Assembly: GCA_947494975.1 (NCBI GenBank)
Contig: CANLXA010000001.1
Location: forward strand, 186,001-250,000
DNA from: an uncultured Roseicyclus sp.
GTDB lineage: Bacteria > Pseudomonadota > Alphaproteobacteria > Rhodobacterales > Rhodobacteraceae
Direction: 5' to 3'
DNA length: 64,000 bases
The translations under genes were made by a program, and so were the position numbers. The notes under the pieces were generated by a model. It was not told the origin of the DNA, made no database searches, and was given only the letters and a program-made list of their open reading frames with translations. Positions 1-64,000 of this stretch are shown piece by piece; positions within the stretch are counted from its first letter, which is position 1; each line of letters begins with the position of its first letter.

Positions 1-422
1 CCGCCACCGGAAAACGTGCCGATCCACACATCGACGCGGCCCTGAACATCCGGACCGCCAAGGCGCAGGCCGGGCTGCAGCCCGTTGCTGTCATCGTTGA
101 AGTGCCATTGGCCGGTCGCGTCATTGATCAGCATCGCGGGATCGCAGCTGGAGTTCACGTAGAGGTCCAGCTCGCGGCCAGCCATGTTGCTGAGATTGAA
201 TGTAAAATCGGGGGCGGAGCGGAACTGACCATAGCCCAGGACACCAAGGCCGCACTGGTCGAGGCTGAAATTGCCACCGGCATTCACGCCAAAATTCAGC
301 GGCTGCGTCAACTGCGCGCCGTCGTAATTGAAACCACCCGTGGAGAGCGCATAATTCGGGCACGCAAAGGCGGCACCGCCCATTGCGCAAAGGGCAATCG
401 TGCTTGCTGTCAAAAGACGCAT
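1..422 (-). CDS. Secreted cysteine-containing protein, 3' end outside window
   Basis: The frame is open from an ATG at 422 to the window edge (140 codons, no stop), so only the N-terminal part is seen. The start is supported by an AGAAGGA ribosome site about 7 bases upstream. A signal peptide is evident (MRLLTAS..., cleavage near AFA-CPN). The mature part has regularly placed cysteines and the stretches FTFNLS, SSCDPAM, WHFNDDSNG and GRVDVWIGT. These match, in the same order, the C-terminal periplasmic domain of the kinase at 3648-5948 (YTFFLS, SDCDSTL, WHFNDDANG, GRVDVWVGT). The protein is therefore a free secreted version of that kinase's sensor-like domain. I do not recognise a named family. 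The role is unknown; a ligand or partner in the signalling locus is inference. Confidence 0.8.
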   Translation of the reverse strand, partial: MRLLTASTIALCAMGGAAFACPNYALSTGGFNYDGAQLTQPLNFGVNAGGNFSLDQCGLGVLGYGQFRSAPDFTFNLSNMAGRELDLYVNSSCDPAMLINDATGQWHFNDDSNGLQPGLRLGGPDVQGRVDVWIGTFSGG

Positions 423-619
423 TTCTATGTAGTCCTTCTTGTTTGGCATCGGCCGAAGGGAAGACCAATGCACCCTAATAGACGTGTGGAGGTCACTCTA
501 TGGGATGCCCTGCACTCGCCAAACTGCGGAAACCCTGACCTTCGTTATTCAACCGGAACGATAGCCACGATCGGCGAATCCGCCAAATCTCTTTTTCCAA
601 TGAGTCAAAAATGAGGAGC

Positions 620-642
620 GGCCCCGGAAAATAACCGGGGCC
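620..642 (-). terminator. Probable intrinsic terminator
   Basis: GGCCCCGG and CCGGGGCC form a perfect 8-bp stem around a 7-base AT-rich loop, 15 bases past the stop codon of the minus-strand gene 657-1175. On the minus strand a short T run (ATTTTTGA) follows about 8 bases later, so the terminator is reasonable but not classical. The remaining sequence of the 423-656 gap shows nothing else. Confidence 0.55.
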
Positions 643-656
643 GTGTCGTCCGGAGA

Positions 657-1175
657 TCAGAGCCCGAAAATGCGTTGCCAGAGCGTCGGGCGCGTCGGTT
701 CGCTTTGAACCACGACATCGCCTGCACCGTTGGAGATAATCGCGGTGTTGGCACCGGCGGGGGCGTTGCGGCTGGCCTCGGCCAGCATCTCGGCCATGTC
801 ACCCGTGGCGCCGGGCGCTGCGTCGAGCGCGGCGATGGCCGCATGGGGCGCGTCGCCCACCACGATGGTGTTGGTCGGCGTTTCCGCCGCGGCTATCCGC
901 GACAGGCCGAGGCGCGGCCGCGGCACGATCGATGTACGCGGCGCAAGGCTTGCGATCACGTCATCGTCGAGCACCACACCGTTCGGCACGGCAAAGGCAT
1001 AGCCCTCGGGCAGGCGCAGGGCGGTGCGCGGTTCAAGCGCAAGGGCGGGGGATGCCACGCCCATCTGCGCGGCGATCGCATTCAGGTTGGAGAAGGCCGA
1101 CAGATCTTGTGCGGCCAGCGGTGCGGAAAGGTTTGTTGCGGCCAAGGCGGCCAGGAGGGGGAGAGACTGTTTCAT
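657..1175 (-). CDS. Hypothetical secreted protein, 172 aa
   Basis: I chose the start at MKQSLPLL, because it gives a clear Sec signal peptide (cleavage near LAAQ-DLS); an in-frame extension upstream to 1241 has no signal-like sequence. The mature protein is Ala-rich and low in cysteine, with a central segment of alternating hydrophobic and charged residues. No catalytic motif is visible. It lies downstream of another small secreted protein (1266-1808) on the same strand with a 90-base gap, so the two may be co-transcribed. A terminator follows at 620-642. No family is recognised and no function is assigned. Confidence 0.65.
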   Translation of the reverse strand: MKQSLPLLAALAATNLSAPLAAQDLSAFSNLNAIAAQMGVASPALALEPRTALRLPEGYAFAVPNGVVLDDDVIASLAPRTSIVPRPRLGLSRIAAAETPTNTIVVGDAPHAAIAALDAAPGATGDMAEMLAEASRNAPAGANTAIISNGAGDVVVQSEPTRPTLWQRIFGL

Positions 1176-1265
1176 GGGTTCAACTACTCGAATAAATGAA
1201 TGGGGCTTTGCGGTGTTTCTGGGGGGCGCCCTGCCCCGCATCTTGCGCGGGGCACGGCCAGGGTG

Positions 1266-1808
1266 TCACAGGGACGGCCAAGGGAAGAGCGGATAGCGCG
1301 GAACCGTCCCGCGCGGGATCAGGGTGTGCGGGATGTTTCCGAACCGCCGCTCGAAAGGGTTCGCGAACGGGTTCGGCACGTGTGGGCGCGGCAAGGCGTG
1401 GAAGCGATGCTCGAAGCCGAACAGATCCGGGTGGGGATAGGGCAGCGGGCGCGGCACCTGGTAGCCGAACAACCCGTGAGGGCGCGGCAGGACGGGCGTG
1501 GGCACCAGCTCGGCATATTCCTCGTACTCCTCGCGGAACTCTTCCCATTCCTCCAGTTGCAGGGCGAGGCGCTTGTCGGCATCGGCCTGCGCCTCGGGTG
1601 AGAAGATCTCGACATGGACATCCGCGCTGCCGGGAAGGGAGCAATCCACTCCGAAGGCATCGCACATCTCAACCAGGCGGTTGTAGGAGGAGGTGCCGTG
1701 CGGCGCGAACCCGAAATGGGGGCCTTGGGTGGCGATGATCGTTTCGGCCTGCGCCGCCGAGAGGGCAGCCGTCAGTCCGATCGTGGCAAGTGTGGCGTGT
1801 TTGAACAT
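1266..1808 (-). CDS. Hypothetical secreted Pro/His-rich protein, 180 aa
   Basis: The protein starts MFKHATLATIGL and has a signal peptide cleaved near AQA-ETI; the in-frame extension to 1856 is discarded because it precedes the signal peptide. Two cysteines near mature residue 50 (MCDAFGVDCS) could form a disulphide. A highly charged helix follows (EEWEEFREEYEEY). The C-terminal third is rich in Pro, His, Phe and Arg (for example RPHVPNPFANPF), which suggests an extended or low-complexity tail. No enzyme motif is visible. Neighbours are the secreted protein at 657-1175 downstream and trigger factor upstream, the latter separated by its own terminator. Confidence 0.65.
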   Translation of the reverse strand: MFKHATLATIGLTAALSAAQAETIIATQGPHFGFAPHGTSSYNRLVEMCDAFGVDCSLPGSADVHVEIFSPEAQADADKRLALQLEEWEEFREEYEEYAELVPTPVLPRPHGLFGYQVPRPLPYPHPDLFGFEHRFHALPRPHVPNPFANPFERRFGNIPHTLIPRGTVPRYPLFPWPSL

Positions 1809-1966
1809 GGGTTTGGACCTTTGGTAATGGGCATGGGGCAATAATGGCTTCGTCAAAAAAAATTAGGCCGTTGAGGCGATGGGCAGAGATTGACGCAAGT
1901 CGCCCCTGTTATTCAAACGCCACCCCCCGTTATCCGATAACAGGCAGGCGGTCGGCCCAATAAAAC

Positions 1967-1992
1967 AAGGGCGGCCCCGCAGGACCGCCCTT
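1967..1992 (-). terminator. Rho-independent terminator of tig
   Basis: AAGGGCGG and CCGCCCTT form a perfect 8-bp stem with a 10-base loop, 30 bases after the trigger factor stop. On the minus strand the stem is followed by TGTTTTATT, a usable U tract. Confidence 0.8.
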
Positions 1993-2021
1993 CATGCATT
2001 CTTGGCGCTGTCGGGATCGAC

Positions 2022-3347
2022 TTATTCCTCGTCGAGCGCGTCGACAGCCGCTTTCAGGTCGTCCTTGGAGACCTCTTTTTCCTTCACTTCGGCCATCTCG
2101 GCGATGAAATCCACGACCTTGTCTTCAAAGAGCGGCGCGCGAACCTGCTGCTGCGCGGCCTGGTTCTTCTGAATGAACTCGAAGAAGGCGCGTTCCTGGC
2201 CGGGATACTGGCGTGCCTGGGTCATGATCGCCTGGGTCATCTCGGCATCGGAGACGGTCACATCGTTCTTCTGGCCCAACTCGGCCAGCAGAAGGCCCAG
2301 CTTCACCCGGCGCTCGGCCAGCTTCACGTGCTCGTCCGTCGGCTCGACCTTGTCGTGGTCGTGGCCTTCGACATCGGGGTTTTCCTCGTGCCATAGCTGG
2401 TGCGCGATCTGGTCGGCCTCGGCCTGCACCAGAGACGGGGGCAGATCGAAGTTCACGGCCTCGTCCAGCTGATCCAGCAGGCCCCGCTTCATCACGGCGC
2501 GCGCGGCACCGGTATATTCGGCCTTCAGGCGCTCCACGATCTGGCCTTTCAGAGCGTCGAGATCCTCGGCGCCGAATTTCTTCGCCATCTCATCGTCGAT
2601 CTCGGCGGGAACGGGCTTTTTCACTTCCTTGACGGTGCAGGCGAAGACAGCCGCCTTACCGGCCAGATGCTCGGCCTGGTAATCCTCGGGGAACGTCACC
2701 TCAACGTCTTTTTCGTCCTTGGCCTTCACACCAACCAGCTGCTCTTCAAAGCCGGGGATAAACTGGCCCGAGCCCAGAACCAGCGGGAAATCCTCGGCAG
2801 AGCCGCCTTCAAAGGCTTCCCCGTCCACGGTGCCGACGAAGTCGAACACCACTTGGTCGCCATCAGCGGCCTTGCCCTTCTTGGTGGCGAAGTTCTGGGC
2901 GTTCTCGGCCAGGTTCCCCAGCGCTTCGTCCACCTCGGCGTCGGCGGGGGTGACCGTCAGCTTCTCCAGCTTCAGCGCCTTGTAATCGACCTCGGGGATT
3001 TCGGGCAGCTTTTCATACGCCATCGACACGACGATATCGTCGCCCTCTTTCCAGTCCTCGTTGGTCATCTTGACCTCGGGCTGCATCGCCGGACGGTCGC
3101 CGGATTCGTCGAGATGGCCCTGCATGGCCTCATCCACGGATTCCTGCATCGCTTCGCCCATGATCCGGGGGCCGAACTGCTTTTTCAGCAGCGCCATGGG
3201 CACTTTGCCCTTGCGAAAGCCCTTCATCTCGACCGAGGGGCGTGCTTCCTCCAGCTTGGCGGTCACGCGCGCCTCAAGATCCGTCGCGGGAACGGTGATC
3301 TGGTATTCGCGTTTCAGGCCCTCGGCCAGGGTCTCGGTAATCTGCAT
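2022..3347 (-). CDS. tig: Trigger factor (ribosome-associated chaperone/PPIase)
   Basis: The 441-residue length is normal for the family. The ribosome-binding signature GFRKGKVP is at residues 43-50. The middle FKBP-type prolyl isomerase domain (about 155-245) contains [17 protein letters not shown] and PGFEEQLVG. The C-terminal chaperone arms follow, ending in an acidic, lysine-rich tail. Trigger factor binds the ribosome exit tunnel through L23 and shields nascent chains. The gene stands alone with its own terminator at 1967-1992; the genes usually beside it (clpP, clpX) are not downstream here. Identification is secure. Confidence 0.98.
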
Positions 3348-3647
3348 ATCAACCTCATTCAGAACGCCATCGGCGCAGCGGTTCGTCCGGCATGGAAAAT
3401 CGGTGTCCTTCTATGGGCGTGGCAGGGGGGGCGCAAGGGGGGCGGCCCAATAAGGGCAGGCAAAAATGCCCACCGCGCGCCAATTGCCCAGCGCACGGGC
3501 GATCACGGGCCGGAGAGCGTTCCCCCACCACCGCGTAAGGGAAACCGGACGTTTACAATTCCCCCCCGTTTTCGTCATATTTGCATCGAGTTGATATGCG
3601 TCCCCGCCCCTTCCTTTCCGATGTGACCTGAGACAAGGCCAAACGTG
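3348..3647. other. Divergent intergenic region between tig and kinase gene
   Basis: No gene is seen in this 300-base gap. It must carry the tig promoter on the minus strand and the kinase promoter on the plus strand. The best plus-strand candidate is TTTACA at 3552-3557 and CATATT at 3576-3581 with 18 bases between, about 65 bases before the kinase start. This is a weak match, read by eye. Confidence 0.35.
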
Positions 3648-5948
3648 ATGAGTGACGATCCCAGCAAGACAAAGATGCTGCCCGATGGCCCGGCGGGCGA
3701 ATTGCCGGTCGGCGCGGAGCTGTCTTCGGGGATGTACCGCGTCACCGGCCGGATCGCGGCGGGCGGCTTCGGCATCACCTACGAGGCGCGCGACAATCTC
3801 GACCGCAAGGTGGCCATCAAGGAATGCTTCCCCGCCGGGCTCGCCCTGCGCGCCGGGGATTTCACGGTCTCCGCCGCCTCCGCCTCCACCACCGAACCCT
3901 TCGAGACGGCGCGCAACCTGTTCCTGCGCGAGGCGCGCACGCTGGCCACGCTCCGCCATCCCAACATCGTGCATGTCCAGACGCTATTCGAGGAGAACGG
4001 CACCGCCTACATGGCGATGGACTATATCGAGGGCCGCGACCTTCAGCACATCATCGACCATGAACCGGAGAAGCTGACGCCCGCCTACGTCATGGAGCTG
4101 ACGCGCACCTGCCTCGGCGCACTGGATTATCTGCACCGCGATGCGCCCGAGCGCGGCAAGGACCGTTTGCTGCACCGGGATATCAAGCCCGCCAATATCC
4201 GCATCGACCCGCTCGATACGCCCGTCATCATCGATTTCGGCGCCGCCCGTCAGGAAACCAAGAACCGTTCCCGCGCGGCAGGCACGTTCCGCGTCGTCTC
4301 CGATGGCTATTCACCCAACGAATTCTACGTCTCCGGCACCGAGCAGGGCCCGGCCTCCGACCTCTATTCGCTGGCCGCCACGCTCTACCATTGCATCACC
4401 GGGGCCGCCCCCGCCCCCGCCGATGAACGCGCCCAGAAGGTCTCTAACGGCGAAGACGATCCCTATGAGCCCATCGAAGGGCGCTTTCCCGGTCATGATC
4501 CGCGCCTGCTTGGGCTGATCGACCGGGCGCTGGCCCGCCCGCTGAAAGATCGCCCTATCGATGCCGCCGCCTGGTTCGCCGCCATTCCCGATGCCGCCAC
4601 CCGCATCGTCGAGGCCCCCATCGCGACCGCGCCCATCGTGGTGGCCGATAACAGCACGGCCGATACTCCGCCTCCGCCGGGCCCCGCCGGCTTCTGGAAA
4701 GGCGCGGCGGTGGGTGGCGTGGCGCTCGCCCTTCTGGGCGGCGGCGCCGTGGCGCTGGCCCCGGGGCTCCTACCCGGAGGCAGCGGCACCGGCCCCGATG
4801 CCGAAATGCAGCGCCAGCTGACCGAGGCGGAAGAGGCCCGCGCTGCCCTGCAAGGCGAGTTGAACAACATGTCGGGCACGATCGAAGAGCTTGAGATGGA
4901 TGTGGTTCAGGCCGAAACCCTCCGCGAAACCGCCGTCAACCGCGCCCAGGAACTCGAAGAACGCGTGCGCGATCTCAGCACGCAGCTGGCCGCCGCCGAA
5001 GACGGCGGTACGGCGGAAACCATCGAATTGCGCAACCAGCTGAACCAGGCCGTTGTGGAGCGTGAGGATGCCAGCGGCGCCTTGCGCGCGCTGGAAGACC
5101 AGGTTGCAACCCTTCAGGCCGAACTGGCCGCCGCCAACGAGGCCCGCGCCGCCATGCCCGACATGGACGTGCTGCTTTCGGCGCGCGGTGACGCCGAAGC
5201 CGCCCGCGACGCGGCGCTGGCCCGGGCCGAGGCGCTGGAAGAAGAATTCAACGCGCTGGCCGCCCAGATTGCAGAAGGCGGCGCGGAGGACCCCGATCTG
5301 GCCACCCTGTTCGAGGAACGCGATGCCGCCCTTGCGGCGCGCGATGCCGCACAATTGAATGCGGAACGCGCGCAGGCCGATCTGGCCCGCATGGCGGAGG
5401 ATCTCGCCGAGGCTGAAAGCGCGGCCGACCTGTTGGATATGGAATTGCGCGCCGCGCGCGCCGAGATCGAATTGATGCTGGCGCGGGCGACCACGCCCAA
5501 TCCCGGCCCCAACAGCCCCGGCGGCAACGTCGCCTGCCCCACCTGGGCCGTGCCCGGCACGCAAGTGTCCTATACCGGCACCGATATCTACACGCCGCAG
5601 ACGCTTCCGGTGCGCGCAGGCGGATCAACCCCGCTCAGCGCCTGTTCCGGCCTGCCCGCCAACGCCGTCGGGTTCAGCTCCGAGGTACCGGATTACACGT
5701 TCTTCCTCTCGGAAATGGAGCAGTTCCGGCGGCTGGAGTTTCAGGTCGCGTCCGATTGCGATTCCACGCTTCTGGTCAACACCCAAGACGATGTCTGGCA
5801 CTTCAACGACGATGCCAATGGCACCATCCTGCCGCTGCTCGACCTGACGGGCCAGCAGGCCATCGAGGGCCGCGTGGATGTCTGGGTGGGCACGATAGAC
5901 GGCACAAGCTGCGATGCGAGCCTGGAAATCGAAACCTGGCTGAACTGA
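3648..5948 (+). CDS. Membrane Ser/Thr protein kinase with coiled coil and periplasmic Cys-containing domain
   Basis: A Hanks-type kinase fills residues 30-310: glycine loop GRIAAGGFG (34-42), Lys58 in VAIKEC, catalytic HRDIKPAN (His176-Asp178-Lys180) and the DFG triplet at 196-198. One membrane helix follows (about 349-371), then about 240 residues of heptad-like Ala/Glu-rich coiled coil. The C-terminal domain (about 635-766) has cysteines at conserved places. With the kinase inside, that domain lies in the periplasm. It closely resembles the secreted protein at 1-422. I chose the ATG at 3648 over the GTG at 3645; the difference is one residue. The gene is convergent, at 15 bases, with the phosphatase 5963-6613. 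It probably phosphorylates FHA-bound targets from the facing operon; this is inference. Confidence 0.92.
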   Translation: MSDDPSKTKMLPDGPAGELPVGAELSSGMYRVTGRIAAGGFGITYEARDNLDRKVAIKECFPAGLALRAGDFTVSAASASTTEPFETARNLFLREARTLATLRHPNIVHVQTLFEENGTAYMAMDYIEGRDLQHIIDHEPEKLTPAYVMELTRTCLGALDYLHRDAPERGKDRLLHRDIKPANIRIDPLDTPVIIDFGAARQETKNRSRAAGTFRVVSDGYSPNEFYVSGTEQGPASDLYSLAATLYHCITGAAPAPADERAQKVSNGEDDPYEPIEGRFPGHDPRLLGLIDRALARPLKDRPIDAAAWFAAIPDAATRIVEAPIATAPIVVADNSTADTPPPPGPAGFWKGAAVGGVALALLGGGAVALAPGLLPGGSGTGPDAEMQRQLTEAEEARAALQGELNNMSGTIEELEMDVVQAETLRETAVNRAQELEERVRDLSTQLAAAEDGGTAETIELRNQLNQAVVEREDASGALRALEDQVATLQAELAAANEARAAMPDMDVLLSARGDAEAARDAALARAEALEEEFNALAAQIAEGGAEDPDLATLFEERDAALAARDAAQLNAERAQADLARMAEDLAEAESAADLLDMELRAARAEIELMLARATTPNPGPNSPGGNVACPTWAVPGTQVSYTGTDIYTPQTLPVRAGGSTPLSACSGLPANAVGFSSEVPDYTFFLSEMEQFRRLEFQVASDCDSTLLVNTQDDVWHFNDDANGTILPLLDLTGQQAIEGRVDVWVGTIDGTSCDASLEIETWLN

Positions 5949-5962
5949 CCGCTGTCGCGGCC

Positions 5963-6613
5963 TCAAAGCTGCGCGGGGTCGTATTCCGTCTCGATCCATT
6001 GGCGCAGCGGGATCGGCCCCGCCTCCAACCGTTCGGCGTAGGCGTCAAGGAACCGGTCCAGCACGCCGGTCTTGGACAGGCTGATATGCCAATGACGCAG
6101 GCTCAGCGCGCGGCGCGCCTCGGCCACGGGCTTGCCTTCGATATGGATGTGCCAAATGGCGGCGGCCAGCCCGGTCCGGTCCGCGCCGGATTTGCAATGG
6201 ATCAGCGCCGGGCGTTCGATCGCATCGAAGGCATCGAGAAGCCGGATCAGCGCGGCCACGCGCGGCGCCTCCCGCGCGGTCAGCCCGACATTCTTCAATC
6301 GCAGGCCCAGCGCGGCGCAGGTCTCGGCCTCGAAGGCATGAACCGCCCCCTGGTCGGGCCGCAGGCTGATCACCTCGACGATGCCGCGCGCCTTCCACAG
6401 GGCCAGGGCCGCCGCATCGGGGTGGTTGGAGCGGTAAACCCCCTCGGCAATCCGCCCCTCGTTGCGCCAGCGCCGCCGCAGCCAGCCGTGATCGAACAGC
6501 GTCGCAAAAACGCGCCCCTGCCACCGCCCCATCTCGGTATCGATCTTCTGATCGTAGCGGCGGGTCAGCGCGTCATAGGCACCTTTGGCTTTCTGGCTCC
6601 AGGTCAGGCTCAT
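5963..6613 (-). CDS. Tyrosine/dual-specificity protein phosphatase
   Basis: This 216-residue protein carries the Cys-x5-Arg phosphatase loop HCKSGADRTG, with Cys140 as nucleophile and Arg146 binding phosphate. IAEGVYRSNHPD and VISLRPDQ upstream are typical of the atypical DSP/PTP fold. No signal peptide is present, so it acts in the cytoplasm. The start MSLTWSQ at 6613 is preferred; a longer in-frame opening to 6760 would run through the promoter region of the divergent kinase gene. It lies between the two kinase genes, divergent from the second with about 100 bases between starts. This fits a role in removing phosphate from the kinases or their targets, though a lipid or nucleotide substrate cannot be excluded. 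Confidence 0.88.
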   Translation of the reverse strand: MSLTWSQKAKGAYDALTRRYDQKIDTEMGRWQGRVFATLFDHGWLRRRWRNEGRIAEGVYRSNHPDAAALALWKARGIVEVISLRPDQGAVHAFEAETCAALGLRLKNVGLTAREAPRVAALIRLLDAFDAIERPALIHCKSGADRTGLAAAIWHIHIEGKPVAEARRALSLRHWHISLSKTGVLDRFLDAYAERLEAGPIPLRQWIETEYDPAQL

Positions 6614-6716
6614 GGCCTCCCCTTCCCCCAAGGGCGCCGCGAATACAAGTCTTTGTGAGATTGCGGGAAAACATCCGTTTACAGATGGCCCCCGCGCGCG
6701 CGAGGATGCGCGCATC

Positions 6717-9668
6717 ATGCCCAACGATACGCCCAATCCCCGCGGCCCCAATGCCGTCACCCATCAACTGCCCGCGGGTGAGCTGCCTCCGGGCTGGACG
6801 CTTCTGGGCGGCCAGTACGAGATCGTGCGCCTGATCGCGTCGGGCGGGTTCGGCATCACCTATCTCGCGAAGGATACGTTGGGCCGCGACGTGGCGGTGA
6901 AGGAATGCTTCCCGCTTGGCCTTGCGCAGCGGCAGGCCGCGACCCATGCCGTCAGCGCCACCTCCGCCGGCACGTCAGAGCATTTCGAGACCGCGCGCGC
7001 GCAATTCCTGCGCGAGGCGCGGATGCTGGCCGCGCTGCGGCATCCCAACGTCGTCCATGTCCAGACGTTGTTCGAGGAAAACGGCACCGCCTATATGGCG
7101 ATGGATTTCATCCATGGCCGCGATCTGCAGGAAGAGATCGTGGGCGCCGACGGCGGGATGTCCGCGCCCCGCGTGCTGGAACTGGCGCGCGATCTTCTGG
7201 GCGCGCTGGATTACGTCCACGGTCAGGGCGTCTTGCACCGTGATATCAAGCCGCAGAACATCCGCATCGACCAGTTCGGGATGCCGATGCTGATCGATTT
7301 CGGCGCGGCGCGGGCGGAGACCCAGGCCCGCTCGCGCATGGCCGGCACATTCCGCGTGGTGACCGACGGCTATTCCCCCCATGAATTCTACGTCTCCGGC
7401 GCGCCGCAAGGGCCCCATTCGGATCTCTACGCCCTGGCGGCCACGCTGCATCACGTTATCACCGGGGCCGCACCGGTGGCCGCCGATGAACGCGCCAGCG
7501 CCATTGCGACGGGCAATGCCGACCCCTACCGATCCATCGCGGACAAGCACCCTGAACACGATGGCCGGCTGCTGCACCTGATCGACCGCGCCTTGCGGAT
7601 GACGCCCGCTGACCGGCCCGATAACGCCGCCGCATGGCTCAACACGCTGACCGATGCGCCAACCACGCTGGTGGCGCCTGTGGCCACCGCGGAGCCCGCC
7701 CCGCCCCGCCCCAGCCGCCTTGTGCCGGGCCTGCTTGTCGGGGCCCTTCTGGCGACCGGAGCGGGGGCCGGGATCTACATGGCGCAGCCCGCCTGGCTGT
7801 CGCCCGGAATGGGCGAGATGATGGAGCGGATGGGCCAGCTTGAGGTCAGCCTTGCGGAGGCCGAGGCCGCCCGCGCCGACGCCGAGAGCGAGCTGGTCAC
7901 GCTGCGGGGCACCTTGCAGGCCGCCGAGGAGGAATTGGCCCGCCTTGAGGCCGCCGATGGCGATATGGCGGCAACGATGGCCGAGCTTGAGGTTGCCCGG
8001 TCCGCACGGGATGCCGCCGCCGCCCAGGTCGCCGGTCTGGAACAAGTCGTGGCTGATCTGACCGCCACGCAACAGGCGCTGGAAGAGGCCCGTGCCGAGC
8101 GTGACGCGGCGGAGGCGCGCGCCGAGGCCGCCGAGGCCGCCCGCGCCGAGGCCGAAGCAAGCGCCGCCACGCTGCAAGAAAACCTCGCCGCCGCCACTGC
8201 CGAGCTTGAAACCGCTGCCGCGCAGGCGGCCACCCTGGCGCAGGTCGAGGCCGATCTGACCGAGGCCGAGGCCGCCCTCTACGCCGCAAGTTCGCGCGCA
8301 TCCGCTCTGGAAGCCCAGCTTCAGCTTGCCCTTGATGGCGAGGTGGATGCCGACGCGCTGCGCCAGCAATTACTGGAATTGCAGCGCACAATGACCGAGA
8401 TGGAGATCGAGCGGGATCGCCTTCTAGAAGAGATCGAGGCCGCCAGCGCCTCGACGGAATCCAATGCCGGTGAGGTGGAGCGCCTGCGTACTCGCGTGGC
8501 GGAGCTGGAGGCCGAAAACGACGATCTGCGGGCCGCCCTGACCCGCGCGGAAACCGCCCTTGGCCAATCGGGCGGCCCGATCTGGAGCCCCGGCGACCCG
8601 GACCCCTGGGTGGAGGGTGCGCGGATCAGCGCCCCCAACGGTACGATGGCGCTATTGCCCCGGTTTTCGTGGGACCATGCCCGCGTCGCGCTCGCCGACA
8701 GCACCGGCGGCATCGCGCTCTTTGATCGCGACACCGGCGCCTACGAGGCCCACCTGGCGCGCGGCATCCCGACCGAGATCACCCGGCTCGGCTTCTCGTC
8801 GGGCGGCAACTACCTGATCGCGACCACGCCCAACGGTACGCCCAACCGGCTCTACCACATCCCCACCCGACGCGAGGTCCTGCGCTTCGAGCCGACCACC
8901 GTCACCACGTCCAACCGCGCGATCAGCCGCGACGAGAGCCATTTCATCTATACGCGCGCGGCTTCCGGCGGACAGACCGAGATCGTGTCCATCGACCTGG
9001 CCGTCCTGAGGGCCGCCGCCCCGGGCACCTCCGCGCCGGGGGAACGCGTGCTGGATACCGTCGCCGCCAATTCCGGCATTCGCATCTCGTTTGCCGAAAC
9101 CAGCAACCGGATCACCTTGATCACCACCGACACGGTGCGGATCTACGCGCCCGATGGCACACTCCTTGCCAATACACCCAATCGCATGGGCGTGGCGGCG
9201 GCCATCTCGCCGCTCGCCGATGATAGGGGCCTTCTGGTCCTGCGCGGCACCGGCGCGGTCGAGATCTTCGATGGCCCGATCAGTCAGAATCTGGCCGCGC
9301 GTATCGAGGCCACGGCCAATTACACGCGGTTCCGCTTTTCCGGCGACCGGCTGCATTTCCTGCGCGCCAATGCCCAATCCTGGGAGATCCTCGATCTGAT
9401 GACCGGTGAAGTGCGCGGTGCCGGGCCGGTGGGCCAGGGTTATGGCCAGGCGGAAATCTCGGTCTCCGCCGATGGCTCCATGCTGTTCATCGGCTCGATC
9501 AACGGGCACCCGGCCCGGCTTCTGGATGTGGCGACAGGCGAGGAGATGCAGCAGTTCGGCGATGCGGTGGAGGGCTATTTCGGGTTCGACAACCGCCATC
9601 TGGTGGCCGGTCGCGAAGGCACCGCCGCCGCACAGGTCTGGCGCGTGAACCCGGCCCTCGCCGACTAG
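6717..9668 (+). CDS. Membrane Ser/Thr protein kinase with coiled coil and propeller-like domain
   Basis: This 983-residue protein is a paralogue of the kinase at 3648. The kinase domain covers residues 33-310: SGGFG in the glycine loop, Lys62 in VAVKEC, HRDIKPQN (174-181) and DFG at 194-196. The segments VVHVQTLFEENGTAYMAMD and DGYSPHEFYVSG are nearly identical between the two. One membrane helix lies at about 335-355, then a long Ala/Glu coiled coil (365-645). The C-terminal 320 residues contain repeated beta-rich units such as ALADSTGGIALFDRDTG and RLLDVATGEEMQQFG, resembling WD40/quinoprotein-type beta-propellers. The start at 6717 is used because the in-frame extension to 6585 overlaps the divergent phosphatase gene. 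It ends 8 bases from the convergent TauE gene. Confidence 0.9.
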   Translation: MPNDTPNPRGPNAVTHQLPAGELPPGWTLLGGQYEIVRLIASGGFGITYLAKDTLGRDVAVKECFPLGLAQRQAATHAVSATSAGTSEHFETARAQFLREARMLAALRHPNVVHVQTLFEENGTAYMAMDFIHGRDLQEEIVGADGGMSAPRVLELARDLLGALDYVHGQGVLHRDIKPQNIRIDQFGMPMLIDFGAARAETQARSRMAGTFRVVTDGYSPHEFYVSGAPQGPHSDLYALAATLHHVITGAAPVAADERASAIATGNADPYRSIADKHPEHDGRLLHLIDRALRMTPADRPDNAAAWLNTLTDAPTTLVAPVATAEPAPPRPSRLVPGLLVGALLATGAGAGIYMAQPAWLSPGMGEMMERMGQLEVSLAEAEAARADAESELVTLRGTLQAAEEELARLEAADGDMAATMAELEVARSARDAAAAQVAGLEQVVADLTATQQALEEARAERDAAEARAEAAEAARAEAEASAATLQENLAAATAELETAAAQAATLAQVEADLTEAEAALYAASSRASALEAQLQLALDGEVDADALRQQLLELQRTMTEMEIERDRLLEEIEAASASTESNAGEVERLRTRVAELEAENDDLRAALTRAETALGQSGGPIWSPGDPDPWVEGARISAPNGTMALLPRFSWDHARVALADSTGGIALFDRDTGAYEAHLARGIPTEITRLGFSSGGNYLIATTPNGTPNRLYHIPTRREVLRFEPTTVTTSNRAISRDESHFIYTRAASGGQTEIVSIDLAVLRAAAPGTSAPGERVLDTVAANSGIRISFAETSNRITLITTDTVRIYAPDGTLLANTPNRMGVAAAISPLADDRGLLVLRGTGAVEIFDGPISQNLAARIEATANYTRFRFSGDRLHFLRANAQSWEILDLMTGEVRGAGPVGQGYGQAEISVSADGSMLFIGSINGHPARLLDVATGEEMQQFGDAVEGYFGFDNRHLVAGREGTAAAQVWRVNPALAD

Positions 9669-9675
9669 CCCGACG

Positions 9676-10629
9676 TCAGGTCAGCAACAGATACAGGCTC
9701 GACGCGATGATCCAGATCGAGGCCAGCGTCTTGAGCCAGAGACTCCCCAGAAGCGACGCGATCCCCTTGGCCAGGAACCCGCCCACAATCGCCCCCGGCA
9801 CCGCGATCAGCGCGACTTCCAGCCGCACAAGCCCGCCCAGGTAGCCGTCCCAAAATCCCGTGAACACGCACACCACGCTGACCCAGACCGCGACGGCAAT
9901 GGCCACCTTCGTCGGGAACCGGCGCAGGATCAGGTAGATCGCCAGAAACTCACCGATCCCCACCGAGAACAATGCCGTAACTGCGCCGCCGATCACGCCA
10001 AGGCCCAGAAGTACCCAGATCTCGCCCGGGCTGACCCAGATCTTGCGATCCTTGGCCGCCTGACGGCGTTGGATCCAGGTGAAGATCAGCAGCACGATGC
10101 CAAGCGTCAGCGAGAAGAACTTGAACCAGATGATCAGCTTGTCGCCTTCCACATCCACGAAGGCTTGCGTCAGCAAAAGCGCGGGGATGCCGGTGGCCAA
10201 CGGCGCGAAGGTCAGCGCGGCGAGCGTCTGGCTCGCCACTTTTTCGTCCCAGGCCAATCCATCCTTCACAAAGATCGAATAGGCCCAGGTGAGCGCGCCG
10301 ATGGACATGCCGAAACACTGGATGGTGAAGGAGACAGCGACGGATTCCTCGGGCTTCAGCGTGGCCAGCTGCACCAGTTCCGGCGGGATCATGATCGTGC
10401 CGTCCTGAAGCGCGGTGAAGACCGGCACGAAGACGACGCCCCCGCCGGTGCCCGTGGCATTGGCGATGATCGCGCCCATGATGCCCACCGGGAAGAAGAA
10501 CCACAGCCCCATCAGGATCGTCAGGTCGAGCGCGCTTTCGCGGAACAGCAAGGCGTAGGCCGCCGCCAGAAGCAGCAGGTGGATCGGGATCCAAGCCTTG
10601 ATGACGGGCTTCATGGCTGAATCGTGCAT
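9676..10629 (-). CDS. TauE/SafE family membrane exporter/permease
   Basis: The protein has about 317 residues and eight or nine hydrophobic segments. The N-terminal half contains GIMGAIIANATGTGGGVVFVPV, the glycine-rich signature of the TauE/SafE (former DUF81) family. The second half repeats the pattern around GLGVIGGAVTALFSVGIGEF. Family members export sulphite, sulphoacetate or other small organosulphur anions, so the substrate is not determined here. The start is either 10629 (MHDSAMKP) or 10614 (MKPVIKAW); neither has a strong ribosome site. It is the last gene of a six-gene minus-strand operon with FHA and PP2C genes, 5 bases after the previous stop. Confidence 0.85.
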   Translation of the reverse strand: MHDSAMKPVIKAWIPIHLLLLAAAYALLFRESALDLTILMGLWFFFPVGIMGAIIANATGTGGGVVFVPVFTALQDGTIMIPPELVQLATLKPEESVAVSFTIQCFGMSIGALTWAYSIFVKDGLAWDEKVASQTLAALTFAPLATGIPALLLTQAFVDVEGDKLIIWFKFFSLTLGIVLLIFTWIQRRQAAKDRKIWVSPGEIWVLLGLGVIGGAVTALFSVGIGEFLAIYLILRRFPTKVAIAVAVWVSVVCVFTGFWDGYLGGLVRLEVALIAVPGAIVGGFLAKGIASLLGSLWLKTLASIWIIASSLYLLLT

Positions 10630-10634
10630 CTCGC

Positions 10635-11093
10635 TTACATCTTCCCGAATTGGCCGCCCTTGAACCGCCAGCGCACGAAGATCGCTTGCAGCGGGCCGAG
10701 GAGGAACAGGAAGGAGGGCACGAAGACGAGCGTGAAATGCAGCGTCGCGATCCAGAGTCCCTGCCCGCCCTGGAAGGCGAATTCCGGCAGGTAGGGGATC
10801 AGGCCCGCACGGGCCACGAAGAACACGATGCCAAACTCCACCCAGGAAAAGAAGAACTGATAGGCAAACGGCCAATCGCGATCCCACCGGGTTGTCTGCA
10901 GGAAGATATAGACCGGGTCGAGCAGCAGGCCGAGGCCGGTGATCGTGCACAGGAACCACACGAAAATCTGGATCGTGCGCCAATCCCATTGCCAGCCGGT
11001 CCAGTAAAGACCGTAGAGGAGCGTTATCGGTATACCGATGAACAGAAACAGGAAAAGGCGCGTCTGGATGCGGCCGGCAAGGGTGGGGATCAT
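10635..11093 (-). CDS. Small polytopic membrane protein, 152 aa
   Basis: There are four likely transmembrane segments (around residues 12-32, 40-62, 80-105 and 112-140) and very many aromatic residues. No catalytic motif or named family is recognised. It is sandwiched between the FHA-flavoprotein gene (12-base gap upstream) and the TauE gene (5 bases to its start), so it is almost certainly translated with them. A membrane partner of the exporter or a membrane anchor or electron-transfer partner for the flavoprotein is possible; this is inference from position only. No haem-ligand histidine pairs are obvious. Confidence 0.75.
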   Translation of the reverse strand: MIPTLAGRIQTRLFLFLFIGIPITLLYGLYWTGWQWDWRTIQIFVWFLCTITGLGLLLDPVYIFLQTTRWDRDWPFAYQFFFSWVEFGIVFFVARAGLIPYLPEFAFQGGQGLWIATLHFTLVFVPSFLFLLGPLQAIFVRWRFKGGQFGKM

Positions 11094-11105
11094 GTCATCT
11101 CTCCT

Positions 11106-13115
11106 TTACGGCCGCGCGCCGGTCATCCACTTCGCCCATCCGCCAAGCGAGCGGAGCGGGCCAAGGTTTCGGACCTTGTGGATGCGCTCGGTCACCAGAT
11201 GGTCTACCGATCTGAGCGCGGAATATTGCAGTCCGAGAAAGCTGTCGACGGCCAGATAGGGGCCGCCCGTGGTGATCGTGCCCGCCGCGTAGACCCGCCC
11301 GTTGCCGTTTCTCAGCCCCTCGATCTCGAAATCATTGGTGCAACGCAGGCCCGTGGGCCCGCCCTTCGTCGCCCGCCCATCGCTGAGCCGATAGGCGTGG
11401 TTGCGCGACAGGTGATAGGTGTCGAGCAGATCGGCCAGAAACGGCGAGCGGCGGATATCGGCGATCAGGCCGGTGCAATCCACCAGGTAATCGGCGTTCA
11501 GCTCTTCGCGGTTGCCCTCCTGCGTGTCGATGCTCACCTGCACACCGGCGGGTTGCTTTTCGCCCTGCGGCGGCAGCGGCGCGAGGTCCGAGATGGTGCC
11601 ATAGATCGGCCGATACCACCCCTCCTCCGCGCCGCGTTCGGCAATCGCGATCCAGTCCGAGCGTTCCGCCGTCGTGGTGCCGCCAAGCTGCGACAGCATG
11701 ATGCCGCGATCCTCTTCGCTGGCATTCTCGTATTCTACGCGCAAATCCCCGCCCCAGCAGCTTTTGGGCCAGTTAAAGGGCTGAATTTCCACGTTATTGC
11801 GCACCAGTCGCCTGGCCTTGCGGAACACGGCCCCGTCTCGCGGCCCGATCGCCGAGCGCATCGAATGCAGGATCCGGATCTCCGGGTTCTTGGCCCGCGC
11901 CTCGCTCAGGCGCTGGATGATCCGGCTGGCCACAATCCCGCGCCCCCGCACCACGAACTGCACCGGGCCGCCGCGCCGTTCCGCCTCCACATACATCTGG
12001 TCATGGGGCTCATAGGCGTTGGCAACCTGCGCCCGCGCATCGGGGTGGTTGGTGATGAAGGTCTGGAAATCATCGACAAACCGGGTGGCCGGGTAGCCGG
12101 TGGACAGATGCACCGCGTCGGCGATCAGGAACCGGTTGCGCGCCTGGCCCGAGGCTTCCCCGCCCCACAGCTTGTAGGCCACGGCATAGCGGCCATCGGA
12201 GGTTTTGCGTAAGCCCAGAACCTGCGCCTTGAGCAACATGTCCGACCAGCCGATGCGCTTGGCCTCGACATCAAGGCTGTCGAACACATCCCCCGCCCGC
12301 GGCGTGTAGCTTTCCGACAGGGTCGGCTCGCCGAAGACCTGAAAAATGCCCTTCACGCCGATGCCCTTGCCGACCTCGCGCATCGCGTAACCGGGGAAGC
12401 CCCAGATATTGTCGGGGCGGCTCAGCGCGTTGGAGCGCAGCCGCTCGTGATCTGGGATCTGGCTGTTCTTGCAGTATCTTTTGTAGGTCTGGTAGCAGAC
12501 CTCCTCTGTCCCGATGGCCCTGATATCGGAGGCGGGCACCCCGTAGCAGCGCAGGTGATCGACCCAGACGAAGCTGCCCAGCCCGCCGCCCACGGCGCAG
12601 AACTTGACCTCCTCGATGGGATGGCCCGACGCGCGCAGCGCCTCGATGCCGACTGTCTCCTTGCCCTCGAACTCCGCGTCCGGGAAGGTCCGGCGCGTCG
12701 GCGGCGGGGCATCGTCATCGGTAATGACAAGGCGCGAGACAAGGCTCGCATCCACCTCAACCCCCGCGATCCGGGTGGCCGAGGCCGGGCTTTCGGCGGC
12801 CGCCAGAAGCTCCAGGATCCAGCCGGGGATGGAGATCTGATCGCCCACCGCCAGCACCTGTTCATCGACCCGCGTGCCGTTCACATAGGTGCCGTTGGTG
12901 GAGCCCTCATCCTGCACCCGCACATCCTCGGCGCTCAGCACCAGGCTCAAGTGGCGGCGGCTGACGGCATCACCCGTCAGGGGCACATCGGCCTCTTGCG
13001 ATTTTCCGATCAGGAACGCGCCGGGTTCTTCACATAGAAGAATGCGCGAGGAGCCGACGGTATTGCCATCAATGCCGATCTGGCGGACCCGAAAACGGAC
13101 GGGGAAAGTGATCAT
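11106..13115 (-). CDS. FHA domain-flavoprotein oxidoreductase fusion
   Basis: The N-terminal FHA domain (about residues 15-100) has the family marks GKS (37-39), SRRH (52-55) and STNGTYVNG (72-80). After a linker, a dinucleotide-binding motif VGGGLGS lies at 175-181. A second, RGRGIVASR, lies at 390-398. A C-terminal DYLVDCTG (542-549) and VYAAGTITTGG (608-618) match the late FAD-contact motifs of the FMO/pyridine-nucleotide oxidoreductase superfamily. It is therefore probably an FAD- and NAD(P)-binding enzyme tethered to a phosphothreonine reader. No CxxxxC redox disulphide is seen, which favours monooxygenase- or hydroxylase-like chemistry over disulphide reduction. It is cytoplasmic; no signal peptide is seen. 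Substrate unknown. It sits mid-operon, 21 bases after the FHA/zinc-ribbon gene. Confidence 0.82.
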   Translation of the reverse strand: MITFPVRFRVRQIGIDGNTVGSSRILLCEEPGAFLIGKSQEADVPLTGDAVSRRHLSLVLSAEDVRVQDEGSTNGTYVNGTRVDEQVLAVGDQISIPGWILELLAAAESPASATRIAGVEVDASLVSRLVITDDDAPPPTRRTFPDAEFEGKETVGIEALRASGHPIEEVKFCAVGGGLGSFVWVDHLRCYGVPASDIRAIGTEEVCYQTYKRYCKNSQIPDHERLRSNALSRPDNIWGFPGYAMREVGKGIGVKGIFQVFGEPTLSESYTPRAGDVFDSLDVEAKRIGWSDMLLKAQVLGLRKTSDGRYAVAYKLWGGEASGQARNRFLIADAVHLSTGYPATRFVDDFQTFITNHPDARAQVANAYEPHDQMYVEAERRGGPVQFVVRGRGIVASRIIQRLSEARAKNPEIRILHSMRSAIGPRDGAVFRKARRLVRNNVEIQPFNWPKSCWGGDLRVEYENASEEDRGIMLSQLGGTTTAERSDWIAIAERGAEEGWYRPIYGTISDLAPLPPQGEKQPAGVQVSIDTQEGNREELNADYLVDCTGLIADIRRSPFLADLLDTYHLSRNHAYRLSDGRATKGGPTGLRCTNDFEIEGLRNGNGRVYAAGTITTGGPYLAVDSFLGLQYSALRSVDHLVTERIHKVRNLGPLRSLGGWAKWMTGARP

Positions 13116-13136
13116 AATGTAGTCTCCGTCAATACG

Positions 13137-14003
13137 TTACGAGTGCACCCAATAGGATGTGCCATCGCCCAGTCTCTGCCCGCAATATCGGCAGTTTTCG
13201 CCAGGCAGATAGGGGTTGAGCTGGCGGCATTCGGTGTTGGTGCAACTCAGCCCCTTGCCCTCTTCCGACGACATGATCCGCAGCAATTGCCCCCGGATTT
13301 CGATGGTGGCCAGATGGTCCATATCGGCGCGTTCGCCGGTCTCCATCATGCGGCGGTTATGGGCAACCTCGTCCCCTTTGCCGCAGATCGCCGTGATCCC
13401 GCCCGCCCCGTCGGGGCCAATCGCCACAAGGCAGACCGCCCCTTCGGTGTTCAACCCGTCCAGGGCCTCCTGCGCCGGGCCCTTGCGGCGGCGCATCAGC
13501 ACTTCGTCGGGGCCACCGGCCACCAGCACGATGGACACACCATCGAGATCCAGCGCCTTGAGCCCTCCGGTGGACGAACTGTCATAGACAAGGTGGAGCG
13601 GCTGCCCGATGGCATCGACGCGGGCCTGCTTGGGTGAACAGACCGTCACCTGAAGGCCGACCGTCTCGAAGGCGCGCATCGCGCCCGGCGCCATGCGCAC
13701 CGTTCCGCCCCGCCCAATCGGCACCGGCGCGGAGCCCGCCTGCGCCAACTGCGCCACCCCGTTCGACGACAGGTCGGTCACGACAAGCCCGCCATCGGTG
13801 CTGCCGGTGATCGTCAGGTGTTGGCGCGACAGGGTGCCGTAGCCATCGCCGAAATGCACCACGCGCCCGTCACCCGCCGTGATCCGGCCCACATTCTCCG
13901 CCCCGAACCGGCCGATTTCCACCGGCAGGCGCAGGGTTTGCGTGCTCAGAAGCTCCGCCCCTGTTCCCGCATCGCGGATCGAAAGCTCCACATCGTCGGT
14001 CAT
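13137..14003 (-). CDS. FHA-domain protein with C-terminal zinc ribbon
   Basis: The 288-residue protein begins with an FHA domain (about 20-120), with GR at 31-32, LSRQH at 58-62 and SSNG at 79-82. That domain should bind phosphothreonine peptides. The middle part (130-245) has no clear family, though it contains the hydrophobic strand VSIVLVAGG. The C-terminus has four cysteines (254, 259, 271, 274; CTNTEC ... CRYC), a small zinc-ribbon pattern. No membrane segment is seen. It lies between the PP2C gene (24-base gap) and the FHA-flavoprotein gene, in the same operon. It probably acts as an adaptor; no enzymatic activity is visible. Confidence 0.8.
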   Translation of the reverse strand: MTDDVELSIRDAGTGAELLSTQTLRLPVEIGRFGAENVGRITAGDGRVVHFGDGYGTLSRQHLTITGSTDGGLVVTDLSSNGVAQLAQAGSAPVPIGRGGTVRMAPGAMRAFETVGLQVTVCSPKQARVDAIGQPLHLVYDSSSTGGLKALDLDGVSIVLVAGGPDEVLMRRRKGPAQEALDGLNTEGAVCLVAIGPDGAGGITAICGKGDEVAHNRRMMETGERADMDHLATIEIRGQLLRIMSSEEGKGLSCTNTECRQLNPYLPGENCRYCGQRLGDGTSYWVHS

Positions 14004-14027
14004 ATCTGTGTCCCCGTGGTCGTCTTG

Positions 14028-16439
14028 TTAGTCATGGATCGGCTTGATCTGCGTCGCGCGGTGATTGTTGAGGAAGACCGGCCCGAACCCGTGGCCCGAT
14101 GTCGATCCTGGTCGCGTGATGATGGCAAAACACCGGTGCCGTTGGCAAACCCGTTGGATGCCGTAGCTGAGCGGCGGCAGGGACGGTGCGGCACCTGCGC
14201 CGCCATGGCCCTGGCCAGGGGTTGCCAAAAGTGGCGGGCCCGGGGCCATCAGGTTGGCGCGCTGCCCTTCGGTCGACGGCACCGTTGGCGCGGCGTTCAC
14301 CTCCTCCTCCTCGGGCAGGAGGAGCGGGCGTTGGCCCGGCCGCGGCTCGGGCGCGGCATCCGCATCCGGTGCAGGCACGGGTCCCGGAACCGGCGCGCCT
14401 GCGGGCGCATTCATCGTCTCGTTCAGGCGCCCGATTCCGGGTGTCGGCACGATCTGCCCCGGCATCGGCGTGCCGCCTGCCTGCGGCAGCGCGGGCGGCT
14501 GGCTTGGGGCCGGTGTCGGAACCGGCGCAGGGGCCGGCGCGGTGGGCTGGCCCGACGCCGTTGCGGCCCCGGCGCCCGTTGCGGTGCCATCGATGACGGA
14601 TGTGATCCCGACACCTGTGGTGCTTCCGCCGCTTGGCCCGGCGGTTGCGGCCCCGGTCTGCGGTGCAGCCACGGCCTCCTGTTCGGCTGGGTCCGCGGCG
14701 TCGATGTCATTGCCGTTCAGCGGCGCAGCCGCGGCCGGATCAACGGGCGATTGCGGCTCCGCCACCTCTTCGACCAGGCCGGTTTCGGGCGCCTCTCCGG
14801 CTCCGTCAGCGGCGGCGTCCACCGACCCTTCCGGTGCGGTGGTGTCGGGGCGCGGCGCGGGGCCACGCGAAATCTGGGCCTCATCCCCGCTGCGCTGCGG
14901 CTCGATGGCCGGGGCCGCGGCCTCGTCCTCCGCCGCTGCGCCTTCGTCCGGGGCCGGGCCGTCATCGGGGTCCGCCGCGTCAGGCGCTTGCTCTTGCGCG
15001 GGCTCAATCTCAGCCTCCGCAGGTTCGGGCTCGGTGGCATCGGGCTCAACCGCGCCGGGCTCCGGGCCCTCCGGGTCAGCCGCCGTCTCGGGCTCCGCCG
15101 GGTCGGCCGAGGGGCCATCATCGATCAAAATTTCTTCCGTCACGGCGGGCTCGGCCGCCTCAGCGGCGGGCTCCTCCGCGTCAGGTATGTCGGCGCTATC
15201 TGCGTCGGCGGGCACGCCCGCCTCTGCCTGGGGATCGCCCCCTTCGGCGGCCACGGGGTTGGGATCCGCGTTTTCTGCATCCGCATCGACGGACACATCC
15301 GCAACCGGCTCCGACGTCCCGGGCTGTGGCGTGCCCAGGGCGGTGTCCGTTGCGTCTTGCTCACTCGGCAGGCCGAAAATCAGCCCAAGTGCCAGTGCCG
15401 CCCCGCCGAGAAGGGCCGCTGGCATCACCCATCGTCGTCCGCCGCTGGGTCGCGGCACGTCCCCCGGCGTCTCGGCACGGGGCGCGGCATCGGCGGGAGC
15501 GTCGGCCAATGCGGCGGATGGGCCCGCAGCGGCAGCACTCGCCGCGCCCGCCTTGCTCGCCTCAACCGCCCGCTCCAGGGCCGAGGAGGCCGATGTGGCC
15601 GCACTGTCGCCGCCGCCGCCACCGGCCATGCCTTCGGTCAGTTGCAGCACCAGGATCGCGGTATTGTCCTGCGTCGGATCGTCAAGCTTGTGCAGCGCCG
15701 CCATCAGGTGATCGGCGATCTGGCGGCTGCTGGCCGTGGCGCCGACGCGTTCCAGCACCGTCACGATCTCGGCCTCGTCCAGATATTGCAGCCCGTCGGA
15801 CGCCTGGATCAGGACGTCACCGGGATCAAGCACCGTCGCCATCTTCGGCACATCGGTGGATTTCACCCGCCCGCCCATCAGGACGGAGGTCAGCGCGTTG
15901 CGATCGGGGTGATTAGCGGCCTCCTCCTCGGTGATTTCGCCGGATTTCGCCATCTGGTCGATCACCGGCGCCATCGAATGGTCTTCGTTCAACTGCCGCA
16001 ACTTGCCTTCCCGCCACAGATACAGGGGGCTGTCGCCGACCGACGCCCAGTAGAGCCGATCCTCGAACATCACCGTGGCCAGGAACGTGGCCCCCATGCC
16101 CTTCAACCGCCGGTCCTCGGCGGCGCGGTCGCGCAGGACGTCATTGGCGGTGTCGATGGCCGAGGTCAGCTCGGCCTGCAGGTTTTCTTCCAGCGTCGCG
16201 CCGTCATGCATCAGGAATTTCAGGTGGCTAACGGCGTCGATCACCACAAGGCGCGAGGCCAGATCACCGGCGGCATGCCCGCCCATCCCATCGGCCAGAA
16301 CCGCAAATCCGCGATCCATGCCGCCGTGGAAATCGGCCAGCAGCGTGTCTTCCTGATAGGGGCGTTTGCCCTGCCACAATGCGGTGGCGACATCGTAACC
16401 GATGCTGGCCGTTCCGCCCGAGCCCTTCGCGGCGCTCAC
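14028..16439 (-). CDS. PP2C-type protein phosphatase with membrane helix and long acidic tail
   Basis: The start is the GTG at 16439, which overlaps the upstream stop as GTGA; a TTG at 16451 is the alternative. The PP2C/PPM domain spans residues 1-270, with RPYQED (26-31), LADGMGGH (Asp50-Gly51), ASDGL (Asp215) and QDNTA (Asp258), the metal-binding set of the family. A single membrane helix lies at about 336-357. The remaining 440 residues are highly acidic Ala/Glu/Asp/Pro repeats, then Pro-rich sequence, and lie outside the inner membrane if the phosphatase is cytoplasmic. The enzyme presumably reverses phosphorylation by the two kinases. The tail is unusual in length for a PP2C and may span the periplasm or contact cell wall; this is inference. 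Confidence 0.9.
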   Translation of the reverse strand: MSAAKGSGGTASIGYDVATALWQGKRPYQEDTLLADFHGGMDRGFAVLADGMGGHAAGDLASRLVVIDAVSHLKFLMHDGATLEENLQAELTSAIDTANDVLRDRAAEDRRLKGMGATFLATVMFEDRLYWASVGDSPLYLWREGKLRQLNEDHSMAPVIDQMAKSGEITEEEAANHPDRNALTSVLMGGRVKSTDVPKMATVLDPGDVLIQASDGLQYLDEAEIVTVLERVGATASSRQIADHLMAALHKLDDPTQDNTAILVLQLTEGMAGGGGGDSAATSASSALERAVEASKAGAASAAAAGPSAALADAPADAAPRAETPGDVPRPSGGRRWVMPAALLGGAALALGLIFGLPSEQDATDTALGTPQPGTSEPVADVSVDADAENADPNPVAAEGGDPQAEAGVPADADSADIPDAEEPAAEAAEPAVTEEILIDDGPSADPAEPETAADPEGPEPGAVEPDATEPEPAEAEIEPAQEQAPDAADPDDGPAPDEGAAAEDEAAAPAIEPQRSGDEAQISRGPAPRPDTTAPEGSVDAAADGAGEAPETGLVEEVAEPQSPVDPAAAAPLNGNDIDAADPAEQEAVAAPQTGAATAGPSGGSTTGVGITSVIDGTATGAGAATASGQPTAPAPAPVPTPAPSQPPALPQAGGTPMPGQIVPTPGIGRLNETMNAPAGAPVPGPVPAPDADAAPEPRPGQRPLLLPEEEEVNAAPTVPSTEGQRANLMAPGPPLLATPGQGHGGAGAAPSLPPLSYGIQRVCQRHRCFAIITRPGSTSGHGFGPVFLNNHRATQIKPIHD

Positions 16440-17107
16440 GTGTCGGACCAATCGAAATCGCTGCCGCAGAGCGCGACGAACCGCAGGCTGGTCGCCCCGA
16501 TCCGGATCGTATCGCCGCTGGTGAGCGTGTCGGAATTGAGCACCGGCGCATCGTTCAGGCGCACGATATTGGTCTTGCCACCATGGCTCAGGTGAAACAT
16601 GCGCGCCTCGTCGTCATAGGTCACGAAGGCGTGGGGATCGCGGCTGATCGTGTCGTCGCCGAAATCCACCTGCACGGCGTTTTCCTCGCCCCGGCCGACC
16701 GGGTTCATGCCCGCCACCAGCGGGGCGGAGGCACCGCGGCCGGGCCCGCCGGTCACAACCAGCCAGCCAACCACCGGGGCAACGGGCGGCGCGGCGGCAA
16801 GCGCGGCGCCATCGGCCTCGTCCCGGCCCTTGCCGCCATATCCATGAATGCGCGTCTTGGGGCGCGCATGCCCGCTGGCATCCCGGCCGGAACGTTCCGG
16901 CGGCTCCGGCGGTGTCGGGGGCGTGGGCGGCTCTGGCACGTCCAGGGGCCGGGTGGCCGAGGCCGGAGGCGGCGGCGGCGGGGTCGCATCCAGCGGGCGG
17001 GTCGCGGAGCCACCGCGCGCGGGCGGCGGAGGCGGCGTCGGAACCGCGCCATCATCGGGCACGCCGCCGTCCAGTTCATCATCGGTCAGGATGGGTTTCT
17101 TGGCCAT
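16436..17107 (-). CDS. Proline-rich FHA-domain protein, first gene of signalling operon
   Basis: The start MAKKPILT at 17107 has an AGAGG site 6 bases upstream; in-frame ATGs at 17113 and 17125 are less well placed. Residues 20-75 are mainly proline and carry SATRPLD twice (34-40 and 50-56), a candidate phosphothreonine target. An FHA domain fills residues 115-215, with GRG near 138-140, SRD at 155-157 and KTNIVRLN (178-185). No membrane segment is seen. Its stop overlaps the start of the PP2C gene. By analogy with known kinase-FHA pairs it may be both substrate and reader of the kinases; this is inference. The 218-base gap upstream must hold the operon promoter, but no clear -35/-10 pair was found. 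Confidence 0.82.
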   Translation of the reverse strand: MAKKPILTDDELDGGVPDDGAVPTPPPPPARGGSATRPLDATPPPPPPASATRPLDVPEPPTPPTPPEPPERSGRDASGHARPKTRIHGYGGKGRDEADGAALAAAPPVAPVVGWLVVTGGPGRGASAPLVAGMNPVGRGEENAVQVDFGDDTISRDPHAFVTYDDEARMFHLSHGGKTNIVRLNDAPVLNSDTLTSGDTIRIGATSLRFVALCGSDFDWSDT

Positions 17108-17325
17108 GGTCATCCTCTTGCTCATCTGTCGTGTAAATGGGCCCGGCCCATCCGCGTCACATCCTATCCCACCGGCACGCGCCGTGGGGTGCATGTTCCA
17201 ATTGGTAGCATACTCCCCTCAAACTTGAAGGAATTTGGCCAGGCTGGCGAGTGGCGGAAAACCTCAGCGCCCTGGGGGCTTTCTTCACGCGCCCGTGTGC
17301 CATACTGGGCCCCACGGCGGCGCCT

Positions 17326-17952
17326 CTAATCGGTGTCCACTGTCCCGGCCCCCGCGCCCCGCGCGCGGCTGTCTTCGGTGGCCGGGGCATAGGTCCGCTG
17401 GGCGAAGCGCTCCAGCCTGTCGCGGATTTCAGGTGCCACCCGCGCGCGCGCGGCCCGCGCGCCGGGCGGCGGCGGCGTGGATGCGGGCGCAAGGGTGATC
17501 CGCGCCGCCGCCGACGGCAACGCGGCCCCCTCCACCGATCCACCGGCGCCCAGAACGATCCCGGTATCCCCAGAGGTCAACCGCAGGGCCTCCCCCTCCG
17601 CAACCTCCAGAAACGGCAGCAGAAACATCGGGCAATGGACCGGCCCGAACGCCCCCTCGGGCACATGGCCCGTATCGGACAGATAGGTGCCCAGCACGAT
17701 CGGGCAGATCTGCGCGTCCCGCACGCCCAACAGGCCCTCATCTGGTGCGATCAGGTCGTGGGTTTGGCCATCCGTCGCCTCCAGCAGATCCGCCAGAAGG
17801 CCCGCACCGTCATAGCCCCGGGCGGCCAGCCAGCGCGTGGCATACCCCGCCTCCTCCCCCAAACCATGGCTGCGCCCGGCCCCTCGCGCGGCCTTGGTCG
17901 CCAGAACCTGCAATTCGCCAAGCGACCAGTCGAGGGGGGCAGGACGGCTCAC
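17326..17952 (-). CDS. DUF3726-like protein, 208 aa
   Basis: The N-terminal LGELQVLATKAARGAG and GEEAGYATRWL resemble the DUF3726 family, found mostly in proteobacteria and without known function. No signal peptide or membrane segment is seen. The C-terminal 60 residues are rich in Ala, Pro and Arg. The start is a GTG at 17952 that overlaps the preceding stop codon as GTGA, so it is translationally coupled to the unknown 556-residue protein. It is the last gene of the methylated-amine operon. Family assignment is from memory of the N-terminal pattern. A role beside the upstream unknown protein and dipeptidase is inferred from position. Confidence 0.7.
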   Translation of the reverse strand: MSRPAPLDWSLGELQVLATKAARGAGRSHGLGEEAGYATRWLAARGYDGAGLLADLLEATDGQTHDLIAPDEGLLGVRDAQICPIVLGTYLSDTGHVPEGAFGPVHCPMFLLPFLEVAEGEALRLTSGDTGIVLGAGGSVEGAALPSAAARITLAPASTPPPPGARAARARVAPEIRDRLERFAQRTYAPATEDSRARGAGAGTVDTD

Positions 17953-19619
17953 AATTCGGGGTAGCTCCAGCCATCGGGATCGGCATCCGCCAGCTCATCG
18001 GGATAGGGCGCGTTCTGAAACATGGTGATCCGCAGCCAGCGGTCCGATCGCGGATCGAACCGCGTCGCCCCGAAGAAGCTGAGCTTGGCGCGCAGCAGGT
18101 CGATCGGCGCCATATCCGCGTGAAGGGTGTTGTCACGCACCTCCGCATAGGGATGGTCCGCCACGATCTGCAGGCGGCGCACCGTGTGGCGGTGTTCGGG
18201 ATGGCGCAGGAGGAACGCCGCAACCGGGCCGGTTTCGCCCTCCAGCGCCGCGTGAAGCCGGGCGGCCTCGAATCCGGGGCAAAGCGGGTTGGCATAGGCG
18301 TCAAGGTCTTCCTCCGCCCGCTCGCCCAACCGCGGCTCCAGCTTCTCGGCCGAGGTGTACCAGACCCGCGCATTTTGCGTGGCGCAGGTCCAATCGATGG
18401 TGAGCGCTTGCCCATGAATGCGTTCGATCAGGCCGCGCAGATCGGCGACATCCATCTGCCCATCGATCCGGCGCGGTGTCTCGTCTGCAGCCATGCAGCC
18501 CGCCGCGGCATCGACCAGATGGCCAAAGGGCTCCAGTAACAGGGCCGCCAATTGCTCCTGCCCCTCCAGGCTCAGATGCGCCTCCCCCCAACGCCAAAGC
18601 GCATCCAGCGCATGGGGCGCTTCCAGATCCGTGGCATCGAGCTTGACCAGCAACAGGTCCATATCCGCCCGCAGATCGGCCAGCTTGGCGCGCTGGATCG
18701 GATGGTCCGAGTGCCACTCATGGGCGTTGCGCCGGGCGCGCAGGGCAAACCGGCGCAGGATGGCGGCCTCCCCGGCGCGGGCACGGGCCACGTTTCGAAC
18801 CTCGGCCAGGGCCCATTCCCGCGCGGCGATCCATTGATGGATCAGCCTTGGGTGGTTCATCAGGAACGGGGCCATGCCAAGCCCGGTGGAATTGCCAATG
18901 CCAAAGCGGCGGCGCAGCTCCGGGTCCAGCGCCACCGCATCGGCACTCTTGCAGCGCGCCATATGCTCCACAAGGTCCATCACAAAGGTCCGGATCAGGT
19001 AGACGGTCAGCATCTCGGCCTGAAACGGCGTGTTCAACTCGGCCCGCGCCTCTATCGCCGCCCGGTCCGCCGCGCCGAATTTGGCCGATCCGTACACCGC
19101 CGTCGTGCGCATCAGGTACCCGACGCTCTCCACCAGATCGGCGTCGGGCTGCTGCCCCAGGGCAAGCCGGTCCACCACATGATCCCACAGCCGGACAGAG
19201 CGGTTCGCCCGGCTGAGCGTCAATTCGCGCCCGCTGACGCGCCCGGCCTCCTGAAACGGCACGTTTCGGGACAGGCGGTCGATATCCGCAGCCTCCGGCA
19301 CACCGTCGAACAGCGCGAACGTCGCGTCCCACGCCGTCGCGATCACCCGGTCGGAGCGTTGATCGGGCGGCAGATCATGGGCGAAGGCAACCAGCGAATA
19401 GGTCCGCTCCGGCCCCGTGGCGCTGTAGAGCGCATGGCCGACACCGCGCGCATCCACCTCCCATTCGGGCCGCGAGAAGGCCCACCCGTCCCCCTTCATC
19501 CGGCGCAGAAGGATGCGCATGAAGCTCAGCCGCGATTGATGAAACGATCCCATGCGATCAAGGCGCATCACCACGTTAGGATCGCGCATCGGGACCTCTC
19601 TGGGGGCGGGCTCTTTCAT
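17949..19619 (-). CDS. Unrecognised protein of 556 aa in methylated-amine operon
   Basis: I do not recognise this family. The start ATG at 19619 overlaps the dipeptidase stop (ATGA). An internal ATG at 19589 (MRDPNVVM) has a better AGAGAGG ribosome site and may be the true start. The protein is soluble and mostly helical by composition, rich in Arg, Asp and Trp. Notable segments are RMGSFHQSRLSFMR near the N-terminus, WDATFALFDG, and the HPEHRHT cluster near the C-terminus. No nucleotide-binding loop, signal peptide or membrane segment is visible. It is coupled on both sides, to the dipeptidase and to the DUF3726-like gene, which makes the three a unit. An uncharacterised enzyme or regulator of the pathway is possible. 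Confidence 0.75.
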   Translation of the reverse strand: MKEPAPREVPMRDPNVVMRLDRMGSFHQSRLSFMRILLRRMKGDGWAFSRPEWEVDARGVGHALYSATGPERTYSLVAFAHDLPPDQRSDRVIATAWDATFALFDGVPEAADIDRLSRNVPFQEAGRVSGRELTLSRANRSVRLWDHVVDRLALGQQPDADLVESVGYLMRTTAVYGSAKFGAADRAAIEARAELNTPFQAEMLTVYLIRTFVMDLVEHMARCKSADAVALDPELRRRFGIGNSTGLGMAPFLMNHPRLIHQWIAAREWALAEVRNVARARAGEAAILRRFALRARRNAHEWHSDHPIQRAKLADLRADMDLLLVKLDATDLEAPHALDALWRWGEAHLSLEGQEQLAALLLEPFGHLVDAAAGCMAADETPRRIDGQMDVADLRGLIERIHGQALTIDWTCATQNARVWYTSAEKLEPRLGERAEEDLDAYANPLCPGFEAARLHAALEGETGPVAAFLLRHPEHRHTVRRLQIVADHPYAEVRDNTLHADMAPIDLLRAKLSFFGATRFDPRSDRWLRITMFQNAPYPDELADADPDGWSYPEL

Positions 19620-20590
19620 TCCGGGGCTCCAAAATTCTCCGCGTAGAAGCGATACCAGTTCCCACCCATCACCGCCTCCACCCCCGCCGCATCAAAGCCC
19701 ACGGCGCGCAGGCCCGCCTCCAGCTTCGGGAAATCGGCATTGCTGCGGAACCAGTCGGGCTGCGGCGGAAAGCCCGCATTGTCCGCGGACCCTTCGCCAT
19801 AATCGATCTGTTTCGTCCAGCGCCCCACCCGCATCCATTCCACGACACTGTCGGGCTGATCCTGGCACAGATCGCTGCCGATCCCGAAATGCCCCACGCC
19901 ATACCGCTCCGCCATATCCGGGATCATGCCGCAAAAACTGTCCAGCGTGCAGTCCGCCCCGCCCTTCAGATGATGCGGATAGATCGAAAATCCCATCATG
20001 CCGCCACCCGCCACCACGGCCTCGATCACCTCCGCCCGCTTGTTGCGGCGCGCCGGATGCCATCGATGCGGATTGGCATGGGTGATGGCAATGGGGCGGG
20101 TCGAATGCTCGGCGGCCTCGATGGTGGAGCGGTCGGCGGAATGGCTCATATCCACCACCAGCCCCACCCGGTTCATCTCCGCCACCACCTCGCGCCCCAT
20201 CCGCGTCAGGCCCGGATCCTCCGCCTCGTAACAGCCCGTCGCCAGCAGGCTCTGGTTGTTATAGGTCAGCTGCATGAAGCGCAGGCCAAGGGCGTGCAGG
20301 ATCTCCACCAGCCCGATATCGTCTTCCATGGGCGAGGGGTTCTGCGCCCCGAACACAATTGCCGTCTTGCCCGCCGCCTTCGCCGCATCCACCTCCGCCG
20401 CCGATCCGGCCCGCATGATCAGATCCCCATGATCCTCGAAATACCGGTTCCAGCGTTCGATCTGCAGGACGGTTTCGCGAAACACCTCGTGATAGGCGAT
20501 GGTCACATGGACCGCATCAAGTTCCCCTGCCCGCATCTCCTCGAAGATTGGGCGGGACCAGTTGCAATATTGAAGATTGTCGATGCGCAT
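19616..20590 (-). CDS. Membrane dipeptidase-like zinc peptidase (M19 family)
   Basis: The 324-residue protein starts MRIDNLQYCNW. Segments typical of M19 renal dipeptidases are LRFMQLTYNNQSLLATGCYE, VVDMSHSADRSTIEAAEHS, ITHANPHRWHPARRN and FGIGSDLCQD, which supply the metal-binding His and Glu/Asp residues in the second half. The usual N-terminal HxD pair is replaced by NLQYCNW, and other histidines (for example in VHVTIAYH) may serve. So activity on dipeptides is not assured. The lack of a signal peptide puts it in the cytoplasm. It heads the second half of the amine operon, 253 bases downstream of the MttB-like gene, and is coupled by ATGA to the next gene. The true substrate may be a methylated amino-acid amide or lactone; this is inference. 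Confidence 0.85.
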   Translation of the reverse strand: MRIDNLQYCNWSRPIFEEMRAGELDAVHVTIAYHEVFRETVLQIERWNRYFEDHGDLIMRAGSAAEVDAAKAAGKTAIVFGAQNPSPMEDDIGLVEILHALGLRFMQLTYNNQSLLATGCYEAEDPGLTRMGREVVAEMNRVGLVVDMSHSADRSTIEAAEHSTRPIAITHANPHRWHPARRNKRAEVIEAVVAGGGMMGFSIYPHHLKGGADCTLDSFCGMIPDMAERYGVGHFGIGSDLCQDQPDSVVEWMRVGRWTKQIDYGEGSADNAGFPPQPDWFRSNADFPKLEAGLRAVGFDAAGVEAVMGGNWYRFYAENFGAPE

Positions 20591-20714
20591 GGCGGGATTT
20601 GCGCGCGCCGGGTCGCCCGCGTCAATCCTCCTTGTGTCCACGCATCATCCATCCGCGACGCCCGCCGGCTCCCGTGCCGCGCCACGATCCGCTCATGCGG
20701 GCGCTGCCCCGCCC

Positions 20715-20748
20715 CTCTTTGTTCCCTGAAAATGCCCGCCGGAGGCAT
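20715..20748. repeat. TTTGTTCCC-type motif with small hairpin (copy 1)
   Basis: CTCTTTGTTCCCTGAAAATG is followed by an ATGCC/GGCAT stem (20732-20736 with 20744-20748). A related string, ATCTTTGTTCCCCGAACATG, occurs upstream of the LysR gene at 27078-27097. Both lie in the non-coding gaps at the ends of the amine operon's first block. The rest of the 20591-20843 gap is GC-rich and shows no gene. Function unknown. Confidence 0.4.
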
Positions 20749-20843
20749 CCGCCACCGGCCACAAACGACGAGAACCGCGATTGGCCGCTCAGGGGCCCCG
20801 GCGCGACGGGGCGGGTGGGTGGGCGGCGCGCCGGGGCCCGGGG

Positions 20844-22385
20844 TCAGGTGAAGTAGATCCGGTATCTCTCCCGCACCGCGCGATCTAGATCCGGGTCCAC
20901 CTGAGACGCACCTTGCGCCAGGATCGCCTCTTTCCGCGCCGTCGCATTCGCCATCAGATCGGGTTTCCGAGCCTCTTCCCATTCCTTGGGGCTCATCCGG
21001 TTGCCGAGGCTGGGATAGACGAAATCGCTCTGCATCAGGGCCAGCGTCTTGTCAGTGCCCAGATAATGCCCTGGCCCGCCGAGGCAGACCTCCGCCATCT
21101 GGTCCAGCGCCAGCGTCTCCTCATTCACCTCGATGCCCCGCACACAGCGCATGGCCTGACCGATCAGATCGTCGCTCAGAACAAGACTTTCCAGGCAGAA
21201 CCCCAGAAGCGAGGCATGCATCCCCGCCGCCTCGTAGACCATGTTCAACCCCGACAGCCCGGCCATCACGTTGGAACACATCTGCTCCCACCCGGCCTGC
21301 ATATCGGGCATCTTCGCGTCCGACGCGCCCCCCGCGGCCCCGCCCGGCAACCCGTAGAACTGGTGCATCTGCGCGCAGGCCGAGGACAGCAGCGCCTGCT
21401 CGCCGGAGCCCAGGCACATCGCGCCGGTCCGCAGGTCCAGCCCGAAGGGCCAGGTGCCGAAAATCGCCGGATGCCCGGGTGCCAACGCGTTGACATAGAC
21501 CACCCCTGCCAGGCATTCCGCCACCGATTGCACCACCGCGCCCGCAATGGTCGACGGCGCCGTGGCCCCCGCCATCCCCGCCGACAGCAGCAGGATCGGC
21601 ATACCCGCGCGGATGCAATGCTCCATGGTCTCGCAGCTTTCGGTAGCGAATTTCATCGGCGGCACCACGAAGCAATTGGAGTTGGAGATAAACGGCCGCG
21701 CCCGCCACGCCTCCTCCCCACCGGCCAGCATGTGGATCAGCTCCATGCACGGGGCCACGTGGGAGGGATCGCTGAACGAGGTGCCGATATGCTTCGTCGT
21801 GCCCGCCACCGCGCCATAGATGGTGTTCAGGTCCATCTCCAGATTGTCGGCGATATCACGGCACACCATCGGGCGCTGGAAGAAGTGCACGTTATCAAGG
21901 GCTTGCGTGATCCGCGCGGCTTCGTACAGATCCTGTGATGTGGAATGGCGATAGCTGTTATTGGCCACATCCACCACATTCACCGCCGCACCTGCCGTCC
22001 CGAAATGCACCTTGCGGCCGAACAGCTCCAGATCGTGTTGCGGATCGCGGGCGGGCAGCGTCAGGTTGCGCGCGGCCTTCGACAGCGCCTCCTCCACAAC
22101 CGCGCGGGGGAACCTCAGGCGGCCATCCTCGCCCAGAACCGCTCCCACGCCCACCATCAGCTCGATGCCCGATTGCGGCGCATCGGCGAGGCCGATCGTG
22201 GCCAGCGCCTCCAGCGCCGCCTCGTGGATCTGGCGCACCTGCGCGTCGCTCAGCACCTTGAGCGTGCCGCCCTCCATTCCCGGGCGGATGGGCCGCACCT
22301 CGTCGGGCAGGGCTGCGGCGCGCGCCGCCACCCGGGCCGCACGCCCCCCGCCCCGCCGGCTCTTGCGCTCCTGTACCTCAACCAT
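20844..22385 (-). CDS. Trimethylamine methyltransferase (MttB)-like protein, non-pyrrolysine
   Basis: This 513-residue protein belongs to the MttB superfamily: TIM-barrel segments LGSGEQALLSSACAQMHQFYG and DLIGQAMRCVRGIEVNEETLALD, and the C-terminal GHYLGTDKTL and NRMSPKEWEE. The frame is continuous with no internal amber codon, so it is a non-pyrrolysine member. Such members demethylate quaternary amines such as glycine betaine, proline betaine or carnitine, passing the methyl group to a corrinoid protein. No corrinoid protein or corrinoid-folate methyltransferase is encoded nearby, which is odd. The N-terminal 35 residues are basic and low-complexity. It overlaps the preceding PEP mutase-like gene by 8 bases. 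Confidence 0.88.
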   Translation of the reverse strand: MVEVQERKSRRGGGRAARVAARAAALPDEVRPIRPGMEGGTLKVLSDAQVRQIHEAALEALATIGLADAPQSGIELMVGVGAVLGEDGRLRFPRAVVEEALSKAARNLTLPARDPQHDLELFGRKVHFGTAGAAVNVVDVANNSYRHSTSQDLYEAARITQALDNVHFFQRPMVCRDIADNLEMDLNTIYGAVAGTTKHIGTSFSDPSHVAPCMELIHMLAGGEEAWRARPFISNSNCFVVPPMKFATESCETMEHCIRAGMPILLLSAGMAGATAPSTIAGAVVQSVAECLAGVVYVNALAPGHPAIFGTWPFGLDLRTGAMCLGSGEQALLSSACAQMHQFYGLPGGAAGGASDAKMPDMQAGWEQMCSNVMAGLSGLNMVYEAAGMHASLLGFCLESLVLSDDLIGQAMRCVRGIEVNEETLALDQMAEVCLGGPGHYLGTDKTLALMQSDFVYPSLGNRMSPKEWEEARKPDLMANATARKEAILAQGASQVDPDLDRAVRERYRIYFT

Positions 22386-23208
22386 CTGCCCTGCCCTCCC
22401 TCAGCATTGCGTCAATCTCACTGCCCTTGGCGCTCGCCTTGAACGGCGTCAGATCGCCCGCCATCAGCCCCGCCATCCCGTCCCGGATCGCCGCATGGGT
22501 CAGCCGCGCCACCTGGCTTCCCAGCGAGACGCGGCGCACACCCATGCCTGCCAGCTCCTCCACCGACAGGTCCTGCAATGGCCCCACGGCCAGCGCATTC
22601 ACCGGCGCGCGTATCGCCGCCACCACGTCTGCCAACTCCGCCCTCCCCGGCGGCGCCGGCAGATAGAGGCAGTCAGCCCCCGCTGCCTCGAAGGCCTGCA
22701 ACCGGCGGATGCCCTCGGCCAGATCATAGACCCCGTTCATCACCCCATCCGCCCGCGCCGTCAGCACGAAGGGCCGCCCCAAAGCCCGCGCCGCCGCCAC
22801 GCCCGCGCGCACTTTGTCCAGCGCCAGATCAAAATCATAGGCCGTGACGCCCCCGTCGAACGACATGTCCTCGATCCCGCAGCCGGACAGGCCCACCTCG
22901 GCCGCCAACCGCACCGTCTCCGCAACATCCTCAGGATTGTCTCCGAAGCCGTTCTCGAAGTCGCCCGATACCGGCAGGGTCGTGGCCGCCACGATGTCCT
23001 GCGCATGGGCCAGTGCCTCGTCCCGCGTCACGCCCCCCATATCGGGCCGCCCCAGCGTGAAGGCGTGCGCCGCCGATGACGTCGCCAGCGCCACCGCGCC
23101 CATTGCCGCCATCATCCGGGCCGAGCCCATATCCCACGGGTTGGGCATCACGAAACACCCCGATTGATGCAGGTCCATGAAGGCCTGGTGCCGCGCCGCC
23201 ATGTTCAT
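22378..23208 (-). CDS. Isocitrate lyase/PEP mutase superfamily protein
   Basis: The 276-residue protein starts MNMAARHQ, with a GAGGAGG ribosome site 5 bases upstream and an ATGA overlap with the preceding stop. ICL/PEPM features are NPWDMGSARMM, ALATSSAAHAFTLG, VSGDFENGFGDNPEDVAETVR and GCGIEDMSFDGG. Here the DFENGFG loop stands where metal-binding residues lie, and EDM matches the usual GIEDQ strand. Family members cleave or form C-C or C-P bonds of 2-oxo or 2-hydroxy acids. The exact reaction cannot be told: no KKCGH motif of isocitrate lyase is present, so methylisocitrate or isocitrate cleavage is unlikely. It may handle a carbon skeleton released by the amine operon; this is inference. 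Confidence 0.85.
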   Translation of the reverse strand: MNMAARHQAFMDLHQSGCFVMPNPWDMGSARMMAAMGAVALATSSAAHAFTLGRPDMGGVTRDEALAHAQDIVAATTLPVSGDFENGFGDNPEDVAETVRLAAEVGLSGCGIEDMSFDGGVTAYDFDLALDKVRAGVAAARALGRPFVLTARADGVMNGVYDLAEGIRRLQAFEAAGADCLYLPAPPGRAELADVVAAIRAPVNALAVGPLQDLSVEELAGMGVRRVSLGSQVARLTHAAIRDGMAGLMAGDLTPFKASAKGSEIDAMLREGRADG

Positions 23209-23624
23209 GTCAGCCTCCTCAGTGCGGAACGCACGATGATCTTGTGGGGGATCAGAACCACGGCGAGATAGAGCCGCCCGGTCCAGTGGTTGAACCAGAT
23301 CCGTGTGGTCAGCGATGCGGTCCGGTCCTCAAGGCGGGTTTCCAAGGTGAAGGTCAGGTGCCGATCTTCCAGGCCAAGCTCATAAGCCTCCGGCGTCTCG
23401 GCCACCACGAGCAGGTCCGCCATGCCGCGGCCCAGGGTGGGGGTTGCCAAACCGAAAATGCCGACAATCCGGTTGCGAAGGCTCATCGCCCCCCGCACCC
23501 AGGGCGGCATCGTGCCAAGCGCCACTTCATACGCGGCGCGGGCGGTTATCAGGCCGGGCCGTGACTCGGCCCGGTGCGTGTCCGACCAATCGGGCGGCCG
23601 CGAGGGGCGTTTCAGCCCGCTCAT
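23205..23624 (-). CDS. DUF2867-like protein, 139 aa
   Basis: The C-terminal pattern WFNHWTGRLYLAVVLIPHKIIVR is characteristic of the DUF2867 family, found alone or at the end of SDR-like proteins. Its earlier strand LTFTLETRLEDRTASLTTRIWF suggests a beta-sheet lipocalin- or START-like fold. The protein is small, basic at the N-terminus and lacks a signal peptide; the hydrophobic C-terminal helix may touch the membrane. Both ends are coupled by ATGA overlaps to the homocysteine methyltransferase gene upstream and the PEP mutase-like gene downstream. Function unknown. Confidence 0.72.
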   Translation of the reverse strand: MSGLKRPSRPPDWSDTHRAESRPGLITARAAYEVALGTMPPWVRGAMSLRNRIVGIFGLATPTLGRGMADLLVVAETPEAYELGLEDRHLTFTLETRLEDRTASLTTRIWFNHWTGRLYLAVVLIPHKIIVRSALRRLT

Positions 23625-24496
23625 CTTGCCAACCTCCGCGCGATTTCCGCGATATGCGCCGGGCCCACCTCACAGCAGCCGCCGACAATCGTTGCGCCTT
23701 GATCCACCCAGGCCATCACGTGATCAGCGTAGATCTCCGGCCCCATATCGCGCCGCGCCTTGAGGGCATCGACCGTCGGCGCCTCGCCCAGAAACGCCTT
23801 GGTGATCTGCGTGAAGCCGTTGGCATAGGCCCCGAACGGCACGCCACCCGCACCCAACACCTGCAACGCCGCTGGCATCGCCTCGGGCGCGGAGCAATTG
23901 GCCAGCAGGACCTCGGCCCCGCCTGCCACGGCCACCGCGTCGGCCAACGGCTCCCCGGATCGCAGGCGGCTGCCATCCTCATCGTCTACGGTGAAGGCCA
24001 GCCAGACCGGCACGCCATGGCCCGACGCGCCTTCCAGAACCGCAATCGTATGGGCGACCGACGCCACGGTTTCCGCAATCAGCAGGTCGCAGCGCGGCGC
24101 GATCAGCGCGGCAATCTCAGCATAAAGCACCACGGCCGCGATATGATCGGGATGCACATCGGGTTGATACGATGCCCCCAGCGGCCCGATGGCGCCCGCG
24201 ATCCGGCCCGATCCATGGGCGTCCCGCGCGCCCTCGGCCTGATCCAGCGCCAGCCCATGGAGCGCCTCGAACTGGTCTTCCAACCCCGCACGCACCAGCC
24301 GGTCGCGGTGGATCGCATAGGTGTTGGCCGTCGCAATCTCGGCCCCGGCGGCAAAGAAATCCGCGTGCACATCCCGCACCAGATGCGGCTCGTGCCGCAT
24401 CACATCCGTCGACCAGAGCGGCGTCGGCGGCGCATCGGACCGGGCGATCAGCTCCTGACCCATCCCACCGTCCAGAAGCGTCACGCTGTTGATCAT
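23621..24496 (-). CDS. Homocysteine S-methyltransferase family protein
   Basis: The 291-residue protein starts MINSVTLLDGGMGQEL, the usual opening of the Pfam S-methyl_trans/BHMT barrel. Zinc ligands are ANCSAPEAM and the late GGCCEVGPAHI, which give the three cysteines required. It transfers a methyl group from a betaine- or S-methylmethionine-type donor to homocysteine, giving methionine, in the cytoplasm. An ATGA overlap couples it to the dehydrogenase gene upstream. Beside a dimethylglycine-dehydrogenase-like enzyme, a betaine-type methyl donor is a natural guess, but the donor is not readable from the sequence. Confidence 0.88.
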   Translation of the reverse strand: MINSVTLLDGGMGQELIARSDAPPTPLWSTDVMRHEPHLVRDVHADFFAAGAEIATANTYAIHRDRLVRAGLEDQFEALHGLALDQAEGARDAHGSGRIAGAIGPLGASYQPDVHPDHIAAVVLYAEIAALIAPRCDLLIAETVASVAHTIAVLEGASGHGVPVWLAFTVDDEDGSRLRSGEPLADAVAVAGGAEVLLANCSAPEAMPAALQVLGAGGVPFGAYANGFTQITKAFLGEAPTVDALKARRDMGPEIYADHVMAWVDQGATIVGGCCEVGPAHIAEIARRLAR

Positions 24497-26943
24497 GCGC
24501 GGATCCGTTCGTTCTGCGGATCCCAGATCGGCCCGTCGCCCTGCACCACGGCCTTGCACGTCTCGCCGTAGATATTGACGTCAAGCTCCGTGCCCGGCGC
24601 CGCCAGATCGGCGCGCACCATTGCCAAAGCCACGGAATGGCCCACCCGGTAGCCCCAGGCCCCGCTTGTGGTTTCGCCCACCACATCCCCGCCATGGGTG
24701 ATCGTCGACATGTAGGGCGCATCCGCCTCCCGCGCATCGACGTTCAGCACCACGAAGCGTTTCTTCACGCCGCTCTGCTTTTCCGACAGAAGCGCCGCCT
24801 TGCCGGGGAAATCCTGTGGCTTGTCGAACTTGATGAACCGCTCAAGCCCGCCCTCCAGCATCGAGTAATCGGTGCTGAGATCACCCTTCCACGCCCGATA
24901 ACCCTTCTCGATCCTCAGCGCGTTAAGCGCGAACATGCCAAACGGCGTGGCCCCGGCCCCGATCACGGCCTCATAGATCGCAGGCATATCCGCATTGGCC
25001 GCGTGGATTTCCCACCCAAGCTCCCCCGCGAACGAAACGCGGGCCAGGAACGCGGCCTGCCCCGCCACATTCGCCGTCTGGTGGGTCAGCCAACCCAGCG
25101 AGAGGTCCGCATCGGTGCCGATGGCCTCGAACAGATCCCGCGCTTTCTGGCCGGTCACGATCAGGGTGGAGAACTCCGTCGTGTGGTCCGTCAGGCTCAC
25201 CCCTTCGGGCAACCCGTCGCGCCACAGCACCTCGTAATCGTGCCATTGCGCAGGCGCCGCCGTGATCAGGGTGAAATGATCCTCCTCATGGCGGATCAGG
25301 GACATTTCCGTCAGGATCCGACCCCGTTGATCCGGGAAATAGCCCAGGTTCATACGGCCCACCTTGGGCAAGCCCCCCGCGATCCGGCCCCGCAGCCACT
25401 CCGCCGCCCCTTCGCCGGAGAGGTTGAAGCGCGAAAACCCCGGCAGGTCGAGCACGCCCACCCCGTCGCGCACCGCCTCGCATTCCTCGCGCACACGCGG
25501 CTCCCACGGCCCGGTCCGGTCCCACGTCTCCGTTGCCTCGATGGAGGTATCGTCGCCCTCCTTGGCAAACCAATTGGCCCGCTCCCAACCGCCATAGGCA
25601 CCCATCTGGCCCCCCGCCGCGACGACCTTGTCGTGAACCGGTGACAGCTTCTTGTCCCGCCCCGCGGGCCAGGCCTTCCACGGAAAATGCATCCCGTATT
25701 CGTGCCCATAGGTTTCCAGCGCCTTGTCGAGGCAATAGGAATGGTCGGCATAATCGGTGTAGCGGCGCGGATCGACGGCCCACATATCCCACTCCGTCTC
25801 ACCATGCATGATCCACTCGGACAAAACCTTGCCCGCCCCGCCGCCCTGCACGATCCCGAAGGTGAAGGAATGGGCCTCGAATGCGTTCTCCACCCCCGGC
25901 ATCGGCCCGATCATCGGCAATCCATCGGGCGCATAAGGAATGGGCCCGTTGATATTGCGCCCCACGCCGCCTTCGCCCAACAAGGGCACGCGGGCCATGG
26001 CGTCTTCAATATACCACTCCAACCGGTCCAGATCGTCGGGATAGAGCTGGAATGAGAAATCCTCCGGCATCGGATCGTCGGGCGTCACCCAATGCGCCTT
26101 GCAGTTCCGCTCATAGGGGCCAAGGTTCAGCCCGTTCTTGTCCTGCCGCAGGTAATAGGAGCTGTCGACGTCCCGGATTAGCGGCAGCTTCTTGCCGTTG
26201 GCCTCCGTCCACTCTTTCACCGCCGGGATTTCGTCGGTAAGGAAATACTGGTGGCTCATCACCACCATCGGCACCGTCCGCCCGCCATGGGGCTTGAACC
26301 ACTCCCCCACCCGCTGCGCGTAGTATCCGGCGGCATTGACCACGAACTCGCAGCGGATTTCGCCCTTTTCGGTCTCCACGATCCACTCGCCATTCTCCCG
26401 TCGCACCCCCGTCGCGGGTGTGAACCGGTGGATCTGCGCCCCCAGATCCCGCGCGCCCTTGGCCAGCGCCTGGGTCAGCTGCGCCGGGTCGATATCGCCA
26501 TCATAGGGATCATACAGGATGCCGCTCAGATCGTGGGTCTCAAGGAAGGGATACATCTCCTTGGCCTCGTCATTGGACAGCATCGCCATGTCGATGCCCT
26601 GATACTGCGCCATCCCCAGCACCCGCTGGAATTCCTGCGCCCGTTGGCGCGTATGCCCCAGCCGCAACGACCCTGTGACGTGGTAATTCATCGGATAATC
26701 CACGTCGTCCGCCAGCGTCCGGTACATCTCCAGCGAATAGCGCTGCATGTTCAGCACCGCCCAAGAGGTCGAGAAATTGGGGCAATTCCCCGCCGCGTGC
26801 CACGTCGAGCCCGCCGTCAGCTCGTTCTTCTCCAGCAGCACGCAATCGCTCCAGCCCCCCTTGGCCAGATGATACAACGCCGAGGTCCCCACGACCCCGC
26901 CCCCGATGATGACAACCCGTGCAGTGCTTGGCAGATCAGCCAT
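24493..26943 (-). CDS. Dimethylglycine/sarcosine dehydrogenase-like flavoprotein (DAO-GcvT fusion)
   Basis: This 816-residue protein starts MADLPSTARV. The FAD-binding Rossmann motif VVIIGGGVVGTS lies at residues 10-21, followed by the DAO fold, with the typical HAAGNCPNFSTSW loop and NINGPIPYAPDGLPMIGPMPG. The second half (about 430-816) is a folate-binding aminomethyltransferase (GcvT-like) domain with GLERFIKFDKPQDFPGKAALL and GWEIHAANADMPAIYEAVIGAG. This architecture oxidatively demethylates N-methyl amino acids and loads the carbon onto tetrahydrofolate. It is the first gene of the operon and divergent from a LysR gene. An extension to 27027 is rejected since the GxGxxG motif must be near the start. 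Candidate substrates are dimethylglycine, sarcosine or a related N-methyl compound. Confidence 0.92.
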   Translation of the reverse strand: MADLPSTARVVIIGGGVVGTSALYHLAKGGWSDCVLLEKNELTAGSTWHAAGNCPNFSTSWAVLNMQRYSLEMYRTLADDVDYPMNYHVTGSLRLGHTRQRAQEFQRVLGMAQYQGIDMAMLSNDEAKEMYPFLETHDLSGILYDPYDGDIDPAQLTQALAKGARDLGAQIHRFTPATGVRRENGEWIVETEKGEIRCEFVVNAAGYYAQRVGEWFKPHGGRTVPMVVMSHQYFLTDEIPAVKEWTEANGKKLPLIRDVDSSYYLRQDKNGLNLGPYERNCKAHWVTPDDPMPEDFSFQLYPDDLDRLEWYIEDAMARVPLLGEGGVGRNINGPIPYAPDGLPMIGPMPGVENAFEAHSFTFGIVQGGGAGKVLSEWIMHGETEWDMWAVDPRRYTDYADHSYCLDKALETYGHEYGMHFPWKAWPAGRDKKLSPVHDKVVAAGGQMGAYGGWERANWFAKEGDDTSIEATETWDRTGPWEPRVREECEAVRDGVGVLDLPGFSRFNLSGEGAAEWLRGRIAGGLPKVGRMNLGYFPDQRGRILTEMSLIRHEEDHFTLITAAPAQWHDYEVLWRDGLPEGVSLTDHTTEFSTLIVTGQKARDLFEAIGTDADLSLGWLTHQTANVAGQAAFLARVSFAGELGWEIHAANADMPAIYEAVIGAGATPFGMFALNALRIEKGYRAWKGDLSTDYSMLEGGLERFIKFDKPQDFPGKAALLSEKQSGVKKRFVVLNVDAREADAPYMSTITHGGDVVGETTSGAWGYRVGHSVALAMVRADLAAPGTELDVNIYGETCKAVVQGDGPIWDPQNERIRA

Positions 26944-27046
26944 GAAACCCTCCCCTGACGGCGGCCACGGGGGGCGCCTGATACGTCTGTTGCGCGCAAG
27001 TATCCTCCCGAAACCTTGGAACTTCAATTCGCCACACGCATCTGTT

Positions 27047-27067
27047 TTAATCGCAAAAACCGATTAA
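27047..27067. promoter_or_regulatory. LysR-type operator (perfect 21-bp inverted repeat)
   Basis: TTAATCG-N7-CGATTAA is a perfect palindrome. It contains ATC-N9-GAT and a T-N11-A core, the recognised LysR-family pattern. It lies in the divergent gap between the dehydrogenase gene (start 26943) and the LysR gene (start 27137), 70 bases before the latter. The neighbouring LysR protein is the obvious ligand. Confidence 0.7.
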
Positions 27068-27077
27068 CGCCCTGCCA

Positions 27078-27122
27078 TCTTTGTTCCCCGAACATGCCGG
27101 GGGCTTGGGGGCTGGCCCCCAA
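27078..27122. repeat. TTTGTTCCC-type motif with hairpin (copy 2)
   Basis: ATCTTTGTTCCCCGAACATG (27078-27097) contains the small palindrome TGTTC-CCC-GAACA. It is followed by a strong hairpin TTGGGGG (27105-27111)/CCCCCAA (27116-27122) with a 4-base loop, ending 14 bases before the LysR start. The hairpin may lie in the LysR leader and affect its translation. The first part resembles the string at 20715-20734. Confidence 0.45.
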
Positions 27123-27136
27123 AGAGACACCACAAG

Positions 27137-27982
27137 ATGCAGATCGACCAGATCGAAACCTTCCTCGACCTTCTGGACACCCGCAGCTTCAACCGCACGG
27201 CGGACCGGCTGGACGTAACGCAATCGACCGTTTCAGGCCGGGTGAAGGCGCTTGAAAAGGCCCTGGGCGAGCGCCTCTTCGAACGCTCCCGCGCGGGCAC
27301 GCAGCCCACCACCGCGGCACTTCGGTTCGAAACCCATGCCCGCGTGTTGCGCCGCGCCTGGGCCGATGCGCAGGCGGATGTGAAACCCTATGGCGCGGCG
27401 GTCATGCTGCGGATCGGCATCCAGCACGATCTGCTGGACAATCATGTCGCCGATTGGCTGACCGCGCTCCGCACCGCCCTGCCGGAGTGCGGCTTTTACG
27501 TCGATGGCGACTATTCCCGCCAGATGTGCCGCGACCTGGAGAACGGCGCGCTCGATCTCGGCGTCGTCTTCACCCCCCGCCCCTCCCCCGACCTCTATTT
27601 CGAGAGCATGGGCGAAATCCCCTACCGCATGGTCTCCGCCACCGCCCGCACGTTGGCCGAGGTCAGAGCCACCGACTACATCCTGCCCAACTACGCCCCC
27701 GCCTTCGCCCAGACCCATGCAAGCCTCCTGCCGGGCCTCTCCCAAGGCACCGTGTCGTCCGGCCAGGCCGCCGCCGTCCGCGGCCTGTTGATCGCGCTGC
27801 AGGGCACCACCTATCTGCCCTCCGAGATGGCCGACACCCTCACCACCGAAGGCATTGCCCACCCGGTCGACGGCGCCCCGGTGATCGGCCAGCCGGTCTT
27901 CACGGCCATGCATCTGAGGAACCGGCACCGGGCCGGGTATCGGCGGATGGCAAAGGTCCTGCGTGGGCGTCTGGCGGGGTGA
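27137..27982 (+). CDS. LysR-family transcriptional regulator
   Basis: The 281-residue protein has an N-terminal winged helix-turn-helix (1-60; FLDLLDTRSFNRTADRLDVTQSTVSGRVKALE), the most typical part of the family. A type-2 periplasmic-binding-like effector domain follows (about 90-280). It is divergent from the methylated-amine operon, with the palindrome at 27047-27067 between them. It therefore probably activates that operon in response to a pathway compound and controls its own expression. The hairpin just before its start may limit translation. Confidence 0.93.
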   Translation: MQIDQIETFLDLLDTRSFNRTADRLDVTQSTVSGRVKALEKALGERLFERSRAGTQPTTAALRFETHARVLRRAWADAQADVKPYGAAVMLRIGIQHDLLDNHVADWLTALRTALPECGFYVDGDYSRQMCRDLENGALDLGVVFTPRPSPDLYFESMGEIPYRMVSATARTLAEVRATDYILPNYAPAFAQTHASLLPGLSQGTVSSGQAAAVRGLLIALQGTTYLPSEMADTLTTEGIAHPVDGAPVIGQPVFTAMHLRNRHRAGYRRMAKVLRGRLAG

Positions 27983-28084
27983 GATAGCGGGCTCAGCCCC
28001 GGCGTCGGTGGGCCTGCAACCGGCGATCCCGACCTCCGGGCGGAGCCCTCAACCCAGCCCGATCGCCGGACCGGCTCACCGGCG

Positions 28085-28597
28085 CTACAGCGTGTGAATC
28101 CACACCTCCGCCTCCGGCTCGTGCGGGGCCCGCGTACCGTCCGTGGTGGCCCCGAGCCTCTTCGCCACCGCCTGTGACCGCGCATTGCCCACGTCGATGT
28201 AGCTCGACAACCTGTACAGCCCCAGAGCCTCACGGGCCCATGTCTTCACGGCCATCGCGGCTTCCGTGGCATAACCCTTCCCCTCCGCGCCTTCGAACAG
28301 ATGCCAGGCCAGCTCGATGTCCGGCCAGTTGGAATGCTTGATCAAGCCCACCCGGCCCACCGGATGTCCGGTTTGCGTTTCGACCAGGATGAAGAAGCCG
28401 AAGCCGTGCCACTGCCAGTGCCCGATGCCCGCCAGAAACCCGAACCAGGCCTGCTCTGCGGTAACCGTCTCGCCCTGGGCTGCCATCGACGGAGCGGAGG
28501 TCATGAACCGGGTGAAGGCCGGCAGATCATCCCGTTCAGGTCCCCGCAAAACCAACCGCTCCGTCGTCAGCGTGGGTGCGGTCGAGAGATGTTTCAT
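28085..28597 (-). CDS. GNAT-family N-acetyltransferase (RimJ/RimL type)
   Basis: The 170-residue protein opens with LTTERLVLRGPERDDLPAFTRFM, typical of the Acetyltransf_3/RimJ group. The acetyl-CoA-binding part is WHLFEGAEGKGYATEAAMAVKTWARE, and IDVGNARSQAVAKRLGA near the end is also characteristic. Small and cytoplasmic. It probably acetylates a protein N-terminus, an amine or an antibiotic-like substrate, which cannot be decided. It stands alone, with 102 bases to the LysR stop; the gap 28598-28771 upstream shows no other feature. Confidence 0.88.
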   Translation of the reverse strand: MKHLSTAPTLTTERLVLRGPERDDLPAFTRFMTSAPSMAAQGETVTAEQAWFGFLAGIGHWQWHGFGFFILVETQTGHPVGRVGLIKHSNWPDIELAWHLFEGAEGKGYATEAAMAVKTWAREALGLYRLSSYIDVGNARSQAVAKRLGATTDGTRAPHEPEAEVWIHTL

Positions 28598-28771
28598 CGG
28601 ATGCCCTTCCGGTCGCGGATTTGGGGTTCAGCCACGTTCAGCATAGCGAATGGTCGCACAGTGCGGATAGGGCTGCTCTGCCGGGCAAACCAGACATCTG
28701 TCGTCGAACAACGCGCGTCCGCTTTCGCGCCTTCGCGGGGTTTACGGCACAATCCCAATCAGCCATCGTCC

Positions 28772-29944
28772 TCAATCCGCCATCGCTCCGATCAAGGCCT
28801 CAGCCAACGCCGCTTCAAGAGCGGGCACAAGATCGGACCTACCGTCCACGATACCCACATCGGTATTGATCTGAAACGCGATAGTCAGGTTGTGGTCGGC
28901 GTAATGCCGGAGGCTCGATACATAGCCGGGCATCCAGCCGCCATGGCCATAGACCGACCCGAAGGGCGTATCGCGATAGATGGCGATGCCGCTTCCATAG
29001 AATAGGCCCGGGGCATCCGGATGGACGGCAACGCCATCCAACAGAGGGTCCAGATATTCTGCATCGAGCGCTCCGCCGTTGAACAAGGCATGACCCCAGC
29101 GGGCGAGATCCGCGGACGTCGACGCAAACCCGCCGCCCGTCCACTCAACCACCGGGTTCCAAGTCAGGGCGCCCCCGTCATCCCTGGTGCGCACAGCGAG
29201 ACCAAATGGATTGTCCTCCATGGTGAAGCCGACGGCGAGGCTCCCGATTGTTGGTCGGTCCGACGGGCCTGTTGCCGTCAGGCCAAGCGGGCCCAACAAG
29301 CGGTCTTGCGCGAGGTCGTAGACATCCCTGTCCGTTGCAGCCTCCAAAACCAGGCCCAGAAGGACGTAGCCGGTGTCCGTGTAAGCCCATTCCGATCCCG
29401 CCTCAAAAAGCGGGGGGGCGTCCAAAATGAACGAGACCAGCACCGCGGGGTCGAATTGCCCCGTGTCCCCAAGCGCGACGAACTCGGGCGCGACACCATC
29501 CATATGCACGTGATCCGGCACGCCGGACGTGTGGTTGAGAAGCTGACCCACCGTCATCGTGTCAGCGTTCGGCACCCGAGAGAACCAGGGCAGATCACCG
29601 AGGTGGCTGGCAACAAGGTCGGCACGGCTGAGCGTCCCCTCCGCTTCGAGCGCCAGAACCAGCGCGCCCCAAATCGTCTTGCCGATGCTCGCCGCCAACA
29701 TGCGGCTGTCAGGCGTCATTGGAATGCCGGCTTCGATATCCGCCAAGCCAACGGCGAGTGTTTCAACACCACCGTCATCCGCCACGTAGGCAAGTGTCGC
29801 GCCCGGAAACCCGTAGGTCTCGTGAAAGGCCCCCAGCAGGTCCTGCATATCGCCGCGCAGATCGGATGGGTCCGCATTCGCGGCTTGGGTACACACGCAC
29901 AGACAGACAAGACATGCCCCAATGTGAAGAGGGAACGACGTCAT
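28772..29944 (-). CDS. Secreted serine hydrolase, beta-lactamase class C/penicillin-binding-like
   Basis: The start at 29944 overlaps the preceding stop as ATGA. A signal peptide (residues 1-24, ending QAANA) sends this 390-residue protein to the periplasm. The active-site SxxK is SIGK at 86-89. LNHTSGVPDH and the tyrosine motif YTDTGYVLLG follow, and HGGWMPGYVSS near the C-terminus stands for the KTG/HGG box. The family includes D-aminopeptidases, esterases and class C beta-lactamases; no further choice is possible. It is the last gene of a TetR-CPBP-hydrolase operon. Base composition is less GC-rich than the genes on either side, which suggests acquisition as a unit. Confidence 0.88.
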   Translation of the reverse strand: MTSFPLHIGACLVCLCVCTQAANADPSDLRGDMQDLLGAFHETYGFPGATLAYVADDGGVETLAVGLADIEAGIPMTPDSRMLAASIGKTIWGALVLALEAEGTLSRADLVASHLGDLPWFSRVPNADTMTVGQLLNHTSGVPDHVHMDGVAPEFVALGDTGQFDPAVLVSFILDAPPLFEAGSEWAYTDTGYVLLGLVLEAATDRDVYDLAQDRLLGPLGLTATGPSDRPTIGSLAVGFTMEDNPFGLAVRTRDDGGALTWNPVVEWTGGGFASTSADLARWGHALFNGGALDAEYLDPLLDGVAVHPDAPGLFYGSGIAIYRDTPFGSVYGHGGWMPGYVSSLRHYADHNLTIAFQINTDVGIVDGRSDLVPALEAALAEALIGAMAD

Positions 29945-30783
29945 TGGTCTGCCCTCTCGTCCCCGGGGATGACCTCTGTCAACGCGCCCTTGCGATGCAG
30001 CATGGTTTCGCGGTTCCACCAAACCACCGCGACGGCGACGACCAGAAGGATCCAAGTGTCATAAGGTTGTGCGTCCGGCCAGATCGGAAGGATCAGCTGC
30101 CAATGGAACAGCATCGGCCACAGAAGGCTGCCGCGTGAAGCATTGAAGACCGGAGTCACCAGCACGGCCAGAGTGATGTTGCCCAGAAGGAACGGGAAAA
30201 AGCTCCATCCCGCAAAGACAGTGCCCGACAAGAAGAAGGCCGGAAGGTGCCAAATGCCCCAGACCGTCCCGATGATGATACCGGCCCACAGTGGGGCAAC
30301 GTGGCGTTGCAGGATTGGCTGTGCGACACCACGCCAGCCGAACTCTTCAACCGGCCCCAAGAAGAGCATCATGAATGTGAGGGCGACCATCGCGCCGACG
30401 CCTTCGGGCGGGATTGGCGCAGATAACGGGCCCGCCTTGAGAGCCGAACCGCCCATGAAGACAGCAGGGATGCCAATCAGGATGAACGCGACCCAGAGCG
30501 GCGACAGACGCCACACCAGGAGCCTCGAGAGGAAGGCTTTGAGCCCGGCGCCGCCGCCAAAATAGAACACAAGCGCAAAGGCCGAAATCGCGGGGGCCCA
30601 TGTTGCAAGAAAGAAGAACGGGTGCGATCCGCTGATCTCGCCAAAATTCGACGCGGCCCAATCGGGCGCGACGATGTACATGCCCACCACGCCCCATGTG
30701 ATGGCGAAGGTCAGGGCGACGAAACCGATCAGAGCATAGGATGGGGCCTGAAAGGCCCGTGTTGGTGCAGCAATATCTGCCAT
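29941..30783 (-). CDS. CPBP-family intramembrane metalloprotease
   Basis: The 280-residue protein has about eight hydrophobic segments and the CPBP (Abi/CAAX protease) signatures: EEFGWRG (Glu146-Glu147, Arg151) and HLPAFF (His179 to Phe183). These catalytic residues lie within the membrane. Members process membrane proteins or peptides and are often tied to bacteriocin immunity or stress. It lies between a TetR gene (45-base gap) and a secreted serine hydrolase (ATGA coupling). The trio suggests a small stress- or antibiotic-response operon; this is inference. Confidence 0.9.
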   Translation of the reverse strand: MADIAAPTRAFQAPSYALIGFVALTFAITWGVVGMYIVAPDWAASNFGEISGSHPFFFLATWAPAISAFALVFYFGGGAGLKAFLSRLLVWRLSPLWVAFILIGIPAVFMGGSALKAGPLSAPIPPEGVGAMVALTFMMLFLGPVEEFGWRGVAQPILQRHVAPLWAGIIIGTVWGIWHLPAFFLSGTVFAGWSFFPFLLGNITLAVLVTPVFNASRGSLLWPMLFHWQLILPIWPDAQPYDTWILLVVAVAVVWWNRETMLHRKGALTEVIPGDERADQ

Positions 30784-30828
30784 GGGATCGTCCTCCGATT
30801 GTAGAGATGCGTTTCCCTGCTCATGCCT

Positions 30829-31461
30829 CTACTCCACGGCCCGGATCGGGTTCATGAAGTCAAAGCTTCCCGGCTCAGCGCCGAGTGCCTTTTCTATGAT
30901 TGTTTGCATCACACGGCGCCGTGCCCTGAGTTCGGATTTGCTGAAGCCGAACATGTCGCCGTCCGTCAGGAACTGGGCGCCGGTGAACAGAAACTGGATG
31001 GTTTCAAGCGGTCTCTCGACGTCGAAAACCCCTTCTCCAATCCCTTGTTCGACGATCTGTGCCAGGATCGGAGAGAGTTGAAGGACCGTCTGGATGTTGG
31101 TCAGTTCGTGAAGTTCCCGGTTTTCTGGAAGGTGCAGCATCTCGGCGACGTCGAGGCTGTCGCCGTCGCCGATGTGGCTGTTTCCCAGCAGCGCCTCCAT
31201 CTTCTGCATCGCAGTGAGCGATGGGTCGTCGGCGACGCCTTTCGCCATCTCGACGATCTGACCAAGCGTCGTGTCTACGATGGCTTCGAGGATGTCGGGC
31301 TTGGATTTGAAGTAGTAGTAAAACGTCCCCTTCGCGACGCCGATCTCACGAATGATCATCTCAACCGAACATTTCGCGTAGCCATGTTGTCGAAACAGCC
31401 GATCCGCTGTTTCAACGATCTCCGCGCGTCGTTCTTCCGGGGCTTTGACGATTCGGGCCAA
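30829..31461 (-). CDS. TetR-family repressor
   Basis: The 210-residue protein has an N-terminal helix-turn-helix (about 10-55; ETADRLFRQHGYAKCSVEMIIREIGVAKGTFYYYFKSKPDIL), close to the TetR consensus. A variable helical ligand domain follows. It is the first gene of the operon with the CPBP protease and the serine hydrolase. A strong inverted repeat lies just upstream (31487-31511), so it very likely represses its own operon until a ligand binds. The ligand is unknown. Confidence 0.93.
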   Translation of the reverse strand: MARIVKAPEERRAEIVETADRLFRQHGYAKCSVEMIIREIGVAKGTFYYYFKSKPDILEAIVDTTLGQIVEMAKGVADDPSLTAMQKMEALLGNSHIGDGDSLDVAEMLHLPENRELHELTNIQTVLQLSPILAQIVEQGIGEGVFDVERPLETIQFLFTGAQFLTDGDMFGFSKSELRARRRVMQTIIEKALGAEPGSFDFMNPIRAVE

Positions 31462-31486
31462 GGCGGGCCTCCGCTTTTGGCACTTC

Positions 31487-31511
31487 TTACTGACTGCCCG
31501 TCGGTCAGTAA
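31487..31511. promoter_or_regulatory. TetR-type operator
   Basis: TTACTGAC-N9-GTCAGTAA is a perfect 8+8 inverted repeat, 26 bases upstream of the TetR start codon. Its inner part, GAC-x-G-x-CCG-x-CGGTC, is like known TetR-family operators. It is well placed to block the tetR-CPBP-hydrolase promoter. Confidence 0.75.
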
Positions 31512-32369
31512 AGAAAAAACCAAAGATGGCACGCTACTTGCTCAAAGAACCGCCATTCATTCGCAGCGCCGCACCGGTCCATCTGGGCTCGACCCGGCCG
31601 TTCGTCGCATCCGCAGCGCGTGCCCCAAAATCGATGCCTCGACCTGCTTATACCTCTTAACAAACCCTTAACGTGACTCGCATATATGAGCTATTTCAAT
31701 CACTTAACCCACCTTATCAACCTTGATAACCCCGCCTAGCAAGCAGCTGACATTCCTCCTCCTCCGGTTCGTCGTCCACCGGCTCCATCGGACACCTTTC
31801 GGCCCGCCCACGGGAGCGCGATCGTGACAGGGTGTCGTGCCGATGGCCGGGGACGGCTCGGCGTCCGCGAATTGGCACGGGTTGAACGCCTTGATGTCGG
31901 CACACCGGACTGCCTCGCAAGTCGTGCAGGAAAGGATTTGGAGGCCCTGCCCTGGCTGACACTCGGCCCCTTTGACGGCAACCGGATCGAACTTTTCGAT
32001 CAAGGTGAAACGGCGCAGACCGTCTCTGCCACACCAAAGCCGGCGAGCGACGACATCTTCGCGAGGCCGCTTGACGCGCCCACATGCAGCTTCGTCAAGT
32101 CAGACGCGCTGTAACTGGGCGAGAAAACGGCTCAGGTCATCGCGCGGGGGCCACCAGCCGTCAGACAGCAAGGCTATCGGGTTGGATCGAGGCGATGGTC
32201 GCCGCCCGCCTATCCCAGGCCCGGCGCGTGTTTGGCGGCGTCCGGCGGGTGCTCCAGTGGCCCTACGAAACCCTGCGCGTGGCTGATCGCATCGGCCGGG
32301 GCCTCAGCATCCGCGACGCCTGCCGGAACAGGTGTCAGCCGCGCCCCTCCAATGCGACGATAGCGTGGC
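31512..32369. other. Degenerate stretch without a recognisable gene
   Basis: About 860 bases between the TetR operator and fucU. Open frames on both strands (for example 31824-32114 and 32084-32407 plus, 31704-32003 minus) give no recognisable protein and look like chance openings in GC-rich DNA. The only assignable piece is the dehydrogenase 3' end at 31717-31807. The stretch 31640-31720 is AT-rich. It is probably a scar of past rearrangement. Confidence 0.6.
31717..31807 (-). pseudogene. Orphan 3' end of a dehydrogenase gene
   Basis: Read on the minus strand this encodes RAERCPMEPVDDEPEEEE...RRGYQG and then TGA. The C-terminus of the intact gene at 57439-58395 is RADGFPMELIDDEPEEEG...RRSYQG and TGA. 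The two align without gaps over 107 bases (31701-31807 and 57423-57529), and weaker similarity goes on about 40 bases past the stop codon. Upstream of 31807 the match ends abruptly. It is the remnant of a second copy whose body has been lost. Confidence 0.75.
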
Positions 32370-32822
32370 TCATGCGTCTGGTCCGATCACGCCTTTGCGC
32401 AGGATGAAGCAGCCGTAAAACTGCCGCTCACCGGTTTGAATGACGGCATAACTTTCCCGCGCGCGGTCGTAGAATTCGAACCGCTCGACGCTGACCATCG
32501 GGCGGGGGCGACCTTCGGCCAGGTCGATCTGGGCCTGCACCTCGGCCTGCACGTCCGGAACCTCGTCGGGCTTGTCCACAACTTCCATCCGGGCCGCGAA
32601 ATCCTCCACGAATGTATCAAGCGGGAGGACAGACAAGATGGCCTCCATCGCCTCGGCGCAGGTCAGGTTCTCCATCCTCAGCAAATCGCCATAGATGGTA
32701 TGGCGCGCCACGCTGTCAGCCGGGAAATTCGTGTCCGCAATGACCAGCGTGTCGCCATGGCCCATCGAGCGAAGACAATACAATACATCCGCGTTCAAGC
32801 GCGGGTCGATCCCTTTGAGCAT
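32370..32822 (-). CDS. fucU: RbsD/FucU-family sugar mutarotase, probably L-fucose mutarotase
   Basis: The 150-residue protein starts MLKGIDPRLN. It has the family pattern LRSMGHGDTLVIADTNFP, with His22 as the catalytic residue, and the C-terminal GERQFYGCFILRKGV. FucU interconverts alpha and beta anomers of L-fucose, while RbsD acts on ribose. The fucose choice rests on length, on the GCFILRKGV end and on the fucose degradation genes nearby. It follows the ABC ATPase gene on the same strand after 145 bases, so it is probably in that transcript. An in-frame opening to 33038 overlaps the ATPase gene and is rejected. Confidence 0.85.
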   Translation of the reverse strand: MLKGIDPRLNADVLYCLRSMGHGDTLVIADTNFPADSVARHTIYGDLLRMENLTCAEAMEAILSVLPLDTFVEDFAARMEVVDKPDEVPDVQAEVQAQIDLAEGRPRPMVSVERFEFYDRARESYAVIQTGERQFYGCFILRKGVIGPDA

Positions 32823-32967
32823 GGCAAATCTCTCCCTTTTATCCGGTTTAGACCGCGCTTCGGCTGCCGGTCCAGAGGGCGCGCACGGCCCGCGCGCAGC
32901 CCAAGCACGGGCGATCAGGCCCCGCCTCGGTGTTGATGTCACGCTGGTGACGAGCGGGGGCCACCGG

Positions 32968-34035
32968 CTACGCAATCCGCGCGCCGGTTTCCCCATCGAA
33001 CAGATGCAGCTGCGACATGTCGAGCGCCAGATGCACATGATCGCCCGGCGACAGGGGATGGCGATCCCGGAAGATCGCGGTCACTTCCTGGTCCTGAAAC
33101 TGGAATACCACATGGATTTCCGATCCTGTCGGTTCGACAACCCGCACTTTGACGGGCAGACCGGCCTCGGACAGGCTCAGATGTTCGGGCCTTACACCAA
33201 GGGTGATCGTCTGCCCCTGGGCCAGAGCGGATGGCGCGGGAACCGTGAGGGTCAACGCGCCAAGGGTCAGGTTTGCGGTCCCGTCTGCAATTTCACCCAC
33301 CGTTCCGTCGATCAGGTTCATCGACGGGGACCCGATGAAGCTGGCGACAAATCGGTTGTCGGGGCGGTCATACAAATCCAGCGGGCTGCCGATTTGCTCC
33401 ACGTTGCCGCCGTTCAGAACGACGATCTTGTCGGCCATCGTCATAGCCTCGATCTGATCGTGGGTGACGTAGACGGTTGTGGTCTTGAGGCGCAGGTGCA
33501 GCTCGCGGATTTCCGTGCGCATCTGCACGCGCAGCTTGGCATCCAGGTTCGACAACGGCTCGTCGAACAAGAACACCTGCGGATCGCGCACGATGGCCCG
33601 GCCCATGGCAACGCGCTGGCGCTGGCCGCCCGACAGGGCGCGCGGGAACCGGTTCAGATAGGGCGTCAGGCCCAGGATCTCCGCGGCTTCCGTAACGCGC
33701 CGCTTGACCTCGGCCTTGTCCGTTTTGCGCAGTTTCAGCGCGAACCCCATATTCGCTTCCACCGTTTTGTGGGGGTAGAGCGCATAAGACTGGAACACCA
33801 TCGCGATGTCGCGTTCATTCGGTGACAGGTGGTTGACCCGGCGATCACCGATCAGAATATCCCCCGACGTAACCTCCTCCAGCCCGGCGATCATCCGCAA
33901 GAGCGTGGATTTTCCGCAACCTGACGGCCCGACCAGCACCACGAAGTCCCCATCCGCGATGTCTACGTCGATGCCGTGGATCACCTCCACGGCGCCGTAG
34001 TTCTTTTTCAGGTTTCTGACGGAAACTTCGGCCAT
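32968..34035 (-). CDS. ABC sugar importer ATP-binding protein (UgpC/MalK type)
   Basis: This 355-residue protein has Walker A GPSGCGKS (36-43), the signature LSGGQ (134-138) and Walker B VFLFDEP (154-160). A C-terminal OB-type regulatory domain follows (about 235-355), containing LGVRPEHLSL. Such ATPases energise MalFGK-type sugar importers at the inner membrane. The other importer genes (34290-38053) are divergent, with a shared gap holding the GntR-type site 34108-34119. It probably works with the two permeases there. fucU follows. Confidence 0.93.
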   Translation of the reverse strand: MAEVSVRNLKKNYGAVEVIHGIDVDIADGDFVVLVGPSGCGKSTLLRMIAGLEEVTSGDILIGDRRVNHLSPNERDIAMVFQSYALYPHKTVEANMGFALKLRKTDKAEVKRRVTEAAEILGLTPYLNRFPRALSGGQRQRVAMGRAIVRDPQVFLFDEPLSNLDAKLRVQMRTEIRELHLRLKTTTVYVTHDQIEAMTMADKIVVLNGGNVEQIGSPLDLYDRPDNRFVASFIGSPSMNLIDGTVGEIADGTANLTLGALTLTVPAPSALAQGQTITLGVRPEHLSLSEAGLPVKVRVVEPTGSEIHVVFQFQDQEVTAIFRDRHPLSPGDHVHLALDMSQLHLFDGETGARIA

Positions 34036-34107
34036 GCCCTACCCGATTTCGATACAGTGCAAAACTTGGGTAGCCCAAGGGGAGGACCTTGTCCACATCT
34101 GACCTGA

Positions 34108-34119
34108 CTAGCATGTTAG
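34108..34119. promoter_or_regulatory. GntR-type operator, copy 1 (CTAGCATGTTAG)
   Basis: CTAGCATGTTAG lies in the divergent gap between the ABC ATPase gene (start 34035) and the solute-binding protein gene (start 34290). It is an imperfect palindrome centred on CATG. The same 12 bases, or one-base variants, occur at 42867, 47287 and 50339, each at a promoter of this sugar region. Confidence 0.75.
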
Positions 34120-34289
34120 ATGCTTGACAGGTGCCGATGATGGAGGGACAGTTGGCCCGTGAAAGACCGGTATCGTGCGAGCGGCGATCGCCAGTTTACT
34201 TGTTTCATCTGCCAGAGCCGGAACGGCCGAAACCGGGTGGCGCAAGGGGTCGCATATGAATGTGCGAAAACTGCCAGGGAGGAATTGAA

Positions 34290-35963
34290 ATGAAAGTCGA
34301 TCTCTACAAACGTCTTGTTGCGGCACAGCTAAGCCGACGGACCATGCTCAAGGGGGCGGCCAGCGCCAGTGCCCTGGCCGCATCCGGTGGCTTGATGCCG
34401 GGTATGGCGCTTGCCGATAGCCATGCCAACCTGCGGGCCCAAATCCTCGCCATTCCGGGCGTGGGCATGGGCAGCCCCACCGATGCCGATTGGCAGGCCG
34501 TTGGCGAATTGTGCCTCGGCTCCACACGCGAACGCTTCGCCGAAGGGGAGTTCGAGGGCGTCGAGTTGACCTTCATGGGGCTCAACAATCAGAACCTGCA
34601 CAACTTCCTGTTCCGGGGCTTCCTGCGGCCGTGGGAGCAATATACTGGCGCCACCATCAACTGGATCGACCTGGCGCAGGCTGATTACAACGCGCGCTTG
34701 CAACAATCGATCGCCACCGGAACCGTCGATTTCGACATCATCGAGATGGGTGCCCCCTTTGAGGGCGACACCGCAGGCCGCGGCCTGCTGGATCCGATGC
34801 CCGATTGGGTCAAGGAAGACATTGATATGGAGGACTACGTCGGCTATCTGCAAGAGCCGGTCGGCACCTGGGCGGGCGAGACGTACCGCGTTTCCATTGA
34901 TGGCGACTGCCACAACTTCAACTACCGCACCGATTATTTCGACAGTGAAGAATTTGCGGCCGCCTGGGCCGAGGAAGGCCATGAGGGCCCGTGGGAAGTG
35001 CCGACCACCTGGCAAAAGGTGCAGGAAGTCAGCGCGTTCCTTGCCGGCAAGGAGGACCCATTTACCGGCCTTCAGGCCCATGGCTACCTGGATCCGCTGA
35101 AGGGTTGGGGCGGCTTTGGCTTCTACTTCCTGGCCAGCCGCGCCACCGCCTATGCCAAGCATCCCGACGATCCGGCCTGGCTGTTCGATCCCGAAGACAT
35201 GACACCGCGTGTCAACAACGCGGCCTGGGTCCGTGCCATTCAGGATGTCATGGACATCATGGAGACACAGCCCGCCGACCAGATCAACGCAGACCCCGGC
35301 ACCACCGGGTTCCAGCAGTTCCTGGCCGGGACCGGCTCCATGCTCAGCTGGTGGGGTGACATCGGCTCCTCCGCGCGGACGTCGGATACATCAGTTGTCG
35401 GCGACGTGATCGGCTTCTCGATCCTGCCGGGATCCGATGATGTGTGGAACCATGCCACCCAGACTTGGGATATCCTGCCGTCTGGCCCGAACTTCTCGCC
35501 GAATATGGCCTATATCGGGTGGGGCATCTACGTGATGGCCCGCGCGGCCGAAGGCGGTGAACTCAAGCGCCGCGCGGCGTGGTCGGCGGCGGCCCATCTG
35601 GGCGGGCGTGACCTGTCGCTGTGGTGTTCCGCCTATCCGTCGGGCTTCCAGCCCTATCGCAACTCGCACTTCAATATCGATGAGTGGGAAGCGGCGGGAT
35701 ACGATCGGGCCTTCATCGAGGATTATCTCGGATCCGAGGCGGACAGCTACAACCACCCCAACGCGGCCATCGAACCCCGCATCCCCGGCATCTTCCAATA
35801 CTACTCGGTGGCGGAGGACGAACTGGCCAAGATCTATGCCGGTGAGTACGCCAGCGTGCAGGAAGGCGCGGATGCGATTGCGGCCGCCTGGGACGCGATC
35901 ACCGATCAGATCGGTCGCGACAGCCAGGTGGCGCTCTACCGCTCTTCGCTTGGCCTGGAGTAA
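34290..35963 (+). CDS. ABC transporter solute-binding protein, TAT-exported
   Basis: ATG at 34290 follows an AGGGAGGAATTG ribosome site. The N-terminus carries a twin-arginine signal (SRRTMLKGAAS, residues 15-25), with cleavage near ALA-DSH. At 557 residues it is longer than ordinary sugar-binding proteins (about 420-450), and it belongs to the long type-1 extracellular binding protein group. Segments such as GPWEVPTTWQKVQEVSAFL are typical of the fold. It captures sugar in the periplasm for the permeases just downstream. A hairpin separates it from the permease genes. L-fucose or a fucose-containing oligosaccharide is the suggested ligand, by context. Confidence 0.9.
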   Translation: MKVDLYKRLVAAQLSRRTMLKGAASASALAASGGLMPGMALADSHANLRAQILAIPGVGMGSPTDADWQAVGELCLGSTRERFAEGEFEGVELTFMGLNNQNLHNFLFRGFLRPWEQYTGATINWIDLAQADYNARLQQSIATGTVDFDIIEMGAPFEGDTAGRGLLDPMPDWVKEDIDMEDYVGYLQEPVGTWAGETYRVSIDGDCHNFNYRTDYFDSEEFAAAWAEEGHEGPWEVPTTWQKVQEVSAFLAGKEDPFTGLQAHGYLDPLKGWGGFGFYFLASRATAYAKHPDDPAWLFDPEDMTPRVNNAAWVRAIQDVMDIMETQPADQINADPGTTGFQQFLAGTGSMLSWWGDIGSSARTSDTSVVGDVIGFSILPGSDDVWNHATQTWDILPSGPNFSPNMAYIGWGIYVMARAAEGGELKRRAAWSAAAHLGGRDLSLWCSAYPSGFQPYRNSHFNIDEWEAAGYDRAFIEDYLGSEADSYNHPNAAIEPRIPGIFQYYSVAEDELAKIYAGEYASVQEGADAIAAAWDAITDQIGRDSQVALYRSSLGLE

Positions 35964-35981
35964 GCGGCGCAAGTGACATCA

Positions 35982-36007
35982 GGGGCGGCGGGGAGACCTG
36001 CCGCCCC
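35982..36007 (+). terminator. Intercistronic hairpin after binding-protein gene
   Basis: GGGGCGGC and GCCGCCCC pair perfectly around a 10-base loop, 19 bases after the solute-binding protein stop. There is no proper U tract, so it is more likely a partial terminator or mRNA-stabilising hairpin that keeps binding-protein expression above that of the permeases. Confidence 0.5.
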
Positions 36008-36027
36008 CGTCTTGACCGGGAGACCGA

Positions 36028-37125
36028 ATGAGCCAGGATCGCCTCTACGTCGTGACCAACGACCAGATCACACCGGGCCGCATCCGCGCCGGGAAAATGA
36101 TGGTCGGGGCGTCATTCGCGCTCCTTGTGCTGGTGGCGGCGTGGCAGATCATGGGCGGCTACGATCTGGCCGCTGACTTCTCGAACTGGCGCCCGACGCT
36201 TTACGCCTACCTGTTTTTTGTCACCTGCTTTTGCATGGCGCTGGTTGTGCGGCACGGCGAACAGGGCAAGCGCCGCCTCTTCGTGGTGCCGGCCACGATC
36301 TTCGTTCTGTCGATGGTGTTCTTCCCACTGGTCTTCGGCCTCAGCATCGCGTTCTCAGACTGGAACCTCAGCTCGATCAGCGGCCAGCAATATAACGGCT
36401 TCGATAACATCCGGCAGATGTGGCAGGACGATTTCTACTGGAACGCCCTGACGAACATGGTCTGGTACACGCTGGCGATCATCGTGGAATACGCCATCGC
36501 CTTTGGCCTTGCGCTGCTCCTCAACAGCCAGATCCGGGCGCGCAAATTCTTCCGCGTGGCGTTCCTGCTGCCCCTGATGCTGTCACCGGTGGCGGTGTCG
36601 TGGATGGTCGGAAAGTCGATGCTCGAGGCCCGGTTCGGCCCCATTGCACGCCTCGCGCGCAGCCTCGGCATCGACAATCCCAGCTTCTTCGGCGATGCCG
36701 AAACCGCGCGCGCGATGATCATGATCATGGATGCCTGGACGTTCATCCCCTTCATGATGATCATGCTTCTGGCCGGGCTTCAATCGATCCCCAAGGATAT
36801 TCAGGAGGCCGCCCGCGTCGATGGGGCAACGCCGTGGCAGAATTTCTGGGAAGTCACCTTTCCCCTGATGTTGCCGGTCTCGATCACCGCCATCATGATC
36901 CGCATCATCTTCAAGCTGAAGCTGGCCGACATCATCATCAATGTGACGTCCGGCGGCCCCGGCGGGGCCACGGATTCGGTCACGTCCTTCATCTTCCGGG
37001 AATACCGCGACCGCTCGAATGTGGGCTACGGCACCATGCTTGCCATGGTCTACCTGGTGTTCATTGTCATCGGCTTCACGCTGTTCATGAAACTCGCGGC
37101 CCGCTGGATGCGGCCGAAATATTGA
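36028..37125 (+). CDS. ABC sugar importer permease (MalF/UgpA type)
   Basis: The 365-residue protein has at least six transmembrane segments after a roughly 25-residue cytoplasmic N-terminus. The coupling loop EAARVDGATPWQNFWEVTFPL fits the EAA motif that contacts the ATPase. PLMLSPVAVSWMVGKSM is a typical upstream segment. It forms a heterodimer with the next gene product in the inner membrane. The gap to the next gene is only 7 bases. Confidence 0.93.
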   Translation: MSQDRLYVVTNDQITPGRIRAGKMMVGASFALLVLVAAWQIMGGYDLAADFSNWRPTLYAYLFFVTCFCMALVVRHGEQGKRRLFVVPATIFVLSMVFFPLVFGLSIAFSDWNLSSISGQQYNGFDNIRQMWQDDFYWNALTNMVWYTLAIIVEYAIAFGLALLLNSQIRARKFFRVAFLLPLMLSPVAVSWMVGKSMLEARFGPIARLARSLGIDNPSFFGDAETARAMIMIMDAWTFIPFMMIMLLAGLQSIPKDIQEAARVDGATPWQNFWEVTFPLMLPVSITAIMIRIIFKLKLADIIINVTSGGPGGATDSVTSFIFREYRDRSNVGYGTMLAMVYLVFIVIGFTLFMKLAARWMRPKY

Positions 37126-37132
37126 GGGTCAG

Positions 37133-38053
37133 ATGAGCGAAGTGCAGATCTTCCACGATCATGAGGCCGATCTTGGCCACAAGGTGAAGTGGTATGCCAA
37201 GCGGGTCACCGTCTATGGCATTTTGCTGCTGTGGGCCTTCATCTGCCTGTTCCCCATCTACTGGACGATCACCACATCCTTCAAGCTGGCGCCGGACGTC
37301 ATGCAGGGCAACATGATCCCCTTCGTGGATTACGCGCCGCAATGGCGCGGCTGGCGGTCGCTTGGCATGTCGCCCGATACGATCGGCGAATACTCCACCG
37401 TGCGGGCCGAGTTCGTGAAACGGTTCCTGAATTCCACCATCGTGGCGCTGTCCGCCTCCTCCCTCGCGGTGGTTCTGGGCAGTCTGGCCGCCTATGGGCT
37501 GAGCCGCTTCGAATACCGGTTCGGCTTCATGCGGAATGACGACATCAGCTTCTTTTTCCTCAGCCAGCTGATCCTGCCGCCTGTGGTTCTGGCCCTGCCG
37601 TTCCTGGTGCTCTACCGCGAGATCGACATGCTCGACAGCCGCATCGGCCTCATCTTGCTCTATACGCTCACCGTTCTGCCCATCGTCATCTGGATCATGC
37701 GGGATCAGTTCAGTTCGATCCCGATCGAGCTGGAAGAGGCGGCCTTGGTCGACGGCCTCTCGATCTGGGGCGCGTTCCTGACGATCATCGTGCCAATCGC
37801 CCTGCCCGGCATGGTGGCGGCCTTCATCCTCAGCCTTGTGCTGACATGGAACGAGTACTTCTTCGCCGCCCTTTTGACATCGACGGATGCCACAACCCTG
37901 CCCGTCATGGTGGCCAGCCAAACCGGCAGCCAGGGGATCAATTGGTGGTCGATGGCGGCGCTGTCCACGGCGGCCATCCTTCCTTTGGTTGTCATCGGGA
38001 TTGTGCTGGAGCGCTACATCATCAAAGGCATGGCGGCGGGCGCGGTCAAGTAG
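37133..38053 (+). CDS. ABC sugar importer permease (MalG/UgpE type)
   Basis: The 306-residue protein has six transmembrane segments, opening with VTVYGILLLWAFICLFPIYWTITTSFK, the usual MalG-like start. The EAA loop is EAALVDGLSIWGAFLTIIVPI. It is the second permease of the importer. It follows the first permease by 7 bases. Past its stop the sequence changes character: a 100-base gap leads into the low-GC WG-repeat gene on the opposite strand. Confidence 0.93.
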   Translation: MSEVQIFHDHEADLGHKVKWYAKRVTVYGILLLWAFICLFPIYWTITTSFKLAPDVMQGNMIPFVDYAPQWRGWRSLGMSPDTIGEYSTVRAEFVKRFLNSTIVALSASSLAVVLGSLAAYGLSRFEYRFGFMRNDDISFFFLSQLILPPVVLALPFLVLYREIDMLDSRIGLILLYTLTVLPIVIWIMRDQFSSIPIELEEAALVDGLSIWGAFLTIIVPIALPGMVAAFILSLVLTWNEYFFAALLTSTDATTLPVMVASQTGSQGINWWSMAALSTAAILPLVVIGIVLERYIIKGMAAGAVK

Positions 38054-38154
38054 GGTGGAAGGTCCGCTTGGAGCCCAAATTGACGGATGCTGCGTCTTGC
38101 GGGAATGGCTGCTCTGCGTGCGTCGACACAATCGGGTTAATCGAACGGCCTCAC

Positions 38155-39276
38155 CTAGCTTTCTTGATGCCAGACCACGTCGCCCATCCGGTCAACATAA
38201 GAAAAGCGGTCCCAAGAGTTTCCGTCTGAAGGGTACTTCACCCGCGCTAACCCGCCTTGGAAGTTTAGATTCGAGTAGTATTGAGGAGAGATGACATGCT
38301 TTCCTTTGATATCCATGTACCCCCATGCTTCTCCTAGCTTGAAGCTGGCCCGACCTTCACAAAAGTAGCCCGTTCGCATTTCCGGCTTGAACCATCGAGG
38401 ACGACCCAAAAGTCCTGGCATCGCGGCAGTGCCATCGGGATAGTAGTAGGCTGACCCCTTTTCAGGATGCCTGATGCAAATTACACCGCCGGACAAACTC
38501 GGGCAGGTTCTTGGGAACACGGGGGAGCCATAGCTCCATGGCAGACGACCTATCCGCTCTGCAACCTCGACACTGAAGACATCTGCGCAATCCTTGTGAT
38601 AGTTGGGAACCACCAAGAATTTGTTTTCGACAAAACCCAAGTCCAAAGTGTCTCGAATCTCAAAGCTCTGTGCAAACAAGGGGGTGCCATCCAACGTGAA
38701 GACGTTTGCATCTCCACCTTTGCGCACAGTTGCGTAAGGGTCTGTCCGCGAAAGAATGATTGCGTCGTAGATGGGCGGAATGGTGACTTGCCCCTCATGA
38801 TTCATCAGACCCTTTTTGTCGCTCATCCTTGAGGTTCGCGAGAAAACATAATGGCCATGGGCCGCGTCAGTGACGTAACCTTCAAAGACAATTGAACCGT
38901 CAATCCGCATGGCGTAGCAGCGCGTTTCGCCATGGAAGAACAGATCACGTCCATTCCGTTCCCAAAGGTTCGGGTTCCCTGCATCGACTTTATGGGTGAT
39001 CCCAAAGATACCGTTCTCATCAGGCAAGCGAAATGTTGTCGGCTGGTGATCCTTTGGAAACTCAAAAACCAACTTGCCAGTGTGATCGATAACGATATGG
39101 AGGCTCCTATCAAGGCGCTGAACTATTGCGCAGCCCACATCAGAAAAGGGTTGCCTGCTATGAAGTGAATTTGCGGAGAATTGGGGTTCAATCACTATCT
39201 TTCCGCGCTGGTTCATGAAGCGCATTATTGGGCCACAATGATCTGGGACTCGACTTAGAATCGGAAAGAGGGGCAT
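38155..39276 (-). CDS. WG-repeat protein, low-GC insertion
   Basis: The 373-residue protein has several units of the WG/KWG type: MRFMNQRGKIVIEPQF, KKGLMNHEGQVTIPPIYDA and the best one, AWGYMDIKGKHVISPQY. These repeats form beta-rich, propeller-like surfaces and are common in proteins of unknown function, often linked to toxin or surface roles. No signal peptide is clear. The gene is near 50% G+C, far below its neighbours, and interrupts the sugar gene order on the opposite strand to the importer, so it is probably a recent arrival. The flanking gaps (38054-38154, 39277-39450) are also GC-poor and show no transposase. The role in the regulon is probably nil. Confidence 0.82.
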   Translation of the reverse strand: MPLFPILSRVPDHCGPIMRFMNQRGKIVIEPQFSANSLHSRQPFSDVGCAIVQRLDRSLHIVIDHTGKLVFEFPKDHQPTTFRLPDENGIFGITHKVDAGNPNLWERNGRDLFFHGETRCYAMRIDGSIVFEGYVTDAAHGHYVFSRTSRMSDKKGLMNHEGQVTIPPIYDAIILSRTDPYATVRKGGDANVFTLDGTPLFAQSFEIRDTLDLGFVENKFLVVPNYHKDCADVFSVEVAERIGRLPWSYGSPVFPRTCPSLSGGVICIRHPEKGSAYYYPDGTAAMPGLLGRPRWFKPEMRTGYFCEGRASFKLGEAWGYMDIKGKHVISPQYYSNLNFQGGLARVKYPSDGNSWDRFSYVDRMGDVVWHQES

Positions 39277-39450
39277 GAGTGGTTTCCGCGAGGTGGTGAT
39301 CCAAGTGACCTAATGGGAAGCTCGCAACTCACTCCCAAGCGCACGCCTAGCTGTCTGACACAAAGAAGGTCATACCAATACTCGAACTTACGCAATAGCG
39401 GTCATTGGCTCAATCGGTGTGAATATCAGCTTCGTCCGCATAGCCGCCCT

Positions 39451-40938
39451 TCATCCCAACTCCACCGCGATGTCCTTGGTCTGCTCATACAGTCGCCGAA
39501 ACAGTGGATAGGCCTTTTCGTAGGCCGGTTCCCGTTGCGCATGCACGGTACTCTCGACCGGGTTCCATGTGGCGATATCCCCCACCTCGGCTTCGCCGAT
39601 CGCGACACGCGCCAGGAATGCATCGCCGTAGCTGGCCCCGACTGTCTTGTCGCACAGGATCTGGTCCTGTCCGGACGTGTCCGATGTCGCCTGCAACCAC
39701 AGCGCGTTTTTCGTGCCGCCGCCGACGGCCAATATGCGTGAGGGCGCCGCGCCCGCATCGCGGTAGGTTTCGACCACGTGCGCCGTACCGTAGGCGATAC
39801 CTTCGATCAGCGCCCGGAACATATGGGCCCGGGTGTGGGTCAGGTTCAGGCCAAAGAACGCGCCCTTGGCATGGGGATCGTGCAGCGGCGTTCGTTCCCC
39901 CGAGAAATACGGCAGGAACAACAGGTCATCGGCTCCCGGCGCGATGGCCCCTGCCTCGGCGGCGAGGGTCGGAAATGCCGTGTCGCGGGGCAGATCGCGC
40001 GCAAACTGGTCGCGAAACCAATGGGTCAACGTGCCCGATGTGGCCAGCCCCGCCATCGAGGCATGTTGGCCCGGGAATAGCCACGGCGCGTACCAGAGCC
40101 GTGCATCTTTGACCCGCTGGGGTGTCAGCGTGATGACAAAGATGGTGGAGCCATACATCATCATCATGTCACCGGATCGGCGCACGCCAACGCTCAGCGC
40201 CTCTGCCGCGGCATCAATCGTGCCCGCGGTCACTGGCGTGCCTTCCGCCAGGCCCGTGGCGGCGGCCGCCTCTGCGGTGACATGGCCGGCAATCTGGGAT
40301 GACCACATCAGGCGGGGCAGCATCCCCGGAGGCGCGATGTCAGGGGCCAGATCGAAGCACCAATCTTGCGTGGAGACGTCATAAAGCGGCGAAAAATTGG
40401 CCGCCGTGTAGTGATCGATGACGAATGCGCCGGTCAGCCGATGCACCAGGAAGCTGGTCGCGGTCAGGATCTTGGCCGAATTTTGGTAGATCTCGGGCCG
40501 TTGGGCCTTGAGCCACAGGATCTTCGGCCCGACCGATTGCGAGGTGAGCGCGTTGCCGCAGCGATCCAGGATCACCTCCGCGCCGATCCGGTCGGTCAGC
40601 GCCTGCACCTCCTCCATCGCGCGGGTATCGACCCCGTAGAGGACCCCGTTCATCAGCGGCGAGCCTTCTGCATCCACCGGCAACATGCAGGGCCCGATGG
40701 CCGAACACGCGACCGCCTTGATCCGGTCTGGCGCAACCCCCGTCGTCGCAATCAGCTCCCGGGTGACCGTGACGAAATCACCCCACCAATCCTGCTCGGG
40801 CCGATGCTCGGCCCATCCAGCGTGTGGCACCAGCATGTCATGCGCCGCGGTGGCCATGGCGATGACAGTGCCCGCGCCATCCACCAGCACACCTTTGCTT
40901 TCGAAGGTCCCGATATCGACACCAAGGGTATAGCTCAT
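39451..40938 (-). CDS. FGGY-family carbohydrate kinase
   Basis: The 495-residue protein starts MSYTLGVDIGTFESKGVLVD, the phosphate-binding loop of the actin-like FGGY fold. Further marks are YFSGERTPLHDPHAKGAFFGL and LAVGGGTKNALWLQATSD, the C-terminal ATP-binding loop. The length and the FSGERTP stretch resemble xylulose/ribulose-type sugar kinases; the sugar cannot be fixed. The start overlaps the M42 peptidase stop (ATGA), so it is third in the BtpA-M42-kinase operon. A phosphorylating route beside the non-phosphorylative fucose route is notable. Confidence 0.9.
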   Translation of the reverse strand: MSYTLGVDIGTFESKGVLVDGAGTVIAMATAAHDMLVPHAGWAEHRPEQDWWGDFVTVTRELIATTGVAPDRIKAVACSAIGPCMLPVDAEGSPLMNGVLYGVDTRAMEEVQALTDRIGAEVILDRCGNALTSQSVGPKILWLKAQRPEIYQNSAKILTATSFLVHRLTGAFVIDHYTAANFSPLYDVSTQDWCFDLAPDIAPPGMLPRLMWSSQIAGHVTAEAAAATGLAEGTPVTAGTIDAAAEALSVGVRRSGDMMMMYGSTIFVITLTPQRVKDARLWYAPWLFPGQHASMAGLATSGTLTHWFRDQFARDLPRDTAFPTLAAEAGAIAPGADDLLFLPYFSGERTPLHDPHAKGAFFGLNLTHTRAHMFRALIEGIAYGTAHVVETYRDAGAAPSRILAVGGGTKNALWLQATSDTSGQDQILCDKTVGASYGDAFLARVAIGEAEVGDIATWNPVESTVHAQREPAYEKAYPLFRRLYEQTKDIAVELG

Positions 40939-42005
40939 CCCCACCGCTCCAGCGCGAAATCCGGGCCGATCCGGGCAAGCCCCGCCACCAGCAATCGCGA
41001 CAAGTCCTCCAGATCGCTGATCTGACAAACCTCGAGCGAGGAATGGGAATAGCGCATCGGGAACCCCAGATCGATGGCGGCAACGCCGCTGCCGACCAAT
41101 TGCACGTAGGACAGATCGGTCAGCACCCCGATCTGCGCGGAGCGCTGCAGGGCCATGTCTTCGGCATGGGCCGTCTCATCGAACAGCGCCACCAGCGCCG
41201 GATGCGGCAAGACGCCATTCAACGTGCCCCTGCCATGGAAGCTGTAGAGGCTCATCCCGGGGCCACCGCCAAGCGCCATCTCTCCATGATCGGCCATATC
41301 GGGCGTGTCGCAGGCCAGCATCAGATCGATCTGGATCGCGATATCAGGCTGCAGGGTCTGCGCCGCAACAACCGCTCCGCGCAGATTGAATTCCTCCTGC
41401 GTGGAAAACACCACATGCACGGTCGGACCATCCTCGCGCCCTGCGAGCGCCTGGGCCACGTCCAGCACCACGGCGCATCCGGCGCGATCATCAACCGCAC
41501 TGCCCGCGATCCGGCCCCCGGCCAGCTCCACCACATGTGGCGCATAGGTCACCGGCGTGCCGATCGTGATCCCGTCCGCCTCCACCGCGGCCTTCGACCC
41601 ATGGCCGGTATCGATGAATAACTCCGTCGCCTTGAGGACCGTGTATTTCTCATCCGGCCCCGTCGCGTGGTGGCTCTTGTTTGCAATCACCCCCGGAATG
41701 TCGCGCCCGTCCAGCGTGCTCAACACCACCGCCTGCGACGGCAAGGCCCGTTCTGGGATACCGCCCATGCGATGAACCCGGATCAGGCCATCGGCGTCGA
41801 TCTTGCGTACGATCAGGCCAAGTTGATCCATGTGGGTAAACAGCATCACCGACGGGCCCTGGCCCGGAAAGGTCGCGATCAGGTTACCCATCGTATCGGT
41901 GCGGCACGCCACCGGCATCCGGGCTTCGATTGCGGCGGCCACGCGCCCCTCATGCCCGGACAGGCCCGGGATCCTCATCAACGCTTTGAGATCATCGGCA
42001 ATCAT
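40935..42005 (-). CDS. M42-family metallopeptidase (FrvX/SgcX-like)
   Basis: The 356-residue protein has the M42 set: LFTHMDQLGLIV (metal-binding His/Asp), AVDDRAGCAVVLD (bridging Asp), STQEEFNLRGA (catalytic and metal Glu pair) and IDLMLACDTPD. M42 proteins are cobalt/zinc aminopeptidases forming large tetrahedral particles; some were first called endoglucanases. Members occur in sugar operons such as E. coli frv and sgc. It is coupled by ATGA to BtpA upstream and to the FGGY kinase downstream. It may deblock amino-sugar or glyco-amino-acid substrates; this is inference. Confidence 0.9.
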   Translation of the reverse strand: MIADDLKALMRIPGLSGHEGRVAAAIEARMPVACRTDTMGNLIATFPGQGPSVMLFTHMDQLGLIVRKIDADGLIRVHRMGGIPERALPSQAVVLSTLDGRDIPGVIANKSHHATGPDEKYTVLKATELFIDTGHGSKAAVEADGITIGTPVTYAPHVVELAGGRIAGSAVDDRAGCAVVLDVAQALAGREDGPTVHVVFSTQEEFNLRGAVVAAQTLQPDIAIQIDLMLACDTPDMADHGEMALGGGPGMSLYSFHGRGTLNGVLPHPALVALFDETAHAEDMALQRSAQIGVLTDLSYVQLVGSGVAAIDLGFPMRYSHSSLEVCQISDLEDLSRLLVAGLARIGPDFALERWG

Positions 42006-42805
42006 CGCGCGGCCCTCGCCCGATCCATGAAGTCTTGCGCCCGATCCGGGTCAACCGCGTTCCAGGTATGCCCATCGACCTTCAGGGACGAGCCGACGAT
42101 ACAGCCATCGGCAATCCGCAGAACCTCGGCCACCGTGTCGTGTTTGACGCCTGTGTTGGCCAGAACCGGCGTATCGGGCAGCACGGATTTGACGGCTTCC
42201 AGATCTTCCATCCGCGCCGCCTCCCCGGTGATCTGGCCCGATACCAGCACCGCGTCGGGCACCGAGGAAAACACCGCCGACCGCGCGCGGTCCGGCAGCG
42301 AGCGCTTGTCCAGACTGTCGGCAAATTCGGCGCTGACATTGTAGAGCATCGCCAGATCATCGCAGCCCAGGCGCTTGCGATAGCGCAGCGCGCGGCCCGC
42401 ATCCGGCGCCCAGACGCCCATGTCGCTGGCATAGGTGCCGGTAAAGATCTCGCGGCAGAACTGGGCGCCGGTTGCCGCGGCCAGGGCGATCGTGCTGTCG
42501 GGATCCCACAAAACGTTTACGCCGAACGGCATACTTATCTGCCCGCGCAATCGCCCGATCACATAGGCCATGGTGGCCGTGCTGGCGGTATCGACGGCGA
42601 ATTCATAGGGCCGATCATTCTCGTTGCCGAACATCACCGCGTCGACACCCGCCGCCTGCAAGGCGGACAGATCGGCGGCGGCACCTGCCACCAGCCCCTC
42701 CAACCCGGCCTCCGCGTCATGGAGGGGTGTGCCGGGCATGGCGCCCAGATGCACCATCGCGATCACCGGTTTGGATGCGCCGAACACCGCCTGAAATTTC
42801 TGCAT
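42002..42805 (-). CDS. BtpA/SgcQ-family protein
   Basis: The 267-residue protein starts MQKFQAVFGASKPVIAMVHLGAMPGTP, with the AMVHLGAMPGTP signature of the family. FGNENDRPYEF and ANTGVKHDTVAEVLRIADGCIVGSSLKVDG show a TIM-barrel with a phosphate-binding C-terminal end. BtpA was linked to photosystem I biogenesis in cyanobacteria; SgcQ lies in an E. coli sugar operon. In this setting a sugar or nucleoside enzyme role is far more likely. It is the first gene of the BtpA-M42-kinase operon, under the GntR-type site at 42867-42878. Confidence 0.88.
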   Translation of the reverse strand: MQKFQAVFGASKPVIAMVHLGAMPGTPLHDAEAGLEGLVAGAAADLSALQAAGVDAVMFGNENDRPYEFAVDTASTATMAYVIGRLRGQISMPFGVNVLWDPDSTIALAAATGAQFCREIFTGTYASDMGVWAPDAGRALRYRKRLGCDDLAMLYNVSAEFADSLDKRSLPDRARSAVFSSVPDAVLVSGQITGEAARMEDLEAVKSVLPDTPVLANTGVKHDTVAEVLRIADGCIVGSSLKVDGHTWNAVDPDRAQDFMDRARAAR

Positions 42806-42866
42806 GATAATGTCTCCCTCGCCCCATGCTGCCCAGAAACGGGGGTGCAGTCCAGCAGGTTTCATT

Positions 42867-42878
42867 CTAGCATGTCAG
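42867..42878. promoter_or_regulatory. GntR-type operator, copy 2 (CTAGCATGTCAG)
   Basis: CTAGCATGTCAG differs by one base from copies 1 and 4. It lies in the 89-base divergent gap between BtpA (start 42805) and the aldo/keto reductase (start 42895), directly before the GGGAGG ribosome site of the latter, so binding should block both promoters. Confidence 0.72.
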
Positions 42879-42894
42879 TCGGGAGGGCGTTGTC

Positions 42895-43917
42895 ATGACA
42901 TTGCGCACACATCACTGGGACCGGCTTGGCAATGGCGGCCTGTCATTCACGATACTGGGGTTCGGCACCGCCCCGTTCGGCAATCTCTATCGCGCGATCA
43001 GCGATGAGGATGCCGATGCCATTCTGGCCCGCGCGTGGGAGGCCGGCATCCGCTACTTCGACACGGCGCCCCTCTATGGTCTGGGCCTGGCCGAGACGCG
43101 CCTGAACCGGTTTTTGCGCGGCAAGGACCGCGACAGTTACGTGTTGTCCACCAAGGTCGGGCGGCTGCTGCGCGCCACGACCCCGGACAAGCGGGACGGG
43201 TTTGGCAAATGGTTTGAGGTTCCGGCCCGCAACGAGGTTTACGATTACACCTATGACGGCGTGATGCGGTCTATCGAGTTCAGCCTGGAACGGTTGGGCA
43301 CGCACCGGATCGACATGCTGTTCGCCCACGATATCGACCTTGCCAATCACGGCAGCCAGCAGGTGCTGGATGCGAAACTGGCAGAGTTGATGGCGGGTGG
43401 CTACAAGGCGCTTCTGGAGTTGCGCGACCAAGGGGTGATCAAAGCCTTCGGCGCAGGCGTGAACGAATGGCAGCCCTGCCAATGGCTGGCCGAGCGCGGC
43501 GATTTCGACATATTCCTGCTGGCGGGCCGCTATACCTTGCTGGAACAGGAGGCGCTGAACAGCTTCTTGCCGCTCTGCGAGAATCGCGGGATCGGCGTGG
43601 TCATCGGCGGCGCCTATAACTCAGGCATTCTGGCCACCGGGCCCAAACCCGGCGCGTTCTACAATTATGAGCCCGCCCCGCCCGAGATACTGGAGCGTGT
43701 GCGCCGGATCGAGGGCATCTGCGCAGAGCACGGCGTGCGGATGGTCGACGCCGCGTTTCAGTTCCCGTTGCGCCACCCATCGGTGGTGTCCGTCATTCCC
43801 GGTGGGCAGGGAATGGATGAGATGAACAGTAATATCGCCGCGGAAAGCGCGCAGATCCCCGATGACGTGTGGGCCGATCTCAAGGCGGCTGGTCTGATGC
43901 GGGAGGACGCGCCATGA
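42895..43917 (+). CDS. Aldo/keto reductase, probable L-fucose (D-threo-aldose) 1-dehydrogenase
   Basis: The 340-residue protein has the AKR tetrad: Asp56 and Tyr61 in FDTAPLYGLG, Lys87 in STKVGR and His145 in LFAHDID. The pattern fits the D-threo-aldose 1-dehydrogenase branch, which oxidises L-fucose to L-fucono-1,5-lactone with NAD(P). The stop overlaps the lactonase start (ATGA), which supports this first step of fucose breakdown. It is cytoplasmic. Control by the GntR-type site just before its ribosome site is likely. Confidence 0.9.
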   Translation: MTLRTHHWDRLGNGGLSFTILGFGTAPFGNLYRAISDEDADAILARAWEAGIRYFDTAPLYGLGLAETRLNRFLRGKDRDSYVLSTKVGRLLRATTPDKRDGFGKWFEVPARNEVYDYTYDGVMRSIEFSLERLGTHRIDMLFAHDIDLANHGSQQVLDAKLAELMAGGYKALLELRDQGVIKAFGAGVNEWQPCQWLAERGDFDIFLLAGRYTLLEQEALNSFLPLCENRGIGVVIGGAYNSGILATGPKPGAFYNYEPAPPEILERVRRIEGICAEHGVRMVDAAFQFPLRHPSVVSVIPGGQGMDEMNSNIAAESAQIPDDVWADLKAAGLMREDAP

Positions 43918-44750
43918 CCGAGCGGATTGATGCCCATCAGCATTACTGGCACCCGCTGCGCGGAGATTACGACTGGATGCCGATGGACAATTCCGTGCTG
44001 GCCCGGCCCTACGGCCCGTCCGATCTGGCGCCGCATCTCGACACCCATGGCATTGCGCGCACAATTCTGGTGCAGGCGGCGGCCACGGTTCAGGAAACCG
44101 AATACATGCTGGGGATCGCCGATGCGACGCCTTCGGTGGGGGGCGTCGTCGGCTGGATCGATTTTGAGCGGCCGGTTGACCTGCAGCATCTGAAGCGCCT
44201 GGCAAAACACCCCAAGTTCCTGGGGGTCCGCCCGATGATTCAGGACATCCCCGACGACGGCTGGATGCTGCGCGACGATGTGCAATGGGGATATCAGGCC
44301 ATCATCGACTATGACCTGACGTTCGACGCGCTGGGATTTCCCCGCCATTTGGCCAACTTTCACACGCTTCTGACCCGATACCCGGACATGCGCGTGGTGA
44401 TCGATCATTGTATGAAGCCGCAAATCCGCGCCCATACGCCCGAGGCGTTCGGCCATTGGGCCGACGGCATGACCCTGCTGGCCGACACCACCAACGCGGT
44501 CTGCAAGCTGTCGGGCCTTGTCACCGAGGCCGATGGCTGGACGCTGGAAGACCTGCGCCCCTATGCGCATCATGTGCTGGACGCCTTCGGGCCCGATCGC
44601 GTGATGTGGGGGTCGGACTGGCCGGTTTGCCTGTTGGAAGCCAGCTATGATGCGTGGCGCAAGGCGGCGGAGGACCTGACGGCACATCTGTCCAAGGACG
44701 CACGGGATAGCGTCTTTGGCGGCACCGCGGCGGCGTTCTACCGGATCTGA
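43914..44750 (+). CDS. Amidohydrolase-family lactonase, probable L-fuconolactonase
   Basis: The 278-residue protein starts MTERIDAHQHYWHP, with the HxH metal motif at residues 8-10 and the late GSDWPVCL aspartate loop. This is the COG3618 group, whose members open L-fucono- and L-rhamnono-lactones. Coupling to the dehydrogenase gene by ATGA makes L-fuconolactonase the natural call. Its 3' end overlaps that of the convergent PfkB gene by 13 bases. Confidence 0.9.
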   Translation: MTERIDAHQHYWHPLRGDYDWMPMDNSVLARPYGPSDLAPHLDTHGIARTILVQAAATVQETEYMLGIADATPSVGGVVGWIDFERPVDLQHLKRLAKHPKFLGVRPMIQDIPDDGWMLRDDVQWGYQAIIDYDLTFDALGFPRHLANFHTLLTRYPDMRVVIDHCMKPQIRAHTPEAFGHWADGMTLLADTTNAVCKLSGLVTEADGWTLEDLRPYAHHVLDAFGPDRVMWGSDWPVCLLEASYDAWRKAAEDLTAHLSKDARDSVFGGTAAAFYRI

Positions 44751-45586
44751 GAGATATGCGCGGCGGCTGCGATCTGGCCCGCCGAAATGGCATCGGCCAG
44801 ATTGTGGTCGGCCAAGATGGCCGCCGCGAAGCTGCCCACAAACACGTCCCCCGCGCCGTGGGTGGACTGCACCGCGACCTTGCGGGCCGCCTGTTTGCGC
44901 ACCGCACCGCCCGGTTCGGCGAACACAACGCCATCCTCCCCCATCGTCAGGATCACCCGCGCTTGCGGCGCGAGGTCTTGCAGGCCCGTCACAACCGCCT
45001 CCGGATCAATCGCGCTGTCCGCAATGCCCAACAGATCGGCCCCCTCCACCCGGTTGACGATCAGCGTCGTCACCTGCGCTAGGTCGGCCGTGCCCAAACC
45101 GTCCGCCGGTGCGGCATTCAACATCACCTCCGCGCCAGCGCGACGGGCCCTGTCTGCCATGGCCGGGATCACGCCCGCGGCCATCTCGTTTTGCAACAGG
45201 ACAAGACGGCAATCCTCCGGGACCTGCACGGCATCAACGTCGAACCCATGGTTCTCGCCCGACACGATCACCGCCCCGTAATTGCCATCCTCCATCACGA
45301 TCGCAACACTCATGCCCGAGGCCCCCGGCCCGCGCTGAAGCTGCGCGACATTCACGCCGCCCTCTTGCAGGACCATGCGCATGGCGTGCCCCGCTTCATC
45401 GGCCCCGACACGCCCCGCGAACCTCACATCCGCCCCCGCCGCCGCTGCCGCGATGGCCTGGTTTCCGGCCTTGCCGCCAAACTGATACCGCACGCTCGAT
45501 CCCCGCAGCGTCTCGTCAACACGGGGCAAACGGGGCGCCGAAACCACAACGTCCCAATGCAACGCCCCCACGACAAGCAAGCTCAT
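44738..45586 (-). CDS. PfkB-family carbohydrate kinase (ribokinase type)
   Basis: The 282-residue protein has the N-terminal GGKAGNQAIAAAAAGADVRFAGRVG and the C-terminal catalytic THGAGDVFVGSFAAAI motif, in which Asp is the base. It phosphorylates a sugar, sugar acid or nucleoside; the substrate is unknown, and the short length is near the lower limit for ribokinases. It is third in the GntR - TIM-barrel - kinase operon, coupled by ATGA to the previous gene. The step may belong to a second sugar route with the FGGY kinase and BtpA module, rather than to the fucose route, which needs no kinase. Confidence 0.88.
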   Translation of the reverse strand: MSLLVVGALHWDVVVSAPRLPRVDETLRGSSVRYQFGGKAGNQAIAAAAAGADVRFAGRVGADEAGHAMRMVLQEGGVNVAQLQRGPGASGMSVAIVMEDGNYGAVIVSGENHGFDVDAVQVPEDCRLVLLQNEMAAGVIPAMADRARRAGAEVMLNAAPADGLGTADLAQVTTLIVNRVEGADLLGIADSAIDPEAVVTGLQDLAPQARVILTMGEDGVVFAEPGGAVRKQAARKVAVQSTHGAGDVFVGSFAAAILADHNLADAISAGQIAAAAHISQIR

Positions 45587-46554
45587 GATCCGTACAAGGC
45601 CCGCGCCACGATCCAGTGCGCGGCCGCGGCATCTTGCCGGTCAGTCGCCTGCGCCAAACCCACGTCCTCCACCAGCCCCTCGGCCACCGCCATAAGCCGG
45701 TCGGTGACGGCGACGTTGGTCCGCGCCTCCTCGATCGGGTTCAGGCCGCCCATATCGGGGAAGGTGTCAAAGTAAATCACATCGGTCTGCCCCATCCGCA
45801 GCATCGCGACCAGCAATTCGACCGTCTGGATGGCATGGACAGACCCCACCATCAGCCCATCGTCGCGTTTGCCGTACCCGTCGTTCAGGTGCAGCCCGAT
45901 CATGCGGGAATGCCGCCCGATCAGCGCGGCGGAATGGGCCGGCATTTCGTCCGCATAAAGGACATGGGCGAAATCCAGCGTGACGCCCAGATTGGTCGCG
46001 CCAACCTCCCGACAGGCCAGCAGGGTCGTGCCAATGTCGGGCATCAGCGCGAAGGCGCGCGGCTCGTTCGGCTTGTACTCAATCGCGATGTCGATGTTTG
46101 GGTCATGGGCGCAGACATCGGCGATGGCCGCGACGGTGCGATCCCAGGCCTGCCCGTAATCCATCTGGAACGCATAATCGAACCCGTCCTGCCCCATCCA
46201 CAGCGTCACCGTCTTGCCGCCCATGCGCGCGCAGGTGTCGATGCCCTGCTTGGTCACATCTATCGCGGCCTGCCTGACGGCGGCATCGGGGTGGGTAAAA
46301 GCGCCCAGCTTGAAGCCCGGATCGGTATAATATCGCATCGCAACACCGTTCAGCACCAGCGCCGCATCCTCCAGAAACTCCCCCATCCGGTCCGCGCCAT
46401 GAACCGCGAAATGGTCCGGAAAGTTCAGGTCCGCGGCACCCAGCCCGCCCACCTGGCCCGCCGCCGCGATCCAGTCGCGCACGTCCGAGCCCGGTGACAC
46501 TTGTTTGAAGGCGTTGAGCCGGGCAGCATAGCGGGGGCGGTTTGGACGGCTCAT
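45583..46554 (-). CDS. Sugar phosphate isomerase/epimerase-like TIM-barrel protein
   Basis: The 323-residue protein fits the AP-endonuclease-2/xylose-isomerase-like barrel: IAIEYKPNEPRAF and NLGVTLDFAHVLYADE carry metal-binding Glu and Asp/His, and IGLHLNDGYGKRDDGLMVGSVH follows. Close relatives include L-rhamnose isomerase-type and sugar epimerases. The GYGKRDDGL loop resembles L-rhamnose/xylose isomerase-like enzymes, but the sugar is unknown. Coupled by ATGA overlaps to the GntR gene upstream and the PfkB gene downstream. Confidence 0.85.
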   Translation of the reverse strand: MSRPNRPRYAARLNAFKQVSPGSDVRDWIAAAGQVGGLGAADLNFPDHFAVHGADRMGEFLEDAALVLNGVAMRYYTDPGFKLGAFTHPDAAVRQAAIDVTKQGIDTCARMGGKTVTLWMGQDGFDYAFQMDYGQAWDRTVAAIADVCAHDPNIDIAIEYKPNEPRAFALMPDIGTTLLACREVGATNLGVTLDFAHVLYADEMPAHSAALIGRHSRMIGLHLNDGYGKRDDGLMVGSVHAIQTVELLVAMLRMGQTDVIYFDTFPDMGGLNPIEEARTNVAVTDRLMAVAEGLVEDVGLAQATDRQDAAAAHWIVARALYGS

Positions 46555-47285
46555 CGTGGCGCGAACATTTCGGGGTGCTCACGCTCCAACGGTTCGAGGT
46601 AACGCAGCAATTGGCGCAGGTGGTTTTGCGTCGTGGCACGCGCCGCATCCGCATCGCGTGCCTCCAGCGCCGCAATGATCAACCGGTGCTCCTCCAGCGT
46701 GTCGGCGACGCGGCCCGGATTAGGCAGGATCAGCTGCCGTGCCCGGTTCACCTGCAGCCAACTCGTCTCGGCCATCCGCGCCAATCGCCGATAGCCGGTG
46801 AACCCCAGGATCAGCTCGTGCATATCGGCGTCCATCTTGTAGAAGCCCTGAAAATCACGGTCCTCCACCAAGGCTTCCTGCACGCGCAGATTTCGCTTCA
46901 GCAACACAACCTGCTCATCGGTGATCGTGTCGGCAACCCGCTCGATCGCCGCAAGCTCCAGCGCCTCGCGCAGAAACGCGCCTTCGCGGATCTCATCCAT
47001 CGAAAAGCGCGCAACAAAGGTGCCGGCCTGGGGCACCACATCCACCAATCCTTCGGCGGCCAGCCGGGTCACCGCCTCGGAGACCGGGCTGCGCGATATG
47101 CCAAGCTGGTCGCAGATATCGCCCTTGCGCAAAATCTGGCCGGGCTGATAGGCCAGCGACAGGATCGCGTCCTTCAGGCTGTGATAAACGCGGCCCGACA
47201 ACGTCCCGTCATAGGACGACAACGGGGTCAGCTGCACGGGCTTTTCGATTTCGCCTTGATCCTTCGGGGGGCCGGTCGATAACAT
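46551..47285 (-). CDS. GntR-family regulator (FadR/FCD subfamily) of the sugar region
   Basis: The 244-residue protein has a winged helix-turn-helix (about 25-90; LRKGDICDQLGISRSPVSEAVTRLAAEGLVDVVPQAGTFV) and an all-helical FCD effector domain (about 100-225), with metal-site residues such as DADMHELIL and EEHRLIIAALEARD. It is divergent from the SDR gene. The operator-like site CTAGAATGTTAG begins 2 bases before its ATG, so it probably represses itself and the other three sites. The start leaves no room for a ribosome site. The transcript may be leaderless, or a GTG at codon 17 may be used. The effector is probably a fucose-pathway acid. Confidence 0.9.
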   Translation of the reverse strand: MLSTGPPKDQGEIEKPVQLTPLSSYDGTLSGRVYHSLKDAILSLAYQPGQILRKGDICDQLGISRSPVSEAVTRLAAEGLVDVVPQAGTFVARFSMDEIREGAFLREALELAAIERVADTITDEQVVLLKRNLRVQEALVEDRDFQGFYKMDADMHELILGFTGYRRLARMAETSWLQVNRARQLILPNPGRVADTLEEHRLIIAALEARDADAARATTQNHLRQLLRYLEPLEREHPEMFAPR

Positions 47286-47286
47286 G

Positions 47287-47298
47287 CTAGAATGTTAG
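47287..47298. promoter_or_regulatory. GntR-type operator, copy 3 (CTAGAATGTTAG)
   Basis: CTAGAATGTTAG differs by one base from copies 1 and 4. It begins 2 bases upstream of the gntR start and lies 52 bases before the SDR gene. A shorter inverted repeat, AACAT-N6-ATGTT (47281-47296), overlaps it. This is the expected autoregulation site. Confidence 0.7.
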
Positions 47299-47349
47299 CG
47301 ATTGGGGAACGGTTGGGCAATGCCCAAACCCGACCAGGGGGAGACGCGC

Positions 47350-48084
47350 ATGCGACTACAGGGAAAACGAGCCGTCGTGACCGCCGCCGGGGCGGGCATC
47401 GGGCAGGCCACCGCCATCGCCTTCGCCGCCGAAGGGGCCGAGGTCATGGCCACCGATATCAACCCCGACGCCCTTGGCCCGGTGCGGGATGCCGGGTGCG
47501 ATGTGCAAGCGCTGGACGTGACCGATGGCGCGGCCATCGATCGCTTCGTGGCGCAGGTCGGGGCACCCGACATCCTGTTCAACTGCGCCGGGTTCGTGCA
47601 TCACGGCACGATCCTGGATTGTGACGAAGACGCCTTCGATTTCAGCTTCAATCTGAACGTCCGGTCGATGTACCGCGTCACCCGGGCCTTCTTGCCCGGC
47701 ATGATCGACAATGGCGGCGCCAGCATCGTCAACATGGCCTCCGTCGTGTCATCGATCATCGCCGCGCCCAATCGGTTCGTCTATGGCGGGACCAAGGCCG
47801 CCGTGATCGGCATGACCAAGGGCATCGCGGCGGATTTCGTGACCCAGGGCATCCGCTGCAACGCGATCTGCCCCGGCACGGTCGATAGCCCCAGTTTGCA
47901 GGATCGGATGCGCGCGCAGGGGGATTATGACACCGCCCGCGCCGCCTTTGTGGCACGCCAGCCCATGGGCCGGATCGCGGGTGCCGACGAGGTGGCCAAG
48001 CTCGCCGTCTATCTGGCCAGCGATGACAGCGCCTTTGTGACCGGTCAGGCCATGGTGGTCGATGGCGGGTGGTCGAATGTCTGA
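47350..48084 (+). CDS. SDR dehydrogenase, probable 2-keto-3-deoxy-L-fuconate dehydrogenase
   Basis: The start MRLQGKRAVV at 47350 follows a GGGGGAG ribosome site; earlier in-frame ATGs at 47302 and 47320 are not used. The 244-residue protein has the short-chain dehydrogenase nucleotide loop TAAGAGIG (11-18), NCAG (79-82) and the catalytic YxxxK at Tyr146-Lys150. In this cluster the fit is oxidation of 2-keto-3-deoxy-L-fuconate to the 2,4-diketo acid, just before the hydrolase gene 12 bases downstream. L-fucose 1-dehydrogenase activity is the alternative, but the AKR already supplies that. Confidence 0.88.
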   Translation: MRLQGKRAVVTAAGAGIGQATAIAFAAEGAEVMATDINPDALGPVRDAGCDVQALDVTDGAAIDRFVAQVGAPDILFNCAGFVHHGTILDCDEDAFDFSFNLNVRSMYRVTRAFLPGMIDNGGASIVNMASVVSSIIAAPNRFVYGGTKAAVIGMTKGIAADFVTQGIRCNAICPGTVDSPSLQDRMRAQGDYDTARAAFVARQPMGRIAGADEVAKLAVYLASDDSAFVTGQAMVVDGGWSNV

Positions 48085-48096
48085 GGAGAGAGCCGA

Positions 48097-48945
48097 ATGA
48101 AACTATTGCGCTATGGCCCCGCCGGGTCCGAAAAGCCTGGACTGCTGGATGCCGAGGGTGGCTTGCGCGATCTGTCGGGTGAAGTGGCGGATATCGCGGG
48201 CGACGTTCTGACGTCTGACGGGCTGGCACGGCTGGCGGCGCTTGATCCGGCCGCCCTGCCCCGCGTGGACGGCTCGCCGCGTCTGGGGGCCTGTGTGGGC
48301 GACGTTGGCAAGATGATCTGCGTCGGACTAAACTATGCCGATCACGCCGCGGAATCCGGCATGCCCGTGCCACCCGAGCCGGTGCTGTTTTTCAAGGCTA
48401 CATCTGCCATTTGCGGCCCCAACGACAATGTCCGCATCCCGCGCGGGTCATCGAAAACCGATTGGGAGGTCGAGCTTGGGGTCGTGATCGGGCGGGAGGC
48501 ACGATACGTCGATGAAGCCGATGCGATGGACCATGTGGCCGGCTATTGCATCGTGAACGACATGTCCGAACGCGCGTTCCAGATCGAACGCTCCGGCCAA
48601 TGGGTCAAGGGAAAATCGGCCGATACGTTCGGCCCCACCGGCCCCTGGCTGGTCACCAGGGACGAGGTGTCAGACCCGCAAGATCTGGCCATGTGGCTTG
48701 AGGTGGACGGGCACCGCTACCAAGACGGCTCGACCCAAACGATGGTCTACGGCGTGCAGCATCTGGTGCATTACATCAGCCAGTTCATGAGCCTTCAGCC
48801 CGGTGACATCATCTCCACCGGCACACCGCCGGGCGTCGGAATGGGCCAAAAGCCGCAGGTCTATCTTCGCGAGGGACAGGTGATGGAACTGGGCATTACC
48901 GGCCTTGGCACCCAGCGGCAGCAAACCGTCGCCTGGGACGCTTAG
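48097..48945 (+). CDS. FAH-family hydrolase, probable 2,4-diketo-3-deoxy-L-fuconate hydrolase
   Basis: The 282-residue protein starts MKLLRYGPAGSEKPGLLD, the opening of the L-2,4-diketo-3-deoxy-sugar acid hydrolase group. Motifs are GLNYADHAAESG, FFKATSAICGPND and DWEVELGVVIGR, with acidic residues binding a divalent metal, then STGTPPGVGMG. It splits the 2,4-diketo acid into pyruvate and L-lactate, the last step of the fucose route. It is coupled in transcription to the SDR gene and convergent with the dehydratase gene (51 bases). Confidence 0.9.
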   Translation: MKLLRYGPAGSEKPGLLDAEGGLRDLSGEVADIAGDVLTSDGLARLAALDPAALPRVDGSPRLGACVGDVGKMICVGLNYADHAAESGMPVPPEPVLFFKATSAICGPNDNVRIPRGSSKTDWEVELGVVIGREARYVDEADAMDHVAGYCIVNDMSERAFQIERSGQWVKGKSADTFGPTGPWLVTRDEVSDPQDLAMWLEVDGHRYQDGSTQTMVYGVQHLVHYISQFMSLQPGDIISTGTPPGVGMGQKPQVYLREGQVMELGITGLGTQRQQTVAWDA

Positions 48946-48996
48946 GATCGGCGTGGGCGGCTACGGAGACCCGAAATTCCCGGCGGTTGTTGTGTC

Positions 48997-50295
48997 CTAC
49001 TCGGCGGCCCACTCCGCGCCGCCGGGAAATGTGTGGCGCGCAATGCTACCGGGCTTCATCTCGACCGAGAAACCCGGCCCTTCCGGCGGCAGATAGCGGC
49101 CGTTCTTTGTGCGGACCGGATCGACGAAGTGTTCGTGCAGGTGGTCGACGAATTCCAGCACGCGATGTTCAAGGGTCGCGGACACGGCGATGTAATCCAC
49201 GAAACTCATATGCTGGATCAGCTCGCATAGGCCCACACCGCCGGCATGGGGGCACACGGGCACGCCGAATTTATCCGCCATCAGCATGACCGCCAGGATC
49301 TCGTTCGGCCCCGCCAGGCGGCAGCTGTCTACCTGACAGAAACTGATCGCATTCGCCTGCAGCAACTGCTTGAACATCACCGCGTTGTGACAATGCTCTC
49401 CGGTAGCGACCTTGATCGGCGCGACCTCGCGGGCGATGCGGGCATGGCCAAGAATATCATCGGGGCTCGTCGGTTCCTCGATCCACCAGGGATCGAACTC
49501 AGCCAGCCGGGCCATGTTGGAAATCGCCTCCTCCACGCCCCATACCTGATTGGCATCCATCATCAGGAACCTGTCAGGCCCGATCTCGTCCCGGATGATC
49601 GCCGCGCGGCGGACGTCATCCTCTATATTGGCCCCGACCTTCATCTTGAAATGGGTCCAGCCATCGGCCAGCGCGGCGCGCATCAGCGCCTTGATCTTGT
49701 CGTCCGAATATCCCAGCCACCCGGCCGATGTCGTATAGGCCGGGTAGCCTATGACCTCCATCTCCGCCAGCCGCGCGGCTCGGCCCGGCGCCTTGTCCTG
49801 CAACCGCTCTAGTGCCTCCGCCGGGGGCAAGGCGTCGGCCAGGTACCGCCAGTCGACAAGCGCCACCATCTGGGCGGGCGACATGTCCGCCAGCACACGC
49901 CAGACGGGCTGGCCCACATGCTTGCCATACATGTCCCACACCGCGTTCATCACCGCGGCCGCCGCAAGGTGGATCACGCCCTTTTCCGGCCCGGTCCAGC
50001 GCAATTGACTGTCCCCGGTCACCAGCGTCCAGACCGCACCCATATCGGCGAACAACCCCTCGATCTCACGGCCCACAAGAAGCGCCCCAAGCGCCTCTAT
50101 GGCGGCACAGCAGATCTCGTTTCCGCGTCCGATCGTGAAGGTCATGCCATGGCCGTCGGGGCCGTGATCGACATGCAAAACGACATAGGCCGCCGAATAA
50201 TCCGGGGCCTGGTTCATCGCGTCGGAGCCATCCAGGGTCCGGCTCGTCGGAAACCGGACATCATGGGTCGTGATATGAGTGATGCGCGCGGACAT
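48997..50295 (-). CDS. fucD: L-fuconate dehydratase (enolase superfamily)
   Basis: The start MSARITHI at 50295 has an AGAGGG site 5 bases upstream; an in-frame ATG at 50337 would sit on the operator. The 432-residue length is right for fuconate dehydratase. The KxK base pair is Lys217/Lys219. Metal ligands are Asp247, Glu273 or Glu274, and Glu300, and the acid His350 lies in VCPHAGGVG. The published enzyme from Xanthomonas uses Lys220 and His351 (from memory), so numbering is almost the same. It dehydrates L-fuconate to 2-keto-3-deoxy-L-fuconate. It is transcribed alone behind the GntR-type site 50339-50350. Confidence 0.95.
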   Translation of the reverse strand: MSARITHITTHDVRFPTSRTLDGSDAMNQAPDYSAAYVVLHVDHGPDGHGMTFTIGRGNEICCAAIEALGALLVGREIEGLFADMGAVWTLVTGDSQLRWTGPEKGVIHLAAAAVMNAVWDMYGKHVGQPVWRVLADMSPAQMVALVDWRYLADALPPAEALERLQDKAPGRAARLAEMEVIGYPAYTTSAGWLGYSDDKIKALMRAALADGWTHFKMKVGANIEDDVRRAAIIRDEIGPDRFLMMDANQVWGVEEAISNMARLAEFDPWWIEEPTSPDDILGHARIAREVAPIKVATGEHCHNAVMFKQLLQANAISFCQVDSCRLAGPNEILAVMLMADKFGVPVCPHAGGVGLCELIQHMSFVDYIAVSATLEHRVLEFVDHLHEHFVDPVRTKNGRYLPPEGPGFSVEMKPGSIARHTFPGGAEWAAE

Positions 50296-50338
50296 GGGGC
50301 CCTCTGTTCGTGACATCGGATTCCGACCGACTTTCATG

Positions 50339-50350
50339 CTAGCATGTTAG
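50339..50350. promoter_or_regulatory. GntR-type operator, copy 4 (CTAGCATGTTAG)
   Basis: CTAGCATGTTAG, identical to copy 1, lies 43 bases before the start of the fuconate dehydratase gene. The gap beyond it (50351-50477) contains no gene. Confidence 0.75.
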
Positions 50351-50477
50351 TCAGCACGGATGGGTCAGGCAAGAGCAAGTCTCGGGAAACGTCCCCTCGG
50401 CAGAACGGACCGGCATCGGCCCTGTTCGGGCACGTCTTCCGGTCCAGCCCGGGCCCTGGCGGGCGCAATGTCGATCG

Positions 50478-51134
50478 CTAGGGGGCCAGCTCTTCGATCA
50501 GATCCGCTGCGGTGATCTGCCGGCAATACCCGCTGATCGCGCGCAGGGATGCCGCCTGACGGTCATCGGAGAAGGTCGCGCAGGCATCGGTGACCTGCGT
50601 GACCAGATAACCAAGGTCGCAAGCATCCCGAATGGCACTCTCCACGCATTGGTCCGTCAGGACGCCAGAAATGATCAGTTGTTGCACGGCAAGATTGCGC
50701 AACACGTAGTCGATATGCGTGGAAACGAAGACGCTGGAGGATGATTTCGGTAGCACAATCTCGTCGCCTTGCGGCGCGATCTCGTCGACCACCCGCCCGT
50801 CCCACGAGCCTTTGGGAACGTTGAAGCCCGTGATCTTGTAATCAAGGCTCCGGTCACGGCCATCCTTCGTCAGGCTTTCTATGGTCGTGTACATCACCTC
50901 GATCCCGGCCGCCCGGCACGCGGATTGCACAAGCTGCATCTTCGGCAGGACCTCCTCGGACATCAGGCGCAGGAACGGTCCCTTCTTTTCGGCCTGCTCC
51001 GCTTCGTCCATCTGCGACCATTCCGCACCATCGGCATGGCAGGAGAAATTCTGCACGTCGATGAACAGCAGGGCCGCCCGGTCGGGAACAATCTTGATAT
51101 CGCGTGACGTCGTGGACAGGAAAGGGCTCGTCAT
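50478..51134 (-). CDS. Isochorismatase-like cysteine hydrolase
   Basis: The 218-residue protein has the catalytic triad of the isochorismatase/nicotinamidase fold: Asp26 in FIDVQN, Lys130 in VLPKSSSS and Cys163 in TDQCVESAIRDACD. Members hydrolyse amides such as nicotinamide, ureidoacrylate, carbamoyl- or biuret-type compounds. The start overlaps the preceding stop (ATGA). Its partner is an N-formylglutamate amidohydrolase-like gene, and the divergent genes encode a glutamine-synthetase-like ligase and a polyamine-type importer. A nitrogenous compound taken up by that importer is a plausible substrate. Confidence 0.9.
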   Translation of the reverse strand: MTSPFLSTTSRDIKIVPDRAALLFIDVQNFSCHADGAEWSQMDEAEQAEKKGPFLRLMSEEVLPKMQLVQSACRAAGIEVMYTTIESLTKDGRDRSLDYKITGFNVPKGSWDGRVVDEIAPQGDEIVLPKSSSSVFVSTHIDYVLRNLAVQQLIISGVLTDQCVESAIRDACDLGYLVTQVTDACATFSDDRQAASLRAISGYCRQITAADLIEELAP

Positions 51135-51898
51135 AGGACCTCCAGATCAAGGCAGGCGCGCGCCAGAAGATCGGCAAACCGCGCCACACCGGCCGCATCT
51201 CGTACCAAGTCGTTGCGCACTTCGACAAGCACGTGGGGCAGCCCCCGCGTCTCCGCATGCATCGGAATCGTGAAATCGGACGCATCGTCGATCTCGTAAG
51301 GTTCGTTGATGCCAAGGGGCAGCACCATGTCATCCCTCGCCAGGCGTTCGGCAAGGCCCGTCGCCAGCGGGTTGTCGCGCCGCCAGAGCAAGCCCACCGG
51401 CCAGGGCCGGACCTCGCGGTCGGATCGGCGCTGCGGATCGTAGGTGTGAATGGCGATCAGGGCGCGGATGTTCTGATCGCAGCGCGCTGAAACGGCATCG
51501 TGAAACGGCCGGTGTATCTCGTCCCAGCGTCGTCGACGCGCCGTCTCGTCAAGCCCCGCATTCGCCGGAACATGGGTCCCGTCGGCAATCTCGGGGATCA
51601 GATCATCGGCGCCTTTGGGGCGGTTCACGTCAATCACGAGGCGGCTGTAGCGCTGGGCGATCACAACGGCCGGCAAGCGGTGCGCCATCGCCCGGGCAAT
51701 TTCATAGGCACCTGCATCCCAACCGATATGCCGGTCGATGTCTTCGGGTGGCAGGCCCAGGTTCGCCAGCCGCTCCGGCACATGGCGCCCGGCATGCTCC
51801 ACCGTCAGGAGCAGTGGTGCCGCCGCGTCATGCACGGCGACAGGGTACGGGTCCCGCGGACCAAGCAAAAGCTCATCAGGGCGCTTTGCGCGTTGCAT
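51131..51898 (-). CDS. N-formylglutamate amidohydrolase-like protein
   Basis: The 255-residue protein (start MQRAKRPDEL) has the HutG/FGase family segments LLLTVEHAGRHVPERL, DAGAYEIARAMAHRL, RLVIDVNRP, IAIHTYDP and VLVEVRNDLV. His and Glu in the first and fourth bind zinc. Family members cut N-formylglutamate in histidine breakdown, but no other hut gene is nearby, so a different N-acyl substrate is likely. The gene is divergent from the ligase gene at 51950 with 51 bases between starts. A palindrome lies in that gap. Confidence 0.87.
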   Translation of the reverse strand: MQRAKRPDELLLGPRDPYPVAVHDAAAPLLLTVEHAGRHVPERLANLGLPPEDIDRHIGWDAGAYEIARAMAHRLPAVVIAQRYSRLVIDVNRPKGADDLIPEIADGTHVPANAGLDETARRRRWDEIHRPFHDAVSARCDQNIRALIAIHTYDPQRRSDREVRPWPVGLLWRRDNPLATGLAERLARDDMVLPLGINEPYEIDDASDFTIPMHAETRGLPHVLVEVRNDLVRDAAGVARFADLLARACLDLEVL

Positions 51899-51902
51899 TG
51901 CC

Positions 51903-51914
51903 GAACATTTGTTC
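51903..51914. promoter_or_regulatory. Candidate operator GAACATTTGTTC
   Basis: GAACA-TT-TGTTC is a perfect 5+5 inverted repeat in the 51-base divergent gap between the amidohydrolase and ligase genes. GAACA/TGTTC half-sites also occur before the binding-protein gene at 53292-53308, which hints at one regulator for both. No regulator gene lies next to it. Confidence 0.45.
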
Positions 51915-51949
51915 ACAACATGCGTCGAAACAGCAAGGAGTATCTGGGC

Positions 51950-53251
51950 ATGAGCGCACAACTGACGGTGGCCTGCACAAGCGATTTTTCGGGGCTGGTC
52001 CGCGGCAAGGCGTTCAACTCAGACGATCTCGACAAGAAGATCACGGCCGGTATCGGCTGGACGCCGACCAACGTCCAGATCACCTGCTTCGATACGATCT
52101 CCGAGAGCCCGTATGGCGCGCTCGGAGATCTTGTCTTGCGGCCCGACATGGACACGTTGGTCAAGTCCGATCTGCCCGACGGCACGCAGATGTCCTTCTT
52201 GCTGGGCGACATTCTGGAGCTGGACGGTCAGCCATGGGAATGCTGTACGCGGGGCATCCTTCGCGCCGCGATTGCCGATCTGGAGCGCGCGTCAGACCTT
52301 GAGCTGCGTGTCAGCTTCGAGCATGAATTCATGCTGCCGGGGGGACGGGGCACACGCGGCTTCACGCTCGATGGCTTTCTGGAGCGTCAGGTCTTCGGGG
52401 AGGCGCTCTTTCGGGCTCTGGCGGGGGCCGGCATCCAGCCCGATGGCTTCTTCCGCGAATTCGGGCCCGATCAGATGGAAATCACCGTGCCTCCCCAACC
52501 CGCGCTGCGTGCCGCGGATGAGGCCGTCATGCTCCGCGAGATCACCCGCGCGACGGCGGCGTCCATGGGCGACCGGGCCACGTTTTCGCCCCTGTGGTCG
52601 CCCGATGTGGTCGGCAACGGGGTCCATATTCACGTCAGCCTGTGGCGCAAGGACGGGAGCCCGGTGACGTGGTCTGAGTCCGGGCAGGACGGGCTGTCTG
52701 AGGTTGCGTCGTCGTTTGTTGCGGGCATGCTCGCGCATATGCCCGCCGCCGTCGCGCTAACCGCGCCCAGCGTCCTGTCTTTCCAGCGCCTTGTCCCGCA
52801 TCGCTGGAGTGCGGCCTTCAACAATCTCGGCGCTCAGGACCGCGAGGCCGGCGTGCGGATTTGCCCCGTCACCGCCCAGGACAAGGCCACCCGCGCCCGT
52901 CAGTTCAATGTCGAGTTCCGGGCAGCCGATGCAACCGCGAGCCCCTATCTGGCTCTTGCCGCCCTGGTCGCGGCGGGAACGCTCGGCATCCGGGACCGAC
53001 TCGTCGCCCCCGCGGCGTCCTCCGAGGATCTGAGCCTTCTGTCCGCAAGCGATCTGGCCAAGCGCGGGATCCAACGGCTGCCAACCGATCTTGGATCCGC
53101 ACTCGATGCGTTTCTGGCCGATGAGGCGCTGTCGTCGACCTTCCCGACCCGGATGCCCGATATCTACGTTGCCCACAAACGCGGCGAGATCGCCCATGTA
53201 TCGGGCATGAGCGAGGAACAGTGCTTCGCCGCTTACGCCGCCACGTATTGA
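51950..53251 (+). CDS. Glutamine synthetase-family ligase (gamma-glutamylamine synthetase type)
   Basis: The start at 51950 follows AAGGAG at 9 bases. The 433-residue protein has GS-fold marks: FEHEFMLPGG (catalytic glutamates), GPDQMEITVPPQPALRAADE, GNGVHIHVSLWR and RWSAAFNNLGAQDREAGVRI. Family members of this size without the adenylation loop join glutamate to polyamines or other amines (PuuA-like). The downstream spermidine/putrescine-type importer supports such an amine substrate. True ammonia-assimilating GS is less likely since GlnA has about 470 residues. The substrate is not determined. Confidence 0.88.
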   Translation: MSAQLTVACTSDFSGLVRGKAFNSDDLDKKITAGIGWTPTNVQITCFDTISESPYGALGDLVLRPDMDTLVKSDLPDGTQMSFLLGDILELDGQPWECCTRGILRAAIADLERASDLELRVSFEHEFMLPGGRGTRGFTLDGFLERQVFGEALFRALAGAGIQPDGFFREFGPDQMEITVPPQPALRAADEAVMLREITRATAASMGDRATFSPLWSPDVVGNGVHIHVSLWRKDGSPVTWSESGQDGLSEVASSFVAGMLAHMPAAVALTAPSVLSFQRLVPHRWSAAFNNLGAQDREAGVRICPVTAQDKATRARQFNVEFRAADATASPYLALAALVAAGTLGIRDRLVAPAASSEDLSLLSASDLAKRGIQRLPTDLGSALDAFLADEALSSTFPTRMPDIYVAHKRGEIAHVSGMSEEQCFAAYAATY

Positions 53252-53282
53252 CACGCCTTGGGAAACAGCAAAACTGCGGTAT

Positions 53283-53308
53283 GCGAATAAATGTTCGCTA
53301 TTTGAACA
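53283..53308. promoter_or_regulatory. Overlapping inverted repeats before binding-protein gene
   Basis: GCGAA-N6-TTCGC (53283-53298) overlaps TGTTC-N7-GAACA (53292/53293-53308), immediately before the AAGGAG ribosome site of the next gene. The half-sites match the palindrome at 51903-51914. It is a possible operator or leader hairpin. Confidence 0.4.
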
Positions 53309-53321
53309 AGGAGACATCGAT

Positions 53322-54515
53322 ATGAACAAGGAACGCATGCTCCGCTCGATGGCGGCGCGCAATCCTCTATCCACGCCGATGCAGCATTCGACCGCGCGGC
53401 GCCGATTTCTTCAAGGCGTGGCCGCCGGTGTGACCGCGGCAAGCCTGCCGTCGATGGCGGCGGCGCAATCGCGCCCCCTGTCACTTCTGACCTGGGACGC
53501 CTATGCCGATCCGAACCTCCTTGATATGTGGCGCTCAACGACGGGCGAAGACGTCCGCTACGAAATCCACATCTCCGATCCGACCTCCGTCAACCGGCTT
53601 CGCGCCGGGGAAACCGCGGTGTGGGACTTCATCAATGTGAACAACCCGTGGGCCCGGAACATCATGTGGCCCGCCGGCCTGATCCGCGATCTGCCCCGCG
53701 ACCGGTTCGACCCTCTCTATGCGGAGATGAAGGAGAAGTTCCAGATGCCCTACAGATGGGCTCTGAGCGAAGACGAAGAGCATCTGCTTGGCGTCGTCCA
53801 GCGCTATGAGACCTTCGACTTCGTGGTGAACCAGGACGTGATTTCCCCGGCGCTGGCCCAGGATGAAGGCTGGGATCTGTTCAACAATCCCGACTTTGCC
53901 GGCCGCTACGGTATCCTCGCCTATGAGGACTGGAACGTGATGGACATCTGCATGGGCGCGGGCGTTCACCCTTTCCGCGAGAAGACGGACGAGGAAGTCG
54001 CGCGGTTCGAGGAAACCTGCTACCGCTGGATCGAGAACGCCGCGCTGGTCACGACGGATTTCGTTCAGCTCAACCTCGCCATCCTAAACGGCGAGATCGA
54101 TCTCTACTTCACCGGCGGCACCTACACGACCGCGGCGGCGCGCCTGGAGGGGGTGACGGAGCTTTATGCCATCACGCCCAACAGCGGCCCGGCCGACGGA
54201 AAGGGCGGCATCAACTGGATCGAGCTCAACTCCGCGGTCAACAACCCCGATCCGCACCCCGCCGCCCTCGATTGGCTGGAATGGATCACGACACCGGACG
54301 CCGCCGAACTTGTGGCGCGCGGAAACGGCAACCTGCAACCGGTCAGCCAGATGTCCCAGCCGGAGTTGTTCAACAGGTTCTCGTCGGACGAACTCGCGGC
54401 AATCCAGTGGGACGAATTCGACCAGCGCATCGCGAATGCCGTCGAATTCGACATCGTGCCCGACTACGACCGCCTCTATGATATCTACTCGGCCGCCATG
54501 CGTTCGAGAGGATAG
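53322..54515 (+). CDS. Polyamine-type ABC solute-binding protein (PotD-like), TAT-exported
   Basis: ATG at 53322 has AAGGAG 9 bases upstream. The signal has twin arginine, STARRRFLQGVAAGVTAAS, cleaved near AAA-QSR, so mature protein starts near residue 50 of 397. PotD/PotF-like segments are LSLLTWDAYADPNLL, DFVVNQDVISPALAQDEGWDLF and FTGGTYTTAAARLEG. It carries a cationic amine or related ligand from the periplasm to the PotBC-like permeases. The ATPase gene starts 2 bases after its stop. No regulator gene is visible. Confidence 0.92.
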   Translation: MNKERMLRSMAARNPLSTPMQHSTARRRFLQGVAAGVTAASLPSMAAAQSRPLSLLTWDAYADPNLLDMWRSTTGEDVRYEIHISDPTSVNRLRAGETAVWDFINVNNPWARNIMWPAGLIRDLPRDRFDPLYAEMKEKFQMPYRWALSEDEEHLLGVVQRYETFDFVVNQDVISPALAQDEGWDLFNNPDFAGRYGILAYEDWNVMDICMGAGVHPFREKTDEEVARFEETCYRWIENAALVTTDFVQLNLAILNGEIDLYFTGGTYTTAAARLEGVTELYAITPNSGPADGKGGINWIELNSAVNNPDPHPAALDWLEWITTPDAAELVARGNGNLQPVSQMSQPELFNRFSSDELAAIQWDEFDQRIANAVEFDIVPDYDRLYDIYSAAMRSRG

Positions 54516-54516
54516 A

Positions 54517-55563
54517 ATGACGGCAGAGGCCGCCAGGGCGACGGACCGGCCGGTGATCCTTTCACTGGCCGGTCTGTCCAAGACGTTCGGCGATACCAGT
54601 GCCGTCAAGCAGGTGTCCCTCGACATCCCCGAGGGGGAATTCCTCACCATCGTCGGCCCGTCGGGAAGCGGCAAATCCACTCTTGTGCGCCTGCTGGCCG
54701 GGCTCGAAACCCCCACAAGCGGCACCTTGAAGCTGCGCGGCAAGGACATCACCGCCCTGCCTGCGAACCGGCGCCCCACGGCGCTGGTCTTCCAGTCGCT
54801 CGCGCTCTTCGACCACCGGACGGTGGGGCAGAACATCGAGTTCGCCATGAAGATGAAGGGCGTTCCGGCCGACAAGCGAAAGGCGCGCGCGCATGAGCTG
54901 CTGGCCCTCGTCCGCCTCTCGGACAGCTACTACGAGCGCCCCGTCACCCACTGCTCCGGGGGCGAGCGGCAGCGCGTGGCCCTGGCGCGGGCCTTCGCAT
55001 CGGACCCCGAGATCCTCTTTTTCGACGAGCCGCTCTCGGCCATCGATTACCGCCTGCGCAAGACGCTCGAAGTCGAGTTGAAGGAGCTTCATCAGCGCAC
55101 CGGGCGGACCTTCGTCTACATCACCCACAGCCTCGAAGAGGCGATGATCATGTCTGACCGGATCGCCATCCTGAAGGACGGGGACCTGATCCAGATCGGC
55201 ACCCCGGCCGAGATCTATCGCCAACCCCGCGACCGGTTCGTTGCCAGTTTCATGGGCGAGGTGAACATACTGAGGGTCGAGGATGGCACCTTCCCCGATA
55301 TCGGCCGCCCCGCGCCAGCGGATGCGGCAGGCGCCTATGCCATTGTGCGCCCCGAGGATCTGCTGCCCGGCTCGCGGGACGTCACGGCCGAATATGCGGT
55401 GACACAGCGGCTCATGCTTGGCTCGCGCACACAGCTCCACTTGGCGTCGCCCTCGGGCGCCAGCTTCGTATCCGAGATCGCGGGCGCGGCCGAGGTATTT
55501 CAGGTCGGAACCTCCCACGCCTTCGGGTTCGATACCGATCGCATCGCATGGGTCGACAGATGA
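54517..55563 (+). CDS. Polyamine-type ABC ATPase (PotA-like)
   Basis: The 348-residue protein starts MTAEAARATD. It has Walker A GPSGSGKS (47-54), the signature CSGGERQRVALARA and Walker B ILFFDEPLSAIDYRLR. A C-terminal TOBE-like region contains VRPEDLLPGSRD. The signature serine-glycine pair is preceded by Cys rather than the usual Leu, a small oddity. An in-frame opening from 54166 is overlap with the binding-protein gene. It energises the importer and is coupled by ATGA to the first permease. Confidence 0.93.
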   Translation: MTAEAARATDRPVILSLAGLSKTFGDTSAVKQVSLDIPEGEFLTIVGPSGSGKSTLVRLLAGLETPTSGTLKLRGKDITALPANRRPTALVFQSLALFDHRTVGQNIEFAMKMKGVPADKRKARAHELLALVRLSDSYYERPVTHCSGGERQRVALARAFASDPEILFFDEPLSAIDYRLRKTLEVELKELHQRTGRTFVYITHSLEEAMIMSDRIAILKDGDLIQIGTPAEIYRQPRDRFVASFMGEVNILRVEDGTFPDIGRPAPADAAGAYAIVRPEDLLPGSRDVTAEYAVTQRLMLGSRTQLHLASPSGASFVSEIAGAAEVFQVGTSHAFGFDTDRIAWVDR

Positions 55564-56408
55564 GCCGCACGGGCTCTCCCGGCCCCTGGTTCGCGGCACC
55601 CGTCGCGATCTTCATGCTGCTGTGCTTCGCCGGGCCCATTCTCATCGTCACGTGGTTCAGCCTGATGCCAAGCCGGACATTCGAGCTGACGGCGGCGTTC
55701 ACGCTCGAGAATTATGTCGCCGCGATATCCGATGGCTATGCCCGCCCCATGATGTGGTCGCTGCTGGGCGCGGCGATCACCACGATTGTGACGGCGCTCC
55801 TCGCCTGGCCAAGCGCGATCATCCTGCATCGCTATGCAGGCCGCTGGGCAACCCTCGTCTCGGCGCTGATCGCATTGCCGATCTTCATCTCCGAAAGCGT
55901 GCGCCTGTTCGGCATGTCGGTCTTCATGATGCCCCGCGGCGGCATCCTCGCAGGCTCGCTCAATGCGGCGTTCGGTATCGAGATCGGCTCGATCCTGAAC
56001 ACCTGGAATGCCGCCTTGGTCGGGATGATCTACATCCACCTGCCATTCATGCTGTTTCCCCTCCTTCTGGGCGTCAGCCTGATCCCCGCGGATCGCATCG
56101 AGGCGGCGCGCGATCTTGGCGCGAACCGCTGGCAGGTCATGCGCGAAGTGGAGCTTCCGCTCGCCGCACCCGGGCTGATGATCGGCGCCCTGCTGACCTT
56201 CGTCCTCTGCCTTGGCGCCAATGCCGAGGCGGCCATTCTCGGCGGTCGGGCCGTTACGGTGATCACTGCCGCCATCGAGCAGCGGTTCAACTACGCCCAG
56301 GACTGGCCGATGGGGGCGGCGCTCACCGTTGGCGTCATCGCGATCACCGCCGCCATCGTTCTGCCGGTCCTGTCGCGGCTGGATCTGAACAGGCTGACAA
56401 AACGATGA
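55560..56408 (+). CDS. Polyamine-type ABC permease (PotB-like)
   Basis: The 282-residue protein has six transmembrane segments, opening with WFAAPVAIFMLLCFAGPILIVTWFS. The ATPase-contact loop is EAARDLGANRWQVMREVELPL. ATGA overlaps at both ends couple it to the ATPase and the second permease genes. It is the first of the two membrane subunits of the importer. Confidence 0.93.
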   Translation: MSRTGSPGPWFAAPVAIFMLLCFAGPILIVTWFSLMPSRTFELTAAFTLENYVAAISDGYARPMMWSLLGAAITTIVTALLAWPSAIILHRYAGRWATLVSALIALPIFISESVRLFGMSVFMMPRGGILAGSLNAAFGIEIGSILNTWNAALVGMIYIHLPFMLFPLLLGVSLIPADRIEAARDLGANRWQVMREVELPLAAPGLMIGALLTFVLCLGANAEAAILGGRAVTVITAAIEQRFNYAQDWPMGAALTVGVIAITAAIVLPVLSRLDLNRLTKR

Positions 56409-57196
56409 GACAGGGCCGCCATCTCAGCGCCCTGCGCACGCTCTGGATCGTCGCGATCCTGGCCTTCCTCTACATCCCGATCGTGTCCGTGGTGCTCGCG
56501 TCCCTGGCCAATACCCGCTACATGCGGTTCCCCCACCGGGTCTGGACGCTGGAGGCCTATGGCGATGCGCTGTCCTCTTTCACCACATGGCAGCTTCACA
56601 GTATCTCGTTGAGCATCGCGCTTTCGGTTGTCGTTCTGTCGACCATCCTCGGCACGTTGGGCGCAGTGGCCTTTGCCCGCTACGATTGGCGCGGGCGCAC
56701 CTGGTTCCAACGCTTCATGGTCCTTCCCATCTTCTTTCCCCAGCCCGTGCTCGGGCTCGCGCTCCTGCTGACCTTCACGGCCATCGGCATTCAGCCAAGC
56801 TGGAAAACGGCCGCGCTGGCGCATCTGGTCTGGATCCTGCCCATCGTGACGCTTGTGATCTCGGTTCGCTTCTTCGGCTACGATGTTGCCCAGGAAGAGG
56901 CCGCCTACGATCTTGGCGCCACCCATGTGCAGGTCGTGCGCGAGGTGACATTGCCTCAGATCTGGCCCGGTATCTTCTCGGGAATTCTGTTCGGCTTCCT
57001 GTTGTCGTGGTCGAACCTGCCCCTGTCGGTGTTCACCTCCGGCCCCGATACGCCCCTGCCCGTCTGGCTGTTCTCCCGCACGGCAACGAACTACTCCCCA
57101 CTGGTCCCCTCGGTCGCCGTGATCGGAACCGTCGTCTCCGCGTTGATCGTCGTCGGGGCCGGGCTGTTGCTCTGGGCGGGTCGGCGGCTTCGGTAG
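56405..57196 (+). CDS. Polyamine-type ABC permease (PotC-like)
   Basis: The 263-residue protein has six transmembrane segments, beginning LWIVAILAFLYIPIVSVVLASLANT, and the contact loop EAAYDLGATHVQVVREVTLPQ. It completes the importer and overlaps the previous stop (ATGA). The following gap (57197-57438) carries no gene. It contains the AT-rich stretch 57370-57440, part of which is similar to 31660-31720. Confidence 0.93.
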   Translation: MRQGRHLSALRTLWIVAILAFLYIPIVSVVLASLANTRYMRFPHRVWTLEAYGDALSSFTTWQLHSISLSIALSVVVLSTILGTLGAVAFARYDWRGRTWFQRFMVLPIFFPQPVLGLALLLTFTAIGIQPSWKTAALAHLVWILPIVTLVISVRFFGYDVAQEEAAYDLGATHVQVVREVTLPQIWPGIFSGILFGFLLSWSNLPLSVFTSGPDTPLPVWLFSRTATNYSPLVPSVAVIGTVVSALIVVGAGLLLWAGRRLR

Positions 57197-57438
57197 CTCG
57201 ATGGGCGATGAGACTGAGAGCCTGCCGGCGACCTGGCGGACGCATCGCCTCCGAACGTCCCGGCATTTGAACCGAGGGGGATGACCCGCGGATTTTGCGG
57301 TCAAGACGATGCCATTTATCCGCGTTTGGGCGGGGGGGCCGCGTACCAAAAATCCATGCCCCGAGCCACCGAAACGTCTTATGAAATCGTTAACAGGATT
57401 CGACTAATACAAGTAATTCAACCACTTAAACTACCTTA

Positions 57439-58395
57439 TCAACCTTGATAACTCCGCCTCACCACCACCTCATACCCCTCCTCCTCCGGCTCATCGTCGA
57501 TCAGCTCCATCGGGAACCCGTCGGCCCGCACGTCCAGCCCCGTCGCGGCCTCCAGAAGCTCGATCATCCGGTCCGATTGCGCCGCCTGCCCCAGCACCCG
57601 CTGCCCCTCGCTCAGCATCGCGATGATCTTGGGTGAGAGGTCCAGCGGCACTTCGAAGCGGTCCGCGATCTGCTGGAACAGGCCGACATCCTTCTGCACC
57701 AGATCCAGCGTGAAATTCACATCGCGGGACCCCGACAGGATCAGCTGGCTCTCGGTCTCGTGCACGAAGGACGTGCCCGACGACACGGCAATCGCCTCAT
57801 AGGCCACCCCCAGATCCACGCCCGCCGCCTTCATCACCGTCAACGCCTCGCACAGCGCCAGAAGATGGGTCGTCGCCAGATAATTCGTCATCACCTTCAG
57901 GGTCGACGCCGCGCCAAGCGGCCCGGTATGCAGCACCCGCCGCCCCATCTTAGTCAGCAGCGGAAAGACCGCATCGAACGTCTCCCGCGCGCCGCTCATA
58001 TAGATCGCGATGTTGCCGGTATCGGCCCGGTGGCATCCGCCGGAAACGGGGCATTCCGCGACCGCGCCGCCCGCGGCCTCCACCAGCGGCGCGATCCGCA
58101 GGATCTCGGCCGCATCGGTCGTGGACATCTCCATCCAGATCTTGCCCGCGCGGATTTCAGGTAACATCTGGTCAACCACCGCCGCCGACGCGGCGGGCGA
58201 CGGCAGGCAGGTGATCACGACATCACAAGCCGCCATCATCGCCGCAGGGCCGCCCCCGGCCCGCGCGCCCCGCGCCTCGAAATCCTTTACAAGATTTTCG
58301 TCCAAATCATGGACCGCCAGATCCACGCCGTTGCGCAGCAATGACCCCGCCAGCTTGCCGCCAACCGACCCCAAACCGATAAACCCAATACTCAT
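57439..58395 (-). CDS. NAD-dependent 3-hydroxyisobutyrate dehydrogenase-like protein
   Basis: The 318-residue protein starts MSIGFIGLGSVGGKLAGSLL, with the GxGxxG loop at residues 7-12. Catalytic marks are AECPVSGG (113-120) and KVMTNYL with Lys167 and Asn171. The family reduces or oxidises beta-hydroxyacids such as 3-hydroxyisobutyrate or tartronate semialdehyde. A tail of about 30 residues after the usual end is acidic (LIDDEPEEEG) and then basic. The same tail is seen in the fragment at 31717-31807. The gene stands alone; upstream lies the BCCT gene in divergent orientation. Confidence 0.9.
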   Translation of the reverse strand: MSIGFIGLGSVGGKLAGSLLRNGVDLAVHDLDENLVKDFEARGARAGGGPAAMMAACDVVITCLPSPAASAAVVDQMLPEIRAGKIWMEMSTTDAAEILRIAPLVEAAGGAVAECPVSGGCHRADTGNIAIYMSGARETFDAVFPLLTKMGRRVLHTGPLGAASTLKVMTNYLATTHLLALCEALTVMKAAGVDLGVAYEAIAVSSGTSFVHETESQLILSGSRDVNFTLDLVQKDVGLFQQIADRFEVPLDLSPKIIAMLSEGQRVLGQAAQSDRMIELLEAATGLDVRADGFPMELIDDEPEEEGYEVVVRRSYQG

Positions 58396-58749
58396 TCGCC
58401 ACCTCCGCTTGCCGCTTGGAGGCTTGCAAACCGGCCCCGGCCCCGTCCGTTCCAAAACCGACGCAGCCGCGCCGTTTTACGCGGGCGCTCTCGATATCCT
58501 GTCGCGAAATCAGCAAGATCAGCCGACGGACAAGCCGCCACGCAGCCCGGCCAGCACAAACGGTTGCTCATAAGAATATCCAGATTTCAGAAATTATCGG
58601 GCCATAGAAACCGCTTGGGTCTCGAACAGAATCACGCGTAGGTTGAAATTGATGGACAAGAACTCCCCTGCGAACAGGGACAATCTCCGCCCCTTGCCCC
58701 CGACCCTCCGGCCGCGGACCAGCGAGCGGAAACAACATGGGAGACGGCA
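58396..58749. other. Divergent intergenic region before BCCT gene
   Basis: No gene is seen in this 354-base gap. It must hold the promoters of the dehydrogenase and the BCCT transporter. An AT-rich stretch lies at 58568-58605. A small hairpin CCCTG (58666-58670)/CAGGG (58675-58679) with a CGAA loop lies about 70 bases before the BCCT start, probably within the mRNA leader. No clear operator was found. Confidence 0.4.
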
Positions 58750-60429
58750 ATGGCAATACAACCACCACTCACAGAACTACCCATCAAAACCGCCGATACG
58801 GGATTTTATCGCGGCTTCAGCGTCAACGTAACGGTCGTCAGCAAGATCATCATCAGCGTCCTTGTGGTCTGGTGTATCGTCTGGCCAACGCAAGCCGGTA
58901 ACGTGTTGGGCGGCTGGAACACCGCGATCCTCGCTACATTCGCGGCCTGGTATATCTGGGTGGTGGCGGCGTTCATCATCGTGTGTCTCGGCCTTGCCCT
59001 TTGGCCCACGGCAGGACGCATGAACCTTGGTCTTCCCGGCGAGAAACCCGAGTTCACCAACTTCTCGTGGTTCTCGATGATGTTCGGGGCCGGGATCGGC
59101 GTCGGCATGTTGACTTGGGCCGTCGCCGAACCCGTGGCCCATTTCCAGAACAATCCATCGGTCATCCTGGGAGAGACGACGGCCCTTACCGCGGACAACG
59201 TACGCACGGCCTATGTCTGGTCCTTCCTGCATTGGGGCTTGGGTGCCTGGGCCTGCTACGCCATCGCCGGCCTGTCGCTGGCCTTCTTCAGCTATCGCCG
59301 GGGCCTGCCCCTGACGATCCGGTCATCCCTGACACCGCTGTTCGGGCAGTCGCTTTCGGGCGTGATCGGCCATATCATCGATATCGTGGCCGTGGTGGCA
59401 ACCATTCTGGGCGTGGCGCAGACGCTTGGTTTCGGCGTCGAGCAATTCGTGGCCGGCCTGACCCGGATCGGGATTGGCGGCTTGGCATTGGAGGATGGCA
59501 CCGCCACCACCATGGGCATCGTTGTGGCGCTTCTTGTCATCATGGGGGCATCGACCCTGTCGGCACTTTCGGGCGTGGGCAAGGGCATCAAATGGCTCTC
59601 GAACATCAACATGGTGCTGTCGATCGTCCTCCTGGGCTTCTTCATCATCTTTGGTGCCACGTGGTTCGGCGCCTCGGCCTTCTTCGTGGGCATTTGGGAT
59701 TACCTGGTCGCGCTGCCGGGGCTCAGCTTCAATGTCTACAGCTCCGACGGCATCGAGGGATCCGAATCCTTCCTGCTGACGCAGTGGCAGGGCTGGTGGC
59801 CGGTGTTCTACTGGGCCTGGTGGATCGCATTCGCCCCCTTCGTGGGTCTGTTCCTCGCACGCATCTCGCGGGGCCGGACCATCCGCGAATTCGTGCTGGG
59901 CGCGATGATCGTTCCCTCGCTGATGTGCTTTGTGTGGTTCGCCTGGGCCGGTGGCACAGCGATTGATCTTGAGCTGAACGGAGACGCGAACGGGGTCATC
60001 CTCGATGCGGCCAACGGCGACAAGATCTTCGCGATGACCGAGTTCATGCTGGCGCCAATTGCGCAAGCCCTGGCGTGGGGCATGGCCGTTCTGATCGTGG
60101 TCTTGTTGATGACGTTCCTCGTCACCTCCGCGGATTCCGCGGTGCTGATCGTGAACACCATCAACGCAGCCGGTGATGAAGGCCCGAAGGCGCGGCCCCA
60201 CATCCTCTTCTGGGGCGCCGCGCTGGCCCTTGTGGTTGGCGGATTGCTGATCTCGGGCGGAACGGGTGCCATTCAGACAGCCATGGTGATCGGCGCATTG
60301 CCGTTCTCGCTCGTGATGGCGCTGATGTGTATCTCGCTGATCAAGGCCATCTTCAACGATGGCCGGCGGGAGGCCGCAGGTGTGGCCACAACCCATGATG
60401 AGATCCCGACCGCGACCCCCGCGGAATAG
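58750..60429 (+). CDS. BCCT-family betaine/carnitine/choline transporter
   Basis: The 559-residue protein has about twelve transmembrane segments. The glycine-rich third segment, MMFGAGIGVGMLTWAVAEPVAHF, is the coupling-ion motif of the family. The aromatic box region is WQGWWPVFYWAWWIAFAPFVGLFLARISRGRTIREF. The glycine-rich motif without the sodium-type methionine pair cannot decide Na+ or H+ coupling. It moves a quaternary ammonium compound such as glycine betaine, DMSP or carnitine across the inner membrane. It is a single-gene unit with its own terminator. It may feed the distant methylated-amine operon; this is inference. Confidence 0.95.
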   Translation: MAIQPPLTELPIKTADTGFYRGFSVNVTVVSKIIISVLVVWCIVWPTQAGNVLGGWNTAILATFAAWYIWVVAAFIIVCLGLALWPTAGRMNLGLPGEKPEFTNFSWFSMMFGAGIGVGMLTWAVAEPVAHFQNNPSVILGETTALTADNVRTAYVWSFLHWGLGAWACYAIAGLSLAFFSYRRGLPLTIRSSLTPLFGQSLSGVIGHIIDIVAVVATILGVAQTLGFGVEQFVAGLTRIGIGGLALEDGTATTMGIVVALLVIMGASTLSALSGVGKGIKWLSNINMVLSIVLLGFFIIFGATWFGASAFFVGIWDYLVALPGLSFNVYSSDGIEGSESFLLTQWQGWWPVFYWAWWIAFAPFVGLFLARISRGRTIREFVLGAMIVPSLMCFVWFAWAGGTAIDLELNGDANGVILDAANGDKIFAMTEFMLAPIAQALAWGMAVLIVVLLMTFLVTSADSAVLIVNTINAAGDEGPKARPHILFWGAALALVVGGLLISGGTGAIQTAMVIGALPFSLVMALMCISLIKAIFNDGRREAAGVATTHDEIPTATPAE

Positions 60430-60451
60430 GTCGAACCGCCAACACCCCACC

Positions 60452-60486
60452 AAACGGGCCGCCATCGCGCGGCCCGTTTTCGTTTT
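60452..60486 (+). terminator. Rho-independent terminator of BCCT gene
   Basis: AAACGGGCCGC (60452-60462) and GCGGCCCGTTT (60469-60479) pair perfectly over 11 bp with a 6-base loop, followed by TCGTTTTT. It lies 23 bases after the BCCT stop. It is the strongest terminator in the window. Confidence 0.92.
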
Positions 60487-60576
60487 TGGCCCGTTTGTTC
60501 CAGAACCCGACGTCATCTTCCGGTTTTCCTTACCTTAAGGCATGGTCAGGGCGTGGTTATGTTCGCTATAGAGAAA

Positions 60577-60589
60577 TGAACGTCGTTCA
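60577..60589. promoter_or_regulatory. Candidate operator TGAACGTCGTTCA
   Basis: TGAACG-T-CGTTCA is a perfect 6+6 inverted repeat, 66 bases before the start of the FAD oxidoreductase operon. TATAGA at 60567-60572 could be its -10 element. The shape is typical of TetR/MarR-type sites. No regulator lies within the visible part of the neighbourhood. Confidence 0.5.
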
Positions 60590-60655
60590 AAAAATGACAT
60601 GCGGATGACAGGGCGCCCGGAAATGGGGTGGCCCGATTGGACAGGAGACACGCAA

Positions 60656-62167
60656 GTGAGCCGTATCGGAACACTCTCTCGCCGGGGCCTGTTGCTTGGC
60701 GCTGGCGCAACCGCGGGCTACCTGGCGGGCCGGGCCTGGGCGCCGGGACTCTCGCAACTTGACGGCGTTCCGCGCATTGGCGGCGATTTGATGGATCCCA
60801 CCCGCTCCACCCCTGCCCTTTTCCTGAACGATGCCAGCGAGCTGTCGGCCACGCCGATCCACGTCCATGCCCGCCCCGCCGCCCATGGCGAAGCGTTGAT
60901 CGAGGCGTTCCGGGCCGAATTGCGGGACGCGCAGGCCGAGGATCGCCCCGTCTGCGTCTCCGCGGCGCGCCATTCGATGGGCGGGCAATCGATCCCCCGC
61001 GACGGCCACGCCATTACCGTCGATGATGCGTGGATCGAGCCCGATACCGCCGCGCAGACCTATCGCGTGAATGGGGGCGCACGGTGGCGCGACGTCATTC
61101 AGGCGCTTGATCCCATCGGTTTTTCGCCCGCGGTCATGCAATCGAACCACGATTTCGGTGTCGCCGCGACGTTCAGCGTGAACGCCCATGGCTGGCCCGT
61201 GCCCTACGGGCCGATGGGGGCGACCGTTCGCAATATCCGCATGGTCCTGCCCGATGGGGAGGTTGTGACCGCCTCGCGCACCGAAAACGCCGATCTCTTC
61301 AACCTAGCGGTGGGCGGCTACGGCCTTGCCGGGATGATCGTGGATATGGAGGTCGACATGGTGCCGAACCAGCGGCTGGCGCCCGCCTTCACGGCGATGC
61401 CGGCCACCGAGTTTCCCGCCGCGTTTCGTGCCGCCGTGGACGACCCCACCAAACCCATGGCCTATGGCCGCCTGAACGTGGCGCGCGAGACGTTCTTCGA
61501 TGAAGCGCTGCTCGTCACCTATTCGCCCACCGAGGATCAATCCGACATCCCGCCCGCCGTTGAATCCGGCTGGCTCTCCTATGCCGCATCTTACCTCTAT
61601 CGCGGTCAGGTGGGCCGGGAGGGCATGAAGGATTGGCGTTGGTGGATGGAATCGTCGCTCGGCCCGCGCCTTGCCGGGGAAAGCACGCGCAATTCCCTGA
61701 TGAATGAGCCGGTGATCACGCTTGATGATCGCGATCCGACCCGTGTGGATATCCTGCACGAATATTTCGTGCCGTTCGATGCCTTCGACGGCTTTCTTGA
61801 AGCCTGCCGCGATGTCATCCCCGATGCGTTCGTGGAATTCCTGAACGTGACGCTGCGCTTCGTGGACAGTGACACTGATAGCCTGCTGCCCCATTCGCCC
61901 ACGCCGCGCATCGCCGCCGTGATGTCCTTCACCCAGGAGATGACGGCGCGGGCCGAGGCGGATCATGCGCGGATGACGCGGGCCCTGATCGACCGGATCA
62001 TCGGGATCGGCGGGACGTATTATCTGCCCTACCGCCCCCACGCCACGCTCGATCAATTCACCCGCGCCTACCCGCGCGCCGCCGAATTTGCCGCCGCGAA
62101 ACGCGCGCTCGACCCGCAACTGACCTTGCGCAACAACCTGTGGGACGCCTACTTGGGGGAGTTATGA
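60656..62167 (+). CDS. TAT-exported FAD-linked oxidoreductase (PCMH type)
   Basis: The GTG at 60656 is preferred: it has AGGAG 8 bases upstream and gives MSRIGTLSRRGLLLGAGATAG, a textbook twin-arginine signal; ATG at 60599 adds 19 unlikely residues. The 503-residue protein contains an FAD-binding PCMH domain (HSMGGQSIP, NGGARWRDVI, NHDFGVAATFSVNAHGW, VGGYGLAGMIVD). The C-terminal part resembles the sugar-lactone oxidase/cytokinin-oxidase-like group, with VEFLNVTLRFV and the final RAYPRAAEFAAAKRALDP. It oxidises an unknown alcohol or aldehyde in the periplasm. It is coupled to the next gene by ATGA. Confidence 0.9.
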   Translation: MSRIGTLSRRGLLLGAGATAGYLAGRAWAPGLSQLDGVPRIGGDLMDPTRSTPALFLNDASELSATPIHVHARPAAHGEALIEAFRAELRDAQAEDRPVCVSAARHSMGGQSIPRDGHAITVDDAWIEPDTAAQTYRVNGGARWRDVIQALDPIGFSPAVMQSNHDFGVAATFSVNAHGWPVPYGPMGATVRNIRMVLPDGEVVTASRTENADLFNLAVGGYGLAGMIVDMEVDMVPNQRLAPAFTAMPATEFPAAFRAAVDDPTKPMAYGRLNVARETFFDEALLVTYSPTEDQSDIPPAVESGWLSYAASYLYRGQVGREGMKDWRWWMESSLGPRLAGESTRNSLMNEPVITLDDRDPTRVDILHEYFVPFDAFDGFLEACRDVIPDAFVEFLNVTLRFVDSDTDSLLPHSPTPRIAAVMSFTQEMTARAEADHARMTRALIDRIIGIGGTYYLPYRPHATLDQFTRAYPRAAEFAAAKRALDPQLTLRNNLWDAYLGEL

Positions 62168-62571
62168 GCCTTATCCGACGCCTTTGCCTGGTCTACGCCG
62201 CGGTGCTTCTGGCCGTCGCCGCGATCAATTACATCCCCGGCCTTGTGGACGACACGGAGCTTGCCTTCGGGATCTTCGCGCTCGACCCGTTCGACGATGC
62301 TCTGCACCTCGTCTCGGCGATCTGGGCGTTCCTGGCAGGCCTGATCTCCAACCGCTCCGCCCGCACCTTCCTGATCCTTTTCGGCGCGGCCTATCTGGCC
62401 GATGGCGTCTTCGGGATCTTCACCGGCTGGGGCTTCCTCGATTTCGCGATCTTCACCAATGAAAGCCTCGGCATGGATTGGTCCTTCCAGCGCATTGCCG
62501 CCAATCTGCCCCATATCGGCCTTGGCGCCATCGCGCTGGGGGCGGGCCTTATCTCGCGGCGCCGCGCATGA
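62164..62571 (+). CDS. Small four-helix membrane protein (DUF4383-like)
   Basis: The 135-residue protein has four hydrophobic segments: LCLVYAAVLLAVAAINYIPGL, DALHLVSAIWAFLAGLIS, FLILFGAAYLADGVFGIFTGWGF and NLPHIGLGAIALGAGLIS. DDALHLVSAIWAF with histidine is like the DUF4383 family of unknown function. It overlaps the oxidoreductase stop (ATGA) and the next start (ATGA). It could anchor or serve the exported oxidoreductase; this is inference. Confidence 0.8.
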   Translation: MSLIRRLCLVYAAVLLAVAAINYIPGLVDDTELAFGIFALDPFDDALHLVSAIWAFLAGLISNRSARTFLILFGAAYLADGVFGIFTGWGFLDFAIFTNESLGMDWSFQRIAANLPHIGLGAIALGAGLISRRRA

Positions 62572-63614
62572 GGGTGCTGGCGCGCATCCTGACGCGGATC
62601 CTGCAGCTGGTTCTGATCCTGGCCGTCATCCTTGCCGCACCGGTCATTTACGTGGAGACCATGTGCCGGGGCGAGGGATCGCCCGCGCCCGCCACGCCGC
62701 TCTCCGGGGAAACACGGCCCGAAATCCGCACGCTGCTGACCTATCCCGAATGGCACATCGTGCATGCCTATGACGATTACGCCGAGGTGATCCGCGATGG
62801 CGACCCCCATGATTACGGCTTCATCCCGGCCATCTTCGGGTATTGGCAATCGCTCTGCACGCTGACCGAGGAAAGCGCCGATCTGGGCGAAATCGACAGC
62901 TCCACCCGGCAGCTTGTCCATGTGATCGGCGTGTCCTTCACCTTCGAGATGATGATGAAGGGTGCCTATGAAGAAACGATTGGGCGCCTTGCAACGATTA
63001 TCCGGGGCCCCGACCCGACCCCGCTCGACGCAGTATCCGCGCAACAGGCCGCCGACTACGCCGCCTTTTTGCAGCAGGTGCCGTGGTATCGCTACGACTT
63101 CCGTGCCGATGCCGCCGAACTGGACGCCGAGGCCACCGAGGCCTTCCGGGATCGCGAACGGGCTATCGCGTTGGGGTTGGAGCACCGCGCGCGCGCTGGC
63201 TATGCCGACTTGATCGCGCAGGCCGTCGCCGCCACCGGCTTTGACGACCTGACGTTGCAGATGGTTCTCACCGGCCTTGATGAGGCCAGGCTGGAGGCGA
63301 TCGACGGAGTCACCGTTCTGGGCGACGTGGAAGGTGGGATGGAGATCGAGACCCCCCGCTACCGCGAGTTGACCGGTCTGCTTGCCGATTGGGCCGATCA
63401 GGGCGCAAATTTCGTGGATATGGCGGGAAACGACCAGATCATGTTCACCGCGATCTCGGATGAGCGATCCCAGCCCGGCGCGCTGGCCGATCTACCACGG
63501 CAGGGCTATGGCGATACCCGCCACCTCTTCCTGGTGCCGGTGACAGAGCTTGCCGAGGCCCTGCGCGGGCTGGAGGGGCGCGGCCTGAGGCTGGAACACA
63601 TCCATGACTATTAG
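62568..63614 (+). CDS. Membrane-anchored protein of unknown function, 348 aa
   Basis: ATG at 62568 overlaps the previous stop (ATGA). One N-terminal membrane helix (residues 8-30; LTRILQLVLILAVILAAPVIYV) is followed by a large soluble part in the periplasm. TLLTYPEWHIVHAYDDYAEVI and AIFGYWQSLCTLTEES are its most distinct segments, rich in aromatic and acidic residues. No family is recognised. It sits in an operon with the TAT-exported FAD oxidoreductase, so a redox partner or assembly factor is possible. Confidence 0.78.
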   Translation: MRVLARILTRILQLVLILAVILAAPVIYVETMCRGEGSPAPATPLSGETRPEIRTLLTYPEWHIVHAYDDYAEVIRDGDPHDYGFIPAIFGYWQSLCTLTEESADLGEIDSSTRQLVHVIGVSFTFEMMMKGAYEETIGRLATIIRGPDPTPLDAVSAQQAADYAAFLQQVPWYRYDFRADAAELDAEATEAFRDRERAIALGLEHRARAGYADLIAQAVAATGFDDLTLQMVLTGLDEARLEAIDGVTVLGDVEGGMEIETPRYRELTGLLADWADQGANFVDMAGNDQIMFTAISDERSQPGALADLPRQGYGDTRHLFLVPVTELAEALRGLEGRGLRLEHIHDY

Positions 63615-63903
63615 ACGGCTCCTGATCGCGCTGCCGATCCTGTTCGTCGGCTGGATCGCGACGCTGGCCGTGGTGATGCGTGCCGGTGGTGAGGCCCCGG
63701 CCGCCTTTGTGCCGTTCCCGCCGGCCTCCCTGATCGCCAACCTGCCCGCCGATGTGGCCGTGACAGGCCGCTCCCCGATCTCGCTGACATTGCGCAGCGG
63801 CGGCGCGGATCTGACGGCACAGATCTACGATGCAGGTGCCTGGCTGGTCCTGCCCGCGGGGCTTGAGGCCTGCATCCCCAACTTCCTGCGCGAGGGCGCC
63901 TAA
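63604..63903 (+). CDS. Small membrane-anchored protein, 99 aa
   Basis: It starts MTIRRLLIALPILFVGWIATLAVVMRAGG, an N-terminal membrane anchor or uncleaved signal, and continues with about 70 periplasmic residues. The start overlaps the preceding gene by 11 bases, so it is translationally coupled. No family is recognised. It is the last gene of the four-gene oxidoreductase operon. Its stop overlaps that of the convergent gene at the window edge. Confidence 0.7.
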   Translation: MTIRRLLIALPILFVGWIATLAVVMRAGGEAPAAFVPFPPASLIANLPADVAVTGRSPISLTLRSGGADLTAQIYDAGAWLVLPAGLEACIPNFLREGA

Positions 63904-64000
63904 ACCCCCTTCGCCCGCTGAAGCATCCCGAACAGATCGCGCGGATCGTCCGGGTCGGCGACCATGTCCAGATTGTCGTAGAGGCCGGTTTCGTCCAACT
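63900..64000 (-). CDS. C-terminal end of a gene running off the window
   Basis: On the minus strand one frame is open from the window edge to a TAG at 63900-63902 and encodes LDETGLYDNLDMVADPD...FGMLQRAKGV. This acidic, helical piece is a plausible protein end. The other two frames on this strand are also open but give arginine- and serine-rich sequence. Only 32 codons are visible, so the product cannot be identified. The stop overlaps that of the convergent plus-strand gene by 2 bases. Confidence 0.6.
   Translation of the reverse strand, partial: LDETGLYDNLDMVADPDDPRDLFGMLQRAKGV

Follow-up and report, generated by a model that had tools for sequence, protein, structure and literature searches.

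In type VI secretion systems (T6SS), the PpkA/PppA/Fha proteins combine a transmembrane or membrane kinase, a PP2C phosphatase and an FHA protein, encoded together. N-hydroxylating monooxygenases (NMOs) such as SidA, KtzI and DfoA (PF13434) carry an ATGY/ATGF signature motif, located C-terminal of the NAD(P) motif, and the flavoprotein KefF gates the transporter KefC. As for KKP modules, they comprise two kinases and a PP2C phosphatase, the kinases being fused to cold-shock and FHA domains in the available part of their description (PMC11341870). The locus analysed here occupies positions 3645-17194 of the window, i.e. the whole 64,000-nucleotide stretch of chromosomal DNA from a marine Roseicyclus sp., and consists of the following genes:

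3645-5948, plus strand: STK1, a Ser/Thr kinase (Pkinase E 2.5e-29; VAIK, HRD and DFG motifs)
5963-6613, minus strand: CX5R phosphatase of the DSP/tyrosine phosphatase type (Y_phosphatase3 E 2.1e-6; HCKSGADR)
6717-9668, plus strand: STK2, a Ser/Thr kinase (Pkinase E 3e-33; VAVK, HRD and DFG)
9676-10629, minus strand: TauE/SafE-type transporter (PF01925 E 2.4e-15)
10635-11093, minus strand: four-TM membrane protein of 152 aa, partner of the flavoprotein by co-occurrence and adjacency
11106-13115, minus strand: FHA-flavoprotein with two dinucleotide motifs (FHA E 2.6e-15; fold comparison)
13137-14003, minus strand: FHA/zinc-ribbon protein of 288 aa (FHA below the Pfam cut-off; motifs and four cysteines)
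14028-16451, minus strand: PP2C phosphatase (PP2C_2 E 2e-12; DGMGG, DDPTQDN)
16436-17194, minus strand: third FHA protein, its gene paired with that of the PP2C (PF00498 26.6 bits vs. a cut-off of 20.7)

The two kinases, two phosphatases, three FHA proteins, TauE exporter and membrane protein listed in the initial annotation are all present. Of its limits (3648-17107), the right one is an internal ATG of the third FHA gene, and TauE and the small membrane protein, given as the terminus, end the minus-strand gene run and not the region as a whole. The 4.5 Mb genome has three places with Pkinase matches and two with PF00498 matches (E 0.001); two of the former and one of the latter are within the locus. 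Since such places are so few genome-wide and several fall here, the clustering is not due to chance.

Kinase, PP2C and FHA motifs are intact, the third FHA protein carrying SRDPH, a variant of SRxH. Each kinase has one hydrophobic segment, C-terminal of the kinase domain (by hydropathy, residues 354-372 in STK1 and 335-353 in STK2). In STK1, it is followed by a coiled coil and a C-terminal domain that probably sits outside the inner membrane; STK2 also has a coiled coil, and its C-terminus weakly matches a YNCE beta-propeller (E 2.1e-4, below the cut-off). The STK1 C-terminal domain was also found at 15160-17439 of a congener locus (L044), in proteins whose N-termini are signal-like, as judged by eye. 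This recurrence and the lone hydrophobic segment per kinase make the earlier suggestion of periplasmic sensing plausible. The PP2C phosphatase has one TM segment (residues 342-360) and a long tail rich in Pro, Ala and Glu. Relatives of the third FHA protein adjoin PP2C in 16/20 alphaproteobacterial loci, and one also lies beside PP2C in a second STK-FHA-PP2C locus of the same genome (L002/L023), which has no flavoprotein.

Concerning the flavoprotein, its FHA domain scores 57.0 bits (Pfam cut-off 20.7) and is closest, in both PDB and NCBIfam, to GarA/OdhI/FhaB-type regulators, although it remains below the NCBIfam cut-offs and is fused to an enzyme. The flavin part matched no Pfam family. Its model (pLDDT 77.4) gave SidA (E 1.9e-17, TM 0.67 by target) and KtzI (TM 0.72) as best fold matches, and profile comparison yielded a colinear match to an N-hydroxylating monooxygenase over 393 columns. 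The protein thus shares with SidA, KtzI and DfoA a fold, a colinear profile and two dinucleotide motifs, but differs from them by its motif order, obligate membrane partner, FHA fusion and lack of a PF13434 match; among 17 family members, a single one matched PF13434, with an E-value of 0.14. STGY (338) precedes the NAD(P) motif GRGIVA (391), and the place aligned to the NMO signature, which reads ATGF in three NMOs, is CTGL. Membership of the NMO family was therefore rejected on the Pfam score and the wrong-side ATGY-like motif, while the fold resemblance was retained: as modelled, the flavin domain has the NMO fold and is a distant relative only. Fold and motifs suggest redox chemistry, with a class-B flavin monooxygenase reaction as the likeliest kind and quinone reduction or redox sensing as alternatives. 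The sequence profile of the flavoprotein retrieved from PDB only FHA chains, plus cholesterol oxidase and rubrerythrin (E 0.8). A viral structure library gave eight matches at E <=0.001 (best TM by target 0.58), several of them to the FHA part only, and a plasmid collection one unannotated Nonomuraea record.

The four-TM protein matched no Pfam or NCBIfam family and no PDB fold at E 0.001 or better; its invariant residues cluster in the Arg-rich ends and the central loop. Its alignment (A4) was made of copies lying close to the flavoprotein gene, so that distant homologues located elsewhere could be missed. In the FHA/zinc-ribbon protein, the FHA domain scores 15.9 bits, below the Pfam cut-off of 20.7, with SRQH and SSNG present, and four C-terminal cysteines form a zinc ribbon. 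ORFs with an FHA motif and a zinc ribbon were found at <=2.6 kb from the flavoprotein in 20/20 alphaproteobacterial, 20/38 cyanobacterial, 0/1 Chloroflexota and 10/19 actinobacterial loci, against a background of 2/1324 ORFs at >4 kb, the near count being per locus and the control per ORF on either strand. This motif-based count misses the FHA gene of the Chloroflexota locus (L015), whose motif differs though Pfam detects the domain.

A comparison of gene order across Rhodobacteraceae had been proposed as a check. Within the genus, the order is kept, all nine genes being present in 9/11 uncut loci (the contig-cut loci L006 and L007 were excluded); within the family, sampled at about one genome per genus, the flavoprotein is rare (2/295 genomes, its own included), and in a class sample of 385 genomes it was found in its own genome only. 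A unit general to Rhodobacteraceae is therefore out. Since the genus flanking genes are conserved too, genus synteny says little by itself; outside the genus, the core is kept and the flanks differ. Nor is equal weight for the nine genes supported. The CX5R phosphatase was seen in 11/20 alphaproteobacterial loci, namely the 11 that belong to the genus of the window, and in none of the other loci read. TauE, searched by tblastn with the window's protein, is present in 17/20 alphaproteobacterial loci and in none of other lineages. Three proteins make up the core, fewer than the nine of the reported locus: the FHA-flavoprotein, the four-TM protein and the FHA/zinc-ribbon protein.

The flavin domain and the four-TM protein each occur in 84/291 cyanobacterial and 15/296 actinomycete genomes, and in identical genomes (lists compared on hand-typed copies for the former and by eye for the latter), so that all 587 genomes of these two phyla have both or neither. 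Fisher values calculated alongside the list comparison ignore kinship. The genome searches scored a subset of their first-look candidates and may therefore miss weaker copies; three genomes (G687, G688 and G692) had already been identified as positive when the class samples were taken. As for the loci, 32 of the 91 cyanobacterial match places were read as large stretches, picked for long contigs, and 16 of the 18 actinomycete ones were read. The two genes lie <=8.5 kb apart in 20/20 alphaproteobacterial, 31/38 cyanobacterial, 1/1 Chloroflexota and 19/19 actinobacterial loci; the stretch read lacks the four-TM gene in the other 7/38 cyanobacterial loci, and five carry it on the opposite strand. 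In the same order of lineages, the FHA motif is fused to the flavoprotein in 20/20, 34/38, 1/1 and 0/19 loci, and a separate FHA gene (tblastn) is close by in 18/20, 35/38, 0/1 and 15/19. Actinomycetes have the FHA domain on a protein of its own, and in 4/19 of their loci no FHA gene was seen. Kinase genes (tblastn) are close by in 18/20, 11/38, 0/1 and 9/19 loci, as raw counts. Beside the flavoprotein, FHA proteins (often) and kinases (less often) thus recur in other lineages, in support of the initial annotation; PP2C and a transporter adjoin the pair sometimes.

Other neighbours include a GDSL hydrolase family in 5/49 loci (Pfam run on one), a family common to four actinomycete loci related to each other (the single member scanned is a sulfate permease), an Orn/Lys/Arg decarboxylase (L133) and two methyltransferases (L130). 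As substrate hints, neighbour genes are not consistent between loci.

With a probability of about 0.5, the product of the locus is a membrane flavoenzyme controlled through phosphothreonine, FHA-fused, with an obligate four-TM partner, two kinases, a PP2C phosphatase and a TauE-type transporter. This reading rests on the exact co-occurrence, gene adjacency, FHA fusion, nearby FHA and kinase genes, neighbouring FHA/zinc-ribbon ORFs, conserved core, SidA/KtzI-like fold and the clustered invariant residues of the four-TM protein. The kinases would respond to something beyond the inner membrane and phosphorylate threonines of their own, of the four-TM protein or of the FHA/zinc-ribbon protein. The FHA domain of the flavoprotein would dock at such a phosphothreonine, bringing the enzyme, soluble and NAD(P)H-dependent, to the conserved face of the four-TM protein, probably the cytosolic one, where it may act on a substrate that is membrane-borne or poorly soluble. 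PP2C would reset the switch, and TauE could export an anionic product or be itself under control. The reading is weakened by the limited share of cyanobacterial and actinobacterial loci with kinases near the pair, by the cyanobacterial loci whose four-TM gene is absent from the stretch read or on the opposite strand, and by the actinobacterial loci, none with the FHA fusion and four with no FHA gene seen.

The flavoprotein, four-TM protein and transporter could also be separate in function from a neighbouring STK-FHA-PP2C regulatory cassette with other targets, as suggested by the second such set without flavoprotein (L002/L023) and by the 27/38 cyanobacterial loci with no kinase in the stretch read. 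However, in three lineages the flavoprotein has an FHA domain of its own, in several it is accompanied by the FHA/zinc-ribbon gene, and kinases adjoin it in actinomycetes too, where FHA is unfused, which makes such a separation rather unlikely. By analogy with KefF and KefC, the flavoprotein and its partner might instead report on the state of NAD(P)H or of thiols, gating a neighbouring transporter. A CPA2 antiporter is indeed near the pair in 8/19 actinobacterial loci (seven strong, L133 weak), in L015 (Chloroflexota), in L022 and in cyanobacterial loci (three strongly, two weakly), PF00999 being confirmed by Pfam in L120, L119, L012 and L015, and in Alphaproteobacteria TauE holds its place; the L120 antiporter weakly matches KefB, far under the cut-off. 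Yet transporters of this sort are missing from the surroundings of most cyanobacterial loci, and the transporter families differ between loci, so that this gating role appears distinctly improbable.

In PADLOC, both kinases hit the PD-T4-6 kinase models strongly (E 1.8e-46 and 6.9e-51), with mad6 matched too, and two kinases with a PP2C recall the anti-phage KKP and PD-T4-6 modules. These models, however, are kinase domains that match kinases broadly, and the other seven proteins matched no PADLOC model. In addition, the PP2C and the two kinases do not form one consecutive triplet, the core genes are different, Pfam found on the kinases neither the cold-shock nor the FHA domain reported for KKP kinases (PMC11341870), and throughout the genus the locus has a fixed place next to tig, with no prophage context in the genes read. 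A KKP or other defence module was thus judged very unlikely despite the kinase matches. The chance that the locus is the regulatory arm of a T6SS is practically negligible: it has the same three protein kinds, and the FHA/zinc-ribbon protein weakly matches TagH (17.4 bits vs. a cut-off of 120.25), but VipB (PF05943), the one marker used, was not matched anywhere in the genome, for which a completeness of 100% is listed, while the E. coli control was positive, and a flavoprotein with its four-TM partner forms the output here. The absence of T6SS genes, already remarked upon in the initial annotation, is upheld on this marker.

Returning to the membrane flavoenzyme, its proposed control by kinases, PP2C and FHA is of a known kind, whereas the flavoprotein/four-TM output pair is apparently undescribed. 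More tentatively, the two proteins may represent two undescribed families that, across Cyanobacteria, Actinomycetota, Alphaproteobacteria and Chloroflexota, assemble obligately into a membrane redox complex, the enzyme being switched by phosphothreonine-driven recruitment via an FHA domain that is fused in three lineages and on the zinc-ribbon partner in the fourth. Few outputs of such kinases in these bacterial groups are known. If the membrane-flavoenzyme reading is true, bacterial Ser/Thr kinase signalling would be tied directly to such an enzyme. The locus also provides a defined protein pair that lacks domain annotation and is present in 84 of the 291 sampled cyanobacterial genomes. The reader domain fused to the enzyme offers a handle, as its phosphopeptide should name the kinase target.

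All nine genes that the initial annotation had assigned to the locus (window 3645-17194) are present as open genes in the region:

STK1, Ser/Thr kinase (Pfam Pkinase, E 2.5e-29)
CX5R phosphatase
STK2, Ser/Thr kinase (Pfam Pkinase, E 3e-33)
TauE-type transporter
10635-11093, four-TM membrane protein of 152 aa, without Pfam match
11106-13115, FHA-flavoprotein: FHA domain and a 500-aa C-terminal part (flavin domain) without any Pfam family match
Second FHA-like protein (FHA/zinc-ribbon), under the Pfam cut-off
PP2C phosphatase
Third FHA protein

Catalytic motifs were found in the locus enzymes by sequence inspection. Simple hydropathy gave STK1, STK2 and PP2C a single hydrophobic segment each, after the catalytic domain, so that their C-terminal parts probably lie beyond the inner membrane. 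This placement fits the recurrence of the STK1 C-terminal domain, of no clear Pfam family, as tandem and solo copies in separate proteins with signal-like N-termini (by eye) of a congener (L044 15160-17439; L-numbers denote stretches read around matches). The window's own genome holds a further STK-FHA-PP2C set (L023:11374-14469, C1 about 391373-394468), whose neighbours resemble, by eye, dynamin-type GTPases, a membrane metalloprotease and an RTX-like repeat protein; PP2C and FHA of the second set (L002) are 47% and 50% identical to those of the window.

The core of the locus is the pair formed by the flavoprotein and the membrane protein. Genome searches with alignment A3 (flavin domain, E 1e-20) and alignment A4 (membrane protein, E 1e-8) each matched 84 of 291 cyanobacterial genomes, with identical genome lists, and 15 of 296 actinomycete genomes, again the same ones (lists compared by eye); in no case among the 587 genomes was one gene present without the other. 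The Fisher values (2e-75 and 2e-25) ignore kinship and hence overstate the case. Copy numbers are mostly equal, with two copies of both in genomes G810, G888, G895, G906, G983 and G1244. In G1136, three flavin domains stand against three good membrane-protein matches and a weak fourth; G854 combines one flavin domain with two membrane-protein matches, G1234 shows an additional weak membrane-protein match, and matches are fragmented in G806, G949 and G973. Adjacency was analysed in 78 loci, as shown in the table.

Gene content around the pair (loci with the feature: alphaproteobacterial, cyanobacterial, Chloroflexota, actinobacterial)
Pair within 8.5 kb: 20/20, 31/38, 1/1, 19/19
Pair within 300 bp: 20/20, 17/38, 1/1, 19/19
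Separate FHA gene nearby (tblastn): 18/20, 35/38, 0/1, 15/19
Kinase nearby (tblastn, raw counts): 18/20, 11/38, 0/1, 9/19
PP2C nearby (tblastn): 16/20, 2/38, 1/1, 0/19
FHA motif fused to the flavoprotein: 20/20, 34/38, 1/1, 0/19
FHA-like-motif and zinc-ribbon ORF, same strand, within 2.6 kb: 20/20, 20/38, 0/1, 10/19

The two alphaproteobacterial loci without tblastn FHA match have an FHA-type ORF by motif, and the Chloroflexota locus an FHA gene by Pfam. FHA-like-motif and zinc-ribbon ORFs made up only 2 of 1324 control ORFs more than 4 kb away. In actinomycetes, a neighbouring protein combines an FHA domain (by Pfam in both proteins scanned) with a four-cysteine ribbon, and in several loci the next genes encode a CPA2 antiporter and a kinase. 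When neighbour ORFs were clustered for 49 loci from beyond the genus (L008-L022, L024, L046, L077-L108), the largest families were the flavoprotein (45 loci), the membrane protein and a small FHA protein (35 each) and kinases (21), followed by ABC-ATPase-like proteins (9) and smaller families including PP2C (5). CPA2-type antiporters adjoin the pair in three phyla (L120:12305-13990, L015:13162-15363, L012:15260-17470), those of L012 and L015 also bearing Usp domains. In two actinomycetes (L130:6939-9008, L134:10532-12757), the membrane-protein domain forms the beginning of a much longer protein; a second weak match to the membrane protein and a weak one to FHA lie downstream. At L133:5928-7520 the pair is followed downstream, with no change of strand, by an Orn/Lys/Arg decarboxylase (E 1.9e-31), a possible hint, from a single locus, at an amine substrate.

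Conservation of the gene order held for the genus but not for the family, Rhodobacteraceae. Each of the 13 genus genomes sampled has the flavin domain. Of the 11 genus loci uncut by a contig end, window included, nine have the full set of nine genes with its order unchanged; the exceptions are L041, without the CX5R phosphatase, and L044, without STK2 and TauE. L003-L007 probably belong to five of the genus genomes, judging from matching contig coordinates. Since the flanking tig, d208 and d556 are also conserved across the genus, gene order there carries little weight by itself. Beyond the genus the domain is rare: in the family sample (about one genome per genus) 2 of 295 genomes have it, own genome included, and in the class sample of 385 just 1, the own genome. 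A better sign of a unit is provided by the Pseudosulfitobacter, Sulfitobacter, Filomicrobium, HKCCE2091 and G258 loci, which keep the FHA/zinc-ribbon gene, flavoprotein, membrane protein and TauE in stretches from which tig, d208 and d556 are absent; in L019 and L022 all of these but TauE are retained. The G258 locus also has a caspase-domain protein near the kinase (L046:3457-5058, PF00656 E 3.3e-13). In a tree built from 62 flavin domains, well supported branches separate the 20 alphaproteobacterial sequences from all others (100/98) and likewise the 38 cyanobacterial ones (100/99), the actinobacterial and Chloroflexota branches being long and of unsure position. Transfer or loss may account for the patchy alphaproteobacterial presence.

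Kinase, phosphatase and FHA genes also occur together in type VI secretion, the Agrobacterium imp operon encoding PpkA, TagF-PppA and Fha (excerpt of PMC5995506). The initial annotation had noted no secretion gene at the locus, in agreement with the lack of any VipB match, the sole marker behind this result, in the window's genome (4.5 Mb, 9 contigs, listed 100% complete; E. coli control positive), and the type VI reading was set aside on this one marker. As for defence, the PADLOC PD-T4-6 and mad6 kinase models strongly matched both locus kinases, and the remaining proteins matched none of the PADLOC models. KKP kinases bear cold-shock and FHA domains (excerpt of PMC11341870), whereas Pfam found neither on the window kinases; the locus is thus probably not a defence module.

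For the FHA-flavoprotein, an AlphaFold2 model (mean pLDDT 77.4) best matched the ornithine hydroxylase SidA (E 1.9e-17, TM 0.67 by target) and KtzI (TM 0.72); dihydrolipoamide dehydrogenase came behind them (TM 0.46). Across 17 sequences, neither dinucleotide motif varies in its glycines. When profiles were compared, 393 columns aligned with three PF13434 proteins taken from genomes of the family (E 5.4e-5, probability 66.5%); membership of PF13434 was rejected on the Pfam result, the flavin domain being a distant relative outside that family. The model of the membrane protein is a four-helix bundle (pLDDT 85) without PDB match. Twelve of its residues are invariant across 29 sequences; they fall at both termini, at the TM2 end, in the central loop and within TM3. 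Conservation is highest in the central loop and the Arg/Lys-rich termini, which probably form a docking face for the soluble flavoprotein, and lowest in the two opposite loops. No paper recognisably on the pair was found in open-access full text (PMC), which is weak evidence of absence as subscription journals lie mostly outside it.

Starting from the observed genes, motifs, co-occurrence, adjacency and fold resemblance, we infer a switch in which phosphothreonine would guide an NAD(P)H flavoenzyme to dock onto its membrane partner, PP2C providing the reset; the orientation, phosphorylation targets, docking, chemistry and role of TauE are the conjectural parts of this proposal.
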